DNA of 64,000 nucleotides. Source: Methanothrix thermoacetophila PT. GTDB taxonomy: Archaea; Halobacteriota; Methanosarcinia; Methanotrichales; Methanotrichaceae. The stretch spans positions 186,001 to 250,000 of the forward strand of contig NC_008553.1 of the NCBI RefSeq assembly GCF_000014945.1. The letters are read 5' to 3'. Made by a program: the position numbers and the translations under genes. Below are positions 1 through 64,000 of the stretch, piece after piece. The notes beneath the pieces are model-generated. The model saw nothing but the letters and a program-made list of their open reading frames with translations, had not been told where the DNA came from and did not search any database. Position 1 is the stretch's first letter. Every line of letters begins with the position of its first letter.

Positions 1-379
1 AGCTGACATCGAGATGATCGTAGTTCTCATAATAGTAAGCAAGAACAGGGTTCGATCTCACCCGCTCGATGCCCTCCCTGGCGAACCACCTCGCACCAAG
101 ATCAAACACTGTGAGCCTCAGCTGGGATCCGAACTCCTCTATATCGATGAACGGGAGGCGCTTCGCGATGCTTCTCACGTCATTTATGCTGTATATTTTC
201 TCAACATCAGATATGGTGACGTAGATGGGGCGTTTCACTCCCCTGTGCTCCGGGTCGAAGTAGTGCTTTCTTATCCTTGATGGCAGGTCGTCCTCTGTGA
301 GACTCTCAAACCTGTTGTATATCTCTGCTGTAAGCAGGAGCTCGGTCACCTCTACAGAACCGGGTATCTCGGAACCCAT
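1..379 (-). CDS. Unrecognised protein, N-terminal part (gene runs off the window)
   Basis: An open minus-strand frame reads from an ATG at 379 to the window edge, giving about 126 residues with no stop. A GGAG motif lies 8 nt before the ATG, which fixes the start. The visible part is charged and soluble: no signal peptide or membrane segment, a helical start (LLLTAEIYNRF) and a later segment (IEEFGSQLRLTVFDLGARWF) that looks like a folded domain. I do not recognise the family. The downstream remainder is outside the window, so size, function and operon partners cannot be judged. Confidence 0.7.
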   Translation of the reverse strand, partial: MGSEIPGSVEVTELLLTAEIYNRFESLTEDDLPSRIRKHYFDPEHRGVKRPIYVTISDVEKIYSINDVRSIAKRLPFIDIEEFGSQLRLTVFDLGARWFAREGIERVRSNPVLAYYYENYDHLDVS

Positions 380-514
380 CTTCAGAACTCCGTTCAGAAC
401 TGGAGGTAACTGGTGGCCTATAAAAAGAGATAAACCTTTCCGTTCGCCTCAGGAATGCTCAAGGGCCTGCTAGATCAGCGACCGACCCACAGATATTTAT
501 TTCTCCACTGCAGA

Positions 515-1120
515 TCAGAAAAGCTTCATAAGCTCCTCTGCTATTATTCTGTATCCGTCCTCGTTGGGGTGATCGAGGCCAGGCAGCACAAGCGATTCGA
601 GCGGCATGCCGGATCTCACACGCACCATCCATGCTGCATAAACATCGACGAATCCCACGCCCATTGCAGCCGCGACCTCACCTATTGCACTGTAGTAATC
701 GAGCACGAGCTTATCGTAATAGGGGGTGAGCAGGGGCTGTGAGCTCAGAAGGATTATCTCGCTGCAGCACTCCGAGAGAATTATCTCCACCATCCTCGAG
801 AGATTCGCTCTGAACTCATCCAGACCGATTCCGTAGGCTGCGTCGTTGATGCCAAAGTTTATCGTGACCAGGTCGGGCCTGTGATAGAGGACAGAATGCT
901 CCAGGCGCGCCAGGCCGTCTCTCGTTGTATCCCCTGAGACCCCCTCGTTGTGCATCTCTATCCTGGCATCAGGGTACTTCTCCTGCAGCGCCTGCTTCCA
1001 GAAGTACGGGAAGCCATGCCTCACCGCATACCCGGCTGTGATCGAGTCGCCGAATGCGACTATCACGACATCGCATCCAGATCTCAGTGCATTGACTGTG
1101 CGTCTGGTGAACTGACTCAT
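515..1120 (-). CDS. SGNH/GDSL-family hydrolase
   Basis: This 201-residue protein has the family blocks in order: GDSITAGY near residue 24 with the nucleophile Ser26, a GIND block (Asn) in the middle, and DHPN near the C-terminus with the catalytic Asp-His pair. SGNH enzymes hydrolyse esters or thioesters; the substrate cannot be told from sequence. No signal peptide is visible, so it is probably cytoplasmic. Its ATG overlaps the trpA stop as ATGA, so it looks translationally coupled as the last gene of a trpB-trpA operon. That position is odd because nothing in tryptophan synthesis needs an esterase. Family call firm, substrate unknown. Confidence 0.88.
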   Translation of the reverse strand: MSQFTRRTVNALRSGCDVVIVAFGDSITAGYAVRHGFPYFWKQALQEKYPDARIEMHNEGVSGDTTRDGLARLEHSVLYHRPDLVTINFGINDAAYGIGLDEFRANLSRMVEIILSECCSEIILLSSQPLLTPYYDKLVLDYYSAIGEVAAAMGVGFVDVYAAWMVRVRSGMPLESLVLPGLDHPNEDGYRIIAEELMKLF

Positions 1121-1920
1121 GATTGGTGGATGGATGCTGCGGACTTAACACTTACCTCAGAGATCGCTTTCTTCATGCTCCTGATCAGATCCTCGAGCTG
1201 GTCAAGCTCTTTTTTACCAATGAGATCAACACATGCGGAGCCGACTATGACTCCGTCTGCGCCGGCCCGGACGAGCTCGGCAGCATGCTCTGGCCTCGAG
1301 ACCCCGAAGCCAACGGCTCTTGGAATGACTGGAGGTACTCTCTCTACAAGATGCTTCGTCGACTCCTGCAGATCCGCGCGCGCGCCCGTGACCCCTGATC
1401 TGGCGACGAGGTACACAAAACCTGAGCTCGTGGAGACGATATCGCGGATGCGTTTATCAGGAGTGTTCGGAGCTATCATGTTTATGAGATCCACGCCATG
1501 GCGGCTTGTCACCTCTCGGAGGGGGCGCGATTCCTCCATCGGCAGATCCGGCACAATCATCCCACAGATCCCAGATGCTCTGCAGTCTGACACGAACCTC
1601 TCCAGGCCACGCCGATAAACCATGTTGTAGTATCCCATGAATACCTTCGGCACACCATCTATTTTCGATGCAACATCGAAGTACAGGTCTGTGTTCATGC
1701 CAGCGGCTATCGCCCTCTGTGACGCGGCCTGTATCACGGGCCCGTCCGCGATCGGATCTGAGTGTGGAAGGCCGAGCTCGAGCACATCAGCACCTGCGCG
1801 CACTATCCTATCCGCGATATCCACGGTCTCATCAGGGGAGGGGTCACCGGCGCAGATGTAGACGATGAGAGGTCTGCACCTCCTGAATACCTCGTACAGG
1901 CTCATATCAGACGGAGTCAT
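1117..1920 (-). CDS. trpA: Tryptophan synthase alpha subunit
   Basis: TrpA cleaves indole-3-glycerol phosphate to indole and glyceraldehyde-3-phosphate, and indole is channelled to TrpB. The 267 residues form the usual TIM barrel. The two catalytic acids are visible as Glu48 ([10 protein letters not shown]) and Asp59 (IADGP), one position off the Salmonella pair E49/D60. The phosphate-binding GADGVIVGS loop lies near the C-terminus. The start at 1920 follows a GGTGAT motif and overlaps the end of trpB by 14 nt, so the subunits are probably translationally coupled. A second ATG at 1905 lacks such a motif. Confidence 0.96.
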
Positions 1921-3091
1921 GGGCCATCACCGTGTGCAGATCCTTGTCGCCTCTGCCGGAGATGTTTATCACGCTCAGTTCCCCCAGCACCTCAGGATGC
2001 TCTATCGCAAAGCCTACCGCGTGTGCAGATTCAAGCGCGGGTATTATGCCCTCCAGTCTGGAAAGTGCCTTGAACCCCATGATCGCGGTTTCGTCGCTCG
2101 CCATCGCCGTCTCGACCCGTCCCGTCTCGGCGAGATGGGCAAGCTCAGGCCCAACACCGGGATAATCCAGGCCCGCGGCTATCGAGTACGACTCCAGTAT
2201 CTGGCCATATGGATCCTGCAGTATCTTTGTCATTGCTCCGTGAAGCACCCCTGGTTCCCCCAGTGCGAGCGATGCTCCGTGCTCCGCGCTCCGTGCCCCC
2301 CTGCCAGAGCCCCTCCCTCCAGCCTCGACTGCGATAAGTCTCACAGCATCTTCCAGGAACGAGGTGAATATGCCCATCGCATTCGATCCTCCGCCGACGC
2401 ATGCGACGATCGAGTCTGGAAGCCTCTTCTCCTCCGCGAGGATCTGCGATCTAGTCTCGTCTCCAATCACCCTCTGGAACTCACGTACCATCGACGGATA
2501 CGGATGAGGCCCGGCGACTGTTCCGAGCAGATAGTGAGTGCTCTCATAACTTGCAGCCCAGTCCCTTAGCGCCTCGTTTATCGCGTCCTTCAGTGTTCTC
2601 GAGCCAGATTTAACAGGTATGACTCTGGCGCCCAGAAGTTCCATTCTGAAGACGTTCATGCGCTGCCGCTCGATGTCCAACTCGCCCATGTATATCTCCG
2701 TCTCGAATCCCAGCAGTGCGCCCACGATCGCTGTGGCGACTCCATGCTGGCCGGCGCCAGTCTCGGCAATAAGCCTTCTCTTTTTCATGTATTTTGCCAG
2801 GAGTCCCTGCCCGAGGGTGTTGTTGATCTTGTGCGCGCCACCGTGAAGCAGATCCTCCCTCTTGAGGTACACAGTCCTTCCAAGCGCTCTGCTCAGATTC
2901 TCAGCCCTGTAGAGCGGAGTCGGCCTGCCGGCGAAATCTCTCATAAGCCTTGAGAGCTCCTCTGAAAAACCAGGATCCGCTCGCAGTCTCTCGAACGCCT
3001 CTGCAAGCTCGAGAAGCGGCTGCACCAGCGTCTCGGGAACGAACCTGCCACCATATCTGCCGAACCTGACCTCGCAGGATATCTCATCCAT
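1907..3091 (-). CDS. trpB: Tryptophan synthase beta subunit
   Basis: TrpB condenses indole with serine through pyridoxal phosphate. The PLP lysine is Lys88 in HGGAHKINN, the glycine-rich phosphate loop is [10 protein letters not shown], and the protein starts with the canonical [11 protein letters not shown]. Length (about 394 residues) is normal for TrpB1. I chose ATG 3091 (MDEISCEV) rather than the longer frame from 3121, because family members start here and the extra residues lie in the operator region. It is the first gene of trpB-trpA-SGNH. No other trp genes are adjacent, so the rest of the pathway must lie elsewhere. Confidence 0.96.
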
Positions 3092-3121
3092 AAACCACGC
3101 CACCAGTTTGATGTATAACAA

Positions 3122-3157
3122 AGTACATTGTTGGACTTAATAGTACATTGTATTTAA
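3122..3157 (-). promoter_or_regulatory. trpB promoter with paired operator-like repeats
   Basis: Read on the minus strand, a TATA-like TTTAAATAC (about 3149-3157) is followed by two exact copies of ACAATGTACT at 3142-3151 and 3122-3131, spaced 20 bp start to start. Transcription would begin about 25 nt after the TATA box, so the second copy sits at the expected start site. This is a repressor-like arrangement. The core TGTAC resembles the TGTACA TRP box bound by TrpY in Methanothermobacter (family knowledge). Regulation by a TrpY-like protein is inference. Confidence 0.6.
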
Positions 3158-3230
3158 AACTGCCGGCAGAGAGGAAGACGATGGCGGCCATGAGCGCCGC
3201 AGCTTCATTAAGAGCAGGTAACAGCACATG

Positions 3231-3328
3231 GGATCTGTCCGAATAAGCGAAAGGCCGAAAGGTAATTGTGAGAAACAAGAGGCTGTAAGGCCCATATTTT
3301 TGGCATCAACATCTTATTCGGAGATGTT
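3231..3328 (+). repeat. Family I dispersed repeat, copy 1 (diverged)
   Basis: The copy begins CTGTCCGAATAAG and ends CTTATTCGGAGATG, which are imperfect inverted ends. The interior (ATTGTGAGAAACAAG...GGCCCATATTTTTGGC) is close to the copies at 15714 and 39848. It occupies most of the gap between trpB and the SemiSWEET gene. Confidence 0.7.
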
Positions 3329-3363
3329 CAGCGTAGGGGATACAAGCCCTTGCAGGACGCAGC

Positions 3364-3657
3364 TCATCTGTTGCTCAGCACCCTGTGACCAGCATTATAT
3401 TTTAAATACAGTATAATTCCGCATAAAAAGCTTGCCAGCGACACAGCATTTGACACTATGAGGATGGTGTTCTCCAGGTATATGCCGTATAGCAGCCACA
3501 GGAAGATGCCTGTTGTATACTGGAGAAGCATCGGCAGGCTCAGATCTCCTACAAGCTTGGTCCTGTACATCTTGATGATCTGCGGGTAAAATCCGAACAT
3601 CGTGATGGACCCCGCTGCGATGCCCACAATATCCCATGGCTCCATTGGACCAGCCAC
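3364..3657 (-). CDS. SemiSWEET-type sugar transporter (PQ-loop/MtN3 family)
   Basis: A 97-residue membrane protein with three hydrophobic helices and the PQ-loop motif FGFYPQIIKMYRTK (Pro25-Gln26) in the first helix. One three-helix bundle is the SemiSWEET unit, which dimerises to pass small sugars down a gradient. A second motif, SLPMLLQYTTGIFLWLLYG, matches the family pattern of helix 2. It lies just downstream of a small exported protein on the same strand (5-nt gap) and is probably co-transcribed with it. Substrate unknown. Start could be 3657 or 3645 (MEPWDIVG). Confidence 0.85.
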   Translation of the reverse strand: MAGPMEPWDIVGIAAGSITMFGFYPQIIKMYRTKLVGDLSLPMLLQYTTGIFLWLLYGIYLENTILIVSNAVSLASFLCGIILYLKYNAGHRVLSNR

Positions 3658-3662
3658 ATGGA

Positions 3663-4013
3663 TCAGAATGGAGGTATCCAGCTGCTCTCGTTGTACGCCA
3701 TTGTGTATAAGCTGTCGGTTGTGCTCCCCAGCCAGTCTGAGCCGATCTGCGTCTGTGTCGAGTTTGTGTCCCTAACAAGCACGCCGTTGACGAGCTTCCA
3801 TCCTCTCGGCACGCCACCCCAGCTCCAGAGGTCGCTGCTCGTGTTAACATTACTTGTTGTGTTTATGTTGCTCATCAGCCATGCCCTTCCAAAATCACCG
3901 CTGACGCTCTGGAATCTCTCTCCGTAGCTCGCATTTCCCTGGATCTCTGCAATGGCAGACTGGAGCGAGAAGAGGAGGAGCAGCGCAGCCGTAACTCTCC
4001 TGCATGCATTCAT
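3663..4013 (-). CDS. Small exported protein of unknown function
   Basis: The 116 residues begin with a classical signal peptide (basic MNACRR, hydrophobic VTAALLLLFSLQSAIA, probable cleavage after AIA). The mature part is about 95 residues, rich in Asn/Ser/Thr and Trp with several N-glycosylation sequons (NAS, NTT, NTS, NES), fitting an extracellular archaeal protein. No domain is recognised. It precedes the SemiSWEET gene by 5 nt on the same strand. Its promoter shares the AT-rich 4061-4112 region with the opposite-strand gene that the insertion sequence has separated. Confidence 0.65.
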   Translation of the reverse strand: MNACRRVTAALLLLFSLQSAIAEIQGNASYGERFQSVSGDFGRAWLMSNINTTSNVNTSSDLWSWGGVPRGWKLVNGVLVRDTNSTQTQIGSDWLGSTTDSLYTMAYNESSWIPPF

Positions 4014-4063
4014 GTGCCTGAGGACGTAACAGGCAGGATAAAAGGATGTTGGCAGACATGCAA

Positions 4064-4112
4064 ATAATATATAAAAAGATATTTTTTAAAACACAAATGG
4101 ATTAAAATAGTT
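4064..4112. promoter_or_regulatory. AT-rich divergent promoter region cut off from the VWA gene by the IS
   Basis: The stretch contains TATA-like sequences readable on both strands (ATATATAAAAAG at 4067-4078 and TTAAAATAG near 4103). It would serve the minus-strand exported gene at 4013 and, before the insertion, the plus-strand VWA gene whose ribosome-binding site is now at 5141. No experiment supports either start site; this is read from position and composition only. Confidence 0.4.
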
Positions 4113-4128
4113 TGAAGTGATGTTTTTG

Positions 4129-5132
4129 CATAGAGTTGCTGTGTTGGATAACTATTTAAACTAGGAAAATATATAATATATTTCATGGCCTATGAGGATA
4201 ACCGCAATTGGCGCGAATACAATGAGAAATTGGTTAGGCGAGGATGGTTTTACCTTAGCACTGACTTTGTGAATAATTGGGATGAAGAGCTACTGAAGAT
4301 GAATAAGAACAAGAATGGCAGACCCTATCGCTATCCTGAGACATTTATTCAATTTTGTGGTTTAGCATACGCCTTTCTTCATTTACCATACAGGCAGCTC
4401 GAAGGATTTATTCAGGCGCTAAGCGGATTTGTTCCTGGGCTGTTGGCTGCCGATTATTCGACATTATGGCAGAGGATTACGAATTTGGAGTTGAATATTC
4501 CAATACCTGATAACGATTTAGTGGTCGCAGTTGACTCAACAGGAATGAAGGTTACGAATAGAGGCGACTGGATGAGAGAAAGTCATGGTGTTGAACGCAG
4601 AGGCTGGATAAAAGTGCATATCGCCGTAGATGTTGAAACAAGGAAGCCCGTAACCTTCGAGATAACCGATGAGACCGTCACTGATCATGAGATGGTAAAA
4701 CCGCTGCTGGAAGATGTTAAGCTTGAAGATTCACTGATGGATGGAGCTTATGATAAGGAGGGGGTATTCGATTTCATGAAAGAGAAGGGCGTAGATATGC
4801 CTGGAATCAAGATCAGGAAGAATGCTATCGTCAAAGCAGGCTCGTCCAGAGCCGAACCAGTTCTTGAGTTTATGAAGTATGGATACCACAGTTGGAAAAT
4901 TGTGCATGGATATGGAAGAAGGTGGGCGGCTGAAAGTGTATTCTCAGCAATTAAGAGGATATTTGGCGAGACTGTGAGGGCCACTTCGAAGGAAGGCATG
5001 ATTCGCGAAGTACGCAGGATGTTCACATTTTATACTATAATTTTAAGCGTATAACATTATGACGAAGATTCTTGAAAGAATAAGAGAGAATATATGAATA
5101 TAAAGCTACTTATCCAACACAGCACATAGAGT
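4129..5132 (+). mobile_element. Complete IS5-like insertion sequence with 8-bp target duplication
   Basis: The element proper spans 4137-5124 (988 bp). Its ends are 18-bp inverted repeats, TGCTGTGTTGGATAACTA at 4137-4154 and the complement of TGCTGTGTTGGATAAGTA at 5107-5124 (17 of 18 match). CATAGAGT flanks it directly on both sides (4129-4136 and 5125-5132), an 8-bp target duplication as known for the ISH1 group of IS5. Intact ends, exact duplication and an unbroken transposase indicate a recent insertion. It landed in the leader of the VWA gene. Confidence 0.92.
4185..5054 (+). CDS. IS5-family DDE transposase
   Basis: The 289-residue protein catalyses cut-and-paste movement of the surrounding element. 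An N-terminal helical region (about 1-100) is followed by the catalytic core. First Asp is in VVAVDSTGMKV (~residue 111), second Asp in LMDGAYDKEG (~186), and Glu in AESVFSAIKRIFGE (~246), with the Arg/Lys spacing typical of IS5-like enzymes. A TATA-like CTATTTAAAC about 28 nt before the ATG and no ribosome-binding site suggest a leaderless transcript. Codon use is more AT-rich than the neighbours, fitting recent arrival. The frame is intact, so it may be active. Confidence 0.93.
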   Translation: MAYEDNRNWREYNEKLVRRGWFYLSTDFVNNWDEELLKMNKNKNGRPYRYPETFIQFCGLAYAFLHLPYRQLEGFIQALSGFVPGLLAADYSTLWQRITNLELNIPIPDNDLVVAVDSTGMKVTNRGDWMRESHGVERRGWIKVHIAVDVETRKPVTFEITDETVTDHEMVKPLLEDVKLEDSLMDGAYDKEGVFDFMKEKGVDMPGIKIRKNAIVKAGSSRAEPVLEFMKYGYHSWKIVHGYGRRWAAESVFSAIKRIFGETVRATSKEGMIREVRRMFTFYTIILSV

Positions 5133-5152
5133 TGATAGTAGGAGGCAAAACC

Positions 5153-7519
5153 ATCAGACTTGAAGCCATTTTGGTGATACTTTTTTTCGTCCTGACTGGT
5201 GGAGCATGTGCTTCAGCGGTGACTGCTGACCAGCACCTGAGCAGGGATGTCATCTCTCCCTCTGAGATCAGCACTGTGACCATAACACTTAGGGGAGGTG
5301 AGATACCCTGCGCCAGTCCGGTAGATGTCGTTCTCTCGATAGACAGCTCTGGCAGCATGACCACAAGCGACCCTGGAGATTTGAGGAAGTCCGCTGCCAA
5401 GGAGTTCGTCACCGGCCTTGATCTGAGCATGGACAGGGTCGGCGTGGTCAGCTGGAATACGTCAGCGATATCCTGGCCGCTAACGAACAATACTAAAGAC
5501 ATCGAATCCGCTATAGACAGCACAGGTGCCGACGGAAACACATGTCTGGATACTGGATTGAAGAGCGCGATCGATCTGCTCTCTGAGTGCAGCGGATCGA
5601 AGGTGATAGTACTTCTCACAGATGGCATCAGCACAGATGGTGGTCATTACACGCCTCCCGGCGTTCCAGGATCTCCAGTGGATGAGGCAAGATCAAAAGG
5701 GATATTGGTATTCACCATCGGTCTCGGTCCTGATGCTGACGCGAGAAACCTCACGGAGATAGCGCACAGCACCGGCGGGGAGTTCTACAGCGCCCCTGAT
5801 GCGAACGCTCTGGCCGGCATATACAAGAGGATCAGGAGCAGCATCACAGGCATCGTGGCGAAGGATGTGACTGTGACATATGTGCTGCCATCATCTATGA
5901 ATGTGAACCTCTCTCCATACAGTGGATCTCAGCCTGTGGCAACCGTGAGAAATGAGGGCGACTCGACCGTTCTGACCTGGCGGATGGGGACGATTCAGGC
6001 CAACCAGAGCAGGATGCTCTCGTTCGATGTGAGCTCACCGGATCCGGGCACGTTCATCCTGGGATCTGCTCCCGATACAGCGGTCAGCTACACCGGCTGC
6101 GATAACCTACGCTCAGCGGTTGCGATCCCTCCCGCAACTCTGAAGGTCAGCCCGCCCGGCGCGTTCGGCCTGGAGGGCAGCGGCATCGGCGGAAGCAATA
6201 GATCTGTCGTACAGAACATCAGCGTGCTGAGCGTGAGCAAGGAGGTTCTGCCAAATGGAAACGCTCCCTGTCCTGATTGCCCAATGCTGAAGATAACGCT
6301 TGATGCGCCTGAGAAATCATGCAGCGCGGATATCCTGTTTGTCATAGACAAATCCGGGAGCATGCGGGATCTCGATAAGAGCGGCCTTAAGAACTACGAG
6401 ATCATGCAAGCTGCGCTTTATGAAATGCTCAATATGGCATCGAACACTCCTGAGCTCAGGAATGCGAGGATCGCCATCGTGAGCTGGGACGACTTGGATG
6501 GTACTGATGAGGACAGGATTACAACACTTGATCCACAGTGGCTGGCGGTTGGAGATCCAAGAATAAAGGCGACGATCCAGCAGTACAACGAAGAGACATG
6601 CAAGGAGACCGATCTGACGTTCTACGAGACGGGGCTGCAGAAAGCGATGCAGATCATGCACAGCCGCATACTCTCGCAGGCGAACGATCCTCTCAGCTGC
6701 GATACGCGGAGGTTCATAATATTCATAACGTGCCGCAGCGAGTTCAAGGGTATAACACCATCCAGCGTGCTCTACACGATCCCAAGGAATAACACACTGA
6801 TCCGCGGAGGATTCGAGGGCATCTTCCCGTTCTACATCGGCAAGGATCTGAGTGAGTATCCTCTGGAGCAACAAAACCTGACACTCATTGCGCAGTACGG
6901 CGATCCCATGCAGCGCGGTGCAGTGAGACCTGAGAGCCTCACAGCCGAGAATCTGATATCCAGAGTACTGGAGAGAATGAATGGCTGTGGCCAGGGAGCA
7001 TGGGTCATCAACGTCACTCTCACCGAGACGCTCTACCCGTATCTCAAATACACTGGCGCGGATCCTCTTCCCTCTGCGGTCACATATAACAGAGATGGAT
7101 CGACGACGCTCAGATGGAACATCGGAACCCTGAACTCCGGAGAGCGGTGGAGCGCCACAATCGACACATCAGTACAGCTGAAGCTGCCTGTGGATGTGAC
7201 AGAGAGCAGATCCGGCTTCGGCGGCAACATCAGCTCCAGCACGCCATACTCCAGAGTCGATTTCGACTGGCCGGCATTATCATGCGCGGCGCCGCTAAGG
7301 AGGCACTACGAGCTGCCTCTCGCAGAGGGCAGGATGTGGATAACCTGTGGCGCGCCATGCCAGGCATCAGCAGCAACCGAACAGAGTACACAGGTGAGAA
7401 AAGAGGCCAGCGAGGCAGAGGTACCGTTAGAGAGTCCGCCCAGGGCACAGCCTGGATTCGAGGGGGTGCTGGGTGTGCTCTCCCTGATAACAGGTTATCT
7501 CTGCATCAGACGTTCATGA
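5153..7519 (+). CDS. Exported surface protein with two von Willebrand A domains and PGF-type C-terminus
   Basis: Two VWA domains carry MIDAS motifs: DSSGSM (about residue 64 from this start) and DKSGSM (about residue 399), with DUF11-like beta domains between and after. The end, PGFEGVLGVLSLITGYLC then basic IRRS, is a PGF-CTERM-like archaeosortase tail, so the protein is probably exported and anchored. The start is a problem. A perfect GGAGG at 5141-5145 sits 7 nt before an ATC codon at 5153, which would begin an ideal signal peptide (MRLEAILVILFFVL). No ATG or GTG lies at the right distance. A TTG at 5132 lies in the IS target duplication without a ribosome-binding site; TTG 5171 and GTG 5174 would lose the basic residues. 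It may be silenced or use a non-canonical start. Confidence 0.8.
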   Translation: MRLEAILVILFFVLTGGACASAVTADQHLSRDVISPSEISTVTITLRGGEIPCASPVDVVLSIDSSGSMTTSDPGDLRKSAAKEFVTGLDLSMDRVGVVSWNTSAISWPLTNNTKDIESAIDSTGADGNTCLDTGLKSAIDLLSECSGSKVIVLLTDGISTDGGHYTPPGVPGSPVDEARSKGILVFTIGLGPDADARNLTEIAHSTGGEFYSAPDANALAGIYKRIRSSITGIVAKDVTVTYVLPSSMNVNLSPYSGSQPVATVRNEGDSTVLTWRMGTIQANQSRMLSFDVSSPDPGTFILGSAPDTAVSYTGCDNLRSAVAIPPATLKVSPPGAFGLEGSGIGGSNRSVVQNISVLSVSKEVLPNGNAPCPDCPMLKITLDAPEKSCSADILFVIDKSGSMRDLDKSGLKNYEIMQAALYEMLNMASNTPELRNARIAIVSWDDLDGTDEDRITTLDPQWLAVGDPRIKATIQQYNEETCKETDLTFYETGLQKAMQIMHSRILSQANDPLSCDTRRFIIFITCRSEFKGITPSSVLYTIPRNNTLIRGGFEGIFPFYIGKDLSEYPLEQQNLTLIAQYGDPMQRGAVRPESLTAENLISRVLERMNGCGQGAWVINVTLTETLYPYLKYTGADPLPSAVTYNRDGSTTLRWNIGTLNSGERWSATIDTSVQLKLPVDVTESRSGFGGNISSSTPYSRVDFDWPALSCAAPLRRHYELPLAEGRMWITCGAPCQASAATEQSTQVRKEASEAEVPLESPPRAQPGFEGVLGVLSLITGYLCIRRS

Positions 7520-7546
7520 GCCGGGATTGATTCCCGGCATTTTTTA
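7520..7546 (+). terminator. Hairpin terminator after the VWA gene
   Basis: GCCGGGA at 7520-7526 pairs with TCCCGGC at 7532-7538 around the loop TTGAT, and is followed at once by ATTTTTTAT. The 7-bp GC-rich stem plus T run directly after the stop codon is a textbook intrinsic-type terminator. Confidence 0.75.
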
Positions 7547-7567
7547 TCAGCGTTCTCGCCAGATTCG

Positions 7568-7682
7568 GGTTGCGTACTTGAACAGCTGAATGATCTGCTG
7601 GAATCGATAGCCCTAGGCGAGATATCCCATGAGTCTGGATGGATTGAAAGTTGCGGATTTCAGCGATACGAGTGCACGGGCC
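7568..7682 (+). repeat. Family II dispersed repeat (about 115 bp, inverted ends), copy 1
   Basis: The left end reads GGTTGCGTACTTGAACAGC and the right end is the complement of GGCCCGTGCACTCGTATCGC, imperfect inverted repeats. The whole sequence aligns with the reverse complement of 29210-29323, sharing the central GATATCCCATGA block. It has no coding potential that I trust. Confidence 0.6.
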
Positions 7683-7720
7683 GGATTCGAGCATTCGCTG
7701 AGGCTCATCCAGGTGAATAG

Positions 7721-7814
7721 ATCAGATCTTGCATAAGATGTAGAAAGCGATTGATGCTGGTTGTGCAGAGCCTGCCCCTCCGACGATTCGGATTCATGAG
7801 CCTGCACCAAAACC
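7721..7814 (+). repeat. Family III dispersed sequence, copy containing a duplicated target
   Basis: About 90 bp here (GATCAGATCTTGCATAAG ... TTGTGCAGAG ... CCGACGATTCGG ... ATGAGCC) align with 25584-25679. The other copy has the CCGACGATTCGG/ATGAGCC region once, whereas here that region is present twice (7777-7814 and 7852-7889). Confidence 0.5.
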
Positions 7815-7889
7815 TTTTCCATCTCTTTTAGCCATGTGTCAAGCACCGGGACCTCCGACGATTCGGATTCATGAGCCTGCACCAAAACC
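7777..7889 (+). repeat. 38-bp direct repeat pair around a 37-bp unique insert (CRISPR-like geometry)
   Basis: Positions 7777-7814 and 7852-7889 are identical over 38 bp (starting CCTCCGACGATTCGGATTC, ending CTGCACCAAAACC), separated by 37 bp of unrelated sequence at 7815-7851. The repeat contains the small palindrome CCGACGATTCGG. One repeat-spacer-repeat unit without cas genes could be an orphan mini-CRISPR or an off-target spacer integration. The same geometry recurs at 15870 and 25906. Confidence 0.6.
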
Positions 7890-8068
7890 CCGCATGAAGC
7901 GGTAGAGGCGTGCCAGAAGGATGAAAGCGTTTGTGATGCTGGGCGATCTCTTCCAAAAACGTGTCGATACATGAGGCTAAATCCTACACGTCGTGCTTTC
8001 ATGGTTTAACCGCGGATCTGAAGATGTGATGAAAGCGGAGAATGTTTCTGAATCGATAATCGTACCAA

Positions 8069-8092
8069 TTTCAGCATCTTCAAATGCTGAAA
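8069..8092. promoter_or_regulatory. Perfect 9-bp inverted repeat upstream of the pentapeptide-repeat gene
   Basis: TTTCAGCAT at 8069-8077 and ATGCTGAAA at 8084-8092 form a perfect dyad with a 6-bp centre, 76 bp before the start at 8168. No T run follows, so an operator is more likely than a terminator. A TATA-like TCTTAATAC lies downstream near 8124. Function is inferred from position only. Confidence 0.35.
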
Positions 8093-8167
8093 CTGAAGAA
8101 TTTCTGTTGCCCGGCTTGAGAAAGTCTTAATACCCGAATTTTGGTAATATTCACAAGGTGTTTGTGC

Positions 8168-10756
8168 ATGAGGTTACATCTCCTGTTTGCTGTTCTTCTC
8201 ATACTGCTCATAACAGCGGGTGGTGCACCTGCGAAAGAGGTGCTTCTTCTCAACTCCTACAATCCGGGGATGTCCTGGACAGATGATGTGATCGGCGGTG
8301 TGCGCCTCAGACTGGCGATCGACGCTCCGAATGCGAATCTCACTGTGGAGTACATGGACACAAAAAAGGTGCTGCTGAACGAGTCCAGAATGGAGTTTCT
8401 GAAGAGGCTGTACTCCGAGAGATATGGTGAAAGAAAATTCGATGTGATCATATCTTCAGACGATGACGCGTTCAGGTTTCTTCTGACAAACAGAGATGAG
8501 CTGTTCCCCGGAGTTCCTGTGGTCTTCTGCGGTGTGAAGGACTTCAGGCCTGAAATGCTGAGCAATGTCAGTGGATTCACAGGAGTTCTCCTTAACGTGA
8601 GCATCGAGGATACGATCGACCTCATGCTCAGGCTTCATCCAGATACGAACAAGATAGTGGTTGTGAACGACAACACCACCACAGGGATGGCAAACAGGAG
8701 GATACTCGAGGGCGTCATTCCGAAGTTCAACATCACATTTGATGTTCTTGATAATGTGACTGTGGATGAGCTGCGTGAGAATGTATCCAGGCTTGGCCCT
8801 GGTGTGCTCGTCCTCCTACTGACATTCAACAGAGACCGCGCTGGAGAGGTATTCACGTATGAGGAGAGCGCTGAGATTCTCAGGCAGGTCAGCCGCGTCC
8901 CTGTCTACGGCGTGTGGGAGATGTGCCTGGGGCATGGAATAGTCGGAGGATATCTCAGCAGCGGAGATGCGCAGGGAATGAAGGCCGCCGAGATCGCGGC
9001 GCGCATCCTCCACGGCGCGGATCCAGAGAGCATACCTATCGTCAGCCACAGCCCGAATGTATACATGTTCGATATGCTCGAGCTCCGCAGATTCAACATC
9101 TCCCGCGGATCTCTCCCCGCGGAGAGCGAGATAATAAACCGGCCGTATCATGACAGGGCTGATCTGAGCCACATGAACCTCAGCTGGCACGACCTGAGTG
9201 GTGCGAGCCTGAACCAGACGTACCTGAACGGCTCTGACCTGAGCAACGCCAATCTTACAGGCGCCTATCTGAGGTACAGCATGATCTACGATGCGAACCT
9301 GAGTCTCGCAGACCTCTCCGGTGCAGACATTGAGGGCGCTGATATCCATAACACAGATCTACGCGAGGCCAGGCTGAGAGGCGCAAAGCTCATCGGTGTG
9401 GACCTGACCAGAAGCGATCTCAGCCGCGCGGATCTCACAGGAGCTCACATGGAGATCGCCAGGCTCAGCGGCGCGTTGCTGACTGGCACGATGATGGACG
9501 GAGCGGATCTGAATGGCACCAAGATGGACGGATGTAATCTGAGCGGAGCGTATGTCAGGAGCGCATTCGTCTACCGTGCCAATCTCAGAGACGCGAATCT
9601 CTCAGGAGCGAACATGAGCGGCTCGGATCTCTCGGGCGTGGATCTCACACGCGCAGCTCTCATCTACTCAGACCTGAGAAACGCATCGATGCAGGACTCT
9701 GTAATCAGAGATGCGAATCTGACCGGTTCACAGCTTACAGGCGCCATTATGATGCAATCAAACATCTCAGGCGCGAACCTCTCATTCACGGATCTCTCAA
9801 ACACTGATATGAGAAGATGCTGTATGCTATTTACAGATCTCGTAGGCGCGAGGTTGAACAACGCCAGGCTCGACTCGTCCATGCTCTTCAGGGCAAACCT
9901 CTCCCGGGCATCTCTGGTCTCCGCCAGCCTGCAGGGGGTGGATCTATCAGGATCGGATCTCTCGGAGGCGGATCTGAGGGGTGCTGACATGACAAATGCA
10001 AAGTTGACGGAGACCGTGCTGGAGGGTGCGGATATGAGCGGCGCCAGGCTCCTCGGCGCGGATCTGACCCAGGCGAGGATGCATGATTTGATCTTAACAA
10101 GAGCAAACATGCTCGGCGCCAGGGCGAACTGGGTGGATCTGAGCGGCGCCAGATTATCGAGAGCTCTGCTCACGAGAGCCGAGCTGTTCGGTGCGGATCT
10201 TAGCGGCACGGATCTGAGCGGTGCGGATCTCGTAAAGGCATATGCCCTGAGGGCAAACCTCTCGGGCGCGGACCTCACAGATGCAAAGCTAGATGACGCA
10301 GACTTCAGCGGGGCGATTCTCAGAGGTGCGAAAATGCCGGAGCTCGTGATTCGCAGCGTCAACTTCGGGCAGGCGGATCTCAGCGATGCCGATATGTCAG
10401 GATGCCGTTTTGAGGCGCTCTACGTATCAAACGCTGTGATGAGATCTGCGAATATGAGAAATGCCATTTTCAGAGGGGTGATGTTCGAGAACTGCGATCT
10501 GAGCATGGCGGATCTGAAGAGAATAAAGGCGACGGGTGTGTATCTCACCAACACAAGCCTCTCCGGAGCTGATCTGCGGGACTCTGAGCTTTACTCGGTA
10601 GGATTTACAAATGTCGATCTGCGCGGAGCCAGGCTCGATGGCATAAGGTACGACAGACCGACGCTCGAGAGCCTGGCGCAGCAGAACCTCGACGGGGTGA
10701 GCATGAGCGATGATCTCAGGAGGGATATCGAGAGGGTCAGGAACGAAGCATCCTGA
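8168..10756 (+). CDS. Exported fusion: ABC-type substrate-binding domain plus very long pentapeptide-repeat domain
   Basis: I start at ATG 8168, which follows an AAGGTG motif and opens a clean signal peptide (MRLHLLFAVLLILLITAGGAPA); an upstream TTG at 8141 has no such support. Residues about 25-325 look like a periplasmic substrate-binding fold (LLLNSYNPGMSWTDDV, VPVVFCGVKDF, VYGVWEMCLGHGIVGG), similar to the ABC_sub_bind sensors of bacterial kinases. From about 335 to 850 there are roughly 100 tandem A(D/N)LXX pentapeptides, forming a long right-handed beta helix. No membrane anchor or sorting tail is visible, so it is probably secreted or cell-wall bound. The ligand is unknown. Confidence 0.85.
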   Translation: MRLHLLFAVLLILLITAGGAPAKEVLLLNSYNPGMSWTDDVIGGVRLRLAIDAPNANLTVEYMDTKKVLLNESRMEFLKRLYSERYGERKFDVIISSDDDAFRFLLTNRDELFPGVPVVFCGVKDFRPEMLSNVSGFTGVLLNVSIEDTIDLMLRLHPDTNKIVVVNDNTTTGMANRRILEGVIPKFNITFDVLDNVTVDELRENVSRLGPGVLVLLLTFNRDRAGEVFTYEESAEILRQVSRVPVYGVWEMCLGHGIVGGYLSSGDAQGMKAAEIAARILHGADPESIPIVSHSPNVYMFDMLELRRFNISRGSLPAESEIINRPYHDRADLSHMNLSWHDLSGASLNQTYLNGSDLSNANLTGAYLRYSMIYDANLSLADLSGADIEGADIHNTDLREARLRGAKLIGVDLTRSDLSRADLTGAHMEIARLSGALLTGTMMDGADLNGTKMDGCNLSGAYVRSAFVYRANLRDANLSGANMSGSDLSGVDLTRAALIYSDLRNASMQDSVIRDANLTGSQLTGAIMMQSNISGANLSFTDLSNTDMRRCCMLFTDLVGARLNNARLDSSMLFRANLSRASLVSASLQGVDLSGSDLSEADLRGADMTNAKLTETVLEGADMSGARLLGADLTQARMHDLILTRANMLGARANWVDLSGARLSRALLTRAELFGADLSGTDLSGADLVKAYALRANLSGADLTDAKLDDADFSGAILRGAKMPELVIRSVNFGQADLSDADMSGCRFEALYVSNAVMRSANMRNAIFRGVMFENCDLSMADLKRIKATGVYLTNTSLSGADLRDSELYSVGFTNVDLRGARLDGIRYDRPTLESLAQQNLDGVSMSDDLRRDIERVRNEAS

Positions 10757-10842
10757 CCTATCATACAGAGAGCAGCAGAGCGCAAACTCCAATCTTCAGA
10801 GTCGCATGAGCTGACATCCAGAGCGCAAAAATCGGCGTTTTC

Positions 10843-12039
10843 ATGTCGGTAAGATGTATCACGTGCAAGGGGCGCGGCCTCTGCGGCCGGCCTGTGTGTC
10901 CGCTGCTGATAAAGCTCGAGGAGCTTGCAGGCCTGCCGAGAATAGGGAATCGACTCGCAGGAGAGTCCCCGCCTGAGATCTTCGTCGGAAGGCACGGATA
11001 CCCGCTTGTGAGAGCAGGTCCTCTTCTGCCGATTGGCAGCTCACCTGAGCAGCCTGCGCTTGATATCGTCAAAATAATATCTCACAGAACCAGGATGATC
11101 AGGTCGGAGCTTGAGATACACGTCCACGATGCAAAAGATCCTGGAAGGCTTCTGGAGAGCGCCCAGCAGATAGCGATGTCCAGCAGGCCTGTGGAGACCG
11201 AGGTCTCTTTCGTCAAACCCCCTGAGGGGAGAATGCTCTTCGATGGCGTCCTCTCCCCGATGGGCCCGGGCGGCAGGATCGAGGACATGGATATCACAGG
11301 CAACCCATTTGTCCCCAGGAAGGTCGATCAGATCGTGGGCGATACAGATGTAAAGGCGGCATCTGCAGTCTATGAGCTCTACAGCTCCTCGATCTGCATC
11401 GACCACATCTCACGTCTCCTCTCTATAGGTCTTCTTGGGCGCGACCGCAGGCTTGTTCCAACGCGATGGGCGATAACGGCATCAGACGACATCATAGGAA
11501 ACGCTCTGCGCAGCCGTGTTCTTGATATGCCCGAGCTTGGGGGATACGAGCTCTACTCTGGGGGCATCCTCGGAAACCACTTCCAGATAATTCTAATGCC
11601 TGGGGCGTATTCTTTTGAGCTCATAGAGATTTGGCATCCGGGATCCGCATGGTCCCCAGAGCGTCTCTGGATAGGATCCGATCGAGAGGGAACCACTGAG
11701 AGACGATCGTACAGCCCGCTTGCAGGCGGGTATTACGCTGCACGCCTGCCGGTGCTCGAGCACCTTCTCCGGATGAAGAGACAGGCTGGTGTCCTGGCGC
11801 TCAGGGAGATCACGGAGGAGTACTGGGCGCCCCTGGGCGTATGGGTCGTGAGAGACACAGCTAGAGCAGCCCTGGCATCACGCCCCCTCAGGTTCGAGAC
11901 CCTGGAGGAGGCGATCAGATCCGCGGAGAGCAGGATGAGGACTAAGTCGAGCGCATGGAAGCATCACTCGAAATCCTTCTCCCGCCAGACCACCCTATCA
12001 TCCTTCTTCGCCGCACAGAGCGCGGAAGATCTGCGGTGA
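10843..12039 (+). CDS. nreA: Archaeal DNA repair protein NreA-like, with C-terminal PIP box
   Basis: The 398 residues match the archaeal Nre family. An N-terminal Cys cluster (CITCKGRGLCGRPVC) is a likely zinc site, followed by a conserved core (RVGRHGYP-type segment, PMGPGG, DDIIG). The protein ends with QTTLSSFF, a PCNA-interacting PIP motif. NreA is linked to DNA damage tolerance in haloarchaea and to PCNA in Sulfolobus (family knowledge); the biochemical activity is not settled. It stands alone on the plus strand after the pentapeptide gene with an 86-nt gap. Confidence 0.9.
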   Translation: MSVRCITCKGRGLCGRPVCPLLIKLEELAGLPRIGNRLAGESPPEIFVGRHGYPLVRAGPLLPIGSSPEQPALDIVKIISHRTRMIRSELEIHVHDAKDPGRLLESAQQIAMSSRPVETEVSFVKPPEGRMLFDGVLSPMGPGGRIEDMDITGNPFVPRKVDQIVGDTDVKAASAVYELYSSSICIDHISRLLSIGLLGRDRRLVPTRWAITASDDIIGNALRSRVLDMPELGGYELYSGGILGNHFQIILMPGAYSFELIEIWHPGSAWSPERLWIGSDREGTTERRSYSPLAGGYYAARLPVLEHLLRMKRQAGVLALREITEEYWAPLGVWVVRDTARAALASRPLRFETLEEAIRSAESRMRTKSSAWKHHSKSFSRQTTLSSFFAAQSAEDLR

Positions 12040-12262
12040 TGAAAACTGGTAAGCTACTTTAAGACGTGTGGATACGCGCAAAATAATAACTTTAGGCAAT
12101 CAGTAGATGGCTCATATTCGCGAATTATCGGAGATAGGACGGGATTTTCGGGATCGTTGGATCCATCAGTTCTGTGCTAATTCACTAATTCAAGAGATGA
12201 GACCAAACATATTTGGAGGAAGCCCGCCCATCCAAATCCACTCAATGCAGCTAACTGCTCAA
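12040..12262. other. Non-coding gap between convergent genes
   Basis: This 223-bp AT-rich stretch lies between the ends of nreA and the minus-strand zinc-ribbon gene. I see no open frame of note, no strong hairpin-plus-T terminator and no copy of the dispersed repeat families. Confidence 0.5.
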
Positions 12263-12550
12263 TTATTTACCACCTAGCTTAAAAGGTTTTGATCTCGCTC
12301 TGTAGGCCTGGATGCTCTCCCAAATGGGTTCGGGATCGGTACCATACTTGTCCATGTAATCCTGACGGCTAAGCTTATTTCCTTTGCCATCCACATAGAG
12401 AATCACGCCTGTCACCATATGAATTTTTCCAGCCGGTACAGCAGCAATTTCTGCCGGTAACGGCAGGCATGCCAGCCAGTCCTCTCCTACCTCAGTCTCG
12501 TTGATCTCAGAAACCGTGCCACAATTCGGGCAAACTACTATGCGTTTCAT
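12263..12550 (-). CDS. Small zinc-ribbon-like protein, paralog of the 46.8- and 47.2-kb genes
   Basis: About 95 residues from ATG 12550. The start CPNCG is a metal-binding knuckle; a third Cys follows in WLACLP, then PAGKI and a C-terminal LSRQDYMDKYGTDPE block. The same order (CxxCG, W-x-x-C, PAGKI or equivalent, L-x-R-x-x-Y/F ... G-x-DPE) occurs in two tandem genes at 46811 and 47230, so the three form one family. A TATA-like TTTATTTA about 25 nt upstream and no ribosome-binding site suggest a leaderless transcript. Function unknown; only three conserved Cys are visible, so the metal site may be shared between subunits. Confidence 0.7.
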   Translation of the reverse strand: MKRIVVCPNCGTVSEINETEVGEDWLACLPLPAEIAAVPAGKIHMVTGVILYVDGKGNKLSRQDYMDKYGTDPEPIWESIQAYRARSKPFKLGGK

Positions 12551-12735
12551 ACACATGACTTCACATATCTATCTAAATAAATCTTCGCTATTATAGCAAC
12601 ATGGAGGTCATCTAGGCAGATTACTGATACCTTCATTCACTCGCCAGGAGCGCTTAGTAGACCATCGGCTCTACGGGCAGGTTATCATCTGGATAGAAAT
12701 ATACGGCAGTTATAACTCCAGAATGTTTTGGATCT

Positions 12736-14190
12736 TCACGCCACACCCTTGCACAGCTCCCCCCGCGCCAGGTCCTCCCGAAACATATCTCTTCTGCTCT
12801 TTATCCTCAGGAGGAGCTCGAGCTTTCTTTTCGCGTAGATCGGGGCGAGCCGCAGGGCCTCCCTCGCGAACCACCTCGGATAAAGCCTCTTGACCTTGTT
12901 GTACTTGAACCACTCCCAGTTGTAGTACCTGGCGTTCATCTCCCACGTGATATACTGCACCTCCTCAGCGCTCAAGTGCTTTGTGCGTACATTGGCGTGA
13001 AGACCATCGTAGAACCTGAAGTCGTTGTTCGTTATCAGCCCCATCCGCTCCAGTTCCTCGCGCATCGGGGTCTTGGGGTAAGGTGTGTTGATATAAAATA
13101 TGGGAAAATCGACTTTTAGCTGTCTTGCGAGGTGGAAGTTCGCCCACATGTCCTCTGCAGTGTCATCTGGATTTCCGCCGATGAGCCCTGTGGATACGAT
13201 GATGTCGTTATCGTGGAGGTATCTCACAGCACGCTCTGCATGATCCGACATCCTGCCCTTTCCGAAAAACTGGAGGTTCCTCTTGCTGGCGCTCTCAACG
13301 CCAAGGAATACACCATCGAAACCTGCCTCGCCCATCTTTTTAACGAGCCTCTCACTGGAGGCGATGCCTGATGCAGATGCCTGCGTCTTGTACCTGAGAT
13401 GCGTTAGACCTGCGTCTATGATGGCATCGCATATCGCCTCCAATCTTTTCACATCAAGAGTGATGTTGTCATCGGGGAAGAATATCGAGCCTGCGCCGTG
13501 CTCCTCCGCATCCTGTATGTCCTCAATGACCCTCTTGATCTCAAACTTGCGGAAGCTCCTGCCGTACATGCTGTTTATCGAGCAGAACTTGCATCCCTGT
13601 GTGCACCCCCTGCTCGTCTCCACGGAGTCAACAGGGACATCAAACGCATAGAAACCATCTCTGATCAGGCGAGCATCCCTGTTTGGCATCTCGATCTCCT
13701 CAGGATTGAGCAGAGCTCTCGGAGGGTTGTGCTTCATCTCCGAGCCAAATCTGTAGGAGAGACCAGGAACATCATCGAGCTGGCTGCCCCTGATCAGAGC
13801 CTGCACCAGCTCCCTGAAGGTCCTCTCACCCTCACCGCGGACTATGTAGTCTATGAGCATCAAATCGCTGCTCGATCCTATCTCCCTGTAGAAGAGCGTG
13901 GGGTGGTATCCGCCGATCACGACCTCCGCCCCCGCATCCTTGGCTATCCTGGCGAGCTCGAGGGCCCTTGCATACTGAAAGCTCATCGCTGTGAGCCCTA
14001 TCAGATCGTAGCGGTTCGCATGCCTTCTCACAAATTCATCCGGGTCTTTTATGCCGTGGAGATCTGCGACATGCACATCACACAGATCATCGATTGCGGC
14101 TGCAAGCGAGACCAGGCCGAGGTCGGGTATCCTCGCGATCCTGTCGAAGTCCGGCTGCACCACCGGCGAGGCAAGAAGCAGAACGCGCAT
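12736..14190 (-). CDS. B12-binding-type radical SAM protein
   Basis: Residues about 1-140 form a cobalamin-binding-like Rossmann domain (VLLLASPVVQPDF, GLVSLAAAI, EVVIGGYHPT). The radical SAM core follows, with the cluster motif CTQGCKFC near residue 184, then GGNPDDTAEDMW. This class includes methyltransferases and other C-C bond forming enzymes; the reaction here cannot be assigned. I start at ATG 14190 (MRVLLLASP). The longer frame to 14241 would overlap the gene before it by 38 nt. It follows a second radical SAM gene with a 13-nt gap, so the two are likely one operon. Confidence 0.85.
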   Translation of the reverse strand: MRVLLLASPVVQPDFDRIARIPDLGLVSLAAAIDDLCDVHVADLHGIKDPDEFVRRHANRYDLIGLTAMSFQYARALELARIAKDAGAEVVIGGYHPTLFYREIGSSSDLMLIDYIVRGEGERTFRELVQALIRGSQLDDVPGLSYRFGSEMKHNPPRALLNPEEIEMPNRDARLIRDGFYAFDVPVDSVETSRGCTQGCKFCSINSMYGRSFRKFEIKRVIEDIQDAEEHGAGSIFFPDDNITLDVKRLEAICDAIIDAGLTHLRYKTQASASGIASSERLVKKMGEAGFDGVFLGVESASKRNLQFFGKGRMSDHAERAVRYLHDNDIIVSTGLIGGNPDDTAEDMWANFHLARQLKVDFPIFYINTPYPKTPMREELERMGLITNNDFRFYDGLHANVRTKHLSAEEVQYITWEMNARYYNWEWFKYNKVKRLYPRWFAREALRLAPIYAKRKLELLLRIKSRRDMFREDLARGELCKGVA

Positions 14191-14203
14191 GTACTTCACC
14201 ACA

Positions 14204-15568
14204 TCATACCAGAAGCCTGGGGACCTTCGTCTCGAAGTCAAAGCTGTTCGCTCTTGTTATGTATGAGAAGACCTCGCGGATTCCCTGCAATCCAGCGTAC
14301 CGGTACGCATTCCTCCACACTCGCGCGGATGTTCTCAGCGGTGCTGTCCAGGGGTAGACGCGTTTGAGGGATCTGTCGAGGACCTCCTCCATCTCCTTTG
14401 GGGTTATATTGGGATGATTCCAGACCAGATGCTTTCCGTCGAAGTGATGGTAATCGTGATCGAATATGCCGTAGCGCTCCTGGATCTCGTTCCAGAGCTG
14501 CGTCTGAGGCAGCGGCGTGAGCACGCATATCTGGGTGATATCGAGCTTCAGATCCGCGACCCTCTTTACATCTTCGTCTATCGATCTCACGGTGTCATCC
14601 TCAAATCCGATCATGTAATAGCCTACAGTGCCCATGCCGTGGCTCTGAAGGAGCTTTATCGTCTCCACAATATCCTCGACGCCCTCGCGCTTCTTTATGT
14701 CATCCAGGCGCTCCTGGTGGAGGTTCTCGATCCCGATGGCAGCGCCTGCAAAGCCGCTCACCATCCTGCGCGCGCTGCCATCGCGCCTGGCCACGCGCCG
14801 CCTCATCGTCACCCACTCGTCTATCTTCTCTCTGAGGTAATCAGCCCTGGCCATGCATCCCCAGACCATGTCGTACTCATCCAGAATCTCAACGACCCTG
14901 TCCGCATGCCTCCTGTTCGCCCCGAAGTTCTCGTCCTCTATTATCACCACGTTGATGTTGTTCTTCTTGTAGTAGTTCACTACCCTCTCGATGCTCTCAA
15001 GGGGTATCGGCGTTGGCTTTGGCGCGAAGCATGGGGTCTGACAGAACTTGCATCCAACCCCACACCCCCTTGTTGTGAAGAGGATTCCGTAGATGTTGAG
15101 CTTCAGCCCGAAGGGTGTGGAGAGGTACTCGATCAGAGGAGGATGTACCACCTTCTCTATCCTTCTCCCGAAATACGGAGCCACCTGGTGCTCAGCGTAT
15201 CCCACAAAGACCCTGTCGAATCTGTCCTGTATCTCAGGTGTCAGGGCGCCGTAGTTTCCGGCCCAAAGCTCGTTTATCCCCCTGGCCCTCGCGGCCTCGA
15301 CCATCTCGAGAATCTCATGCGTCTCGTTGAGGTAAAATGAGAAGCCAACGACATCCCAGCCCTCATCAAGCTTGCGAAGATACTCCTCCCATGTCGGGTA
15401 CTCCAGGATCTCCAGCTCGGGGATATTCTGCTTCAGAAACCTGAGTCCGAATGACTGTATCCTGGGCCAGTAGAATCTAAACCATCTGCTCCTGGAGTTG
15501 GAGCCTATGTAGTCATAGGGCTCGTCATCGTTCTTGTAGACGGTTGTGAAGAGCACCCTTGGGGCCAT
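14204..15568 (-). CDS. Second B12-binding-type radical SAM protein
   Basis: The 454 residues have an N-terminal Rossmann-like region (VLFTTVYKNDDEPYDYIG, VVGFSFYLNETHEI, LWAGNYGALTP), then the radical SAM cluster motif GCGVGCKFC near residue 173. Later come EDENFGANRRHADRV and GYYMIGFEDDT, typical of this superfamily. A basic segment (RRRVARRDGSARRM) in the barrel is unusual and may be an insertion. It is the first gene of the pair with 12736-14190. Both may act on the same pathway, perhaps lipid or cofactor methylation, but no neighbour identifies the substrate. Confidence 0.83.
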   Translation of the reverse strand: MAPRVLFTTVYKNDDEPYDYIGSNSRSRWFRFYWPRIQSFGLRFLKQNIPELEILEYPTWEEYLRKLDEGWDVVGFSFYLNETHEILEMVEAARARGINELWAGNYGALTPEIQDRFDRVFVGYAEHQVAPYFGRRIEKVVHPPLIEYLSTPFGLKLNIYGILFTTRGCGVGCKFCQTPCFAPKPTPIPLESIERVVNYYKKNNINVVIIEDENFGANRRHADRVVEILDEYDMVWGCMARADYLREKIDEWVTMRRRVARRDGSARRMVSGFAGAAIGIENLHQERLDDIKKREGVEDIVETIKLLQSHGMGTVGYYMIGFEDDTVRSIDEDVKRVADLKLDITQICVLTPLPQTQLWNEIQERYGIFDHDYHHFDGKHLVWNHPNITPKEMEEVLDRSLKRVYPWTAPLRTSARVWRNAYRYAGLQGIREVFSYITRANSFDFETKVPRLLV

Positions 15569-15611
15569 GGTGGCGAGGTCGCCCTTCCAGGGCTTTAACC
15601 TTTACGATGTG

Positions 15612-15985
15612 TGCGATGGACCTGTCCGAATAAGGATTAAGTGTTTCTGATATGCAGAAGTGGTAAGGTTCAAATTTCTGGTCGCGGCTCTTATCCGGAC
15701 AGGTTCTGTGTGAGGACATGTCCGAATAAGCGAAGAGTAATTGTGATAAACATGAGCTATAAGGCGCATATTTTTGGCTCCCGCCTCTTATTCAAACACG
15801 TTCTGTGCGATGGACATGTCTGAATAAGAGCTGATATCGGAAATCTGTGGTTTGCTGCTTTTGGATGGCGGAGACACTTGATTCTTAATCGAACGGGTTC
15901 TGTGCGCTGGAGTCGTCGATGCGCTCAAATTACATTCTAAAGTGGAGACACTTGATTCTTAATCGAACGGGTTCTGTGCGATGGT
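15612..15985 (+). repeat. Tandem array of Family I units (copies 2-4 plus a duplicated end)
   Basis: Three units follow each other with a start-to-start distance of about 96 bp (15618, 15714, 15810), joined by linkers resembling TTCTGTGCGATGGAC. The first is in the orientation of the 25290 copy, the second is the diverged type seen at 3231, and the third is inverted like 34231. After 15900 only the last 37 bp recur, at 15944. The array fills the gap between the radical SAM pair and the DUF2284 gene. Confidence 0.75.
15870..15980 (+). repeat. 37-bp direct repeat pair around a 37-bp unique insert, inside a Family I unit
   Basis: Positions 15870-15906 and 15944-15980 are identical over exactly 37 bp (starting GGAGACACTTGATTC, ending GGGTTCTGTGCG). 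The 37 bp between them (15907-15943) is unrelated to the repeat family. Elsewhere in the window, Family I ends are not duplicated, so this is a target duplication flanking an inserted fragment. Confidence 0.65.
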
Positions 15986-16086
15986 GTTCCAGTCTCAGTA
16001 GCTCAGAGAATCAATGAACTCAATGCGTTTCTGAACCGGCTCAAGCTTCGATGCAGCAGTTCAGGAAGCAGTTCAGGAGTATCAAA

Positions 16087-16097
16087 GGGATTTATAC
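16087..16097 (+). promoter_or_regulatory. TATA-like box of the DUF2284 gene
   Basis: GGATTTATACA lies about 28 nt before the ATG at 16121, with no ribosome-binding motif between them, as expected for a leaderless archaeal transcript. Confidence 0.45.
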
Positions 16098-16120
16098 ACG
16101 AAAAACAATAATCGATTCAC

Positions 16121-16738
16121 ATGACAGACCGACAAAGCCTCAGGATCGATCTCGACGAAGTGCTCAGCAAACTCAAAGATATCCATCAGGACATCAGGCT
16201 GATCTCCACAGGAATCGTGGTCGTGGGCGAGTGGGTCAGGTGGAAGTGCAGGTACGGGTGCAGGGCGTACGGCAAGCATCTCTGCTGCCCGCCGTACGCT
16301 CCGTCTCCCGAGGAGACGAAGAGAATGCTCGAAGATTATGATTTCGCAGTGTTGGCAAGGTTCTTGCCCACGCCCACACCCGGCTATGAGCCCAGGAGGC
16401 TTCACCACTACCTCTGGAACTCACTCACATCGCTCCACAAAACCATATTCGAGCTTGAGCGCCAGGCATTTCTGATGGGCTGCTACAAGGCATTCGGCAT
16501 GGGCGCGATGCCATGCACATTCTGCGAGACGTGTGTCGCGGAGGAGAAGATCGCCAAGGGAGAGTCGCCTGCACCCGCGGACGCGGTTCTATGCAGGCAC
16601 AAGGAGATGATGCGACCGTCGCTTGAGGCCTGCGGCATAGATGTCTTCGCCACACTGAGAAACGCCGGCTACGATCTCAAGGTTCTGAGATCATATCAGG
16701 AGCGCTTCAGCCTCTTCGGGATGGTGCTCCTGGACTGA
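16121..16738 (+). CDS. DUF2284 cysteine-rich predicted metal-binding protein
   Basis: The 205 residues hold many cysteines in family positions: CRYGCRAYGKHLCCPPYAP near residue 44, and CTFCETCVAEE near 127, then a late Cys. DUF2284 proteins are called metal-binding and are common in anaerobes and methanogens, but no activity is established. The clustered Cys suggest an iron-sulfur or zinc centre. It precedes the SAM hydrolase-mer-nadM block on the same strand with a 97-nt gap, so it may have its own promoter. Confidence 0.88.
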   Translation: MTDRQSLRIDLDEVLSKLKDIHQDIRLISTGIVVVGEWVRWKCRYGCRAYGKHLCCPPYAPSPEETKRMLEDYDFAVLARFLPTPTPGYEPRRLHHYLWNSLTSLHKTIFELERQAFLMGCYKAFGMGAMPCTFCETCVAEEKIAKGESPAPADAVLCRHKEMMRPSLEACGIDVFATLRNAGYDLKVLRSYQERFSLFGMVLLD

Positions 16739-16835
16739 ACGAGCATGCGGCCCCGGCACGGAGGATCTACTCTGTGACCGCGACCTGCACGGATAAGAGG
16801 TTCGTTCGCTCCAGATGGCTATGGAGATGGTATCG

Positions 16836-19041
<2,206 letters not shown>

Positions 19042-19137
19042 GTTGTATCAAGTGGTTATTTGTGTTTCAATACTCTCACAATCCACGCGAACGTATGAGA
19101 ATATAGACCTTCCAGCGAAATTAAAACAGGTGGGCTG

Positions 19138-20298
19138 ATGCATCTCACCAAGGATGAGGAGCTGCTGCTTCAGGGTGAGCGTGGGGATACGCTCAGGCGC
19201 GCGATGGAGATACTCGTCGCGCTTGGAGATATCTATGGAGCTGAGCAGCTCATCGAGATTAAAAGCGCGCAGATAGCCGGAGTCTCGTACAAGACCATAG
19301 GAGACGCTGGGCTTGAGTGGATATCGGATCTCGATGGAAAGGTCGCTGTTCCGAGCATACTGAACCCAGCGGGAATGGATCTCCTGAGATGGAGGGAGAT
19401 GTCGATCGATGAGGATTTCGCGAGAAAGCAGCTGGAGATAATAAATGCGTACAGAAGGCTCGGCGTAACGATCGAATGCACATGCACACCATACCTGCTA
19501 TACGAGAGCATCGCGTCCAGGGGGGATCACCTCGCCTGGTCCGAGTCGTCAGCTGTATCTTATGCAAACTCGGTCATCGGCGCCATGACGAACCGCGAGG
19601 GGGGGCCATCTGCGCTGGCAGCTGCGCTGGTCGGGAAGACTCCTCTGTACGGATACCATCTTGAGGAGAACCGCGTTCCGACTCATGTCATAAGAGTGGA
19701 TGCGGACTTGAAGGAGTACGGAGCGCTGGGGTTTCTTGTCGGAAAGATCGTCGGTGATGGGGTTCCGCTGTTCGTGATGCGGTCCAGGCCTGACAGAGAC
19801 GATCTGAAGGCTCTGGGAGCGGCGATGGCAGCGAGCGGCTCAGTGGCCCTCTATTACGTCAAGGATGTCACACAGGAGCCTCCGGAGCATGATGAGGATG
19901 CGTGTGAGTTCGTAGAGATAGAGGAAGAGGAGATCAGGTCTGTGTACGATTCCACTATAGATGTGGACATCGTCGCTCTGGGATGCCCTCACTGCTCCAT
20001 GCAGGAGCTGGAGAGGATTGCTGATCTCCTCGAAGGGCGAAAGGTGAGCAGTGAGCTCTGGATCTGCACCGCCAGGAGGATTGCGGAATCTGCCCCCGAG
20101 CTCGTCAGAAGAATCGAGTCCACAGGAGCCAGGGTGATATGCGATACGTGCATGGTTGTATCGCCTGCGAGCGAGCGCTTCAAACACATGATGGTGAACT
20201 CCGGAAAGGCGCTCGCATACATACCTGGAATGTGTGGCATAAGTGCGTCCTTCGGATCGCTGGAGGAGTGCATAGATGCAGCAACCGGGGGTTCCTGA
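19138..20298 (+). CDS. Phosphomevalonate dehydratase large subunit (AcnX/DUF521 family)
   Basis: The 386 residues match the aconitase X catalytic chain. Iron-sulfur ligand cysteines are likely in ECTCTPYL, in GCPHCSMQEL and in ICDTCMVVSP; the substrate-side segment WSESSAVSYANSVIGA is conserved. In archaea this chain pairs with a DUF126 chain to dehydrate 5-phosphomevalonate in the modified mevalonate pathway (family knowledge), and that partner follows directly. A 96-bp gap after nadM probably contains its promoter. Confidence 0.92.
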   Translation: MHLTKDEELLLQGERGDTLRRAMEILVALGDIYGAEQLIEIKSAQIAGVSYKTIGDAGLEWISDLDGKVAVPSILNPAGMDLLRWREMSIDEDFARKQLEIINAYRRLGVTIECTCTPYLLYESIASRGDHLAWSESSAVSYANSVIGAMTNREGGPSALAAALVGKTPLYGYHLEENRVPTHVIRVDADLKEYGALGFLVGKIVGDGVPLFVMRSRPDRDDLKALGAAMAASGSVALYYVKDVTQEPPEHDEDACEFVEIEEEEIRSVYDSTIDVDIVALGCPHCSMQELERIADLLEGRKVSSELWICTARRIAESAPELVRRIESTGARVICDTCMVVSPASERFKHMMVNSGKALAYIPGMCGISASFGSLEECIDAATGGS

Positions 20299-20712
20299 GT
20301 GGAGATAAAATGCCACAGGGTGTCGGGCGGCTGCGCCGAGGGGCCGGCTCTTGTCACTCGGGAACGCATATCATTCCTGGGCAATGTCGATCCTGAGACC
20401 GGCGTCGTCGTCGATCCCGCCCATGAGCTGTATGGAAGATCAATCGCAGGGGTTGTTCTCATATTTCCGGGAGGCAAGGGCTCCACAGTTGGATCTTATG
20501 TCATATACCAGCTCAGGAAGAGGGGCATGGCTCCGGCTGCGATGATAAATCTGAAATCAGAGCCGATAGTGGCGGTCGGCGCCATCATAAGCGACATCCC
20601 CCTCGTCGACAGGGTCCCGGAGTGGATTCTCGATGTGAAAGACGGCACACGGGTCGTCGTCGATGCAAGAAGGGAGGTAGTGGTGCTCCCCGATGGCTCG
20701 GTCAAGGTCTAA
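20299..20712 (+). CDS. Phosphomevalonate dehydratase small subunit (DUF126 family)
   Basis: The GTG start at 20299 directly abuts the TGA of the large subunit, so the two chains are made together. The 137 residues include the swivelling-domain blocks GPALVTRERISFLGNVDPETG and GGKGSTVGSYVIYQL, the latter with the conserved Ser. With the large chain it forms the [4Fe-4S] phosphomevalonate dehydratase feeding isoprenoid and archaeal lipid synthesis. Confidence 0.93.
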   Translation: MEIKCHRVSGGCAEGPALVTRERISFLGNVDPETGVVVDPAHELYGRSIAGVVLIFPGGKGSTVGSYVIYQLRKRGMAPAAMINLKSEPIVAVGAIISDIPLVDRVPEWILDVKDGTRVVVDARREVVVLPDGSVKV

Positions 20713-20853
20713 CAGGCCTATCCTGAGAAATCGCACATAAGCCCTGGGCTGCAAACGTGGTGACTTCCTCTCCGGAAGATTGGAGTCTGCGCCCTGCTAT
20801 CCACTATCAAGAGTCGATCACTTTAAGCAATACAAAAACAGGGGGCTGCAACT

Positions 20854-21150
20854 TCACCCGAAGAGCGTGCCCATCCCTGCCTCTGCAGACTCCTGCTCCT
20901 CCCTGAATGCATTTATGACAGACTCAGCCTCATCACCCTCGAGCAGCCTGGCGGGAGTGTCCGCGAGCAGCTTTCTGGCCTCCTCCACCAGATCATCTCT
21001 TGCCTTGATGTAAAGCAGGAAACCCTCTTTATCGAACCCCACAGACCTGGCATCGCGAACTATCGGCCCAAGCCTCTTGAAGAAGTCCTGATCCAGAATC
21101 TTTTTCATAGCAGCATTTCCAGCCATATCATAGTAGTAAGCAAGCTCCAT
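20854..21150 (-). CDS. Small soluble protein of unknown function
   Basis: The 98 residues are charged and helical (MELAYYYDMAGNAAMKKIL, then FGxKEGFLLYIKARDDLVEEARKLL-like segments) with no Cys, signal or membrane segment. I do not recognise it. It follows the 63-residue gene at 21160-21351 by 9 nt on the same strand, so the two are probably one operon. Confidence 0.6.
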   Translation of the reverse strand: MELAYYYDMAGNAAMKKILDQDFFKRLGPIVRDARSVGFDKEGFLLYIKARDDLVEEARKLLADTPARLLEGDEAESVINAFREEQESAEAGMGTLFG

Positions 21151-21159
21151 TCAAACCAC

Positions 21160-21351
21160 CTACAGGGCATCCATCGCCCTCTTGAGGCACTCTGTGCATC
21201 TGTCCATGAGAGATGCGGCCTCCTCGATCGCTTTAGCGGCCTCTGGGCTTATATCATTTATCTGTTTTGCTCGGTCCCTGAAGCTCCTGCTGTGGCTCTC
21301 ATTGTGCTCTATCCAATGCTTCAAAAGGTGCTCTGCCTCGTGTCTCTCCAT
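21160..21351 (-). CDS. Small helical His-rich protein (HWIEHNxxH motif)
   Basis: A 63-residue protein with HLLKHWIEHNESHSRSFRDRAK near the start, in which several His lie on one helix face, and a C-terminal MDRCTECLKRAM with a CxxC. That pattern could bind a metal. Similar short HWxEHN-x2-H proteins are known in archaea, but I cannot name a function. It leads a two-gene unit with 20854-21150. ATG start. Confidence 0.6.
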   Translation of the reverse strand: MERHEAEHLLKHWIEHNESHSRSFRDRAKQINDISPEAAKAIEEAASLMDRCTECLKRAMDAL

Positions 21352-21517
21352 AACACCACCAACTCAGGCTCTGAGCAGACGGATTTAAAGGTTTGTGTGA
21401 ATCTGTAAGCTCTGCAGTCAAATAACAGCGATCCTCAGTAGATGGCGGGACCCGAGGATCATTCCAGCGGAACTCTCTCGACTGTTCGGTCACACGACCG
21501 CGAAGCGCTTTATCATC

Positions 21518-22312
21518 TCACGCGTACAGCTTCCCGTAGGGGCGGCTCGATCTGGGAGAGAGCTTTGTCCAGTCGCCCTCGAGAACGTAATCCATGTCAA
21601 GCGAGAGATCCGGGAAGCGCTCGATGAAGTCGGAGATGCAATCGCCCAGGATCTCCATGTCGCTCTCGTCTGGTCTGGAGATGAGTACACTGCTATCGAC
21701 CTGCTCCTCTCCGACCTCTCCCCTGATGTATATGGCACCGCCATGCATCCCGCTCCCGATGAAGCGGGCTGTGTGTGCTCTGTACAAGCCCAGAAGTATG
21801 ACGATGCCGCCTGCCATGTACTCTCCGAGGAAGTCCTGGGATGTTCCACCCACAACTATCACGGGTTTCTTCAGACCGTGCTCCTTCATGTGAAGGGCTG
21901 CCCTGTAGCTGACATCACCCTTTACAAATATCCTGCCACCGCGCATTGACATTCCTGTGACATCGCCTGCCCGCCCGTTGATCACTATCTCTCCGGACTC
22001 CATCGTGTTCCCGACACCATCCTGTGCGTTGCCGTGGACCAGTATCCTGTGGCCGAAGAGAAATGCGCCGAGATCATTTCCGGGGGTACCATATATTTCT
22101 ATGGTCATGACCCGCCGCTGTGGCGAGTAGAGCCGTGTGCCGATGTACCTCTGGCCGCACACGTTTCTGAGTACAACTTTCTCGTATCCGCAGAGCATAA
22201 TCTCCCTGAGAAGGTTGTTCAGTTCCCTGGTCTCCATATGAGAAGCGTCTATCTCGATCATGCTTTCATTGAACGTGCGAATGCATGGGATCTCCATCTG
22301 TAATTCATCCAT
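21518..22312 (-). CDS. Glutamate synthase domain 3 (GXGXG) subunit
   Basis: About 264 residues of right-handed beta-helix repeats with many Gly (GNAQDGVGNTMESGEIVINGRAGDVTG type, GGRIFVKGDVSYRAA, GGTSQDFLGEYMAGGIVILLG). This is the C-terminal GXGXG domain of bacterial GltB, encoded here as a separate chain, as in other archaea. I start at ATG 22312; an upstream GTG at 22333 is possible. It is the third gene of the glutamate synthase operon and overlaps or touches the preceding gene's end at 22320. Confidence 0.88.
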   Translation of the reverse strand: MDELQMEIPCIRTFNESMIEIDASHMETRELNNLLREIMLCGYEKVVLRNVCGQRYIGTRLYSPQRRVMTIEIYGTPGNDLGAFLFGHRILVHGNAQDGVGNTMESGEIVINGRAGDVTGMSMRGGRIFVKGDVSYRAALHMKEHGLKKPVIVVGGTSQDFLGEYMAGGIVILLGLYRAHTARFIGSGMHGGAIYIRGEVGEEQVDSSVLISRPDESDMEILGDCISDFIERFPDLSLDMDYVLEGDWTKLSPRSSRPYGKLYA

Positions 22313-22319
22313 GTGCGAG

Positions 22320-23813
22320 TCACTCTCCTGCACCTTTTATCCCAAGGACGTCAAGCTCCCATTCGTGTAGTCCTATTCCCCTCAGCTGATCCCTGTTTCC
22401 TCTAAGGCTCTCTATGGCATTGATCCCCATTCCACCAAGCATCTCTTTGATCTCATGAGACCATGCTGAGAGAAGGTTTACGAGCCTCTGCGCAGCCTCT
22501 TCGACATTCAGCCTTCTCATCAGTCCTGGATCCTGGGTGCATATGCCCCAGCTGCACCTTCCCGTGTAGCATCTCTGGCAGAGCGTGCACCCCATCGCGA
22601 TGAGCGCGGCTGTGCCGATGTAGACCGCATCAGCGCCAAGCGCGATCGCCTTCACCACATCAGCGCTGCATCTGATCCCACCGCCGGCTATTATCGAGCA
22701 TCGCTCCCTGATCCCCTCATCTCTTAGGCGACGATCCACGGATGATACAGCGAGCTCTATGGGTATCCCCACGTTGTCCCTGATCGCCTTTGGCGCTGCC
22801 CCGGTGCCGCCGCGCATTCCGTCTATCGCGATTATATCCGCACCAGCTCTAACGATGCCTGATGCTATCGCGCTGATGTTGTGAACAGCAGCCACCTTCA
22901 CTATGACCGGCTTCTCGTAGTTCGTCACCTCCTTTATCGCTGAGATCAGCATCTCCAGATCCTCTATGGAGTATATGTCGTGATGTGGGGCGGGAGATAT
23001 TGCGTCCGTCCCCTCCGGGATCATCCGCGTGGCTGCAACATGCTGAGAGACCTTTTCGCCTGGGAGATGTCCGCCTATGCCCGGCTTCGCACCCTGACCG
23101 ATCTTTATTTCAACAGCAGCACCGGAGTTCAGGTACTCCGCATCTATTCCAAACCGCCCGGATGCGACCTGAACGATGGTATGTTCTTTAAACTGAGATC
23201 TCATCTCAGCCGGCATACCCCCCTCGCCTGTGTTGAAGAAGGTGCCGGATCTGGATGCGGCGATCGCGAGCGCCTGAAATGCATTGTAGCTTATGGCTCC
23301 GTAGGACATCGCAGAGAAGAGCATCGGCGTCTCCAGCGTCAGGACCGGATCTGTGCCTGCCTCCATATCACTCAGCGAGAGACTCTCAGGCTTCGATCCC
23401 AGGAACGTCCGGAGCTCCATCGGCTCCCTGAGGGGGTCTATGGAAGGGTTTGTGACCTGAGAGGCGTTGAGAAGAATGTGATCCCAGTAGATCCTAAACG
23501 GCTTATCGCTCCCGCAGCCTGTCAGAATGACCCCGCCGGTCTCTGCCTGTCTCTTGATATCCTCGATCCTCTCGCGCGACCACGATGCATTCGGTCTGTA
23601 GAATGAAGGCGTGGGGCGTATCTCTATCGCTCCCTTTGGGCAGAAGACAGCGCACCTCTGACAGCCAGCGCATCTGTAGTTGTCGGATATCATCATATCC
23701 TGTGAGGCATCGTATGTGTGCACCCCGAAGGAGCACTGGTGCTCGCACGCCCTGCATCTATCGCAGCTGTCACTTCTGGATATAGTGAACTCAGGCAGGA
23801 GCAGCGATCTCAT
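22320..23813 (-). CDS. Glutamate synthase domain 2 (FMN, iron-sulfur) with N-terminal ferredoxin
   Basis: This chain makes glutamate from 2-oxoglutarate and ammonia delivered by the amidotransferase chain. Residues 17-70 hold two Cys clusters of ferredoxin type (CDRCRACEHQC and CAGCQRCAVFC). The barrel follows with MSYGAISYNAFQALA, the GEGGM loop, and GMRGGTGAAP for FMN phosphate. CTLCQRCYTGRCSWG near residue 415 supplies a further cluster. The N-terminal ferredoxin suggests ferredoxin rather than NADPH as electron donor (inference). The gene overlaps its upstream partner by 23 nt. Confidence 0.93.
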   Translation of the reverse strand: MRSLLLPEFTISRSDSCDRCRACEHQCSFGVHTYDASQDMMISDNYRCAGCQRCAVFCPKGAIEIRPTPSFYRPNASWSRERIEDIKRQAETGGVILTGCGSDKPFRIYWDHILLNASQVTNPSIDPLREPMELRTFLGSKPESLSLSDMEAGTDPVLTLETPMLFSAMSYGAISYNAFQALAIAASRSGTFFNTGEGGMPAEMRSQFKEHTIVQVASGRFGIDAEYLNSGAAVEIKIGQGAKPGIGGHLPGEKVSQHVAATRMIPEGTDAISPAPHHDIYSIEDLEMLISAIKEVTNYEKPVIVKVAAVHNISAIASGIVRAGADIIAIDGMRGGTGAAPKAIRDNVGIPIELAVSSVDRRLRDEGIRERCSIIAGGGIRCSADVVKAIALGADAVYIGTAALIAMGCTLCQRCYTGRCSWGICTQDPGLMRRLNVEEAAQRLVNLLSAWSHEIKEMLGGMGINAIESLRGNRDQLRGIGLHEWELDVLGIKGAGE

Positions 23814-24927
23814 GCTTCAGCCTCCCATCAAGCTCGCAAATCACCGGCTCCCCGCCTCTTGGAGACCAGACAGAGTCGAGAGATGGCGATATGAGCCTCA
23901 CAGACGCCTCCTCTGAGGAGATGTAGAACATCTCTCCTCTTGTGGCCACGGTGAGTGGGCGGAGCCTTATCCTGTCTGTTAGGCCTATCATCCTTCCACT
24001 CTGGGCTATGATCACCGCAAACGGGCCGTTCATGAGAAGCGGGCCGTAGATCCTTCTGAGAGTGGTGAGCAGTTCCCTCTCTCTCACATCCATCCTGTCT
24101 ATGGTTTCCCATGTCGGCGGGGCGAGGATCTTCGCCACGACCTCCATGGGGAGATCCTGTCTTCTCATGAGAAGATCGACGGCATATGCCACGACCTCTG
24201 TATCGGTATGGAGGGTGCATTTGTATCCCAGCATCTCCAAGTACCACCGGTTCGTCCCGTATGAGGAGATCTCTCCGTTGTGCACCACAGTGGTATCAAG
24301 CAGCCCGAAGGGGTGCGCCCCTCCCCACCATGCCTGGCTGTTCGTCGGGAACCTGCCGTGGGCAGTCCAGAGATACCCCCTGTAAAGCCTGTCCAGCATG
24401 AAGTAGCGCCCGATCTCCTCAGGATATCCAACGCCCTTGAAGCAGCCCATGTTCTTTCCCGATGAGAAGATGTAGGCATTATCGATTGCTGAGTTAACAT
24501 GAACCACCTTTCTCACAACATACTCATCATCCGGGAGATGGATATCCTCACCGTGCTTTGATGGCGAGAGGAAGTACCGCCAGAGAAGGGGCGGATCTCT
24601 GACATAGACGTCATCGCTATGGGGGATCTCCTCATCATGCACCACATCGAAGTTCCTGAAGAGAAACTCCTCAGCGGCTCTCTTCGCCTCCCTCTGGGCC
24701 CTGGCATCTCCTGTGAACATGAGATGAAATGCATAGTATTCCCTGAACTCAGGGTAGATGCCATAGGCTGCAAATCCCCCTCCAAGCCCGTTGCCCCGGT
24801 GATGCATATTTGCCATCGCCCGGATAACGCGCTCGCCTGTGAACCTCTCGCCGGTTCTGCTCATCGCCCCGAAGATGGAGCAGGCGCAGATCTCCTTACT
24901 GTAAAGTTTCTGTCTTCTGACAGACAT
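23791..24927 (-). CDS. Glutamate synthase domain 1 (class II glutamine amidotransferase)
   Basis: The chain releases ammonia from glutamine. The catalytic Cys is in ICACSIFGAM; in class II enzymes it becomes the N-terminus after removal of a short leader, here about 15 residues. NTN-fold blocks follow: HHRGNGLGGG, AHGRFPTNSQAWWGGAHPF and VVHNGEISSYGTNRW. I start at ATG 24927, which has AGAGGT 5 nt upstream; the longer frame to 24957 has no ribosome-binding site. It leads the three-gene split glutamate synthase operon (domains 1, 2, 3). Confidence 0.92.
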   Translation of the reverse strand: MSVRRQKLYSKEICACSIFGAMSRTGERFTGERVIRAMANMHHRGNGLGGGFAAYGIYPEFREYYAFHLMFTGDARAQREAKRAAEEFLFRNFDVVHDEEIPHSDDVYVRDPPLLWRYFLSPSKHGEDIHLPDDEYVVRKVVHVNSAIDNAYIFSSGKNMGCFKGVGYPEEIGRYFMLDRLYRGYLWTAHGRFPTNSQAWWGGAHPFGLLDTTVVHNGEISSYGTNRWYLEMLGYKCTLHTDTEVVAYAVDLLMRRQDLPMEVVAKILAPPTWETIDRMDVRERELLTTLRRIYGPLLMNGPFAVIIAQSGRMIGLTDRIRLRPLTVATRGEMFYISSEEASVRLISPSLDSVWSPRGGEPVICELDGRLKHEIAAPA

Positions 24928-25286
24928 GACAACCTCTCGCGAATCAAAATCCATCAATTAGCTGCGCCTGGAGGGGCTTTATAGCTATTTGAGAATATTT
25001 CATAACGTTTATGAACGTGTCTTATCACTGTGATTAAGTGGATCGGTAACTTGCAGAGAGAGGCGATGTCGACTGCAGATGTCGGAGGGTAACAAGATCT
25101 CGCCTCTCCGACGGTTTGACCATTTGAGCCATGAACAAAATGCAGAGTAGTTCCGCGACGCATTCTGACACCGCAGATTACCCAGCTCATCAGGGATGCG
25201 TGTGGGTGGATGGCGGAGAACCCCATGAGAGTTCAGCGTGACGGGGCTTCTGCGATCTGAAAAGGATTTAAAAGATGCGATCTGTT

Positions 25287-25383
25287 TGACTGACGTGCCC
25301 GAATAAGGATCAGATGTTTCTGACGTGCAGAAGGCGGTAACGTCCAGTAGTTCTGGCCTAAGCTCTTATCCGGACAGGTCCTG
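25287..25383 (+). repeat. Family I dispersed repeat, copy 5
   Basis: Left end GACGTGCCCGAATAAGGATC and right end CTCTTATCCGGACAGGTC are inverted; the interior GATGTTTCTGACGTGCAGAAG and TTCTGGCC match the 15618 and 39756 copies in the same orientation. Its right end is not duplicated. Confidence 0.75.
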
Positions 25384-25583
25384 TTTGACAGCAGATCAGG
25401 AACAATTCAGATTGACGCTCTTATGTCTCTAGCAACTTGAAGGACATACAAGCTGGTTGCTGAAATCACCCATTCATTAGCCAGAAGTACATAGCAAGAC
25501 CAGTATCTCTTCTGGCAAGTCATCATGTGGATAAGAGCGCAGATTGACGATTTACTTTGGGCACATCCCCCTGATTTCGGCGG

Positions 25584-25679
25584 ATCAGCAATCTCGCATA
25601 TGGGATAAAGGCGGTTGATGCGGGTTGTGCAGAGCTCACCATGCCGACGATTCGGCCTTATGAGCCTTACGGTGAAGAG
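25584..25679 (+). repeat. Family III dispersed sequence, copy with a single (empty) target
   Basis: The segment aligns with 7721-7814 through GATCAGCAATCTCGCATA, GTTGTGCAGAG and CCGACGATTCGG ... TATGAGCC. The target region occurs once here, unlike at 7777-7889. Confidence 0.5.
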
Positions 25680-25905
25680 CTGGAGATTAGGGGATGTATG
25701 AGCGGGTAGGAGAGTGGGGGTTCAGTGTGGATCACAAAACAGAACGGATACCCGCTCAGAGCGTAGAATATACTGGCAGTATTTATAGCTTGCTGTGTAT
25801 TGGCAGTGCATGTCCGTTGTGAGAAAAATGTGCTCCTGATCGTCAAAGAGTGCTGTGGGTCTCATTGGTTCAGGCATACGGTCTTATGTGTTTAACAGCT
25901 TGGAA

Positions 25906-26015
25906 GTGACGCAAGCCAGTTGCTGGATATCCGCCTGGCAGGATGTCTTCTTTCTTTCCCACAATCATTTATACCACCGTGACGCACGCCAGTTGCTGGA
26001 TATCCGCCTGGCAGG
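25906..26015 (+). repeat. 37-bp direct repeat pair around a 36-bp unique insert (CRISPR-like geometry)
   Basis: Positions 25906-25942 and 25979-26015 match at 36 of 37 bases (GTGACGCA then A or C, then GCCAGTTGCTGG ... CGCCTGGCAGG). They are separated by 36 unrelated bp at 25943-25978. The repeat holds the palindromes CCAGTTGCTGG and GCCAG...CTGGC, giving hairpin potential. A diverged single relative of the flank and target lies at 25418-25470. Confidence 0.6.
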
Positions 26016-26263
26016 GGCGGCATAACCAAATACTGCTAAGTGCAGATTATCAAATGGATGAGAGAGCAGGCGTATGAGCTGCGCATCCGGATCTATGAGC
26101 AGTGGCACAGTCTCTTCGGAAAAAACACCCAAGATCACCCATGTGGATGAAAATGGACCTTTGCGAGAACTATTTTTATACCAAAGACATCAATTTTCAC
26201 ATTTTCGTCTCGCTTCCATCTCGCCTGAAGGAGAGGAGCTCAGGCTGGGAGCCATCGTGGGCT

Positions 26264-26572
26264 TCACTCTCCCTGTACTTCTTTCTTCGCCATCTGCACG
26301 CGCTGCTTGGCTGTATATCCTGTTGCCTTTTCTAGGAACTTCCGGAACCTGCGGTTTGTGTCCATGATGACATCATCAGGGGCGCCGAGAAGCGACTCGG
26401 TAATCACATTCAGCTTTTTCTTCTCTATCCAGATCTGACAGCTCTTCAGGGCGCCGTAGCTCAGTGTGATCCTATCGCCGTTTCTAGTGAATCCAGAGGA
26501 GAATACCTCCTTCAGTATCCCCTCTATCCTGTCCATGTCGGGAGCGTAGCCTCTCTTGAACGTGTACTCCAT
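26264..26572 (-). CDS. DUF5611-family archaeal protein
   Basis: The 102 residues (MEYTFKRGYAPDMDRIEGIL ... GALKSCQIWIEKKKLNVITE ... DTNRRFRKFLEKATGYTAKQ) are a compact mixed alpha/beta protein of the kind called DUF5611 in methanogens and haloarchaea. It is basic at the C-terminus with no membrane segment. Function is unknown. A 40-nt gap separates it from the lipoprotein-like gene end on the left of its upstream side. Confidence 0.75.
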   Translation of the reverse strand: MEYTFKRGYAPDMDRIEGILKEVFSSGFTRNGDRITLSYGALKSCQIWIEKKKLNVITESLLGAPDDVIMDTNRRFRKFLEKATGYTAKQRVQMAKKEVQGE

Positions 26573-26612
26573 GCTTTGGGAGAGAACTCCTATGGTAATT
26601 AGATCTTGCCGT

Positions 26613-27119
26613 CTAACAGCATGGAGCCTGGTTTCCTCCGATCGTGAAGTACTCTGTCAGGACCTTCCTGAAGTCCACTATCACGTCCACCTTCCATGTG
26701 CCCGGAAGATTTGCCACGTCCTCTCCCTTTATCCTGAGCCCGCTCCATATGCAGGAGCCCCACATGCCAGCAGGTCCATCTATTGCAGGAATCACCCCGA
26801 AGCTTCTCTTGTACACGCGCATGTTCGGCGAGTACCATCTCCACTCCACAGTATGTGCTCTCTGATCCCTCCACACCTTGAGCCAACAAACTGCCTCCGC
26901 ATCATCCTGCGTGAATGTGTAGGTCCTGGACTGCGGCACACCGCTTGAGCTCACCTCTGTGGTCATTGTATGCTCACTCAGAGGAAAATAGAGCGGATGC
27001 GCATGCACGCATGCTGTCAGGAGAGATGCCACCAACACGAACGCCACTAACACGATCAGGATACAAAACCTAATCGAACATCCGATCCCAGAATGGGTTT
27101 TGGATACACAGAACCTCAT
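26613..27119 (-). CDS. Exported or lipoprotein-like protein of unknown function
   Basis: About 168 residues from ATG 27119, which has a GGGGATG motif 5 nt upstream; the longer frame to 27212 has no such support. A hydrophobic stretch (FCILIVLVAFVLVASLLTAC) ends in LTAC, a possible lipobox with Cys at the mature N-terminus. The mature part has a Trp-rich beta domain (WRWYSPNMRVYKR, GTWKVDVIVDF) resembling Ig-like ligand-binding or chaperone-type exported domains. No family name can be given. Confidence 0.68.
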   Translation of the reverse strand: MRFCVSKTHSGIGCSIRFCILIVLVAFVLVASLLTACVHAHPLYFPLSEHTMTTEVSSSGVPQSRTYTFTQDDAEAVCWLKVWRDQRAHTVEWRWYSPNMRVYKRSFGVIPAIDGPAGMWGSCIWSGLRIKGEDVANLPGTWKVDVIVDFRKVLTEYFTIGGNQAPCC

Positions 27120-27380
27120 CACTTCATCCCCTTCATTGCCTAAAAAAAGTATAAACACACCAAGTATTTTAAAATTATGTTTTGAGTGATGTGAGACTTC
27201 AGATATCGCCACAGGATATCAGATTATCTGAGCAGGTGGTTGGGCTGTGGCTGCTCTGGCCCCAAAGTCCGGAGTTTACGCGCAGGTCCACTGCGTGCCT
27301 CCCTCACCGATCTTCGGGCAGGAGCGGCAGATGAGAGTCCACCTATGACTCTCGATATCCTCAGCCCTTATAAGAGGGGA

Positions 27381-29057
27381 TCACATGCTCTCCGGCGCAT
27401 CTATTCCCAGGGTGTCCAGGGTTGCGCTCAGAGCGTTCCTGGATGCCCTCACCAGACCGAGCCGTGCATTCCGGAGCTCCACAGGTTTTGCATCCAGCAC
27501 CGGATCGTACCGGTAGAAGAGGTTGAACCTCTCCGCGAGCTCCCTCGCATAGGTAGCGAGCTGATGCGGCTTGAGCTCTCTGGCTGCCCTCTCTATTACC
27601 AGATCGAACTCCGCGATCTTCTTTATCAGCGCGATCTCGTAATCATCCCTCAGAAGCCCGGGATCAAACTCATCGAGCTCGCCTGCTTTATTTATGATGC
27701 TGCACGCCCTCGCATGCGAGTACTGTATGAACGGAGCAGAGAGCTTCTCGAAGTCGAGCGCAGTCTTCCAGTCGAAGGTGGTCGCCTTATCTGCTGATAC
27801 CCTGACGATGTCGTACCTCACAGCACCAACCGCCACCTTTCCGGCCACATCCCTCCTGAATTCCTCGTCCATCTCCGGTCTTCTCTTCGTGACCTCGAGA
27901 TACGCCTGCTTCTCAACCTCATCGAGCAGCTCATCAGCGGATATGAACTTCCCGCGGCGTGTTGACATCGAGCCATCGGGGAGAGATACAAACTCGAATA
28001 TGACGACTTCAGGCTCCCCTATCCCGAGCATCCGCAGCGCTGTGCGAAGCTGAGCCGAGATAAGTTTGTGGTCTGCACCAAGCACCTCGACGACACGCTC
28101 ATAGTTCTCCGCCTTCCATTTATGATACGCCAAATCTCTGGTCGTGTAGAGGGTTGTTCCATCTGCCCTTCTCAGCACCAGGCTCTTCTCGAATCCCTCC
28201 TCGCTCAGATCCAGCTGGAGAGCCCCATCCTTCAGCACGGTCCTTCCGGTCCTCTCCAGCATCTCCAGAATCTCATCGACTGAGCCATCCCACACGAACT
28301 CCGACTCCCACTTATAGGAGTCGTGGTGGATGTTCATCCTGTGGAGCGTTCTCTCAATGCCAGATATGGCGTACCTCGCGGCACGCTGGAACTTCTTCAC
28401 GATCTCTGGATCTCTGGACTCGTATCGCCTCATGAGCTCGTCCACCTCTGCGGAAAGCTCCGGCTTCTCATTCATTATCTTATGAGCTGCGATGTAGACA
28501 CGCGCTATCGCATGGTCCGGCTTGGAGTCGTCGAGATCGAGGTGATCGCATCCCCAGACCACCATTGCGGTCTGCCTTCCCATATCGTTCACATAGTACT
28601 GTGCCTCGACGTTGTATCCAGCACGGCGGAGTATCCTGACGATGGTATCTCCAATCACGGAGTTTCTTATGTGCCCGACATGGAGCGGCCCATCAGGGTT
28701 TGCAGATGTGTGCTCGACGACAACCGAGCCTGACCTTCTGCCCCACCAGGCATCCTCACCCTGGGCCTTCGTGACGACGTTGTCCAGAAAGTTGCGGCTC
28801 ATATAGAAATTAATGTATGGTCCAACAAGCTCTGCGCGGTCAACCCAGCGGGAGGGAGAGCCCATGGAATTGTATATCTCAGCTGCGACATCCTTCGGAT
28901 CCTTCCTCAGCACAGGTGAGAGCCTGAACGCAATAGTTGTGGAGAGATCCGCATGCGGACTCAGATCCAGACTGTTCTCAAGTGGCACGCTCAGGCCGCA
29001 GCGATCAAGACCCTCTTTCAGTATCCCCTCGACCTCGCTCATGAAATCCAGAAACAT
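27381..29057 (-). CDS. argS: Arginyl-tRNA synthetase
   Basis: ArgS charges tRNA-Arg. Class I landmarks are in place: ANPDGPLHVGHIRNS (HIGH motif, with Asn-Pro), the catalytic MSTRRGKFISADELL in place of KMSKS, and a C-terminal DALR anticodon-binding domain ending DAPESM. The length of about 558 residues is typical of archaea. I start at ATG 29057 (MFLDFMSEVEGIL), 6 nt after GGTG, rather than at the in-frame TTG 29075. It stands alone, transcribed towards the lipoprotein-like gene. Confidence 0.95.
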   Translation of the reverse strand: MFLDFMSEVEGILKEGLDRCGLSVPLENSLDLSPHADLSTTIAFRLSPVLRKDPKDVAAEIYNSMGSPSRWVDRAELVGPYINFYMSRNFLDNVVTKAQGEDAWWGRRSGSVVVEHTSANPDGPLHVGHIRNSVIGDTIVRILRRAGYNVEAQYYVNDMGRQTAMVVWGCDHLDLDDSKPDHAIARVYIAAHKIMNEKPELSAEVDELMRRYESRDPEIVKKFQRAARYAISGIERTLHRMNIHHDSYKWESEFVWDGSVDEILEMLERTGRTVLKDGALQLDLSEEGFEKSLVLRRADGTTLYTTRDLAYHKWKAENYERVVEVLGADHKLISAQLRTALRMLGIGEPEVVIFEFVSLPDGSMSTRRGKFISADELLDEVEKQAYLEVTKRRPEMDEEFRRDVAGKVAVGAVRYDIVRVSADKATTFDWKTALDFEKLSAPFIQYSHARACSIINKAGELDEFDPGLLRDDYEIALIKKIAEFDLVIERAARELKPHQLATYARELAERFNLFYRYDPVLDAKPVELRNARLGLVRASRNALSATLDTLGIDAPESM

Positions 29058-29209
29058 ATGAACACCATCTAGCAAGAATCTTGGAGAACATTGCTAATGG
29101 ATATAAGCATTCCGTCGCTTCAGGGCCTGATAAACAGAAGTACAAGTGCTTTAAAACGTGCTCTGCGTCATGCTTTAAGATTCACGTTGGATCATGCCCT
29201 TCAATCTGA

Positions 29210-29323
29210 GGTCGTGTACTTGATTCATTGAAATCTGGAGCGCTTGAGCCATCTAGATTCATGGGATATCCCGCCCATGGCTCTCGATCATAGCTAATTA
29301 TTCAGTGATACGGGTCCACGACC
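29210..29323 (-). repeat. Family II dispersed repeat, copy 2
   Basis: Ends GGTCGTGTACTTGATTCATTG and the complement of GGTCGTGGACCCGTATCACT are imperfect inverted repeats. The interior is the reverse complement of 7568-7682, including a GGGATATCCC core. It lies in the 375-bp gap between argS and the DUF4139 gene, where the only other feature I see is a TATA-like TTTATATC near 29391. Confidence 0.65.
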
Positions 29324-29432
29324 CAATCTGGTTTTAGCGAAAAACCATCACTGCTCCATCTCATCAGAGTGCCGGTGCTTTTGGGGGAAGTTTATATCTG
29401 GAAGGAGCTCTCAGTAGTATGCGGGATTCGAT

Positions 29433-30626
29433 ATGAGATCATGGACACTTCTAGCCATACTCCTTCTCACAGTCATATCCTGCGCAAATGCAGGTGATGG
29501 CGCGAAGGAGGTCGTGGCCACAACCACGATAAACCTGCCTGTCGACTCTGTGACGATCTATCAGGACGGCCTTGTGTTTATAAAGCGGATGGGCAGCATG
29601 GATCTGACAGAGGGCACACATAAGTTCGTTATTGATATTCCAGAGAATGCCGACACCAGCTCTCTTCTGTTCCTTGTCACAAACTCCTCGCTAGAGCGGA
29701 TCGTATATGATAAGATGCCTGTTTACACCATAAACGTCACATCGACTGCGAGACAGAGCTTTCTGCTAAGTTACCTCGTGAGGAATGGAGGTTACTGGGC
29801 TCCGAACTACTACATGCACCTCCTCAATGATTCGATGCTGCTGACCGCTAACGCTCTGATAAACGTCGATCTCAAGGAGGACCTGAAGAACGTCCAGATC
29901 AGGCTCGTGGCGATGCCGGAAAGGGAGATTCCGATTATGATGAGAGCCCCAGCACCGACCGCTGCCAAAGCTGAGGAGCTCTCCGTGTATGATATCGCAG
30001 CAGGCGCTCCGACAGGCGAGCTCGAGACGCTCTTCGTGTTCGTTCTCGAGAACAGAACGGATCTTGTTGCCGGAAAATCGATAGGGTTGCCGTTATTCGA
30101 GGATCTCGCACCGGCCTGGCGTGTATACACATGGGATGCATATTACAATCCCGACGGCCCTGCCAACGAGGAGATTAGGGCGAACAATACAGCTGATCAT
30201 CCATGGCCCAACGGAAACGTGCAGGTGTTCAGGGATGGGGAGTATGTGACCACTCTGAGCATGCCCTACACTGCGAAAGGAGCCAATGCGTCTCTGAGCC
30301 TGGGGCCATCCGCTGATCTCAAGCTATCGAAGAAGCTCATGGACTACAACATCACCGAAAACGTCGTCTCGTTCGGGAACGGCACGGCAAAGGTGACCAC
30401 GGAGAACTGGACATATCAGCTGGAGATCAAATCCAATACTGATAAGGAGATCGATCTGGAGGTTAAAGATACCATACCGATGGAGGCGAAGGTGATCGAT
30501 GTCTCTCCTGAGCCATCGGAGATGACGGCAACTCTCCTCAAGTGGAACCTGAGCGTCGCACCGAGAGAGGAGATGAAAATAAGATACGCATACAGAGTTG
30601 TGACCGTGGAGACCATCGACAGGTGA
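29433..30626 (+). CDS. Exported DUF4139-type protein
   Basis: A signal peptide (MRSWTLLAILLLTVISCANAG) opens a 397-residue protein. The mature part has the DUF4139 pattern: VDSVTIYQDGLVFIKRMGSMDLTEG at the start, the conserved VRNGGYWAPNYYMHL, LETLFVFVLENRTDL, and a repeat-rich C-terminus ending in an EEMKIRYAYRV beta strand. The family is thought to be extracellular or envelope-associated; no activity is known. Several NxT/S sequons suggest glycosylation. No anchor is seen, so it is probably secreted. Confidence 0.85.
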   Translation: MRSWTLLAILLLTVISCANAGDGAKEVVATTTINLPVDSVTIYQDGLVFIKRMGSMDLTEGTHKFVIDIPENADTSSLLFLVTNSSLERIVYDKMPVYTINVTSTARQSFLLSYLVRNGGYWAPNYYMHLLNDSMLLTANALINVDLKEDLKNVQIRLVAMPEREIPIMMRAPAPTAAKAEELSVYDIAAGAPTGELETLFVFVLENRTDLVAGKSIGLPLFEDLAPAWRVYTWDAYYNPDGPANEEIRANNTADHPWPNGNVQVFRDGEYVTTLSMPYTAKGANASLSLGPSADLKLSKKLMDYNITENVVSFGNGTAKVTTENWTYQLEIKSNTDKEIDLEVKDTIPMEAKVIDVSPEPSEMTATLLKWNLSVAPREEMKIRYAYRVVTVETIDR

Positions 30627-30640
30627 TGGGCTCACCCTAT

Positions 30641-30750
30641 GTGAGTGTCACAGGGGACGACCCATCCTCTTTTGCCGCTGACGATCTGACGGATGGCATC
30701 GCCAGGACAAGCTGTGAGCGTCGCATGGGATGACCCATCTTTTTTTGCGG
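30641..30750 (+). terminator. Two similar hairpin-plus-T segments, 73 bp apart
   Basis: The 37-bp segments 30641-30677 and 30714-30750 match at 30 of 37 bases and are separated by 36 bp. Each contains a small hairpin (GGGACGACCC, ATGGGATGACCCAT) followed by a T-rich run (CTCTTTTG, CTTTTTTTG). They lie just after the DUF4139 stop, so tandem termination is the simple reading. The 37+36 spacing equals that of the other repeat pairs, so it could be an older event of the same kind. Confidence 0.5.
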
Positions 30751-30923
30751 TTGTTTTATGGGTGATGGATCAGCTGCGGTCTCGTGTGCTGTATCATGCG
30801 CCGGAATCATGCTGAGGAAACCGGTCTGTAGCTGGATTCAATACAGTTTCTGTTCAACATCTGCATCCCAGCTGTGCACCCTACGGAAAGCTCTATACGA
30901 TATGTGGAGGAACACCTGAGTGA

Positions 30924-31679
30924 ATGTCCCTGCTGGAGGTCAGATCGGTATCAAAGGTCTTCGATGTCGATGGAAAGACCATAGAAGTGCTTCGAGAGAT
31001 AAGCATGTCCGTGGATGAGGGCGAGTTCATATGCTTCATCGGGCCATCTGGATGTGGCAAGACAACGCTGCTCAGGATAATTGCAGGTCTCGAGTTCCCG
31101 TCGTCTGGAAGTGTGTTGCTTGATGGCACCCCCATAAAAGGCCCCGGTCCTGAGAGGGGCATGGTCTTCCAGGAGTACTCTCTATTTCCATGGCGTACTG
31201 TTCTGGACAACGTCGCGTTCGGCCCCGAGATTCAAGGGGTTCCGAAGGAAGAGCGGTACAGGATCGCAAGGGAGTACCTAAAGATGGTCGGGCTGGAGCG
31301 GTTTGAGAGCAGGTACCCGCATGAGCTCTCCGGAGGGATGAAGCAGAGGGTCGCGATTGCAAGAGCTCTCGTTAACAATCCAAAAGCACTGCTCATGGAT
31401 GAGCCGTTCGGAGCGCTGGATGCACAGACAAGAAACGTGATGCAGTCAGAGCTCCTCAGGATATGGGAGCGGGAGAGAAAGACGATCATATTCGTCACGC
31501 ACAGCGTCGATGAGGCGATATACCTGGGAGACAAAATCATCGTCTTCTCCGCCAGGCCGGGCAGGGTGAAGGAGGTCATAGGCATAGATCTTCCCAGGCC
31601 GAGGAAGAGGACGAGTCTTGAGGTCAACATGATCAGGGACAAGATACTCCAGGACCTCAAGACCGAGATCAAGATCTGA
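30924..31679 (+). CDS. ABC transporter ATPase, nitrate/sulfonate/taurine (NitT/TauT) type
   Basis: The 251 residues have all ABC ATPase motifs: Walker A GPSGCGKTT, Q-loop VFQEYSLFPWRTV, signature ELSGGMKQR, Walker B ALLMDEPFGALD, and H-loop FVTHSVDEA. The FPWRTVLDNV segment is typical of SsuB/TauB-like proteins, which import sulfonates, nitrate or similar small anions. No permease or binding protein is adjacent, which is unusual. It is 9 nt upstream of egsA, perhaps only by chance co-transcription. Confidence 0.9.
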   Translation: MSLLEVRSVSKVFDVDGKTIEVLREISMSVDEGEFICFIGPSGCGKTTLLRIIAGLEFPSSGSVLLDGTPIKGPGPERGMVFQEYSLFPWRTVLDNVAFGPEIQGVPKEERYRIAREYLKMVGLERFESRYPHELSGGMKQRVAIARALVNNPKALLMDEPFGALDAQTRNVMQSELLRIWERERKTIIFVTHSVDEAIYLGDKIIVFSARPGRVKEVIGIDLPRPRKRTSLEVNMIRDKILQDLKTEIKI

Positions 31680-31688
31680 TTTGAGCGG

Positions 31689-32753
31689 ATGTTGAGAATG
31701 AGAACCAGAAGTGCAAGCTGGATGGAGCTCCCCAGAAGGGTCGTCGCAGGGGCTGGAGCTCTGGCGAATATCGGAGATGTCTGTGTGGATCTTCGCCTCT
31801 CCGGCAGGGCGCTTGTCATAACCGGCCCACAGACCCGATCCGTGGCTGGAGACAACCTGGCAGCATCTCTCACAGATTGCGGCTTTGAGGCAGATGTCGT
31901 GATCACAAGGGACCCCAGGCCAGCAGAGGTCGATCGCGTGAAATCATTCGCTCTTGACTACAAGGCGGATTTCCTGATAGGTGCTGGCGGCGGGAGATCG
32001 ATAGACATAGCAAAGCTCGCCGCATACCATCTCGACATACCCTACCTCAGTGTTCCAACGGCCGCATCTCATGATGGGATAGCCTCAGCGATGGCATCGC
32101 TCAACATGGACGGCGAGACAAAGTCCATTCCAACCCGTGCGCCTCTGGCGATCATAGCCGACACGGGGATTATATCAAAAGCCCCTCCGAGGCTGATGTC
32201 AGCAGGATGTGGGGATATAATATCCAACTATACCGCGATCCTGGACTGGAGGCTCGCGAAGAGGCTCAAGTGTGAGGATTACAGCGAGTATGCAGCCGCG
32301 CTCTCGAGCATGACCGCCAAGATGGTAGTCGATATGGCTCCGAGCATCAAGCCAGGCCACGAGCCCTCGGCGAAGGTGGTGGTCCAGGCGCTGATATCCA
32401 GCGGCGTCGCAATGAGCATAGCAGGATCATCCAGACCTGCAAGCGGCTCGGAGCACATGTTCGCGCATGCCCTGAATAGAATCGCCCCTGGCCGCGGGCT
32501 CCATGGCGAGCTCTGTGGCATAGGAACGATCATAATGATGTACCTGCACGGCGGTGACTGGAGGATGATTCGCGAGGCCCTCAAGGTGCTGGGCGCGCCC
32601 GCATCCGCACACGAGTTGAACATACCTGAGGATGTGGTTGTCGAGGCCCTGACCCAAGCACATAAGATCAGGCCCGAGAGGTACACAATACTCGGAAATG
32701 GGCTGACAGAAGCTGCAGCAAGAGCGGCTGCAGAGACAACAAAAGTGATATAA
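31689..32753 (+). CDS. egsA: sn-Glycerol-1-phosphate dehydrogenase
   Basis: EgsA reduces dihydroxyacetone phosphate to sn-glycerol-1-phosphate, which fixes archaeal lipid stereochemistry. The protein shows ELPRRVVAGAGAL at the N-terminus, IGAGGGRSIDIAKLAA for NAD(P), PTAASHDGIAS, and the zinc ligands around DIISN, GSEHMFAHAL and HGELCGIG. Length about 354 residues is normal. Starts at 31689 or 31698 are both possible; family members begin close to the ELPRR block. Confidence 0.94.
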   Translation: MLRMRTRSASWMELPRRVVAGAGALANIGDVCVDLRLSGRALVITGPQTRSVAGDNLAASLTDCGFEADVVITRDPRPAEVDRVKSFALDYKADFLIGAGGGRSIDIAKLAAYHLDIPYLSVPTAASHDGIASAMASLNMDGETKSIPTRAPLAIIADTGIISKAPPRLMSAGCGDIISNYTAILDWRLAKRLKCEDYSEYAAALSSMTAKMVVDMAPSIKPGHEPSAKVVVQALISSGVAMSIAGSSRPASGSEHMFAHALNRIAPGRGLHGELCGIGTIIMMYLHGGDWRMIREALKVLGAPASAHELNIPEDVVVEALTQAHKIRPERYTILGNGLTEAAARAAAETTKVI

Positions 32754-32770
32754 TAATATGAATATTATTC

Positions 32771-32777
32771 AGGAGGT
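32771..32777 (+). promoter_or_regulatory. Strong ribosome-binding site of the UPF0179 gene
   Basis: AGGAGGT lies 5 nt before the ATG at 32783. Upstream, an AT-only palindrome (AATAATATGAATATTATT, 32752-32769) overlaps the egsA stop and may include the TATA element or an operator. Confidence 0.55.
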
Positions 32778-32782
32778 AAAAA

Positions 32783-33232
32783 ATGGCCGAACCGGCAACT
32801 CAGATCACCCTGATAGGAACGAAGCTTGCAACAATCGGTATGGAGTTCATATTCAACGGTCCCACGCCGGAGTGCGAGAGCTGCAAGCTGAGAAACACAT
32901 GCATGAACCTCGAGCCTGGGAGGAGATACAGGATACTCGGAATAAAGGGAGAGCTGGTCCATGAGTGTCCGCTGCACGAAGAGGGGGTGCGTGCCGTCGA
33001 GGTTACGGAGAGCCCCACGATCGCGGCTATGGATGCACGCAAATCGTTTGCAGGATCGAAGATAATCTACGAGCCGATCAACTGTGATGTGACTGACTGC
33101 AGGATGTATGACATATGCCATCCTGCCGGGCTCAAGAGGGGCGACAGATGCACGATAGTGGAGGTCGTTGGAGAGGCTCCAGAGGAGTGTGCGCGGGGAT
33201 ACAAGCTGAAGCTCGTGGAGCTGAGGCGCTGA
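32783..33232 (+). CDS. UPF0179 family protein
   Basis: A 149-residue archaeal conserved protein: [19 protein letters not shown] at the N-terminus, then [13 protein letters not shown], a His-Glu-Cys-Pro block, and [14 protein letters not shown]. The paired cysteines suggest a metal or cluster site. Function is unknown in the family. The start is firm because of the AGGAGGT site. Its end overlaps the beginning of cofG, so both are probably co-translated. Confidence 0.9.
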
Positions 33233-34167
33233 GGGCAACATTCTCGAGGAATGTATTCATACCGGTCACCGACCTCTGCAGAAATGCCTGCGGGTACTGC
33301 TCTTTCAGGCGTGATCCGGACCGCGCCAGGGTGATATCAAGAAGTGAGGCTCAGAGGTTGATGGAGCGCGCGCAGAGCGCAGGCTGCTCAGAGGCACTCT
33401 TCTCGATGGGAGACAGGCCCTGGGAGGTGCGTGGCGACCGGTTGGAACTCCTGGAGTATCTCGTTGAGCTCTGCGAACTCGCCCTGGAGATGGGGCTTCT
33501 TCCTCATACCAACGCCGGCATCCTCACGCGCGAGGAGCTGGAGCTTCTCGCCCCATACAACGCATCAATGGGCCTGATGCTTGAGAGCACAGCGCATCTC
33601 AAAATCCATGAGAGAAGCCCGGGAAAGAGACCGGAGGTGCGAATAAGAACAATATCAGACGCAGGCGCACTCAGGATACCGTTCACCACTGGCATACTGG
33701 TTGGAATAGGCGAAAGCTCTGAGGATAGGATCAGATCGCTTGAGGTTATCGCAGAACTTCACAGAAGGTATGGCCACATCCAGGAGGTCATAATCCAGCC
33801 GCTGGATCCCAAGCCCGGGACCGAGTCGGAGGGAATGCATCCTCCTGCCATGACTGATATGGTGAAGCTCGTCTCAATTGCCAGGAGGATCCTGCCGCTG
33901 GAGATATCCATTCAGGTGCCCCCAAACCTGATGGATCCAGTTCCGCTGTTGAGAGCCGGAGCGGATGATCTAGGTGGAATAAGCCCCGTGACACCGGACT
34001 GGATCAATCCGGAGAGGAGATGGCCTGAGATCGATGAGCTGAGGGGAGTTGTGCTGGTGGAGAGATTGCCGGTTTACCCCAGATACGTGAAGCTCGGCTG
34101 GTACGGCAGCAGAACAAAAGATCTCATAAAACGGCTCGCGGATGAGAGAGGGCTGAGAAGGACCTGA
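33187..34167 (+). CDS. cofG: FO synthase subunit 1 (7,8-didemethyl-8-hydroxy-5-deazariboflavin synthase, CofG)
   Basis: CofG and CofH build the deazaflavin core of coenzyme F420 by radical chemistry. The radical SAM motif [10 protein letters not shown] follows [12 protein letters not shown], the canonical CofG N-terminus; later blocks are [27 protein letters not shown] and [10 protein letters not shown]. The start is unclear. No ATG, GTG or TTG lies right before FSRNVF. GTG 33187 is used here, ATG 33148 has a better ribosome-binding motif but adds 27 residues, and CTG 33229 would form a 4-nt overlap (CTGA) with the UPF0179 stop and match the family length. cofH is not in the window. Confidence 0.92.
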
Positions 34168-34230
34168 AGACCCATGCCCGCGTGCTGTGATCTCTCACGA
34201 ACATGCTCAATACGTTGAGGTTAAATTGCC

Positions 34231-34320
34231 CGGTCCTGTCTGAATAAGAGCTGAGGCCAGAGATTTGGGCCTTACTGCTTTTGGGTGTCTGAGAACGCTT
34301 GATCCGTATTCGAACACGTC
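34231..34320 (-). repeat. Family I dispersed repeat, copy 6 (inverted orientation)
   Basis: CTGTCTGAATAAGAGCTGAGGC ... reads as the reverse complement of the 15618 copy, with AGATTTGGGCCTTACTGCTTTTGG inside, and ends CGTATTCGAACACGTCC. It lies in the 481-bp gap after cofG. The rest of that gap (34321-34648) shows no gene I trust and only short local repeats (TCGAGTATGCTC, TCGAGTACGCTC). Confidence 0.7.
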
Positions 34321-34648
34321 CAATTGCCCTCTTGGTAGATTTCTGGATGAAAGGGCATGCCCACTGATAGTGGATCCACTTGATCAGTAACTCGAGTATG
34401 CTCACAATATCGAGTACGCTCTTATCCATTTGATGACTTGCCCGAAGGAGCAGTGGTCATTCTATGCGTTCGTGTCGAATGAATGAGTGCTATCACTAAC
34501 CACATCGCATGCCCTACAAGTTGCCACGCACATATGAGCGTATCGAGTAAATACGCTACTCCATATAACGAGAATGAGCTGCGATGACATTTTCGGACGA
34601 GGACATGCATGGTCGCATTCTCCTCTGATGAGAATCTCGGGCAATCGC

Positions 34649-35134
34649 TCAGCGATCGCGCGGGATCGGTGAGCTAGGAGTTATGCGAACGACCTTTACT
34701 CCCCTCATCCTCTCTCTGAGAACGCCCTCCTCAACAGTCCAGGGGTTGAAGCCGTAGACGAGTCCGCTCAGTCCACCGTTCTTCAATATCTTTCGCAGCG
34801 CTGTGAACTTCTCTTCTTCATCTGTGACCACCTCTGCACACCCTCTGATCCTCCCCTCTGGAAGCATGATCTCAAGACGGGGCTCTGCCAGGAGGTTGAG
34901 GTACCAGGCACCCCGCGACCTCCCGCCACGGTAGCAGTAGATCCTCCCGTTCATGGTGGCATAACCCACAGGCGTGTACCGCGTTCTTCCAGTCCTCCTT
35001 CCCTTCAGGATGAGCACCATGACCCTGCCAGTTACGGGATTTGAGACGATGCGCCCGAGGCCAGTCCTGAATGCAGGAAGAATGAAAAGGCTGTTCAGGA
35101 GCCTGAAGAAGAGCCTGTAGATCCTCGCGTTCAT
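34649..35134 (-). CDS. Deazaflavin-dependent nitroreductase/quinone reductase-type protein (DUF385)
   Basis: The 161 residues show the split beta-barrel pattern of the F420-binding Ddn family: the LILKGRRTGRTRYTPVGY segment that contacts the cofactor, a YRGGRSRGAWYLNLLAEP block, and conserved Asn-Leu. Members use F420H2 to reduce quinones or other acceptors, sometimes at the membrane; the first helix here is hydrophobic. It is 9 nt downstream of the PINA-type ATPase on the same strand. The substrate cannot be predicted. Confidence 0.85.
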   Translation of the reverse strand: MNARIYRLFFRLLNSLFILPAFRTGLGRIVSNPVTGRVMVLILKGRRTGRTRYTPVGYATMNGRIYCYRGGRSRGAWYLNLLAEPRLEIMLPEGRIRGCAEVVTDEEEKFTALRKILKNGGLSGLVYGFNPWTVEEGVLRERMRGVKVVRITPSSPIPRDR

Positions 35135-35143
35135 CTCTCCAGG

Positions 35144-36952
35144 CTATCCCTCCAACAGCCTGACCTCGACCCGCTCCCCTCTTCTGAGCCTGTTCAGCAC
35201 GTGGCGTGCGATCTCCGATGACTTCGCGATCCTTATGTCGCCACGCCTGCCGATCGTAGCTGTGAACACAGGCTCGCTCCCCACGAAGACCTCCGCGCTC
35301 GCCCCAGCGCCGGCTCCCACCCAGAGTATGAGATGCCTGTTGCTCTCCTCTACTCTAGGAGTTATGACATCGGGTTCCTCCCTTTTCCCGCGGATGTCTA
35401 TGTGCATTCCTAGCGCGCGCTCTATCTGCTCTATGTTCCGCCCTGCCTTTCCAATTACCCTCGGGATCTGAGACTCTGGAACGGTCACGACCATGCTGCT
35501 GTCAGAGATCATCTCGACCTCGAAAGGGCCCTTTACATGATGTGCCAGCTCCTTCTCAATCTCTTTGGAGGCGAGGCGCCATACCGGCTTCTTTCCTGGC
35601 TTTGTCACTGGCATAACAACGATCTGGTCGCCGTAGCTGTACATCTCGTACTCCACAGCCCCAGTCTCGAAGTCCTTCACGACCACAACAGGTCTGGCTA
35701 GATCTGCCTCGACCATGCCGGTCGGCACCTTGACGACGAACTCCACATCGAGAAGCTTTGTGACCTCGCCGCGCTCTATGAATACCACAGTATCGACGAC
35801 CTGGGGTATCATGCCGAGCTCAACCCTGCCGAGGAGCCTCTGGAGGGCATCTATCGGCTTGTTGGCATGCACCACTCCAATCATTCCAACGCCGGCGAGC
35901 CGCATGTCGGCGAAGACCACGAAGTCCTGGGTCTTTCTGACCTCATCGTATATAGTGTAATCAGGCCTGACCAGAAGCAGTATCTCCGATGAGGCCTCCA
36001 TCGATCCCTCAAGAGGGCCGTACTGTGTCACCTCAGGAGGTACCTGGAGGTCCCTGGGAGACTCCATGGTCTTGACGACGTAGTTGCACTTCAGCAGGTA
36101 CTCGGCTATGCCTGCCGCAAGCGTCGACTTGCCCGAGCCGGGAGGGCCTGCAATCAGAATTCCTCTCTGCCCCTCGCTCAGCCTCGCCTTGAGCTCATCT
36201 GCGTGTTTGTAAGAGTCGAGATCCACCTTTGCGACAGGCCTGACCGCTGTTATCTCAAGACCATCTGAGAAGGGTGGTCTGGTTATTGCGATGCGCATGG
36301 GGCCGAGCTGCACAACCGTGGCCCCGTTCTTCTCTATCTCTATATACCCCTCGGGATCGAGCTTTGCGCGCTCGATGATCTCCCTGGCCATCTCGCGCAG
36401 GTCCTTCTCCCTGATGGGCTTGTCGTCGAGCTTGACAAGCTTGAACGCGCCCACCGCGCCGCGCTTGGCCATCGGAATTGCATCCTCTTTGAGGTGAACT
36501 GAAAGCGTATCATCTGTGAAGAACCGCTCTATGCTGAGCTTCTTTATCTCATCCCTCTCAGGTCTTATGTACTCCACATCCAGTCCCATGGCCTGAGCTA
36601 CCTTGTACTGAATTGTGTCGCTTGTAAGAAACGATGCGCCCAGCTCCAGGGCGACATCCCTTATCATGGCATCGATCTCGCCGCCGCCAGCGAGCTTGAT
36701 CTGATCCAGATCAGGCCTAACACCCACGTACTCGAGCTCAATCTTCCCGGCCTTTGCGAGCTCTGAGAGACGCCTCAGCTCCTCGAGCCCCTTTATCCCT
36801 ATCTCGCGCCCGTGGTTCGCCTGAGCCTCGAGCTCTGCGACAACCGCCTCCGGTATCACGATTCTCCTGCCGGCGAGCGCGCCTGACTTGACCCTGGCCG
36901 AAACTCTGCCGTCGATAACGACGCTTGTATCAGGTACCACACAATCTTTCAT
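35144..36952 (-). CDS. PIN-domain ATPase with KH domain (PINA type)
   Basis: Three domains appear in order. Residues 1-130 are a PIN nuclease-like domain (DTSVVIDGR, acidic residues in EIDAMIRD and TSDTIQ). Residues 245-400 are a PilT/VirB11-like ATPase with Walker [11 protein letters not shown] and a Walker B-like VFADMRLAG. Residues 495-545 are a KH domain ([21 protein letters not shown]). The Sulfolobus homologue PINA is a Holliday-junction branch-migration ATPase (family knowledge). I start at ATG 36952 ([10 protein letters not shown]) because earlier starts add only basic residues. About 602 residues, normal for archaea. Confidence 0.9.
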
Positions 36953-37094
36953 CGTCCGAAACATCCTTCTTTTTATCAATCAGATTCTTTTCCGCTTTTA
37001 TATCGGCGAAATTCAAATATATATTTTCTGCACTCGTAAGGCACCGAAATGCGGCCCGCATGATGCAGTTGCGGTTGCATCTCTGTTCTCCTGC

Positions 37095-37302
37095 ATGTAT
37101 AAAAGATAGAGAAATCGACATCCTGTGGGTTGTTCATGAAGTATAAATGGCCAATGGGCTTCATGTGGCTGAGCATCACGACGTTGTGGGGATCGATCCA
37201 GAGCACATCGAGTTCCTACACAGCTGCATGGACATGAACAGAGATCCTGTACGCCAGGTCATTCTGTGGTGTAGCTGGATAGCAACCTTTATCTCTCCAT
37301 AA
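37095..37302 (+). other. TATA-like box and a possible 51-codon open frame
   Basis: A TGTATAAAAG sequence at about 37093-37102 is followed by an ATG at 37147 opening a frame to a TAA at 37302. The encoded segment VVGIDPEHIEFLHSCMDMNR looks protein-like, but there is no ribosome-binding site and no recognised family. The rest of the gap from 36953 is AT-rich and holds the promoter of the PINA gene. I treat this as a weak candidate gene. Confidence 0.25.
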
Positions 37303-37318
37303 CCCCTGGCTATAAACC

Positions 37319-37855
37319 ATGATATCCAGATCCGTAACGATCATCTCCATCCTGTTAATTGCATTTGGTTTGGCGCATGCTGTAAGTGTCCCCACTGAGA
37401 ATCTCCCCGCGGGATTCAAGCTGCTGGGCGTGATCGACACGAATACCACGGGAGTGAATGTATCAGAGGAGATAAACGATTTCTATGGCGCAAGGGACAT
37501 CGGCATTGTGAAAGATGTATCCATCGGGAAATACATCTGGGGCGAGATGGGCGTGGACTACGACGCAAAGATTACAATACTCTCTTTGGAAAACGATGGA
37601 TATGCAAGGGCAGCGTACGAGAACTACAGGAGCAGAGATGAGTTCAGGAACCCACCTATCAAGGGGATCGACAGGTTCGCAAATGTAACGATAAACGATC
37701 ATGACGCTCTTGAGATAAGAGATAAGGTCATGGATCTCCGGGGCACATCGATAAGGTTCCTGTATCTTTGGACCAACAGCAGCCGCGTTGTGCTCGTTGA
37801 GGGCAACGACTCGCGCGAGAGCAGCATGGCGCTGGCATCCGCAACCGGCATGTGA
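37319..37855 (+). CDS. Exported protein of unknown function
   Basis: A signal peptide (MISRSVTIISILLIAFGLAHA) precedes about 158 mature residues with N-glycosylation sequons (NTTG, NVSE, NVTI, NSSR). The mature region has a mixed alpha/beta pattern (GFKLLGVIDT, FYGARDIGIVKDVSIGKYIW, DHDALEIRDKV, SIRFLYLWTNSSRVVLVEG) similar to small exported proteins found in several copies in methanogens. No anchor is visible. I do not know a function. Confidence 0.7.
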   Translation: MISRSVTIISILLIAFGLAHAVSVPTENLPAGFKLLGVIDTNTTGVNVSEEINDFYGARDIGIVKDVSIGKYIWGEMGVDYDAKITILSLENDGYARAAYENYRSRDEFRNPPIKGIDRFANVTINDHDALEIRDKVMDLRGTSIRFLYLWTNSSRVVLVEGNDSRESSMALASATGM

Positions 37856-37980
37856 GCTGCTCCTGGCAGAACTGCAAAACATAAAACATTTCTTTTTATA
37901 CTGCGTATAACAGTTGAGACGGCAGGCTGTAATACTCCGTCTCATATGTGCAGAAGAATTGGCAGTGTGTGGTGATGAGC

Positions 37981-38622
37981 ATGGATATAAAGTGGTTCGG
38001 GCATTCCTGCTTTCAGATAACCGATTCTATAGGAAGGACCGTGGTGACAGATCCCCCTGATGAAAGCGTCGGCTACACCCTTCCTCCGATCAGAGCGGAT
38101 ATCGTTCTAATAAGCCACGACCATTTCGATCACAACAACGCTGATGCTGTGCTGGGATCGCCTATCGTGATAAAGCATCCTGGAATTTATAAAGCAGCTG
38201 GCATCGAGGTGAAGGGCGTTGGGACATACCACGATGATGCAGGAGGTAAATTGCGGGGCACGAACACGGTCTTCTGCTTCACCATGGATGACATCAGGGT
38301 GTGCCACCTGGGCGACCTGGGGCATGTGCTCAATGATAACGACGCGAGGGCTATAGGCGATGTGGACATTCTTCTCATACCCGTTGGCGGGACATTCACA
38401 ATAGACGCGCGCGGTGCTCTGGCCGTAATAGACAAACTCAAGCCGAATCTGGTGATTCCTATGCACTACAGGACGCCGGCTCTGGCATTTGATCTCGATC
38501 CCGTGGACAAGTTCATAAAGGCTGCCAGGGGGAGGAAGGTTCTCGGGCCTGAGAAGCTTCTTCATATATCGAGAGAGGATCTCGATCAGCAGAAGATAGT
38601 GCTCCTGGAGTACGTCTCGTAA
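37981..38622 (+). CDS. Metallo-beta-lactamase-fold hydrolase (UPF0173 type)
   Basis: About 213 residues with the fold's metal motif HDHFDH, preceded by WFGHSCFQI and followed by HLGDLGH and PMHYRTP ligand blocks. These small MBL proteins hydrolyse unknown substrates; some relatives act on lactones. I start at ATG 37981 (MDIKWFGHSC), 5 nt after a GGTGA motif; earlier in-frame starts at 37948 and 37975 are less likely. It stands alone upstream of the convergent guaAB gene. Confidence 0.88.
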   Translation: MDIKWFGHSCFQITDSIGRTVVTDPPDESVGYTLPPIRADIVLISHDHFDHNNADAVLGSPIVIKHPGIYKAAGIEVKGVGTYHDDAGGKLRGTNTVFCFTMDDIRVCHLGDLGHVLNDNDARAIGDVDILLIPVGGTFTIDARGALAVIDKLKPNLVIPMHYRTPALAFDLDPVDKFIKAARGRKVLGPEKLLHISREDLDQQKIVLLEYVS

Positions 38623-38663
38623 GCCAGCATCGGGGGAGATCCCGTCTCTTTACAGCTGCTGGC
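38623..38663. terminator. Hairpin between convergent genes
   Basis: GCCAGCA at 38623-38629 pairs with TGCTGGC at 38657-38663 around a long loop containing CTCTTTACAG. The stem directly follows the MBL stop. There is no clear T run, so its role in termination is uncertain. Confidence 0.3.
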
Positions 38664-38719
38664 GTTAAGCTTCGGACTAGCACCATATGGTCCCAAAAGT
38701 GGGTGTTTCAGGTGAGAGA

Positions 38720-39628
38720 TCACTCGAACTCTATCGTGCCTGGCGGTTTCGGGGTGATGTCGTACACAACCCTGGAGACGCCGGGTATCTCGCCTGTTAT
38801 CCTTGAGGATATCCGCCTCAATGCACCCCATGGGAGCTCGAGGACATCCGCCGTCATCGCATCCCTGGATGTCACAGCCCTCACTGCGACTACCCAGCCA
38901 TAGACCCTGTTATCGCCCTTTACGCCGGTGGCCTTTCCGATTACAGCAGCGAACGCCTGCCATGGTTTGAATGACGATATCTCCTCCTCGACTATCGCGT
39001 TCGCGGTGCGCACGACCTCCAGCTTCTCTCTTGTTATCTCGCCCACGATTCGCACTGCGAGACCGGGGCCCGGATACGGCATCCTCTCGCTTATCTCCAT
39101 CGGCAAGCCAAGCGCCCTTGCGACCTCCCTGACCTCATCTTTATAGAGATCACGCATCGGCTCTATTATCCCCTTGAACTCGATGTGCAGCGGCAGCCCG
39201 CCGACGTTGTGATGCGACTTTATCCCTCCCTCGGACTCGATCCTGTCAGGATAGATCGTGCCCTGGATCAGATACTCTGCGCCGACTTCGGATGCAACCT
39301 CCTCGAAAACCCTGATAAACGTCTCGCCGATGATCTTCCTCTTCTGCTCTGGATCTGTCACTCCCCTCAACGCGTTCAGGAATCTCTCTGATGCATCCAC
39401 TTTCATGAGATTGAGATGGCTGAATAGCTCCACGATCCTCTCCGACTCGAAGCGCCTCATGAGACCGCTGTCGACGTAGACCGGTACAAGATTCTCTCCG
39501 AGAGCCCTGTGCGCAAGAACAGCGCAGACAGAGCTGTCGACGCCGCCTGAGAGAGCTATTATCGCCTTGCCCTTCACCTCACGCCGGATCTCATCTATCG
39601 CGTTGTCGATAAAGCGCTGAACATCCAT
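38720..39628 (-). CDS. guaAB: GMP synthase subunit B (ATP pyrophosphatase)
   Basis: The chain converts XMP to GMP using ammonia from a separate glutaminase chain, the archaeal two-subunit arrangement. The P-loop is [10 protein letters not shown] near residue 28, followed by VYVDSGLMR and IGETFIRVF, and the dimerisation domain ends [21 protein letters not shown] start at ATG 39628 ([11 protein letters not shown]); an open frame continues 86 codons upstream but only through repeat DNA. The glutaminase partner is not in the window. Confidence 0.95.
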
Positions 39629-39677
39629 AGTAAGGGCAGGATATCTCACCGGATAATAGGCTTGTGGTGGTTCACGA

Positions 39678-39935
39678 GGACCTGTCCGAATAGGGATCAG
39701 GTGTTTCTGACATGCAGTTGGAGAGATGGCCAAACACGCGTCTGGATTTGAACAGCTCTCCGAATAAGGATTAGGTGTTTCTGACATGCAGAAGCGGTTA
39801 GGTCCAAATTTCTGGCATCGGCTAATATCCGGACAGGTCCGTTCATGGGACCTATCCGAATGGGATGGAATGCTTATGACAAACAAGAGCTATAAGGCTC
39901 ATATTTCTGGCTCCAACCTTTTATTCAAACAGATC
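39678..39935 (+). repeat. Three Family I units in series (copies 7-9)
   Basis: Unit 1 (39678-39755) starts GGACCTGTCCGAATAGGG and loses similarity after CATGCAG. Unit 2 (39756-39841) is a full copy ending ATATCCGGACAGGTCC. Unit 3 (39848-39935) is the diverged type with ACAAACAAGAGCTATAAGG and ends in TTTTATTCAAACAGATCC. The spacing of units 2 and 3 is about 94 bp. The array separates guaAB from the mscS-like gene. Confidence 0.7.
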
Positions 39936-40110
39936 CAAACTCCGTACCATAACCTTTATCACATACTTATCTCATCTTGCGGTCAGTGGTCACTTTACGC
40001 TCGAGAACATCGCCGCTTTCCCCCCTGCTGTCGTCAACGACACCATAGAGACCGTAGTCGCGCAGGGAAGCAACAGCTCTCTCACAATACTCTACGGTGC
40101 CCTAAGCCGG

Positions 40111-40917
40111 GTGGATCCCATAGCGCTCATCACAGACCTTGTGATAATATGTGTGATTCTTATCGGGACACAGATTGCTGCGAAGATCGCAGACAGGATG
40201 CTCCAGAAGTACTTTTTGAGCTTCGCGGAGAGGATGCTCAAGAACAACATACTTCAGGCGGAGCATGTCGAGGAGGAGCGGACCAGAACATTTCACATCA
40301 TAATAAGAAGGATCGTGGTTGCGTCGATCTACGTGGCCGGTATAGCTCTGGTGGTACTCCAGATCCCACAGCTGTACAGGATAGCAATCGCACTGCTCGC
40401 CGGCGCCAGCCTGGCCGGCCTGGCGATAGGCTTCGCAGCGAAGGATGCCCTCTCCAACCTCATATCAGGAGTGTTCATAGCAGTCTTTCAGCCGATACGT
40501 GTTGGTGATTACGTCACATTCCGCAACGATTACGGATACGTGGAGGACATCACACTGAGACACACTGTCATATGCATATGGGATAAAAGGAGGATCGTTG
40601 TCCCTAACAGTGTTATCTCCACAGAGGTCATAGTGAACTGGTCCATGCGGGATCCTGTGTCGGTATGGACGGTCGATTTCCTGATACAGGATGCATCAAA
40701 TATAGACAGAGCGAAGTCGATAATCCTGGAGATCGCGAGAAGCCAGCCACACGTTCTTAAGGAGATGGAGATCAAGGTTCTTCTTGTGGAGAGCACCAAG
40801 GACGGCAACAAGCTCCGTCTCTACTTCAACTCCCTCAACAGGGATCTTGCATTCGACACAGGCTGCCATATACTGGAGGAGGCGAAGAAGGCCTTCATGA
40901 GGGAGAGGATAAGCTGA
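40111..40917 (+). CDS. MscS-family mechanosensitive channel, probably N-terminally truncated
   Basis: Three transmembrane helices (LITDLVIICVILIGT, VVASIYVAGIALVVL and the pore-lining ALLAGASLAGLAIGFAAKDALSN) precede the MscS beta domain (QPIRVGDYV, VEDITLRHTVI, VPNSVIST). The channel relieves osmotic pressure. The first usable start is GTG 40111, without a ribosome-binding site. The same frame stays open upstream to 39880 and encodes plausible protein (TITFITYLSHLAVSGHF, then VVNDTIETVVAQGSN) right up to the end of the Family I unit. So the original N-terminus was probably replaced by the repeat. Confidence 0.85.
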   Translation: MDPIALITDLVIICVILIGTQIAAKIADRMLQKYFLSFAERMLKNNILQAEHVEEERTRTFHIIIRRIVVASIYVAGIALVVLQIPQLYRIAIALLAGASLAGLAIGFAAKDALSNLISGVFIAVFQPIRVGDYVTFRNDYGYVEDITLRHTVICIWDKRRIVVPNSVISTEVIVNWSMRDPVSVWTVDFLIQDASNIDRAKSIILEIARSQPHVLKEMEIKVLLVESTKDGNKLRLYFNSLNRDLAFDTGCHILEEAKKAFMRERIS

Positions 40918-41265
40918 TCTCCGAGGGTGTGTATGGGGATAAGTGATGCGAGGAAGGCCGAGTATATGCTCGTATCGTTATATCCCAAAGGACCTGTCCA
41001 AATAAGGCTCGAGCATCTCCTCCATCCAAAAGCATCCAGCCACACGTTCTGAATTCAGCTCTTATTCGGACACATCCTATCCCAATGATACAAGCAATTC
41101 AGTGATACGAACACTCAACCCGGAAAGAGGACGTGTCCGAATGATGATTAGGTGTTTCAACCTGCAGAATGCAGTGGGGCCAGATTTCTGGCCTCCGCTC
41201 ATATCCGGACAGGTCCCGGAAAGATTCCAAAAAAAAGATATTGTTACATGCCCAACTGAGGTCTG
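40918..41265. repeat. Family I copies 10 and 11 with a Family II fragment between them
   Basis: Copy 10 (40989-41075) keeps the ends AGGACCTGTCCAAATAAGG and CTCTTATTCGGACACATCC but has a different interior (ATCCAAAAGCATCCAGCC). At 41096-41120, TTCAGTGATACGAACACTC matches one end of Family II. Copy 11 (41129-41217) is a normal unit ending ATATCCGGACAGGTCC. No gene is seen between mscS and hef. Confidence 0.6.
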
Positions 41266-43515
41266 ATGTCCTACCTGGTCCATCCGCTCCTCAAGCCGGA
41301 GGCCGTTGAGAAAAGGCTCTTTCAGATAGATTTGGCTGCCAGGGCGCTGCGTGGATCGACGCTGGTTGTGATGCCTACCGGTCTTGGAAAGACCATCGTG
41401 GCGCTTATGGTCATGCTTGCACGCCTCGAGAAGGGCAGGGTGTTATTCCTGGCGCCGACACGCCCGCTGGTGGAGCAGCATGCAGCGTTTCTCCGCAGGG
41501 TTCTCACATCCCCGGATCTAGTCGCCTCTGTGACAGGGGAGACGGATCCCGAGAGCAGGGCTGAGATCTGGAGGAGCTGCAGGATAGCAGTCTCAACTCC
41601 TCAGGTCGTGGAGAACGACCTCCTCTCAGGCAGGATGGATCTCAGGGATGTATCACTTGTGATATTCGACGAGGCGCACAGGGCGGCGGGCAACTACGCT
41701 TATGTCTACATAGCAGAACGCTACAGGAGGGAGGCAAGGGATCCGCTTGTTCTGGGAATGACAGCGAGCCCTGGAAGTGAAGCAGAGCGGATAGCTGAGA
41801 TCTGCGCCAACCTCGGGATCGAGAGCATCGAGATGAAGAGCGAGAGCGATCCCGATGTCGCGCCCTTCGTCCACCACAGGGAGATAGAGTGGATAAAAGT
41901 GGAGGTGCCGGAGCAGCTCCAGAAGATACGTGGCGTGATAGACGGCCTTGTAAGCGAGCGGATGGAGGAGATCAACAGCCTGGGGATGTGCAGGATAGAT
42001 CCCAGGACATCAAAGGGGGAACTCCTGGACCTGCAGAAGCGGTTCAGCAGCGCGCTTGCACGTGGACCGAATCAGAACATCTTCAGGGGAATCTCTCTGC
42101 TCGCAGAGATCATGAAGCTCAAGCATGCAGTCGAGCTCGCGGAGACCCAGGGAGTGAGCGCTCTGAGACAGTACCTGGAGCGCCTGGCTCAGGAGGCGAG
42201 GTCGAGGGGCGGATCGAAGGCGTCCCGCAGGCTAATTGAGGATCCCAGGATACAGCATGTTCTCTCAGTGCTGAAGGATATTGATCTGGAGCACCCGAAG
42301 CTCAGCAGGGCGCTCGAGATCATCGAGGATCAGCTTGAGACATCTCCGGAGTCGAGGATAATCGTGTTCACAAACTACCGCGACACAGCGACAGCGCTTC
42401 TCAGGTTTCTTCAAGCGAACGCCTCTGATGCTGTGAAACCCGTTCGCTTTGTCGGCCAGGCGAGCAGGGAGAATGATGAGGGGCTGAGCCAGAGAAAGCA
42501 GTCAGAGATCCTGGAGAAGTTCAGAGCAGGAGAGTACAACGTCCTCATAGCGACCTCTGTTGGAGAGGAGGGCATAGACATACCATCCACAGATATGGTC
42601 CTGTTCTACGAGCCGGTACCCTCTGAGATAAGAAGCATACAGCGCAAGGGCAGAACCGGGCGTGCAAGGACCGGCCGGGTAGTTGTGCTGATAGCGAAGG
42701 GAACAAGGGACGAGGCATACTACTGGATAAGCGATCGAAAGGAACGGACCATGAGGAGGCAGCTCCAGGGCATGGCAGAGCCGCTGCCAGTAGACTCTGC
42801 TGTACCTGATACAGCTCCAATCTCATCGAGAGCCTCGAGGCAGATCAGCATCACCGAGATATGCGAGCCGGATGAGCTGCCTCTGATTATCGTCGATTCC
42901 CGTGAGCGCGATATGGCCAGGCTTCTCGAGAAGACCGGGCTCAGAATAGTCCTGAGGTCTCTTGAGGTTGGTGATTACGTCCTCTCAGAGCGGCTCGGAA
43001 TAGAGAGGAAGACTGCGGACGATCTCATCGATTCTATCATAGATCCTGAGCGGGATCTCTTCAGGCAGATAGGAGATCTTGCAAGAACATACGATCGGCC
43101 GCTGCTGATCATAGAGGGCCAGAACCTCTACGCCCGACAGGTCCATCCGAACTCTGTCAGGGGAATTCTGGCCACAATAGCGGTGGATTTCGGCGTCCCG
43201 ATCGTGCCCACCGGGAGCATTGAGGAGACTGCAGCTCTGATAGCACTGATGGCGAGAAGGGAGCATGAGGCCGGCTACAGGGACGTGAAGCTGCACGGGA
43301 GGAAGACGTCCAGAACGCTGAAGGAACAACAGGAGTACCTCATATCCGCACTTCCCGGAGTCGGGCCGTCAGTGGCGCGCAACCTCCTGCGCCACTTCGG
43401 ATCTGTGGAGAGGATCATGACAGCGAGCGAGGGGGAGCTGATGTCTGTGGACAAGGTCGGCCCAAAGACTGCTGCCAGGATCAGGGAGATAGTGTCAGGC
43501 GAGTACAAGGGGTGA
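41266..43515 (+). CDS. hef: Hef: fused SF2 helicase and XPF-type nuclease
   Basis: Hef processes stalled or branched replication forks. Helicase motifs are MPTGLGKT (Walker A, ~residue 37), DEAHRAAG (motif II), GMTASPGS, and the second RecA fold with TSVGEEGIDIPS and QRKGRTGR. The nuclease follows with VDSRERD and GIERKTADDLIDSI, and tandem helix-hairpin-helix motifs end the protein (LPGVGPSVARNLL, VDKVGPKTAARI). The length of 749 residues is normal for the full archaeal protein. ATG start after a GAGG motif. Confidence 0.96.
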   Translation: MSYLVHPLLKPEAVEKRLFQIDLAARALRGSTLVVMPTGLGKTIVALMVMLARLEKGRVLFLAPTRPLVEQHAAFLRRVLTSPDLVASVTGETDPESRAEIWRSCRIAVSTPQVVENDLLSGRMDLRDVSLVIFDEAHRAAGNYAYVYIAERYRREARDPLVLGMTASPGSEAERIAEICANLGIESIEMKSESDPDVAPFVHHREIEWIKVEVPEQLQKIRGVIDGLVSERMEEINSLGMCRIDPRTSKGELLDLQKRFSSALARGPNQNIFRGISLLAEIMKLKHAVELAETQGVSALRQYLERLAQEARSRGGSKASRRLIEDPRIQHVLSVLKDIDLEHPKLSRALEIIEDQLETSPESRIIVFTNYRDTATALLRFLQANASDAVKPVRFVGQASRENDEGLSQRKQSEILEKFRAGEYNVLIATSVGEEGIDIPSTDMVLFYEPVPSEIRSIQRKGRTGRARTGRVVVLIAKGTRDEAYYWISDRKERTMRRQLQGMAEPLPVDSAVPDTAPISSRASRQISITEICEPDELPLIIVDSRERDMARLLEKTGLRIVLRSLEVGDYVLSERLGIERKTADDLIDSIIDPERDLFRQIGDLARTYDRPLLIIEGQNLYARQVHPNSVRGILATIAVDFGVPIVPTGSIEETAALIALMARREHEAGYRDVKLHGRKTSRTLKEQQEYLISALPGVGPSVARNLLRHFGSVERIMTASEGELMSVDKVGPKTAARIREIVSGEYKG

Positions 43516-43517
43516 AC

Positions 43518-43814
43518 TACCCTACCCTGAAGGGTAGGGCTTCCCACTTCATCGCCAAAACTTGCATCACAGATATATGATGTAGAGGTTTTGACTCTAT
43601 GGGCACTACGGGCTGTTCCATCCCTGCAATGAGTATGTTCATGGAAGCATATGTCAGAAGCAGGGAGGGCTTCGCTCTCCTCTGGGGACTTCCCGCTGCG
43701 CCCTCTCCTCTCCCAAGAGTTAAATTCCTCAGATGGACTTTGAGGTCTCAGTGAATAGCACGGCCCTTCACATGAGCTGTGTTCGAGCCGCGCGACCCAT
43801 GAAGCTCCGCTCAT
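43518..43814 (-). pseudogene. Relic of an IS200/IS605-type tnpB 3' end and right end
   Basis: On the minus strand an open frame ends in ...GDEVGSPTLQGRV. The DNA here, GGGAAGCCCTACCCTTCAGG followed by GTAGGG, is the form seen at the 3' end of archaeal tnpB genes and their guide-RNA ends. Its 9-bp dyad (CCCTACCCT, AGGGTAGGG at 43520-43539) is perfect. No RuvC catalytic segment remains, and a second short frame (43815-44006) is in a different phase. The relic begins directly after the hef stop. The identification rests on motif memory, not a search. Confidence 0.45.
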
Positions 43815-44006
43815 CGGGCTGATAGAGATTGGGAGGCATAAACTCTGGTCTTCGGGGCGGAGAGAGGATCATCGGCATACAGATATGGAGAAATCGACCA
43901 ATTCCAAAATCCCGGCCCTGTCCAATGAACTGTCCTGAGCAGTTTGTAAAATCACAGCGAACTCGGCAGGCACCCTCATGCCTGCTCCGCCTCGCCATCG
44001 TTCTCA

Positions 44007-45431
44007 TCATCCCCCACCATCATTGGGAGGGAAGTCTGTCAACCGCCTTTGTGAGCTCATGGACCTCTCACCAGGTATATCCAAAGGGTATATCCCCGTT
44101 AGGCAGCCTGTGCAGAAGTGATCCTCCGGAAGGCCTATAGCTCTAATCAACCCCTCCAGGCTCACATATCCCAGAGAGTCCGCGTCTATGACGGTCTCCA
44201 CGCCTGCCACCGTCTTGTGCGCTGCTATGAGCTCGTCCCTGCTGGCCATGTCGATTCCTAGATAGCAGGGCGCTATTATCGGCGGGCTTCCAATTCTCAC
44301 ATGGACCTTCTGCGCTCCAGCGTCCTTCACCATCTTCACGATCCTGCGGCTGGTCGTGCCTCTTACTATGCTGTCGTCCACCAGAACTATGCGCTGTCCC
44401 TCGATGTTCGGCCTGATGGTGTTCATCTTCATGCGTACCGCCGCCTCTCTCATCGATTGATCCGGCATGATGAACGTCCTCCCCACGTAGCGGTTCTTCA
44501 TGAGGCACTCCTTGTACCGTATACCGGATCGCTGGTGGTATCCTACAGCCATCGTGATCCCGGAGTCGGGAATCGGAGAGACGATATCCGCATCAGCCGG
44601 ATGCTCATCCGCGAGGATGGAGCCTATGTTCACCCTGACGTCGTATATGAGCTTTGTATCCATGATGCTGTCAGGCCTCGCGAAGTAGACATACTCAAAT
44701 ATGCAGTGCGCAGGCCTCGGAGAGTTCACGAGCCTGATGCAATTCATCTCCCCGTCTCTCAGCACGACCATCTCGCCGGGCGCGACGTCTCTTATGAGCC
44801 TGCCGTTTAGTGCATCTATGGCAACGCTCTCAGATGCCACCACAATCCCATCATCGATCGCCCCGATGCACAGCGGCTTTATCCCAAGCGGATCCCTGAG
44901 TCCTATAACCGTGTCGTTGCACATAATCGCCAGAGAATAGGAGCCGACTAGCCGGCGCATGACAGCTCTCACCGCATCTGCGAGATCGTATCTCTGTATC
45001 TCCTTCACGAGAAGATGGGCTATGACTTCTGTATCAGATGTCGTGGAAAATATATCGCCAGCGCCCTCAAGCTCGGATCTCAGCTCTCCTGAGTTCACTA
45101 GGTTGCCGTTGTGAGCTACGGCGATGGTCTTATCCCTGTATTTCACAAGAATCGGCTGGCTGTTCTCCAGGGTGTGCGCGCCTGATGTCGGATAGCGGAC
45201 ATGCCCTATACCCACGGCCCCGGGCAGAAGGGCTATCTGTGTCTCGGTGAAGACCTCCGCGACCAGGCCGATCCCCCGGTAACTGTGGATGGACTTTCCG
45301 TCATGGACACAGATGCCAGCCGCCTCCTGGCCGCGATGCTGCAATGCGTGCAGGGCGTAGTAGATCATCCTCGCCACGTTTTTGTTCGTGTCCCCCAACG
45401 AGATCCCAACGACCCCGCATGCATCTCGCAT
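44007..45431 (-). CDS. purF: Amidophosphoribosyltransferase
   Basis: PurF makes phosphoribosylamine from PRPP and glutamine, the first purine step. A four-residue leader (MRDA) precedes catalytic Cys5 (CGVVGISLGD). The glutaminase half has HALQHRGQEAAG and GHVRYPTSG; the transferase half has the PRPP motif VLVDDSIVRGTTSRR. C-terminal cysteines in CTGCLTGIYPLDI suggest an iron-sulfur cluster. Length 474 residues. The end lies beside the TnpB relic. Confidence 0.95.
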   Translation of the reverse strand: MRDACGVVGISLGDTNKNVARMIYYALHALQHRGQEAAGICVHDGKSIHSYRGIGLVAEVFTETQIALLPGAVGIGHVRYPTSGAHTLENSQPILVKYRDKTIAVAHNGNLVNSGELRSELEGAGDIFSTTSDTEVIAHLLVKEIQRYDLADAVRAVMRRLVGSYSLAIMCNDTVIGLRDPLGIKPLCIGAIDDGIVVASESVAIDALNGRLIRDVAPGEMVVLRDGEMNCIRLVNSPRPAHCIFEYVYFARPDSIMDTKLIYDVRVNIGSILADEHPADADIVSPIPDSGITMAVGYHQRSGIRYKECLMKNRYVGRTFIMPDQSMREAAVRMKMNTIRPNIEGQRIVLVDDSIVRGTTSRRIVKMVKDAGAQKVHVRIGSPPIIAPCYLGIDMASRDELIAAHKTVAGVETVIDADSLGYVSLEGLIRAIGLPEDHFCTGCLTGIYPLDIPGERSMSSQRRLTDFPPNDGGG

Positions 45432-45434
45432 ATC

Positions 45435-45605
45435 TCAGTATCCAGCCTTACGCATCCACTTGTAACTTCTGAGCCTCTTCGACCTGCCGAACCCACACGC
45501 GACGCATGTCTTTCTGTTGAAGTTGTATGAGAGCCTGCCGCATCTCCTGCACCTTACATGCGTCCTCTTGTGACATTTGCCCATAGAGGGCGTTCCTTTA
45601 CTCAT
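45435..45605 (-). CDS. rpl37e: Ribosomal protein L37e
   Basis: A 56-residue basic protein from ATG 45605 to TGA 45435. It begins [10 protein letters not shown] and has the zinc knuckles CRRCG and CVACGFG, ending [10 protein letters not shown], as expected for archaeal L37e of the large ribosomal subunit. It starts 11 nt after the stop of lsm, the usual archaeal gene order, and is followed by purF with a 3-nt gap. Confidence 0.95.
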
Positions 45606-45616
45606 CTAAATCCACC

Positions 45617-45832
45617 TCATGGCGATATGTAGACTACGTTATCTCCGCGCACTATCACAGCGCCGATCTTGCGCGCTGTGCCCTCTGCGATCTCCTCGGT
45701 GTTCTCCAGGACCAGGTTCATGTGGATATCGTATCCCTGGAGCTCTCCGCGAAATGCCCTTCCGTCCTTGAGTCTAACTATCACGGGCGAATTTAGCGAT
45801 TCATTCAAAATATCAAGCGGCCTCTGTGCCAT
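45617..45832 (-). CDS. Archaeal Sm-like RNA-binding protein (Lsm)
   Basis: About 71 residues from ATG 45832: [19 protein letters not shown], Sm motif 1 [27 protein letters not shown] and Sm motif 2 [16 protein letters not shown]. The IRG/VRG triplet and the MNL block are diagnostic. It forms heptameric rings that bind U-rich RNA. The gene is first in lsm-rpl37e-purF. A longer frame to 45949 is discarded because it overlaps the divergent promoter. Confidence 0.95.
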
Positions 45833-45892
45833 CAACTCCTCTCCACGCTGATGTACCAGCAAAATGCATATCTGCAAGTGACTGTTTCGTTG

Positions 45893-45903
45893 CATATTTA
45901 AAT
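45893..45903 (+). promoter_or_regulatory. TATA-like box in the lsm / PUA divergent promoter
   Basis: CATATTTAAAT is centred about 28 nt before the ATG at 45926, with no good ribosome-binding site between, which suggests a leaderless transcript for the PUA gene. Confidence 0.5.
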
Positions 45904-45925
45904 TTGTCGGGAATACCTGGTGGCC

Positions 45926-46405
45926 ATGAGGATCAAATCCAGGCACCATCTGAAGGGCAGCGAGGTAAAAAGGATACTGAGTGCAATCGAGGAGCGGATC
46001 GAGGATCCAGATGGTCTGAGAAAAGCCTCGATGGAGCTCGCAGAGACGGATGAGGGGTTTGAGATAATAATCGTTAACGGTAGACCTCTTCTGATGATAA
46101 TAGACGGAGAGCCCTTCTTCACCGTCCTGGGGGCCATCGAGCTATCCCCCAGGGGGAGAACTGTGGTGGTTGATTCGGGCGCTGTTCGCTTCATAGCCAA
46201 CGGTGCTGATGTGATGGGGCCGGGGATTGTGCAAGCAGATCCCGAGATCCAGACTGGAGATCTCGTCGTGGTCGTGGAAGAGCGGCACAGGAAGCCGCTT
46301 GCTGTGGGGAGGGCGCTCAGGGCCGGTCCGGAGATGAAAGGCGAGGGAAAGGCCGTCGAGTCTATACATCATGTTGGCGACAGGATCTGGAAGAGCATCT
46401 GCTGA
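45926..46405 (+). CDS. PUA-domain RNA-binding protein (MCT-1-like)
   Basis: The 159 residues split into an N-terminal alpha/beta part ([36 protein letters not shown]) and a C-terminal PUA domain ([43 protein letters not shown]). Related archaeal proteins and eukaryotic MCT-1 bind structured RNA and tRNA or ribosomes. It is divergent from lsm-rpl37e, consistent with a translation role. A GTG at 45920 is an alternative start. Confidence 0.92.
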
Positions 46406-46810
46406 GAGACCAAGCGACAAAAATTTGTGCCGCTGTTACACGCCTGGTGCAAGTCACAGCATCTGCTTCTCAGATCGCATGCGTCTCACATCGGGTTGTG
46501 GGGATCGATTCGCCGAGTGGCATATTAGGAATCATCAGACAATGTAGAATACCTCATGATCCTGCAAAATCCACACGCTCAGATCTCAAGTGAACGAGTG
46601 CACTGTCCTATGAGTATAGCCGCAGCAAAAACTTAGATCGCCCCCAGGCCACGTTGCCAATGCCCGCGGTATCACCAACGTTACCTCAGGCTGCCAGGGC
46701 AGCTGTTCTAGCTCAGCACCGAAGAAACAAAATAACACGATTATAATAGATAAAATTCATCCAAAAAGTCTATAAGCCAGTATTAGCAATATAAAAAATA
46801 GGTGTTAGAT
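46406..46810. other. Non-coding gap before the zinc-ribbon pair
   Basis: The 400 bp contain no frame I believe and no copy of the repeat families. The last 60 bp are AT-rich with AATATAAAAAATAGG as a TATA-like element and AGGTG as the ribosome-binding site for ATG 46811. Confidence 0.45.
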
Positions 46811-47110
46811 ATGTTCGGAAAAAGATATATATGCGGTTGCTGTGGCGCTGAGATCGATGTGAAGAGGACGAAGAAGGTTGACCTCGGGAAGGGCTGGGTG
46901 GAGTGCCTTCCGCCTGCTGGCAGAGACTGGAGGGCTCCGACAGCGAAAAAGGAGCTGTCAGATGGAAATGTGTACTACATCGATGTTCTGAACAACCTCC
47001 ATAAGAGGGAGGAGTTCATAGAGCTCTTCGGGGTGGATCCTGAGAGGGCGATAAAGTACATGCGCGAACACATAATGCTGAGCAGCAGGAGGAATGATGG
47101 AAATAAATGA
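46811..47110 (+). CDS. Small zinc-ribbon-like protein (paralog 2)
   Basis: About 99 residues from ATG 46811, 7 nt after AGGTG. CGCCGAEI is the first knuckle and WVECLPP supplies the third Cys; the C-terminal block is HKREEFIELFGVDPERAIKYM. The pattern matches the proteins at 12263 and 47230. A basic, Lys/Arg-rich linker (KRTKKVDLGKG) is specific to this copy. Function unknown; the tandem arrangement with 47230 suggests a joint role. Confidence 0.7.
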   Translation: MFGKRYICGCCGAEIDVKRTKKVDLGKGWVECLPPAGRDWRAPTAKKELSDGNVYYIDVLNNLHKREEFIELFGVDPERAIKYMREHIMLSSRRNDGNK

Positions 47111-47229
47111 CGCAAGAAAGAATTCGTGACAATTACATACCCATCTGATAGAAATGTGAATAGATATAAAACATAAGTTATATATACATGAGACCAGAAC
47201 AGAACTAATATAGTGTGGGTGATGTGATA

Positions 47230-47616
47230 ATGATTAAAAAGCTCATCTGTCATCACTGCGGTTCTGTGAACCTCCTCGACACACAGCAGCTTGAGCAGGA
47301 TGTCACCGACAGCGAGGACTGGCTTGAGTGCTCTGAGCCGGATGATTTTCAGTGGAGGCTGCCAGCAGGAAAGATTACCCCTGTGATAGGAGACCCGATA
47401 TACATCACCGGTGGGGGGATGCGGCTGACCAGAGGGCAGTACATAGAGCAGTACGGGATAGATCCTGAGATAGCGCTGACCATGATGAGAGGTATGGGCA
47501 GAGCTGTGAGGGCGACCATTAATACCGCTGCTGAGATCGGCAAGACAGACTCCAGGGTTCCGGGATCGATAAGAAAGCTCATGGAGAAGCTCAGCAAGAC
47601 CAAAGGGGATCTGTGA
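47230..47616 (+). CDS. Small zinc-ribbon-like protein (paralog 3, longer tail)
   Basis: About 128 residues from ATG 47230, after a GGTGAT motif. It shares CHHCGSVN, WLECSEP, LPAGKITPVIG and LTRGQYIEQYGIDPE with the proteins at 12263 and 46811. A helical basic tail of about 35 residues (from AVRATINTAAEIGKT) is found only here. It lies 119 nt after paralog 2 with its own AT-rich upstream region. Function unknown. Confidence 0.7.
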   Translation: MIKKLICHHCGSVNLLDTQQLEQDVTDSEDWLECSEPDDFQWRLPAGKITPVIGDPIYITGGGMRLTRGQYIEQYGIDPEIALTMMRGMGRAVRATINTAAEIGKTDSRVPGSIRKLMEKLSKTKGDL

Positions 47617-47866
47617 GGACGCTAGTGCATCCTCTCAGCACCCGCAGATCGCTGTGGCCCGATCGCTGGAGATCCAGACCGGGCTTGGCATTCCGTGAGC
47701 GTCGGCTAATCCTCACAACTTTTGGTCTCACATAGCTGTGCCGCAGCAGAATGAAATAACAAGAATGAATCGCACCGGTGATCCAACGACGGCTGCTGGG
47801 TGCAAGTGAATGGCACATAGGAACAGAAGCACAGAACCTGGAAGTAAAAAGTGATGAAAAGGGCTC

Positions 47867-48802
47867 TCACTTCTTGAATGCGGACTCGAGCGGCGGGATG
47901 ACCTGCTTCTTTCTTGAGAGCACCTTCTCCTTGTAGATGGAGTTGTTGGTGACCTTTCCGCCGAATGCCTTCTCGAACCCCTCTTTTGCGGCAGCTGTGC
48001 CGACGAAGAGCAGATCCGATGCCTCCTTGATGACATCTGTGAGCATCAGAACAATCATATCCAGCTTCTCGGACTCCAGGGCCTTTCTCATCTCCGCAAG
48101 GATCTCCTCGCGCTTCGGAGCGAGGTCCGCGAGATCCATGACCTCTATCTGGCCGACGCCTGCCTTGACCCCACTGAAGTCGAACTTCTTGAAGTCGCCA
48201 AAGAGTATGTCCTTCGCCGTCTTCGACTTTATATCGCTCTTCGCCTTGAGCATCTCCATCCCGAACTTCTGCGGGTCCTCTCCGCAGATCTTCGAGAGCT
48301 TCTCAACTGTTGCCTTGTCCTTGTCAGTGCATGTGGGTGACTTGAATAGAACCGTATCGCTCAGAATCGCGGCCATCATCAGGCCAGCCATCTCCTTCGA
48401 TATCGCGACCCCGTTCAGCTCATACATGCTGGCGATGATCGTTCCAGTCGCGCCCACAGGCTCGTTGTGGAAGAATATCGGTTTGCCAGTCTGTATGTCC
48501 CCTATCTTGTGGTGGTCGATGATCTCCAGGATGTCGGCCTTCATGATGTTATCCACAGCCTGGCCGACCTCGTTATGATCGACCAGGATCACCTTCTTAT
48601 CGGTCGCGTCATTCAGCACAACAGGTGGAGCTATCTTGAAGTACTCAAGCACGTACTTCGTCTCGTTATTGATCTCACCTGCAGCTGCGGGGACGACATC
48701 CTTCATTCCAAGCTGGTTCTTCAGATTCGCGTATGTTATCGCAGAGGTCACGGAATCCGTATCCGGACTCTTATGCCCGACCACATAGATATTATCTGCC
48801 AA
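47867..48802 (-). CDS. ppaC: Manganese-dependent inorganic pyrophosphatase (family II)
   Basis: The enzyme hydrolyses pyrophosphate. DHH-family motifs are GHKSPDTDS (~residue 8), VDHNE, and DHHKIGD, with the C-terminal DHHA2 part ending GLSRKKQVIPPL-like (VLSRKKQVIPPL). The start is best placed at TTG 48802 (MADNIYVVGHK), 6 nt after GAGGTG; GTG 48811 is an alternative. If the organism activates acetate with an AMP-forming acetyl-CoA synthetase, as in Methanothrix, this enzyme would pull that reaction forward (inference). Confidence 0.94.
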   Translation of the reverse strand: MADNIYVVGHKSPDTDSVTSAITYANLKNQLGMKDVVPAAAGEINNETKYVLEYFKIAPPVVLNDATDKKVILVDHNEVGQAVDNIMKADILEIIDHHKIGDIQTGKPIFFHNEPVGATGTIIASMYELNGVAISKEMAGLMMAAILSDTVLFKSPTCTDKDKATVEKLSKICGEDPQKFGMEMLKAKSDIKSKTAKDILFGDFKKFDFSGVKAGVGQIEVMDLADLAPKREEILAEMRKALESEKLDMIVLMLTDVIKEASDLLFVGTAAAKEGFEKAFGGKVTNNSIYKEKVLSRKKQVIPPLESAFKK

Positions 48803-49001
48803 ACCCAACACCTCGGGGCTGTTGATAGATGGACTGCATGGCGAAGAGAATCACAGGACATATCACTGCCCGAGATGCATCATAAACACAGATGCATCAG
48901 CTCAATGGGTGCGCGATCTCTTCCCTCCCAGCAGTCGTCTTACAAGCAACCGTAAGACAAAATAATCAGTAAAGAATCATAATATTTAACGGTTATCGGC
49001 C

Positions 49002-50319
49002 ATGCATGTAAACCCTGCGAGGATAAGAGCGATTCGCAGAGGCGATGCTCGCGGGCCTCTGATCTACTAGATGAGCCGCGACCAGCGCACAGAGATAACT
49101 GGGCGCTGCTGTACTCCCTCGGGATGGCCTGGAGGCTGAACGCGTCCCTGGCAGTTGTCTTCTGCCTGGCGCCACAGTTCCCAGGCGCAGGAGATCGCTC
49201 TTACAGATTCATGCTTGATGGACTGAGAGAGCTCGAGCAGCGCCTCTCCAGCCTTGGTATCGCGTTCATATTCACACATGGAGATCCTGGCAATGTGATA
49301 CCTGAGATCATCGATGATTCCGGAGCGGGAATGCTGATAGCAGACTTCAGCCCCCTAAGGATCGCGAACCTGGAAGTCGATGGTCGCAGATCGTATAGAA
49401 ATACCGTTTCACGAGGTGAACGTGCACAACATAGTCCCTTTAGTCCCTTGCTGGATCGCGTCGCATAAACAGCAGTGGTCTGCCCGCACATTCAGGTTGA
49501 AGATCAAAAAGCATCTCGCAGAGTTCCTGGAGGAGTTTCCGGATCCCACCCCATCGCTCAGACCGTGGAGGGAGGGCGTGGAGAACAGGTGGAGGAATAC
49601 TGAGATCAGAATCTTTAGGGCAGGAGGATCCGCTCTGGCGAGCGAGCCGCAGCGGAGCAGTTCAAGCGTTTCATTTCAGTGTGCCTGGACAGGTACGCAG
49701 ATCAGCGCAACGACCCGACAAAAGACGCTCAGTCCGGCCTCTCTCCTTATCTCCACTTCGGCCAGATCTCTGCTCAGATGACAGCCCTGAGGATAATGGC
49801 TCTCAGCGGGAATCATACAGAGTTTCTCGATGAGCTGATCGTGCGCAGGGAGCTCTCCGACAACTTCTGCTATTACAACGAACACTATGACTCCATGGAG
49901 GAATGCCTGAATGGGCGCGCAGGACTTTAGAGGAACACAGCCATGACAGTCGCGATTACATATATTCGCATGACGAGCTTGAGGGTGCGAGGACGCACGA
50001 CGACCTGTGGAATGCAGCCCAGCTTGAGATGCTTTTGAGGGGAAAGATGCATGGATATCTCAGAATGTACTGGGCGAAGATGATAATGGAGTGGTCGGAA
50101 TCTCCAGAGGATGCACTCAGGATAGCTATAAGCCTAAACGACAGATACGAGCTTGACGGCCGTGACCCGAACGGCTATACCGGATGCGGATGGTGCATCG
50201 GAGGCCTGCACGACCGGCCATTCAAAGAGAGGCCGGTTTTCGGAAACATGAGCTGCGAGGGGATGCGAAGAAAGTTTGATGTCCAAAATACATTAATCAC
50301 ATCTTCCGGATGGCTGATC
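49002..50319 (+). pseudogene. Decayed class II CPD photolyase
   Basis: Pieces of one class II photolyase lie in order in different frames. ATG 49002 opens MHVNPARIRAIRRG; then TAG replaces the Trp codon of the conserved YWMSRDQR. A base is lost in RTE/DNWALLYS; the frame shifts again after ANLEVDGRRS (~49385), then in the ASEPQR/CLDRYADQRNDPTKDAQ region (~49660) and at [17 protein letters not shown] (~49905). The C-terminal part ([19 protein letters not shown]) is still recognisable. At least one nonsense and four frame changes make a functional protein implausible. Loss of light repair fits a dark anaerobic niche. Confidence 0.9.
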
Positions 50320-51421
50320 AGTAGATCTCCTCGAGATCGTTTATCTGCTCGAACGCCTCGTACAGCTCGCTTCTGGCCCTGTCCTTCCGCTCGCGCTCCT
50401 CCTGGATGGCCCACTTCGCCTTCTCGTACAGCTCCACCAGGCCCGGCGCCCTCTCAAGTGATAGCACGGAGAGCACCCGTGGCTCGCCCTTCTTTATCAC
50501 TATGCCCTTGAAGACGTGGCCTATGGTCTCCGTCAGAGACTCGATCTCCTTTGTGATCTCATCAACATTCAGATATTCTCTGGAGCCCTGTATCACTATC
50601 ATGGCCCTGCCAGCCTCTCCCGCGTCTACGTTGGCAGGATAGAGAAGACCCACCTCGCGAAGGCTGTTCTTTATCGCTGCTCTGATCGACGGACTCTTCT
50701 TGTCCGCCTGGTAGTATCCCAGCGTGCCCATCCGCAGGCCACCGTTCATCACGGTCTTGAAGTCGCCGAGGTCTGTGACGGATAGCATCTCGCTGTCCAG
50801 AGCCTCGATGAGAAACAGGAGCCTCTGGGCGACCATTGTGTTGATCCTGTCATACGCGGATGCGATATCTCCGCTGAAACGCTTGAGGTACTGGTTGTCC
50901 ACGAGTATCATGCCGTCTGCCTCGACCTCAATCATCTCTCTGAGACAGAATGCGGCGTTCTGCAGGTATATCGTGCCCTCCTCCCGGAAGGGAAGTACAG
51001 CGATTGGCACTATAGTGGCATTCTTGTACCTTTTCTTGAGCTCATGGATCATGAGAGGAGAGAATGACGATCCCGTGCCTCCGGAGACAGAGGTCATTAC
51101 GAATATCAGATCAAAATCACCCCGCTTCTCTATCTCCTCCAGGATCATCTCCTGGTTTTCCCAGAAGCCCTGCTTACCCTTGCTTCTGTTCGCGCCAACA
51201 CCATGGAGGTTCGGCACGTGAAGCCTGTCCTTCGCGGCGGTGAACTTGAGCTCCTTGAGATCGTTTATGGCGGTGTTTATGGCGATGGTCTCAACCCGGC
51301 TTGGAAACCTCTGCTTGGAGTAGTACTTCGCCAACCTGGAGCCACCAAAGGCCTGCCTGTTCACGGCATCCAGAATCCGGTTACCGCACTGACCTACACC
51401 CAACATGAGTACATTTAACAT
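50318..51421 (-). CDS. Tubulin/FtsZ-superfamily GTPase (CetZ-like)
   Basis: The 367 residues start with the tubulin-type nucleotide loop [15 protein letters not shown], and the signature appears as [12 protein letters not shown] instead of the usual GGGTGSG. The T7-like region [12 protein letters not shown] and a charged C-terminal tail ([20 protein letters not shown]) follow. This is not canonical FtsZ. CetZ-like archaeal proteins affect shape or motility (family knowledge); the role here is unknown. It stands alone, and its end abuts the photolyase relic. Confidence 0.87.
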
Positions 51422-51499
51422 GATCTCGAACCCGTCCTTGGGCTTTTACATCTACGGATTTTCATCTCAGCAGCACCATTCATATGATTACTATAACTG

Positions 51500-52648
51500 T
51501 TAGTATTTATATTCCTTGTATCTTTTGTACACCCATAACCCCACTATCATCAATGGTAGAACGAGTAGGTAATACAGATATTTATACTCTTGTTCGATCA
51601 CGCGTACATTCGCAGCTGTCTTGGTGATTGACATAGCGTCTCCGCTGCGGTAGCTTACGGTCAGGGAGATGGTGTAGTTACCGCTTCTCTCCCCCCGCAT
51701 CTCGCCGGTGTAAATCTTTGCACTCCCAGGGGGTATCTCAGGAATCAGCTGATCCAGGCCAGTGCATCTGAGCCCTTCTGGCGGCTTTACCTCAGAGCTC
51801 ACCTCCACCATCGTTGCAGTCGCCTGCCCGGTATTCTCTATGCGTACCTCTATCGGGGCTGTCTCTCCGGATGTGACATTTGTGACGTTTATCCTCGCAA
51901 CGAGATTCGGCCTCTTTGGGGGCGCCACTATTATCTCAAGAGGCTCTGTCGTGTTCGTCTTGATCCTGTCCTTCGCGTCCCTGTACCTGACCTCTATCTG
52001 GGGGACCTTGACGAGGCCCTCCTTTACGGCGCGCATGACATAGACCGCGGAATCGGTCTCTCCAGGACCGAGCTCGCTCTTTATCTTTGGCGGATATCCT
52101 GCTATGTATGCGAACTCAGCCAGCGGCGGTATGTCGTAGACCTCTATATTTCTGGCAGCCTCGGTCCCGATGTTTTTCACTGTTACTGTCACCTTCACCT
52201 CATCGCCGTAGTTCACGGTGGTCTTATCGAAGCTCTTCTCCACCACCAGATTCGGAGCTGCCCTTGGCTCGCGCCTCTCAGCCACCCTCTTCCTGGGCGT
52301 GCCCAGGCTCTCTCTGTACTCGACCCTGAGCTTGGCCGACTCCTCATCGAATATGTCTGTTATTGTGAGGGTCAGGCCCCCCTCCTCCGCGCCTCCGTTG
52401 AAGCTGTTCGGGCTGCCCTCTATCACAACCCTCTGCTCTTCGAACTTGCTGCCCTGGGTGACGCGGAGCACCACAAGCCCGTCCTTGAGGGACTGTATGT
52501 CCACCAGCTCGGCCCTGTAATCGCCGATCTCCACACGGTCTCCGATGCTCATGGTGAACTCCTGGAATCTCACGCCCTGATCCTCATTATCCCCTATTGC
52601 CAGGGACACATACGCTGCGAGAAGGAGAAGCAGAAAGATATATCGCAT
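51500..52648 (-). CDS. Membrane-anchored surface protein with CARDB/DUF11-type repeats
   Basis: A signal peptide (MRYIFLLLLLAAYVSLAIG) is followed by an N-terminal beta domain and two CARDB or DUF11-like repeats (EVKVTVTVKNIGTEAARNIEV and APIEVRIENTGQATATMVEV). One C-terminal transmembrane helix (LYYLLVLPLMIVGLWVY) with a short basic-aromatic tail anchors the protein facing outward. Such repeats mediate adhesion or assembly in archaeal envelopes. It is 17 nt downstream of nadC on the same strand, though a functional link is unlikely. Confidence 0.82.
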   Translation of the reverse strand: MRYIFLLLLLAAYVSLAIGDNEDQGVRFQEFTMSIGDRVEIGDYRAELVDIQSLKDGLVVLRVTQGSKFEEQRVVIEGSPNSFNGGAEEGGLTLTITDIFDEESAKLRVEYRESLGTPRKRVAERREPRAAPNLVVEKSFDKTTVNYGDEVKVTVTVKNIGTEAARNIEVYDIPPLAEFAYIAGYPPKIKSELGPGETDSAVYVMRAVKEGLVKVPQIEVRYRDAKDRIKTNTTEPLEIIVAPPKRPNLVARINVTNVTSGETAPIEVRIENTGQATATMVEVSSEVKPPEGLRCTGLDQLIPEIPPGSAKIYTGEMRGERSGNYTISLTVSYRSGDAMSITKTAANVRVIEQEYKYLYYLLVLPLMIVGLWVYKRYKEYKY

Positions 52649-52665
52649 AAAAGCTCACCGCTTTT

Positions 52666-53484
52666 TCATCTATTGCGGACCTCCATGCTGAAGTCCATCC
52701 ACCTCGCGCCTCGTGTAAGTGCACCCATCGATATCACATCCACACCTGTCGATGCGTACGCCTCGAGGTTGCCGGGATTTATTCCTCCTGAGGCCTCCAG
52801 TATGACTCCCGATCTTACACCCATCTCCTCGAGCATCGCGACCCCCCTCTTTATCTCCTCAGGGTTCATGTTGTCGAACATTATTATATCGGCTCCGAGC
52901 TCTGCGGCTCTGATCATTGTATCCAGATCCTCCACCTCGACCTCGATCATCTTGGTGAAGCTGGCGCGTTTCCTCGCCTCTTTTATCGCATCCTCCAGGC
53001 CCATTATCGCTATGTGGTTGTCCTTTATCATGACAGCGCCCGAGAGGTTGAACCTGTGTGTGTCCCCTCCTCCTATCAGGACAGCCTTCTTCTCGAAGTA
53101 CCTGAATCCTGGCGTGGTCTTTCTCGTGCATGCCACCCTCACCTTCTGTGCCCTGAGCACGCATTCCCTTGTCAGGGTCGCTATGCCACTCATCCTCCCG
53201 AGGATGTTCAGAGCCACCCTCTCGCCCCTCAGTATGTTCCGCGCGCTGCCCTGTATGGACATGACCTCAGCCCCGGCAGTCGCATACTCTCCATCATCGA
53301 ATAAGGGCTCCGAATTGACATCAAGGTATTCAAAGAGCTCCGAGACCTCCTCGAGGCCAGCAAGTATACAATCTTCCTTTGAGATTATCGCCGCATCAAC
53401 ATTCAGGTCTGGAACTATGCTAGTGGAATCATCCCACTCTCCGAGATCCTCTTCAAGAAATCTCTCAATATGAGACCGTAGCAT
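52666..53484 (-). CDS. nadC: Nicotinate-nucleotide pyrophosphorylase (quinolinate phosphoribosyltransferase)
   Basis: NadC joins quinolinate to PRPP to give nicotinate mononucleotide. Marks are FLEEDLGEWDDST at the N-terminus, the RTTPGFR-like RKTTPGFRYFEK, GGGDTHRFNLSG, MIKDNH, and EASGGINPGNL. I start at ATG 53484 (MLRSHIERFL); the frame is open to 53667 but runs into the divergent nadX gene. It is transcribed away from nadX with a 40-bp gap, so both share a control region. Confidence 0.95.
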   Translation of the reverse strand: MLRSHIERFLEEDLGEWDDSTSIVPDLNVDAAIISKEDCILAGLEEVSELFEYLDVNSEPLFDDGEYATAGAEVMSIQGSARNILRGERVALNILGRMSGIATLTRECVLRAQKVRVACTRKTTPGFRYFEKKAVLIGGGDTHRFNLSGAVMIKDNHIAIMGLEDAIKEARKRASFTKMIEVEVEDLDTMIRAAELGADIIMFDNMNPEEIKRGVAMLEEMGVRSGVILEASGGINPGNLEAYASTGVDVISMGALTRGARWMDFSMEVRNR

Positions 53485-53524
53485 ACCGCAAAGGCTTTGA
53501 TCTCCAATTGATTTATAGCCTTTG

Positions 53525-54334
53525 ATGCCCATAAAAGTTGGCCTTGTAGGCTGCGGAGCCATTGGATTTGAGATCGCATCTGCGATAGATCGTGGAGATG
53601 TCAATGCAGATCTTGCAGCTGTCTTTGACAGGAACCCAAAGAACATGAACAGGCTCATCGAGGCCATGAGGAATAAGCCAGAGGTCGTGGAGCTAGAGGA
53701 GCTCGCGGAACTCTCAGATATCGTGGTCGAGGCCGCATCTCAGGCTGCAGTTCCCCAGGTCGCAGAGGCTGCACTCAAGCGCGGGAAGGATATCATGATC
53801 ATGTCCGTGGGCGCGCTCATGGACAGAGAGCTTTACAGAAGGATATGCTCGATGGCCGAGTCGAGTGGGGGGAGGGTGTACATACCCTCAGGTGCAATAA
53901 CCGGTCTCGATGGGCTCAAGTCCGCATCAGTTGGTCGTTTGAAAAGGGTGGTTCTCACCAGCACAAAGCCGCCTGCCAGCCTTGAGGGTGCGCCGTATGT
54001 GGTCGAGAAGAATATGGATCTCAGATCATTCAGAGAGCCGACTTTGATCTATGAGGGGCCTGCCTCAGAGGCCGTCAGGGCGTTCCCTGCAAATGTCAAT
54101 GTCGCAGCGACCCTGAGCCTCACATACGGGCAGGATGCATGGGTAAGGATAGTGGTGGATCCAAAAGCTACAGTAAATGTCCATGAAGTAGTTGCAGAGG
54201 GAGATTTCGGCAGGATGGTGACCAGGGTTGAGAACGTCCCATCCCCAAGGAATCCCCGGACGAGTTATCTCGCCGCCCTCTCAGCGATAGCGACTCTGAG
54301 AAACGCGACGCTGAACGTCAGGATCGGGACTTAA
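53525..54334 (+). CDS. nadX: L-aspartate dehydrogenase
   Basis: The enzyme oxidises aspartate to iminoaspartate for quinolinate synthesis. The Rossmann motif is GLVGCGAIGFEIA, and the family blocks VEAASQAAVPQ, SVGALMD, IPSGAITGLDGL and FPANVNVAATLSL follow. About 269 residues. ATG 53525 is preferred to TTG 53522. The gene diverges from nadC; quinolinate synthase (nadA) is not in the window. Confidence 0.95.
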   Translation: MPIKVGLVGCGAIGFEIASAIDRGDVNADLAAVFDRNPKNMNRLIEAMRNKPEVVELEELAELSDIVVEAASQAAVPQVAEAALKRGKDIMIMSVGALMDRELYRRICSMAESSGGRVYIPSGAITGLDGLKSASVGRLKRVVLTSTKPPASLEGAPYVVEKNMDLRSFREPTLIYEGPASEAVRAFPANVNVAATLSLTYGQDAWVRIVVDPKATVNVHEVVAEGDFGRMVTRVENVPSPRNPRTSYLAALSAIATLRNATLNVRIGT

Positions 54335-54344
54335 TGGAGGATGC

Positions 54345-54803
54345 ATGAGCAACCCCGATGCGCTTCTTCTGATGGGGTGCCCTGAGGTACCGGTACAGAT
54401 GAGCCTTGTGCTCTACCTCTCAGGGGCGCTCAGGGATAAAGGATTGAAGGTATTCATCGCTGGAAATCCCGCAGCGCTCAACCTCGCGAGGGTCGCAGAC
54501 AGGAAGAGATGCTATCTGGGAAGGTTGATAGAGCTCGAGAGAACCATCGCAGATATTGTTGAGGGAAGAAGATCATTCGGCATCTGCTTCGCCTTCGCTC
54601 ACAACGATGCGGGGATCACATACGCCGCCACTGTCAGGGCGCTTCTTCCAGAGGCAAGGTTCTTCGTGATAATCTTCGGCAGGAATGCAGAGGAGCTTGC
54701 CGGCACAGTTGATTTCGATGCAGAGAAGATCGCGGAGAGGGCAGTCCACAACCCTCTCGGGCTGAAGAAAAAGATCGACGAGGTTCTGACATGGGCTGTA
54801 TAG
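54345..54803 (+). CDS. DUF1890-family protein
   Basis: A 152-residue alpha/beta protein found mainly in methanogens: LLLMGCPEVPVQMSLVLYLS, KVFIAGNPAALNLARVADRKRCYLG and FAFAHNDAGITYAATVRALLP. The nucleotide-binding-like start and conserved Cys are notable, but no function is known. It follows nadX by 10 nt and overlaps the DUF1894 gene by 13 nt, forming a unit nadX-DUF1890-DUF1894. Confidence 0.85.
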   Translation: MSNPDALLLMGCPEVPVQMSLVLYLSGALRDKGLKVFIAGNPAALNLARVADRKRCYLGRLIELERTIADIVEGRRSFGICFAFAHNDAGITYAATVRALLPEARFFVIIFGRNAEELAGTVDFDAEKIAERAVHNPLGLKKKIDEVLTWAV

Positions 54804-55099
54804 AGATGCTCAAACCCCAGATTCTGCTGCGGGGGATATCGTTCAGAGAGGCCAGGGAGTACATAGAGTCGAGCTGCGACGAGTGCTATCACTTCCAGCC
54901 AGGGTTCAGGCTGTTCGGCGAATATATAATCGGAGCTCCGCCGATAGCGGTTGGCATCATGAAGGATGGGAGCATAGTCTTCCCCTACACAAAGCCATGC
55001 CATGGCACTTTTGTGTTGAAGCACAGGGACGAGGCTGAGGCTGAGCGGGTCAGAAAGCTTGGAAGGGAGGAGGTCATGAGATCCCTGAAGAGGCGTTGA
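54791..55099 (+). CDS. DUF1894-family protein
   Basis: The 102 residues include LLRGISFREAREYIESSCDECYHF, which has a CxxC, and the C-terminal PYTKPCHGTFVLK. The family is small, restricted to methanogens and usually next to DUF1890, as here with a 13-nt overlap. The conserved cysteines suggest redox or metal binding. Function unknown. A later start at MLKPQILL (54806) is possible. Confidence 0.85.
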   Translation: MGCIEMLKPQILLRGISFREAREYIESSCDECYHFQPGFRLFGEYIIGAPPIAVGIMKDGSIVFPYTKPCHGTFVLKHRDEAEAERVRKLGREEVMRSLKRR

Positions 55100-55241
55100 C
55101 GTCAGCCACAGCAGTTCGGCTATGTCCTCTGCACACCTCTTCTGTCACATGAGTCGTTTTGAGCTGGCCGGGCTCACCATATGAGGTCTCTATCACATTA
55201 GCTTCGAAAATTTTATTCAGATCATTGGCATCTTGTATATC

Positions 55242-55811
55242 ATGTCCGACAGAAAACCAAAGGTGGCGTGGGGGATAACCGGAAGCGGTGACAGGCTCCC
55301 GGAGATTGTGGACATGATGAAGAACGTGCAGGAGATGTACAGGGATGCTGTGGATATCAGGGTCTACATATCAAGGGCTGGGGACCAGGTTGTCAAGTAC
55401 TACAAGCTCTTCAACGAGCTGGAGGCAAGCTTCGACAAGATATGGGTGGAGGCGAATGCGAACGCGCCGTTCCTGGCCGGACAGCTGCAGCTCGGAAAGT
55501 TTGCTTTCCTCATCATAGCACCTGCAACATCCAACACCGTCGCCAAGATCTCCCTTCGTCTGGCCGACACACTCCTGACCAATGCTGCGATAATGGCGCA
55601 GAAGGCATATGTACCGTTGTACATAATGCCATCCGACTACGAAGAGGGTGTCACCATCACAAAGCTGCCTGACGGAAGGGATCTGAAGCTGAGAATCCGG
55701 CGTGAGGACGTGGAGCACGTGAGGCGCCTGGAGGCAATGGATGGGACATTTGTTCTGAGGGGAGTCGATGAGATTCCTGGGGTATTCGAGAAGCATTTCG
55801 GCAGACCGTGA
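55242..55811 (+). CDS. Archaeoflavoprotein AfpA-type flavoprotein
   Basis: About 189 residues: VAWGITGSGDRLPEI (flavin phosphate loop), VYISRAGDQVVKYY, NAPFLAGQLQLGKF and IIAPATSNTVAKISL, all typical of the AfpA/DmrX flavoprotein group. AfpA accepts electrons from ferredoxin; DmrX relatives reduce dihydromethanopterin. This copy has no ferredoxin domain, so it is nearer AfpA. I start at ATG 55242; a TATA-like AATTTTATTC about 30 nt upstream suggests its own promoter. Confidence 0.88.
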   Translation: MSDRKPKVAWGITGSGDRLPEIVDMMKNVQEMYRDAVDIRVYISRAGDQVVKYYKLFNELEASFDKIWVEANANAPFLAGQLQLGKFAFLIIAPATSNTVAKISLRLADTLLTNAAIMAQKAYVPLYIMPSDYEEGVTITKLPDGRDLKLRIRREDVEHVRRLEAMDGTFVLRGVDEIPGVFEKHFGRP

Positions 55812-55815
55812 CTGT

Positions 55816-56289
55816 TTAGTTCTGCCATAAAGATGCAAGAGCTCCCAGGCTCAGCGCGAGGAGCATCTCCAGAGAGCCGAAACCTGGAGCAGCATTCACC
55901 TTTTTTGCCTCATCTGCATCTTCATAGCTGGCATTCCTGAGAACCCCTGTCGGGCTTGCAAGAATGCCCTCTATCACATCCAGGACAACCAGGTCTCGAT
56001 CTCCTCCGGCGTAGATGTTGATGACCTGGAGATCCATGCGTTTTACTCCATAGAAAACAAAATGATCCCCAATGCCCAGCACGGATGATGCGACCGGTGA
56101 GCCACTGGTGTAAAGCGATAGCCACACCCTGCCGGCCTGTGGGTCCACATCCTCCACCACAAGCGTCAGGTTCCCGGCGAACTGGAGAGATTCTCCGGTG
56201 GTCAGCATGACGGTCACACCGCCGGATCCCGTATGCATGCACGCGCACAAAATAATCGCAAGCTGTATTGCTCTCAAGGGCGACCTCAT
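55816..56289 (-). CDS. Exported S-layer-domain-like protein with PGF-type tail
   Basis: A signal sequence (MRSPLRAIQLAIILCACMHTG) precedes one S-layer-type beta domain with the pattern GESLQFAGNLTLVVEDVDP then GRVWLSLYTSGSPV, as in the repeated domains of methanogen S-layer proteins. The C-terminus PGFGSLEMLLALSLGALASL is a PGF-CTERM-like sorting signal, though the final basic residues are missing (ends WQN). It is a small companion of the envelope, not the main S-layer. Confidence 0.78.
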   Translation of the reverse strand: MRSPLRAIQLAIILCACMHTGSGGVTVMLTTGESLQFAGNLTLVVEDVDPQAGRVWLSLYTSGSPVASSVLGIGDHFVFYGVKRMDLQVINIYAGGDRDLVVLDVIEGILASPTGVLRNASYEDADEAKKVNAAPGFGSLEMLLALSLGALASLWQN

Positions 56290-56386
56290 ACCAGCTCTCC
56301 CCTGCCATGTGCAGATCTATGTGTGAATAGGTGTGCAGACACCAAATCAATCTCCTGCATAAGCGAATACATTCTGACAGCGGGTC

Positions 56387-57361
56387 TCAGGCCCATCTCA
56401 CCTCGACCTCATCTGTCCTGTAATTAGGCCTGACGCCTGAGCTCTCAATCGGCGTGCTCACGCCGCTCTTGAGCATCACCAGCCCTGTATATGCTATCAT
56501 CGATCCGTTATCGCCCATGAAACGCCTTTCAGGGAGATAAAATCTCGCGCCGCGCTCCTCACACATCAGCCTAAGCATCTCTCCGAGCCGCCGGTTCGCC
56601 CCGACTCCACCGACAAGCATTGCCTCCTTCTTCTCAGCATGTGCCATCGCGCGCTCTGTGACCTCGACGAGCATCGCGAATGCGGTCTCCTGGAGGCTGT
56701 AGCAGACGTCCTCCAGATCGTATCTCCTGGCGGCCTCTGCTGCAGCGGTCGCAAGCCCTGAGAAGGAGAAGTCCATTCCCTTGACGGTGTAGGGAAGCGG
56801 TATGTATTCCTTTGCATTCCTGGCGAGCTCCTCTATCCGCGGCCCTCCAGGGTGCGGAAGACCGACTGAGCGTGCGAACTTGTCAAGCATGTTCCCGACG
56901 CTGATGTCCAGGGTCTCGCCAAAGATCCTGTAGCGACCGCGCCTGAGGGCGAGAACCTGGGAGTTTCCGCCGCTCACGTAGAGCACCGCAGGATCCCTGG
57001 CTCCGGTCTTCCATTTCCCAATCTCGATATGAGCTATGCAGTGGTTCACGCCGACGAGAGGGACATTGAGCTTCAAAGCGAGAACCCTGGCCGCAGTCGC
57101 GACCGTCCTCAGGCACGGCCCGAGTCCGGGCCCCTGAGAGAACGCGACTCCGTCGATCTTTATTCCGAGATCTCTGGCGCCCTGGATCACCTCTCTCAGC
57201 AGCGGGCCGATGTGCTCTGAGTGGTGCTGCGCCGCCTCTCTTGGGTGAATACCTCCCCTTGCAGGCGTGTATGTTGCAGCCCTCTCTATGATCACATCAT
57301 CCTCATTCACGATCGCTGCACTGAGATTCCAGGCAGTGCCCTCAATACCAAGGACGTACAT
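56387..57361 (-). CDS. kae1: tRNA threonylcarbamoyladenosine protein Kae1
   Basis: Kae1 installs threonylcarbamoyl on A37 of ANN-decoding tRNAs within the KEOPS complex. Motifs: VLGIEGTAWNLSAA, HPREAAQHHSEH, SQGPGLGPCLR, the metal pair in NHCIAHIE, YVSGGNSQ and GGVGANRRL. I start at ATG 57361 (MYVLGIEG) because earlier starts add a nonconserved tail. It lacks the C-terminal Bud32 kinase fused in some methanogens, so bud32 should be elsewhere. Confidence 0.94.
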   Translation of the reverse strand: MYVLGIEGTAWNLSAAIVNEDDVIIERAATYTPARGGIHPREAAQHHSEHIGPLLREVIQGARDLGIKIDGVAFSQGPGLGPCLRTVATAARVLALKLNVPLVGVNHCIAHIEIGKWKTGARDPAVLYVSGGNSQVLALRRGRYRIFGETLDISVGNMLDKFARSVGLPHPGGPRIEELARNAKEYIPLPYTVKGMDFSFSGLATAAAEAARRYDLEDVCYSLQETAFAMLVEVTERAMAHAEKKEAMLVGGVGANRRLGEMLRLMCEERGARFYLPERRFMGDNGSMIAYTGLVMLKSGVSTPIESSGVRPNYRTDEVEVRWA

Positions 57362-57503
57362 GGCACACCACATTTCCTTTGAAAGAGATGATCTCACGCT
57401 CTGATGTTATCTTTATGACCACCGCGCCCTTCATGCGCAGGGCCTCCCATGCTATTCACATACTTTGACAAATGGTTTGTACTGCAAATCATGCTGTGAG
57501 AAC

Positions 57504-58910
57504 TCATAGGTAGTCGAGACCTATATCCTTTCGGTACCGCATCCCGTTGAACCTTATTCTCCTTATGTTGTCGTATGCCTTCGATCTCGCCTCTGCAAGC
57601 GACGATCCCTTTGCGACCAGTGTCAGGACCCTTCCTCCGGTTGTGTAGATCTTTCCGGAATCACCAAATGCTGTGCCGTTGTGATACACCAGAACATCTG
57701 GATCAACCTTATCGAGGCCCCTTATCGGGATATTGGTATAGTGTGCTCCGGGATAGCCTGGCCGCTCCTCAGATCCGCTGGAGACAGGCTTGACAACCCG
57801 ACCGCTGACAGCGCATACTCCAAGGTGATACTCAGGGTTCCACTCCAGCTCGATCTCGTTGAGCCTCTGGTCGAGAACAGCGCGCGACAGCCTGTACATA
57901 TCCGTTCTGAGCCTGGGTAAGATCACCTCTGCCTCAGGATCCCCCAGACGGACGTTGATCTCCAGGACGTATGGCTCCCGCTCGCCATCGCGCTCCATGA
58001 TCATCAGGCCGAAGTAGATGAAGCCCCTGTACCTTAGACCCATATCGTAGATCCTCCGCATCGTCGGCCTAGCTATCCTAGACATGATCGTCTCTCTGAG
58101 ATCATCATCCAGCCAGGGATGCGGTGAGAAGCCACCCATGCCCCCGGTGTTCGGGTTGTTCTCGAGGTTCGGATTGCCTGAGAGCCTGTTGAAGAGCCTT
58201 ATCGCTGTGATCTCATCGGGCGCGAAGGCCTGCTTGTAGTCCATCGCCGACTCGAGCGGAAGTATGTTTTTGCCATCCGCGATGGCAAAGAACATCAGCT
58301 CCCTCCCCTCAAGCCTCCTCTCGATCTCGATCCTGTTTCCAGCATCCCCGAAGATCCTGGGCTCGACCATGATCCTCTCGACCGTGGAGAGGGCCTCATC
58401 TCTTGAGGAACATACCACAGAGCCCTTGCCTGCTGCGAGCCCGTCCGCTTTTATTACAAGGTTCTCCCCGGGGTGGGTATCATAGAACTGATCGACGAAC
58501 TCCTTTGCCTCATCAGGATCATCGAAATTCCTGTAAGGCGGCACCGGCACCCCTATCTCGCTCAGCAGATCCTTCGTCCAGCATTTGGATCCCTCCAGCA
58601 GGGCAGCCCGCCTCTCCGGCCCGACGATATCAAGGCCGCGCTCCTCAAAAGCGTCTACTATTCCCGCCGAGAGATACCCCTCTGGGCCCACGAATGTGAG
58701 ATCGATTCTGTTCCTCTCCGCGAATGATAACATTTCATCGATGCTCTTGATCTGGGCGCCATCTGCCTGGGAGCATTTCTGCAGGAGACTGCTCCCCGCA
58801 TTTCCCGGAGCCACGAAGACCTTCTCAACAGAAGGGCTCCTTGAAAAGGCGTGGGCTATCGCATTGCCCCTTCCCCCTGCATCGACAACAAGAATCCTTG
58901 CGCCAGCCAT
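57504..58910 (-). CDS. purD: Phosphoribosylamine-glycine ligase
   Basis: PurD attaches glycine to phosphoribosylamine, directly after PurF in purine synthesis. The protein starts ARILVVDAGGRGNAIAHAF; ATP-grasp landmarks are VIKADGLAAGKGSVVC, MFFAIADGK, GGMGGFSPHPW and EINVRLGDPEAEVILPRL. At 468 residues it is slightly longer than bacterial PurD, as in other methanogens. It is divergent from glnA; the 129 bp between holds a TATA-like ATATTTATAAG near 58949. Confidence 0.95.
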   Translation of the reverse strand: MAGARILVVDAGGRGNAIAHAFSRSPSVEKVFVAPGNAGSSLLQKCSQADGAQIKSIDEMLSFAERNRIDLTFVGPEGYLSAGIVDAFEERGLDIVGPERRAALLEGSKCWTKDLLSEIGVPVPPYRNFDDPDEAKEFVDQFYDTHPGENLVIKADGLAAGKGSVVCSSRDEALSTVERIMVEPRIFGDAGNRIEIERRLEGRELMFFAIADGKNILPLESAMDYKQAFAPDEITAIRLFNRLSGNPNLENNPNTGGMGGFSPHPWLDDDLRETIMSRIARPTMRRIYDMGLRYRGFIYFGLMIMERDGEREPYVLEINVRLGDPEAEVILPRLRTDMYRLSRAVLDQRLNEIELEWNPEYHLGVCAVSGRVVKPVSSGSEERPGYPGAHYTNIPIRGLDKVDPDVLVYHNGTAFGDSGKIYTTGGRVLTLVAKGSSLAEARSKAYDNIRRIRFNGMRYRKDIGLDYL

Positions 58911-59039
58911 CTATACCCAACTCGATCGGGAAAGGCGTGCAGATAATATTTATAAGCCATCCCCCAATCATGCCACAGATCAGGCGACTCTGAGCGCCGC
59001 GAAATCATGTAAAACCTCACGCTCAGAAATTGTGCCACT

Positions 59040-60377
59040 ATGGTGGTGTTGTATTTGCAGACTCAGGAGAGGCTGTTGGAGATAATACGCGACAGAAATG
59101 TCGAGTTCATAAGGCTGCAGTTTACTGATATTCAGGGCATAGTTAAAAACGTCGCGATTCCTGTAACGCAGCTCGGGAAGGCGTTCAAGACCGGCATATC
59201 GTTCGATGGATCCTCGATCGAGGGCTTCGCGAGGATCCAGGAATCTGATATGGTACTGAAGCCGGATCTGGACACCTTCTGCATACTGCCCTGGAGATCG
59301 ATGGGCGGGACGAACGAGGCCAGGCTCATATGTGATGTTTACACCTCTAAAGGAGTTCCCTTCGAAGGTGATCCCAGGTATGTTCTGAAGAGAAATCTCG
59401 AGGTCGCCGCGAAGATGGGCTACACGATGAACGTCGGCCCGGAGCTAGAGTTCTTCCTTTTTGAGAGGGAGAACGGATCCGGCACAAAGCCACATGACTT
59501 CGGCGGCTATTTCGACCTCGGCCCCGTGGATCTGGCGGAGGATGTAAAGAGGGAGATCGTTCGGGTGCTCATAGAGATGGGGTTCACCGTGGAGGCTGCG
59601 CATCACGAGGTTGCAAGGGGCCAGCATGAGATAGACTTTGTTTATGATGAGGCTCTCCGCAACGCCGACAAGGTCGTCACATTCAAGTACGTCACAAAGA
59701 CGATCGCGCTGAAGAACAATCTGCGCGCGACGTTCATGCCCAAGCCGATATATGGCCAGGCCGGATCCGGGATGCACGTCAACATATCTCTCTTCAGAAA
59801 GGGGGAGAACACGTTCTTCGATCCAGAGAGGCCGTACAATCTCAGCGACGTGGGGCGGTACTTCGTGGGAGGACTGCTCGAGCATGCTCCGGCCATAACT
59901 GCAGTCGCAAATCCACTGATAAACTCGTACAAACGTCTTGTCTCCGGATTTGAAGCACCAGTATACATCAGCTGGTCCGGTCCGAACAGATCCTCCCTCA
60001 TAAGAGTTCCTGCGGCGCGGGGCCTCTCGACCCGCATAGAGTTCAGGTCTCCAGATCCGTCATGCAATCCGTATCTGGCGTTTGCGGCAATACTTGCAGC
60101 CGGTCTGGATGGAATACGGAAAGGCATAGACCCAGGAGAGCCGCTTGATCTCAACCTGTATGGGCTATCACAGGCTGAGCTGGACCAGCTCGGGGTCAGA
60201 ATGCTGCCGTCAAACCTGCATGAGGCGCTTGTCGCGCTCGAGGAGGATAAAGTAATAAGAGATGCACTGGGCGAGCATGTCGTCAACAACCTGCTCAGGC
60301 TCGGAAAACTCGAGTGGAGGAACTACAACACATATGTCCATCAGTGGGAGATCGATCGGTACATCAACATAATCTGA
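59040..60377 (+). CDS. glnA: Glutamine synthetase type I
   Basis: GlnA makes glutamine from glutamate, ammonia and ATP, and with the split glutamate synthase near 22-25 kb gives a complete GS-GOGAT route. Motifs: FDGSSIEGFARIQESDM, GPELEFFLFE, EVARGQHEIDF, AGSGMHVNISLF, NSYKRLVSGFEAPVYISW, and EFRSPDPSCNPYLAFA. The 445 residues and lack of an obvious adenylylation Tyr loop fit the GSI-alpha type. It follows a divergent promoter with purD; I saw no convincing NrpR operator. Confidence 0.96.
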   Translation: MVVLYLQTQERLLEIIRDRNVEFIRLQFTDIQGIVKNVAIPVTQLGKAFKTGISFDGSSIEGFARIQESDMVLKPDLDTFCILPWRSMGGTNEARLICDVYTSKGVPFEGDPRYVLKRNLEVAAKMGYTMNVGPELEFFLFERENGSGTKPHDFGGYFDLGPVDLAEDVKREIVRVLIEMGFTVEAAHHEVARGQHEIDFVYDEALRNADKVVTFKYVTKTIALKNNLRATFMPKPIYGQAGSGMHVNISLFRKGENTFFDPERPYNLSDVGRYFVGGLLEHAPAITAVANPLINSYKRLVSGFEAPVYISWSGPNRSSLIRVPAARGLSTRIEFRSPDPSCNPYLAFAAILAAGLDGIRKGIDPGEPLDLNLYGLSQAELDQLGVRMLPSNLHEALVALEEDKVIRDALGEHVVNNLLRLGKLEWRNYNTYVHQWEIDRYINII

Positions 60378-60418
60378 GCCCAGCCGCACCCTTTTCCGGG
60401 GCGGACAGCTCAGCCCTC

Positions 60419-60796
60419 TCAGAACGTATCCTCGATCCATCTTTTTATATCATCACGCACGCGCCTGAAAGCGTTAATCCCACCACCCGCTGGATCCGGG
60501 AAGGCTCTGTGCATGTGAACTCCTGGAATGTAGGGACACGAATCCGCGGCATCACAGAGTGTTACGATTGTATCGAAATGGATATCCCTCATGCTATCAA
60601 GCCCTTTCGATCGCTGCTCTGATATATCAATGCCGATCTCTGCCATCGCGCTCACAGCGTTCGGATCCACCTCTGTGGGCTCGATGCCTGCGCTGTACGC
60701 CTCATAATTATCTCCTTTGAGCGCCCTGAGAAGGGCCTCTGCCATCTGGGATCTGGCGGAGTTGTGGACGCAAACGAAAAGCACCCTCTTCTTCAT
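60419..60796 (-). CDS. ArsC-type arsenate reductase / low-molecular-weight protein tyrosine phosphatase
   Basis: About 125 residues from ATG 60796 (MKKRVLFVCVHNSARSQMAEALLRA). The CX5R loop is CVHNSARS near residue 9, and additional cysteines (TLCDAADSC) correspond to the resolving cysteines of thioredoxin-coupled ArsC. It probably reduces arsenate, but phosphatase activity cannot be excluded. It stands alone; no ars transporter is nearby. A longer frame to 60886 is rejected because homology starts at MKKRVLF. Confidence 0.9.
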   Translation of the reverse strand: MKKRVLFVCVHNSARSQMAEALLRALKGDNYEAYSAGIEPTEVDPNAVSAMAEIGIDISEQRSKGLDSMRDIHFDTIVTLCDAADSCPYIPGVHMHRAFPDPAGGGINAFRRVRDDIKRWIEDTF

Positions 60797-61126
60797 GAGA
60801 GATTGTGTGGAGAACACACTGTTAAACACCTTCCGGCATGAGGTAATGTACTCATGATCTCCAATAAAAGAACGATGCGATAACAAATCTCCTGTCAGCC
60901 GCTGTCTCCGCGTAATGTACTCGTATCAAAATCTCCAAGAAAGCGTTTAGGTCGCGTACCCAGATTACTGAATAGCGCTAACGGGTGAAGCAATGGGTGT
61001 TTGGCGTCAAATAAGTCCCTTGCATTCGATTCTAGTGATGATTTTCAGTAAAGCGAGTACGCGACCAGCGTTTATTGCCGATCGATAAGTTCTGCAGCTC
61101 CATGCCCCAGATCAGCTGCAACCAGT
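60797..61126. other. Gap with a Family II element
   Basis: The 330 bp between the ArsC and HhH radical SAM genes contain the Family II copy at 60950-61066 and a weak 11-bp repeat GTAATGTACTC at 60843 and 60912. No gene is seen. Confidence 0.5.
60950..61066 (+). repeat. Family II dispersed repeat, copy 3
   Basis: The ends are GGTCGCGTACCCAGATTACT and the complement of GGTCGCGTACTCGCTTTACT, the best-preserved inverted repeats of the family. The 117-bp length matches the copies at 7568 and 29210, but the interior differs. Confidence 0.6.
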
Positions 61127-62245
61127 TCATAAGAGCCTCTTCTGCACCCATCCGTTTATCTTCAGGTACGGTATCGCCTTCCTCTTGATGCCGAGCCTGA
61201 TGAGATCTGATGGACTCTCTATCCTCTCCCTCCTCCTGTATGAGATGATCCTGCGTGCGCTCTCCGGCCCTATGCCAGGCACTCGTATCAGGCTCTGAAA
61301 ATCGGCCTCATTCACATCGAGTGGCAGGTCGAGCGATTCTCCGGCCAGAATGACCTTTGGATCCTGATTGATGAGAAATCCATAATCGTCGAAGACATTT
61401 TTGATCTGCTCGGGGGAGAGTCTGTAGACCCTATAAAGCCAGTCGAGCTGGTATAGCCTGCTCTCACGCCATCTCAGCTGCGGTTGTTTTCCTTCAAAGA
61501 TCGTCCCTTTGATAGGGACAAATGCGCTGTAATAGACCCTGCTCACCCCAATCTCCCTGTACTCCTTTACAACCCTCTGGAATATTTCGAGGTCTGTCTC
61601 ACCTGCTGCGCCGACCACAAGCTGTGTCGTCTGGGAGCCTCTGGAGCGTCTCGCCAGGATGTCACGTATGTACATCTGCCTGTCCAGTATGTCCCTTTCG
61701 TAATCCTTCGTCGGGCTGAGCTCATGCATCACATCCATCGATGGTGCCTCGATGTTGATGCTCACCCTGTCAGCGAGCTCCACAGCCTCTTCTATCAGGT
61801 GCCTGGATGTCCCAGGGAGAATCTTGAGGTGGATGTATCCTGAGAACCCGTGCCTCTCCCTGAGAATCCGCACAGTCTCGAGCATCTCCTCCATCGTGGA
61901 ATCCTCATCCCTGCCCGCGCCGGAGCTCAGGAAGAGGCCGTCAATGAGCCCTTCTCTTCTCAGACTGCTCACTATATTGGAAAGCTCCTCTGGAGTGTAG
62001 GAGCATCCATTTGATGTCCCTGCATTGGGGCAGTAGCCACATTGATGATAGCACTCGTTGGTGAAGAGAGTCTTGAAGAGGCGCACATGGCAGCCATTGC
62101 GTCCTGAGGCACTGTAGATCAGCGAGTCATCATTCCGTCTGTGGCAGCACCTGTCGTATCTGGTGCTTCTGCTGAGCGCCTGAACCTTAATATCAACGTC
62201 CTCGAGATCGAAGCTCGCACCACGTGCCAGGATCGACCGTTCCAT
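61127..62245 (-). CDS. Radical SAM protein with C-terminal helix-hairpin-helix (putative DNA modification/repair type)
   Basis: The 372 residues contain the radical SAM motif CYHQCGYC near residue 65 and the block FLSSGAGRDEDSTMEEML. A C-terminal helix-hairpin-helix region (IRVPGIGPESARRIISYRRRERI) suggests nucleic-acid binding. This combination matches the family annotated as putative DNA modification/repair radical SAM protein; the reaction is unknown. Its start overlaps the upstream 66-residue gene by 53 nt. Confidence 0.86.
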   Translation of the reverse strand: MERSILARGASFDLEDVDIKVQALSRSTRYDRCCHRRNDDSLIYSASGRNGCHVRLFKTLFTNECYHQCGYCPNAGTSNGCSYTPEELSNIVSSLRREGLIDGLFLSSGAGRDEDSTMEEMLETVRILRERHGFSGYIHLKILPGTSRHLIEEAVELADRVSINIEAPSMDVMHELSPTKDYERDILDRQMYIRDILARRSRGSQTTQLVVGAAGETDLEIFQRVVKEYREIGVSRVYYSAFVPIKGTIFEGKQPQLRWRESRLYQLDWLYRVYRLSPEQIKNVFDDYGFLINQDPKVILAGESLDLPLDVNEADFQSLIRVPGIGPESARRIISYRRRERIESPSDLIRLGIKRKAIPYLKINGWVQKRLL

Positions 62246-62393
62246 CGTGCCGTTCTTCTACCCTCACAGTAAATACCATCTGCCCATGCGGGGCGAAAGT
62301 GATCTCGGGTGTATCCGAGTTTACCATAAAAGCACGACACTCAGCGTCAACCCCCTTGATCCATTTTGGAGAGAGCATCTCGAACGCTTTCAT
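62193..62393 (-). CDS. Small conserved-looking protein upstream of the radical SAM gene
   Basis: A 66-residue frame from ATG 62393: MKAFEMLSPKWIKGVDAECR then ITFAPHGQMVFTVRVEERHDG. A TATA-like AATAAAAA about 20 nt before the ATG supports leaderless transcription, and the residue composition is protein-like. It has no recognised domain and overlaps the radical SAM start by 53 nt, implying coupled translation. Less certain than its neighbours. Confidence 0.5.
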   Translation of the reverse strand: MKAFEMLSPKWIKGVDAECRAFMVNSDTPEITFAPHGQMVFTVRVEERHDGTVDPGTWCELRSRGR

Positions 62394-62473
62394 CTTTTGG
62401 CACGCCTTTTTATTGCATATGGAGTTTCTGTGCAGATTTGCAGCGCACTGACAGGGCCCAATAATTGGTGGGA

Positions 62474-63433
62474 TCAGAGTACCTGGATCCCGAATGATTC
62501 CATCAGGACATCATGGTTCAGCCTTCCGCTCACGATAGTTGTCCTAGATATCAGCTCGTTCATCACGACCCTCGCTGGAGCGAAGATATTGTGGTCGACC
62601 TTGAAGAAGTCGAAGCCTGCTGCTTTGAATGCACTGTAAAACGGCACGCCATAGTCCCTGGAAGCAGATGATGGCATCTTTCTCACATAATCTTTGAGCT
62701 CCTCTAGGTTCTCATACTCAATTGTGTAATACGTATCGCCGCCGTAGATTATGGCATCGTTGGACGCGCCCATGCACATCGTGGCGTCGCCGGCCACCGG
62801 CGCGATCGGAGCCACGCCCCAGCCGCTTTTTATCTTTGTTATATCGAAACCCATGGTGAAGAGCTTGTGCATACCTGTCTCGACAATCCTGGCAGATACC
62901 TGGACCATGCCCGCCACAGAGTCGGTCGGAGCCACAGCGATTCTCAGGTCAGATGGCTCTATTCCGCACATCTCAGCTATTCGAGCAGCCACAGCCGCAT
63001 CTGGAATCCTGCTCGCCTCCAGAACAATTGCCCCGACATCCGAGTATTCATCAAACCCGATCCTCTCGTAAAGATCCTTCGTCTTCCGGGCAAGAGCCCT
63101 CGCAGGTCCGCTGCCCATCGCGAAGTACTTGTCGACCTTGATCTGCCACATCGCGCACTGCGACCCCATGCAAGATATCGCGGGATGGTCTGTGGTGACC
63201 TGTATTCCCGGGACTGATATGCCTTTGAGACCGTACGGCACGATCTGGATGTCGGCCAGGTCTGCCATGCATATCCTGCTGATGAATATGCCTGCCCAGA
63301 GGCCGCCGGGCGCCTTAACGCCAGCATCTATAACAACCGCGCCGTTCTCCAGCTCTATCACATCGACTCTGAGATCATCGGCCAGATCGAGCATCTCCTC
63401 GAAGACCTCAAAGCCCATCTCGTTTATGCTCAT
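62474..63433 (-). CDS. mch: Methenyltetrahydromethanopterin cyclohydrolase
   Basis: Mch interconverts formyl- and methenyl-tetrahydromethanopterin, a C1 step of methanogenesis. The 319 residues show SINEMGFEVFEEML, GGLWAGIFISRICMADL, VTTDHPAISCMGSQ, AMGSGPARALA and the C-terminal HNIFAPARVVMNE, all standard. I use ATG 63433 with an AGGTGATC motif about 10 nt upstream. It complements mer at 17.6 kb, though the two are unlinked. Confidence 0.96.
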   Translation of the reverse strand: MSINEMGFEVFEEMLDLADDLRVDVIELENGAVVIDAGVKAPGGLWAGIFISRICMADLADIQIVPYGLKGISVPGIQVTTDHPAISCMGSQCAMWQIKVDKYFAMGSGPARALARKTKDLYERIGFDEYSDVGAIVLEASRIPDAAVAARIAEMCGIEPSDLRIAVAPTDSVAGMVQVSARIVETGMHKLFTMGFDITKIKSGWGVAPIAPVAGDATMCMGASNDAIIYGGDTYYTIEYENLEELKDYVRKMPSSASRDYGVPFYSAFKAAGFDFFKVDHNIFAPARVVMNELISRTTIVSGRLNHDVLMESFGIQVL

Positions 63434-63566
63434 CAAACATGATCACCTTTCCCGAGCGAGGAGTGCGAGATTGGATATAAACAAATCGTCCAGATCTGCA
63501 TGGGAGGACCACGAAGATTCCCCGTCTTCAGGCCTGCGACGAGTCGTGCTTCTCATTTCCATGAAT

Positions 63567-64000
63567 TCATTCTGTGTTATTTGAGCTGACCACTCTCCCC
63601 TGGAGGATTCGATCCGCGAGCCTGGAGAGCGGAAGGCTCTGCAGGTAAACCCTCCCAGGCCCTTTGAGCCTCGCCAGGAAAATTCCCTCACCGCCGAAGA
63701 GCGCGTTTCTTATTCCGCCTACAAAACGTATATCGTAATCCACGTCTCTCGAGAAGGCGACGAGGCATCCTGTATCAACATTTATCACCTCTTCCTCCTG
63801 GAGATCTCTAGTGATCAGAGCACCTCCGGCATGGATGAACACCATACCCCTGCCCCTCAGTCTTTGAAGGACAAAACCCTCGCCACCGAAGAAGCCCGCA
63901 CCAAGACGCTTTGTGAATGCCAACTCAATCTCCACACCGCTCTCCCCGCAGAGGAAGGCTCCCCTCTGGCATAGAAGCTGTCCTCCAAACTCATCAAGAT
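63567..64000 (-). CDS. AIM24/TIGR00266-family protein, truncated by the window edge
   Basis: The frame is open to the end of the window, reading GGQLLCQRGAFLCGESGVEI then FTKRLGAGFFGGEGFVLQRL and later NALFGGEGIFLARLKGPG. The two GGEG-containing hairpins are typical of this beta-rich family, for which no clear function is known in archaea. The true start lies outside the window; a GTG at 63935 is internal, because homology continues upstream. Confidence 0.85.
   Translation of the reverse strand, partial: LDEFGGQLLCQRGAFLCGESGVEIELAFTKRLGAGFFGGEGFVLQRLRGRGMVFIHAGGALITRDLQEEEVINVDTGCLVAFSRDVDYDIRFVGGIRNALFGGEGIFLARLKGPGRVYLQSLPLSRLADRILQGRVVSSNNTE

Follow-up and report, generated by a model that had tools for sequence, protein, structure and literature searches.

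Casposons are elements of kilobase size that are bounded by terminal inverted repeats and make short (~14 bp) duplications, and the transposases that we know of make target duplications of about 2-14 bp. To our knowledge, the only process that combines an insert of ~37 bp with a target duplication of ~37 bp is the integration of spacers by Cas1-Cas2. For the Cas1-Cas2 of Escherichia coli, integration of spacers into non-array places of the genome has been described in vivo (Nivala, Shipman and Church 2018, doi 10.1038/s41564-017-0097-z; cited through PMC11788318 and PMC9456107). The off-target sites used in vitro by the type II-A Cas1-Cas2 of Streptococcus thermophilus have 54-57% G at their ends (PMC6895254). 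Off-target spacer integration has so far been discussed as a side reaction of the laboratory and as a route to the birth of new CRISPR arrays.

In the window, a stretch of 64 kb of the chromosome of the methanogenic archaeon Methanothrix thermoacetophila that was analysed as a whole, a local 37-bp sequence is duplicated around an insert of the same length. This pair is very probably the footprint of an off-target (i.e., non-CRISPR) spacer integration by Cas1-Cas2, one of dozens in the chromosome.

The duplication at 15870-15980

The first copy of the duplicated target occupies positions 15870-15906 of the plus strand and the second, identical in 37 of 37 bp, positions 15944-15980, giving a start-to-start spacing of 74. 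Between them lies a spacer-like insert of 37 bp (15907-15943), which occurs once in the whole genome. An earlier note on this DNA had described an exact 37-bp duplication around a 37-bp insert, ending at 15907 versus 15981, and direct sequence comparison bears this out: the right limit of identity is C15907 versus A15981, and the left limit is at 15869/15943. The three further bases that match past the right mismatch (TGG) are trivial. The pair is intergenic, between a minus-strand open reading frame (454 amino acids, start at 15568) and a plus-strand one (205 amino acids, 16121).

The target sits where a Family I element ends; such elements are units of ~90 bp with imperfect inverted ends. 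Three of them are arranged head-to-tail on the plus strand, at 15618-15706 (inverted ends GGACCTGTCCGAATAAG and CTTATCCGGACAGGT), 15714-15803 and 15812-15900, and it is the third whose end is duplicated. The duplicated piece had been taken as the end of the element; this holds for the terminal ~31 bp, which belong to unit 3, and not for the remaining six bases, TGTGCG, which are part of the short flanking repeat between the units. The three elements (15604-15984) are spaced by TGTGCGATG-like repeats of 8-9 bp, as if each element had inserted into the same short target. The sister species do not have the Family I array at this locus: G003 and G002 contain an empty TGTGTGCGATG site in place of the triple, and G005 has one element. 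A contig search with the neighbouring gene recovered relatives of that gene only and no filled orthologue of the pair.

A search with the Family I unit gave 47 matches in the genome, and the insert was found with one of them only. The element has been struck at least four times, at genome positions 201870 (the pair described here), 617998, 1063683 and 225685. The duplications at 201870 and 617998 are at the same position within the element, as would be expected if duplication and insert together were a fixed variant of Family I. The two inserts differ, however, and that of 201870 is present in no other copy, which makes the probability of a fixed variant negligible; the earlier note had named the same arrangement in many Family I copies as the observation that would speak against insertion, and this is not what the genome contains. 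Its view that a fragment was inserted with target duplication, rather than an array being inherited, agrees with the absence of the insert from the other Family I copies, and also with five other pairs of equal dimensions, the targets of which are single-copy in sister species. The insertion at 15870, with its target duplication of 37 bp, is real and recent, and is among the youngest of the scattered events.

Pairs elsewhere in the genome

A scan of the window for direct repeats at spacings of 20-400 gave four good pairs (7777, 15870, 25906 and 39685), all with a spacing of 73-75; three shuffles of the window under a third-order Markov model yielded no pair as good as that at 15870. With the pair at 30640, which came from a scan of higher sensitivity, there are five in total. 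All are on the plus strand. The second pair (7777-7889) is an exact 38-bp duplication (7777-7814 and 7852-7889) around a 37-bp insert (7815-7851), and the third (25906-26015) a 37-bp duplication with one mismatch around a 36-bp insert (25943-25978). The fourth (30640-30748) is older, with six mismatches in 36 bp and a 37-bp insert (30676-30712). The fifth (39685-39791), also older, is located within a Family I element and has a diverged duplication of ~33-37 bp at a spacing of 74.

The census was extended to 938 kb, about half of the 1,879,471-bp, one-contig genome, consisting of a 544-kb sample (the window and 24 further stretches) and an independent sample of 394 kb. After doubtful and secondary matches were taken out, ~27-29 events were counted, or about one per 33 kb; by extrapolation, the whole genome would contain perhaps ~55. 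Nearly all pairs have a start-to-start spacing of 71-75; elsewhere between 20 and 300, matches are at background level apart from the one peak named below. In the 544-kb sample, 21 matches fell in the spacing bin 70-74, while nearly all other 5-bp bins held 0-3; the sole other peak, 11 matches at 245-249, probably stems from one repetitive gene. In the 394-kb sample, 14 matches were found at 70-79 (8 and 6 in the two bins). In most pairs, 33-37 positions agree between the best-fit 37-base windows. At most other loci the duplication measures 35-38 bp; the inserts are 34-38 bp long (mean 36.5). The duplications range from identical (193777, 201870 and 617998) to 7-8 mismatches, so the events differ in age.

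In several cases, an empty site is preserved in sister species. The pair at 1230094 is empty in all five, their two flanks overlapping by 28-38 bp exactly at the duplication-insert-duplication; the flanks overlap in the same way at 519633, empty in G003, and at 1593848, empty in G004 and G005. The target at 1023517, which by eye comprises the last part of a minus-strand gene together with the stop codon, is single-copy in all five sister genomes. The pair at 216640 (30640 in the window) is filled in G003 with an identical insert, and in G005 and G002 the ~36-bp target is present once, with no insert. The elements struck at 838772 and 1555968 contain the target once in their G003 copies. The single-copy targets at five pairs other than that at 15870 show that these are real insertions of ~37 bp with ~37 bp of target duplicated.

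These sites also bear on another possible origin of the pairs, namely inheritance as the decayed remains of ancient CRISPR arrays that belonged to other systems and had a different repeat in each case. The repeat-spacer-repeat anatomy and the CRISPR-like lengths are what such relics would have. Every supposed repeat is nevertheless a piece of local sequence (the end of an element, or of a gene at 1023517), the loci share no repeat sequence, and the sister species have the target piece once and the spacer not at all; we therefore regard relic arrays as very unlikely. An insert flanked by a direct duplication is, formally, the signature of transposition, and would be left by a non-autonomous mobile element as small as ~37 bp if the transposase acting on it duplicated 37 bp of target. 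Unlike elements of the MITE type, the inserts share neither sequence nor ends, and a duplication of 37 bp exceeds the about 2-14 bp made by known transposases, so that a mobile element is extremely improbable.

Some pairs have changed after insertion. At 1557641-1557823 (L022:7641-7823), three copies of a 36-37-bp target alternate with two different inserts of ~37 bp, which suggests that the new site took on the role of an array when a second insert arrived; the locus may be an array of two spacers that arose away from the CRISPR loci. At 1553581 (L022:3581-3769), a 73-bp unit is repeated 2.6 times with the same insert, and at 1566085 (L022:16085-16480) a 71-bp unit is present in five or more tandem copies, again with the same insert. 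These tandem units look like the result of ordinary recombination between repeats, amplified from a pair. About six pairs are clustered in the 5 kb of 1553500-1558200 (L022:3500-8200), among several short repeat families. The same pair is found three times at steps of 6885 bp (1643916, 1650801 and 1657686; L023:3916, 10801 and 17686), reflecting either a tandem triplication of 6.9 kb of chromosome or an effect of the assembly.

In other organisms, a spacing of 66-80 gave zero pairs in 1.09 Mb from 77 loci, and no such pairs were found in G033 and G026. Sister genome G003 has five pairs, more diverged, in 400 kb. G019, a member of the same family with two cas1 genes and 37-bp CRISPR repeats, has zero pairs at a spacing of 70-76 in 520 kb; cas1 and repeat length are thus not sufficient, and another factor matters in the M. 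thermoacetophila lineage, perhaps a less specific integrase or a plentiful supply of attractive targets. Three side observations were made in these genomes. G019 contains a single pair at a spacing of 66 (L181:9217; 31-bp duplication, 35-bp insert), next to CRISPR repeats of 37 bp in that genome. In G026, from the same class, only weak, partial Cas1 matches were obtained (L240 and L248), possibly remnants or a distant Cas1. Many short repeats lie together at L161:11187-11360 of G003, in what looks like the gene of a repetitive protein.

The controls weigh against replication slippage, or a repair-driven duplication with templated filler DNA, as the source of the pairs. Whole units of 71-73 bp in tandem at 1553581 and 1566085 do show that recombination acts on pairs afterwards. 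But slippage or repair would explain neither the fixed 37+37 geometry nor inserts that are absent elsewhere in the genome, and the main spacing peak is at 70-75 in both samples, with no counterpart in the other organisms. We consider an origin by slippage or repair exceedingly unlikely, and return to integration by Cas1-Cas2.

CRISPR modules, inserts and target ends

The genome has exactly two cas1 genes, both in CRISPR modules, and two complete cas4-cas1-cas2 modules. One belongs to a type I-D operon (Cas10d, Cas7d, Cas5d, Cas3d, Cas4d, Cas1d, Cas2d) and the other to a type I-B locus (Cas1b, Cas2b, Cas4b, Cas8b, Cas7b, Cas5b, Cas3b, Cas6b). One CRISPR array has 60 repeats (GTCGCAACGAGTGAGAAAACCCGATAGGGATTGAAAC) and the other 98 (GTCGAAGAGCGAGTTCCAGGAAAACAAGGATTGAAAC); the repeat is 37 bp long in each, and the canonical spacers, ~155 in number, are mostly of 34-39 bp. 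The scattered pairs therefore match them in both dimensions, duplication to repeat and insert to spacer, and this points to Cas1-Cas2. In sequence, the duplications are local and unrelated to the CRISPR repeats of the genome (GTCGCAACG... and GTCGAAGAG...). We infer the role of Cas1-Cas2 from this geometry and from there being no other known process with such a geometry. The lengths of the inserts (mean 36.5) do not differ significantly from those of the I-B spacers (36.3; p=0.36) and do differ from those of the I-D spacers (37.3; p=0.003), which weakly favours the I-B module, rather than I-D, as the one responsible.

In the mechanism that we propose, the host Cas1-Cas2 (with Cas4) would take up a prespacer of ~37 bp. 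Both of its 3' ends would be joined to opposite strands, 37 bp apart, at an ordinary chromosomal site, in the manner in which Cas1-Cas2 acts on the first repeat when an array grows. Repair of the gaps would then duplicate the 37-bp target, in this case the Family I end, resulting in the order target-insert-target.

The inserts differ between loci and almost all are single-copy in the genome. They may derive from foreign, perhaps viral, DNA. No insert has been traced to a virus or plasmid, and the GC content of the inserts is that of the genome (0.53), unlike that of canonical spacers (0.46-0.49); both points, like the lack of an empty orthologue for the pair at 15870, speak against off-target spacer integration. 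The insert of the 15870 pair had no match in 24 relatives, phages and plasmids, and 24-25-base cores of four inserts, including this one, had no exact match in IMG/VR. Comparison of 14 concatenated inserts with phages, of the 15870 insert with plasmids and of 19 inserts with 25 genomes returned nothing beyond the source loci, one related copy of an element and G003, where an old pair is shared.

Of 26 duplication ends, 13 start with G (p=0.009), in line with the off-target sites found in vitro (PMC6895254). A leader-like GCY flank (GCC or GCT) is present at 11 of 29 sites, as against 3.1 at shifted positions, a feature that first caught attention in the initial 14 sites and is weak in those added afterwards. 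The two real leaders of the genome end in ...TATGCC and ...GCCGCT. Compared with shuffles, the duplicated pieces do not have significantly stronger stem-loops.

Comparison with known systems

Dozens of events, differing in age and located on unrelated target sequences, are recorded here in a natural genome. This record makes two questions accessible from sequences only: does the integrase, as opposed to repeat motifs, determine how long the duplicated repeat is, and which sequences does it prefer outside arrays? Single-spacer arrays listed as "questionable" in databases may be genuine integration scars. A bolder and rather unlikely extension is that the adaptation machinery of this lineage goes on founding mini-CRISPR loci throughout the chromosome, with Family I elements among its preferred targets. 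Some of these loci would gain a second spacer and a few might be transcribed and processed, and the scattered sites would thereby be where new arrays and repeat sequences arise. In the literature examined, we have found no description of such a density in nature, of the empty sites, of a second strike at one and the same element position or of the second-round locus.

With casposon integration (Cas1-solo), the proposed events share the chemistry of a Cas1-family integrase, but casposons are of kilobase size with duplications of ~14 bp, and no cas1 exists here outside the two CRISPR modules. Virus-borne mini-CRISPR arrays also have one spacer between two repeats; their repeats mostly match the host CRISPR repeat, whereas the duplications of the pairs do not (PMC8616872). 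The growth of the genome's own I-B and I-D arrays shows the same 37-bp duplication and an insert of 34-39 bp, although the targets of the pairs show no relation in sequence to either the CRISPR repeat or the leader, and usually receive a single insert. The type II-A Cas1-Cas2 of Streptococcus thermophilus, like the activity proposed here, uses non-CRISPR sites; it prefers G and a leader-repeat-like context, as the activity here may do as well. That reaction was in vitro and probably half-site on a plasmid, while the events described here are full-site and fixed in the chromosome (PMC6895254). In the non-canonical integration by E. coli Cas1-Cas2, too, spacers enter non-array places of the genome in vivo; according to PMC11788318 and PMC9456107, it concerns a bacterium with Cas1-Cas2 overexpression and IHF-like sites helping, whereas the events in M. 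thermoacetophila are natural, occur in an archaeon that has both I-B and I-D systems, and reach about one per 33 kb. Events of this kind are already known from overexpression of Cas1-Cas2 and from work in vitro; it is the density reached in nature that is notable.
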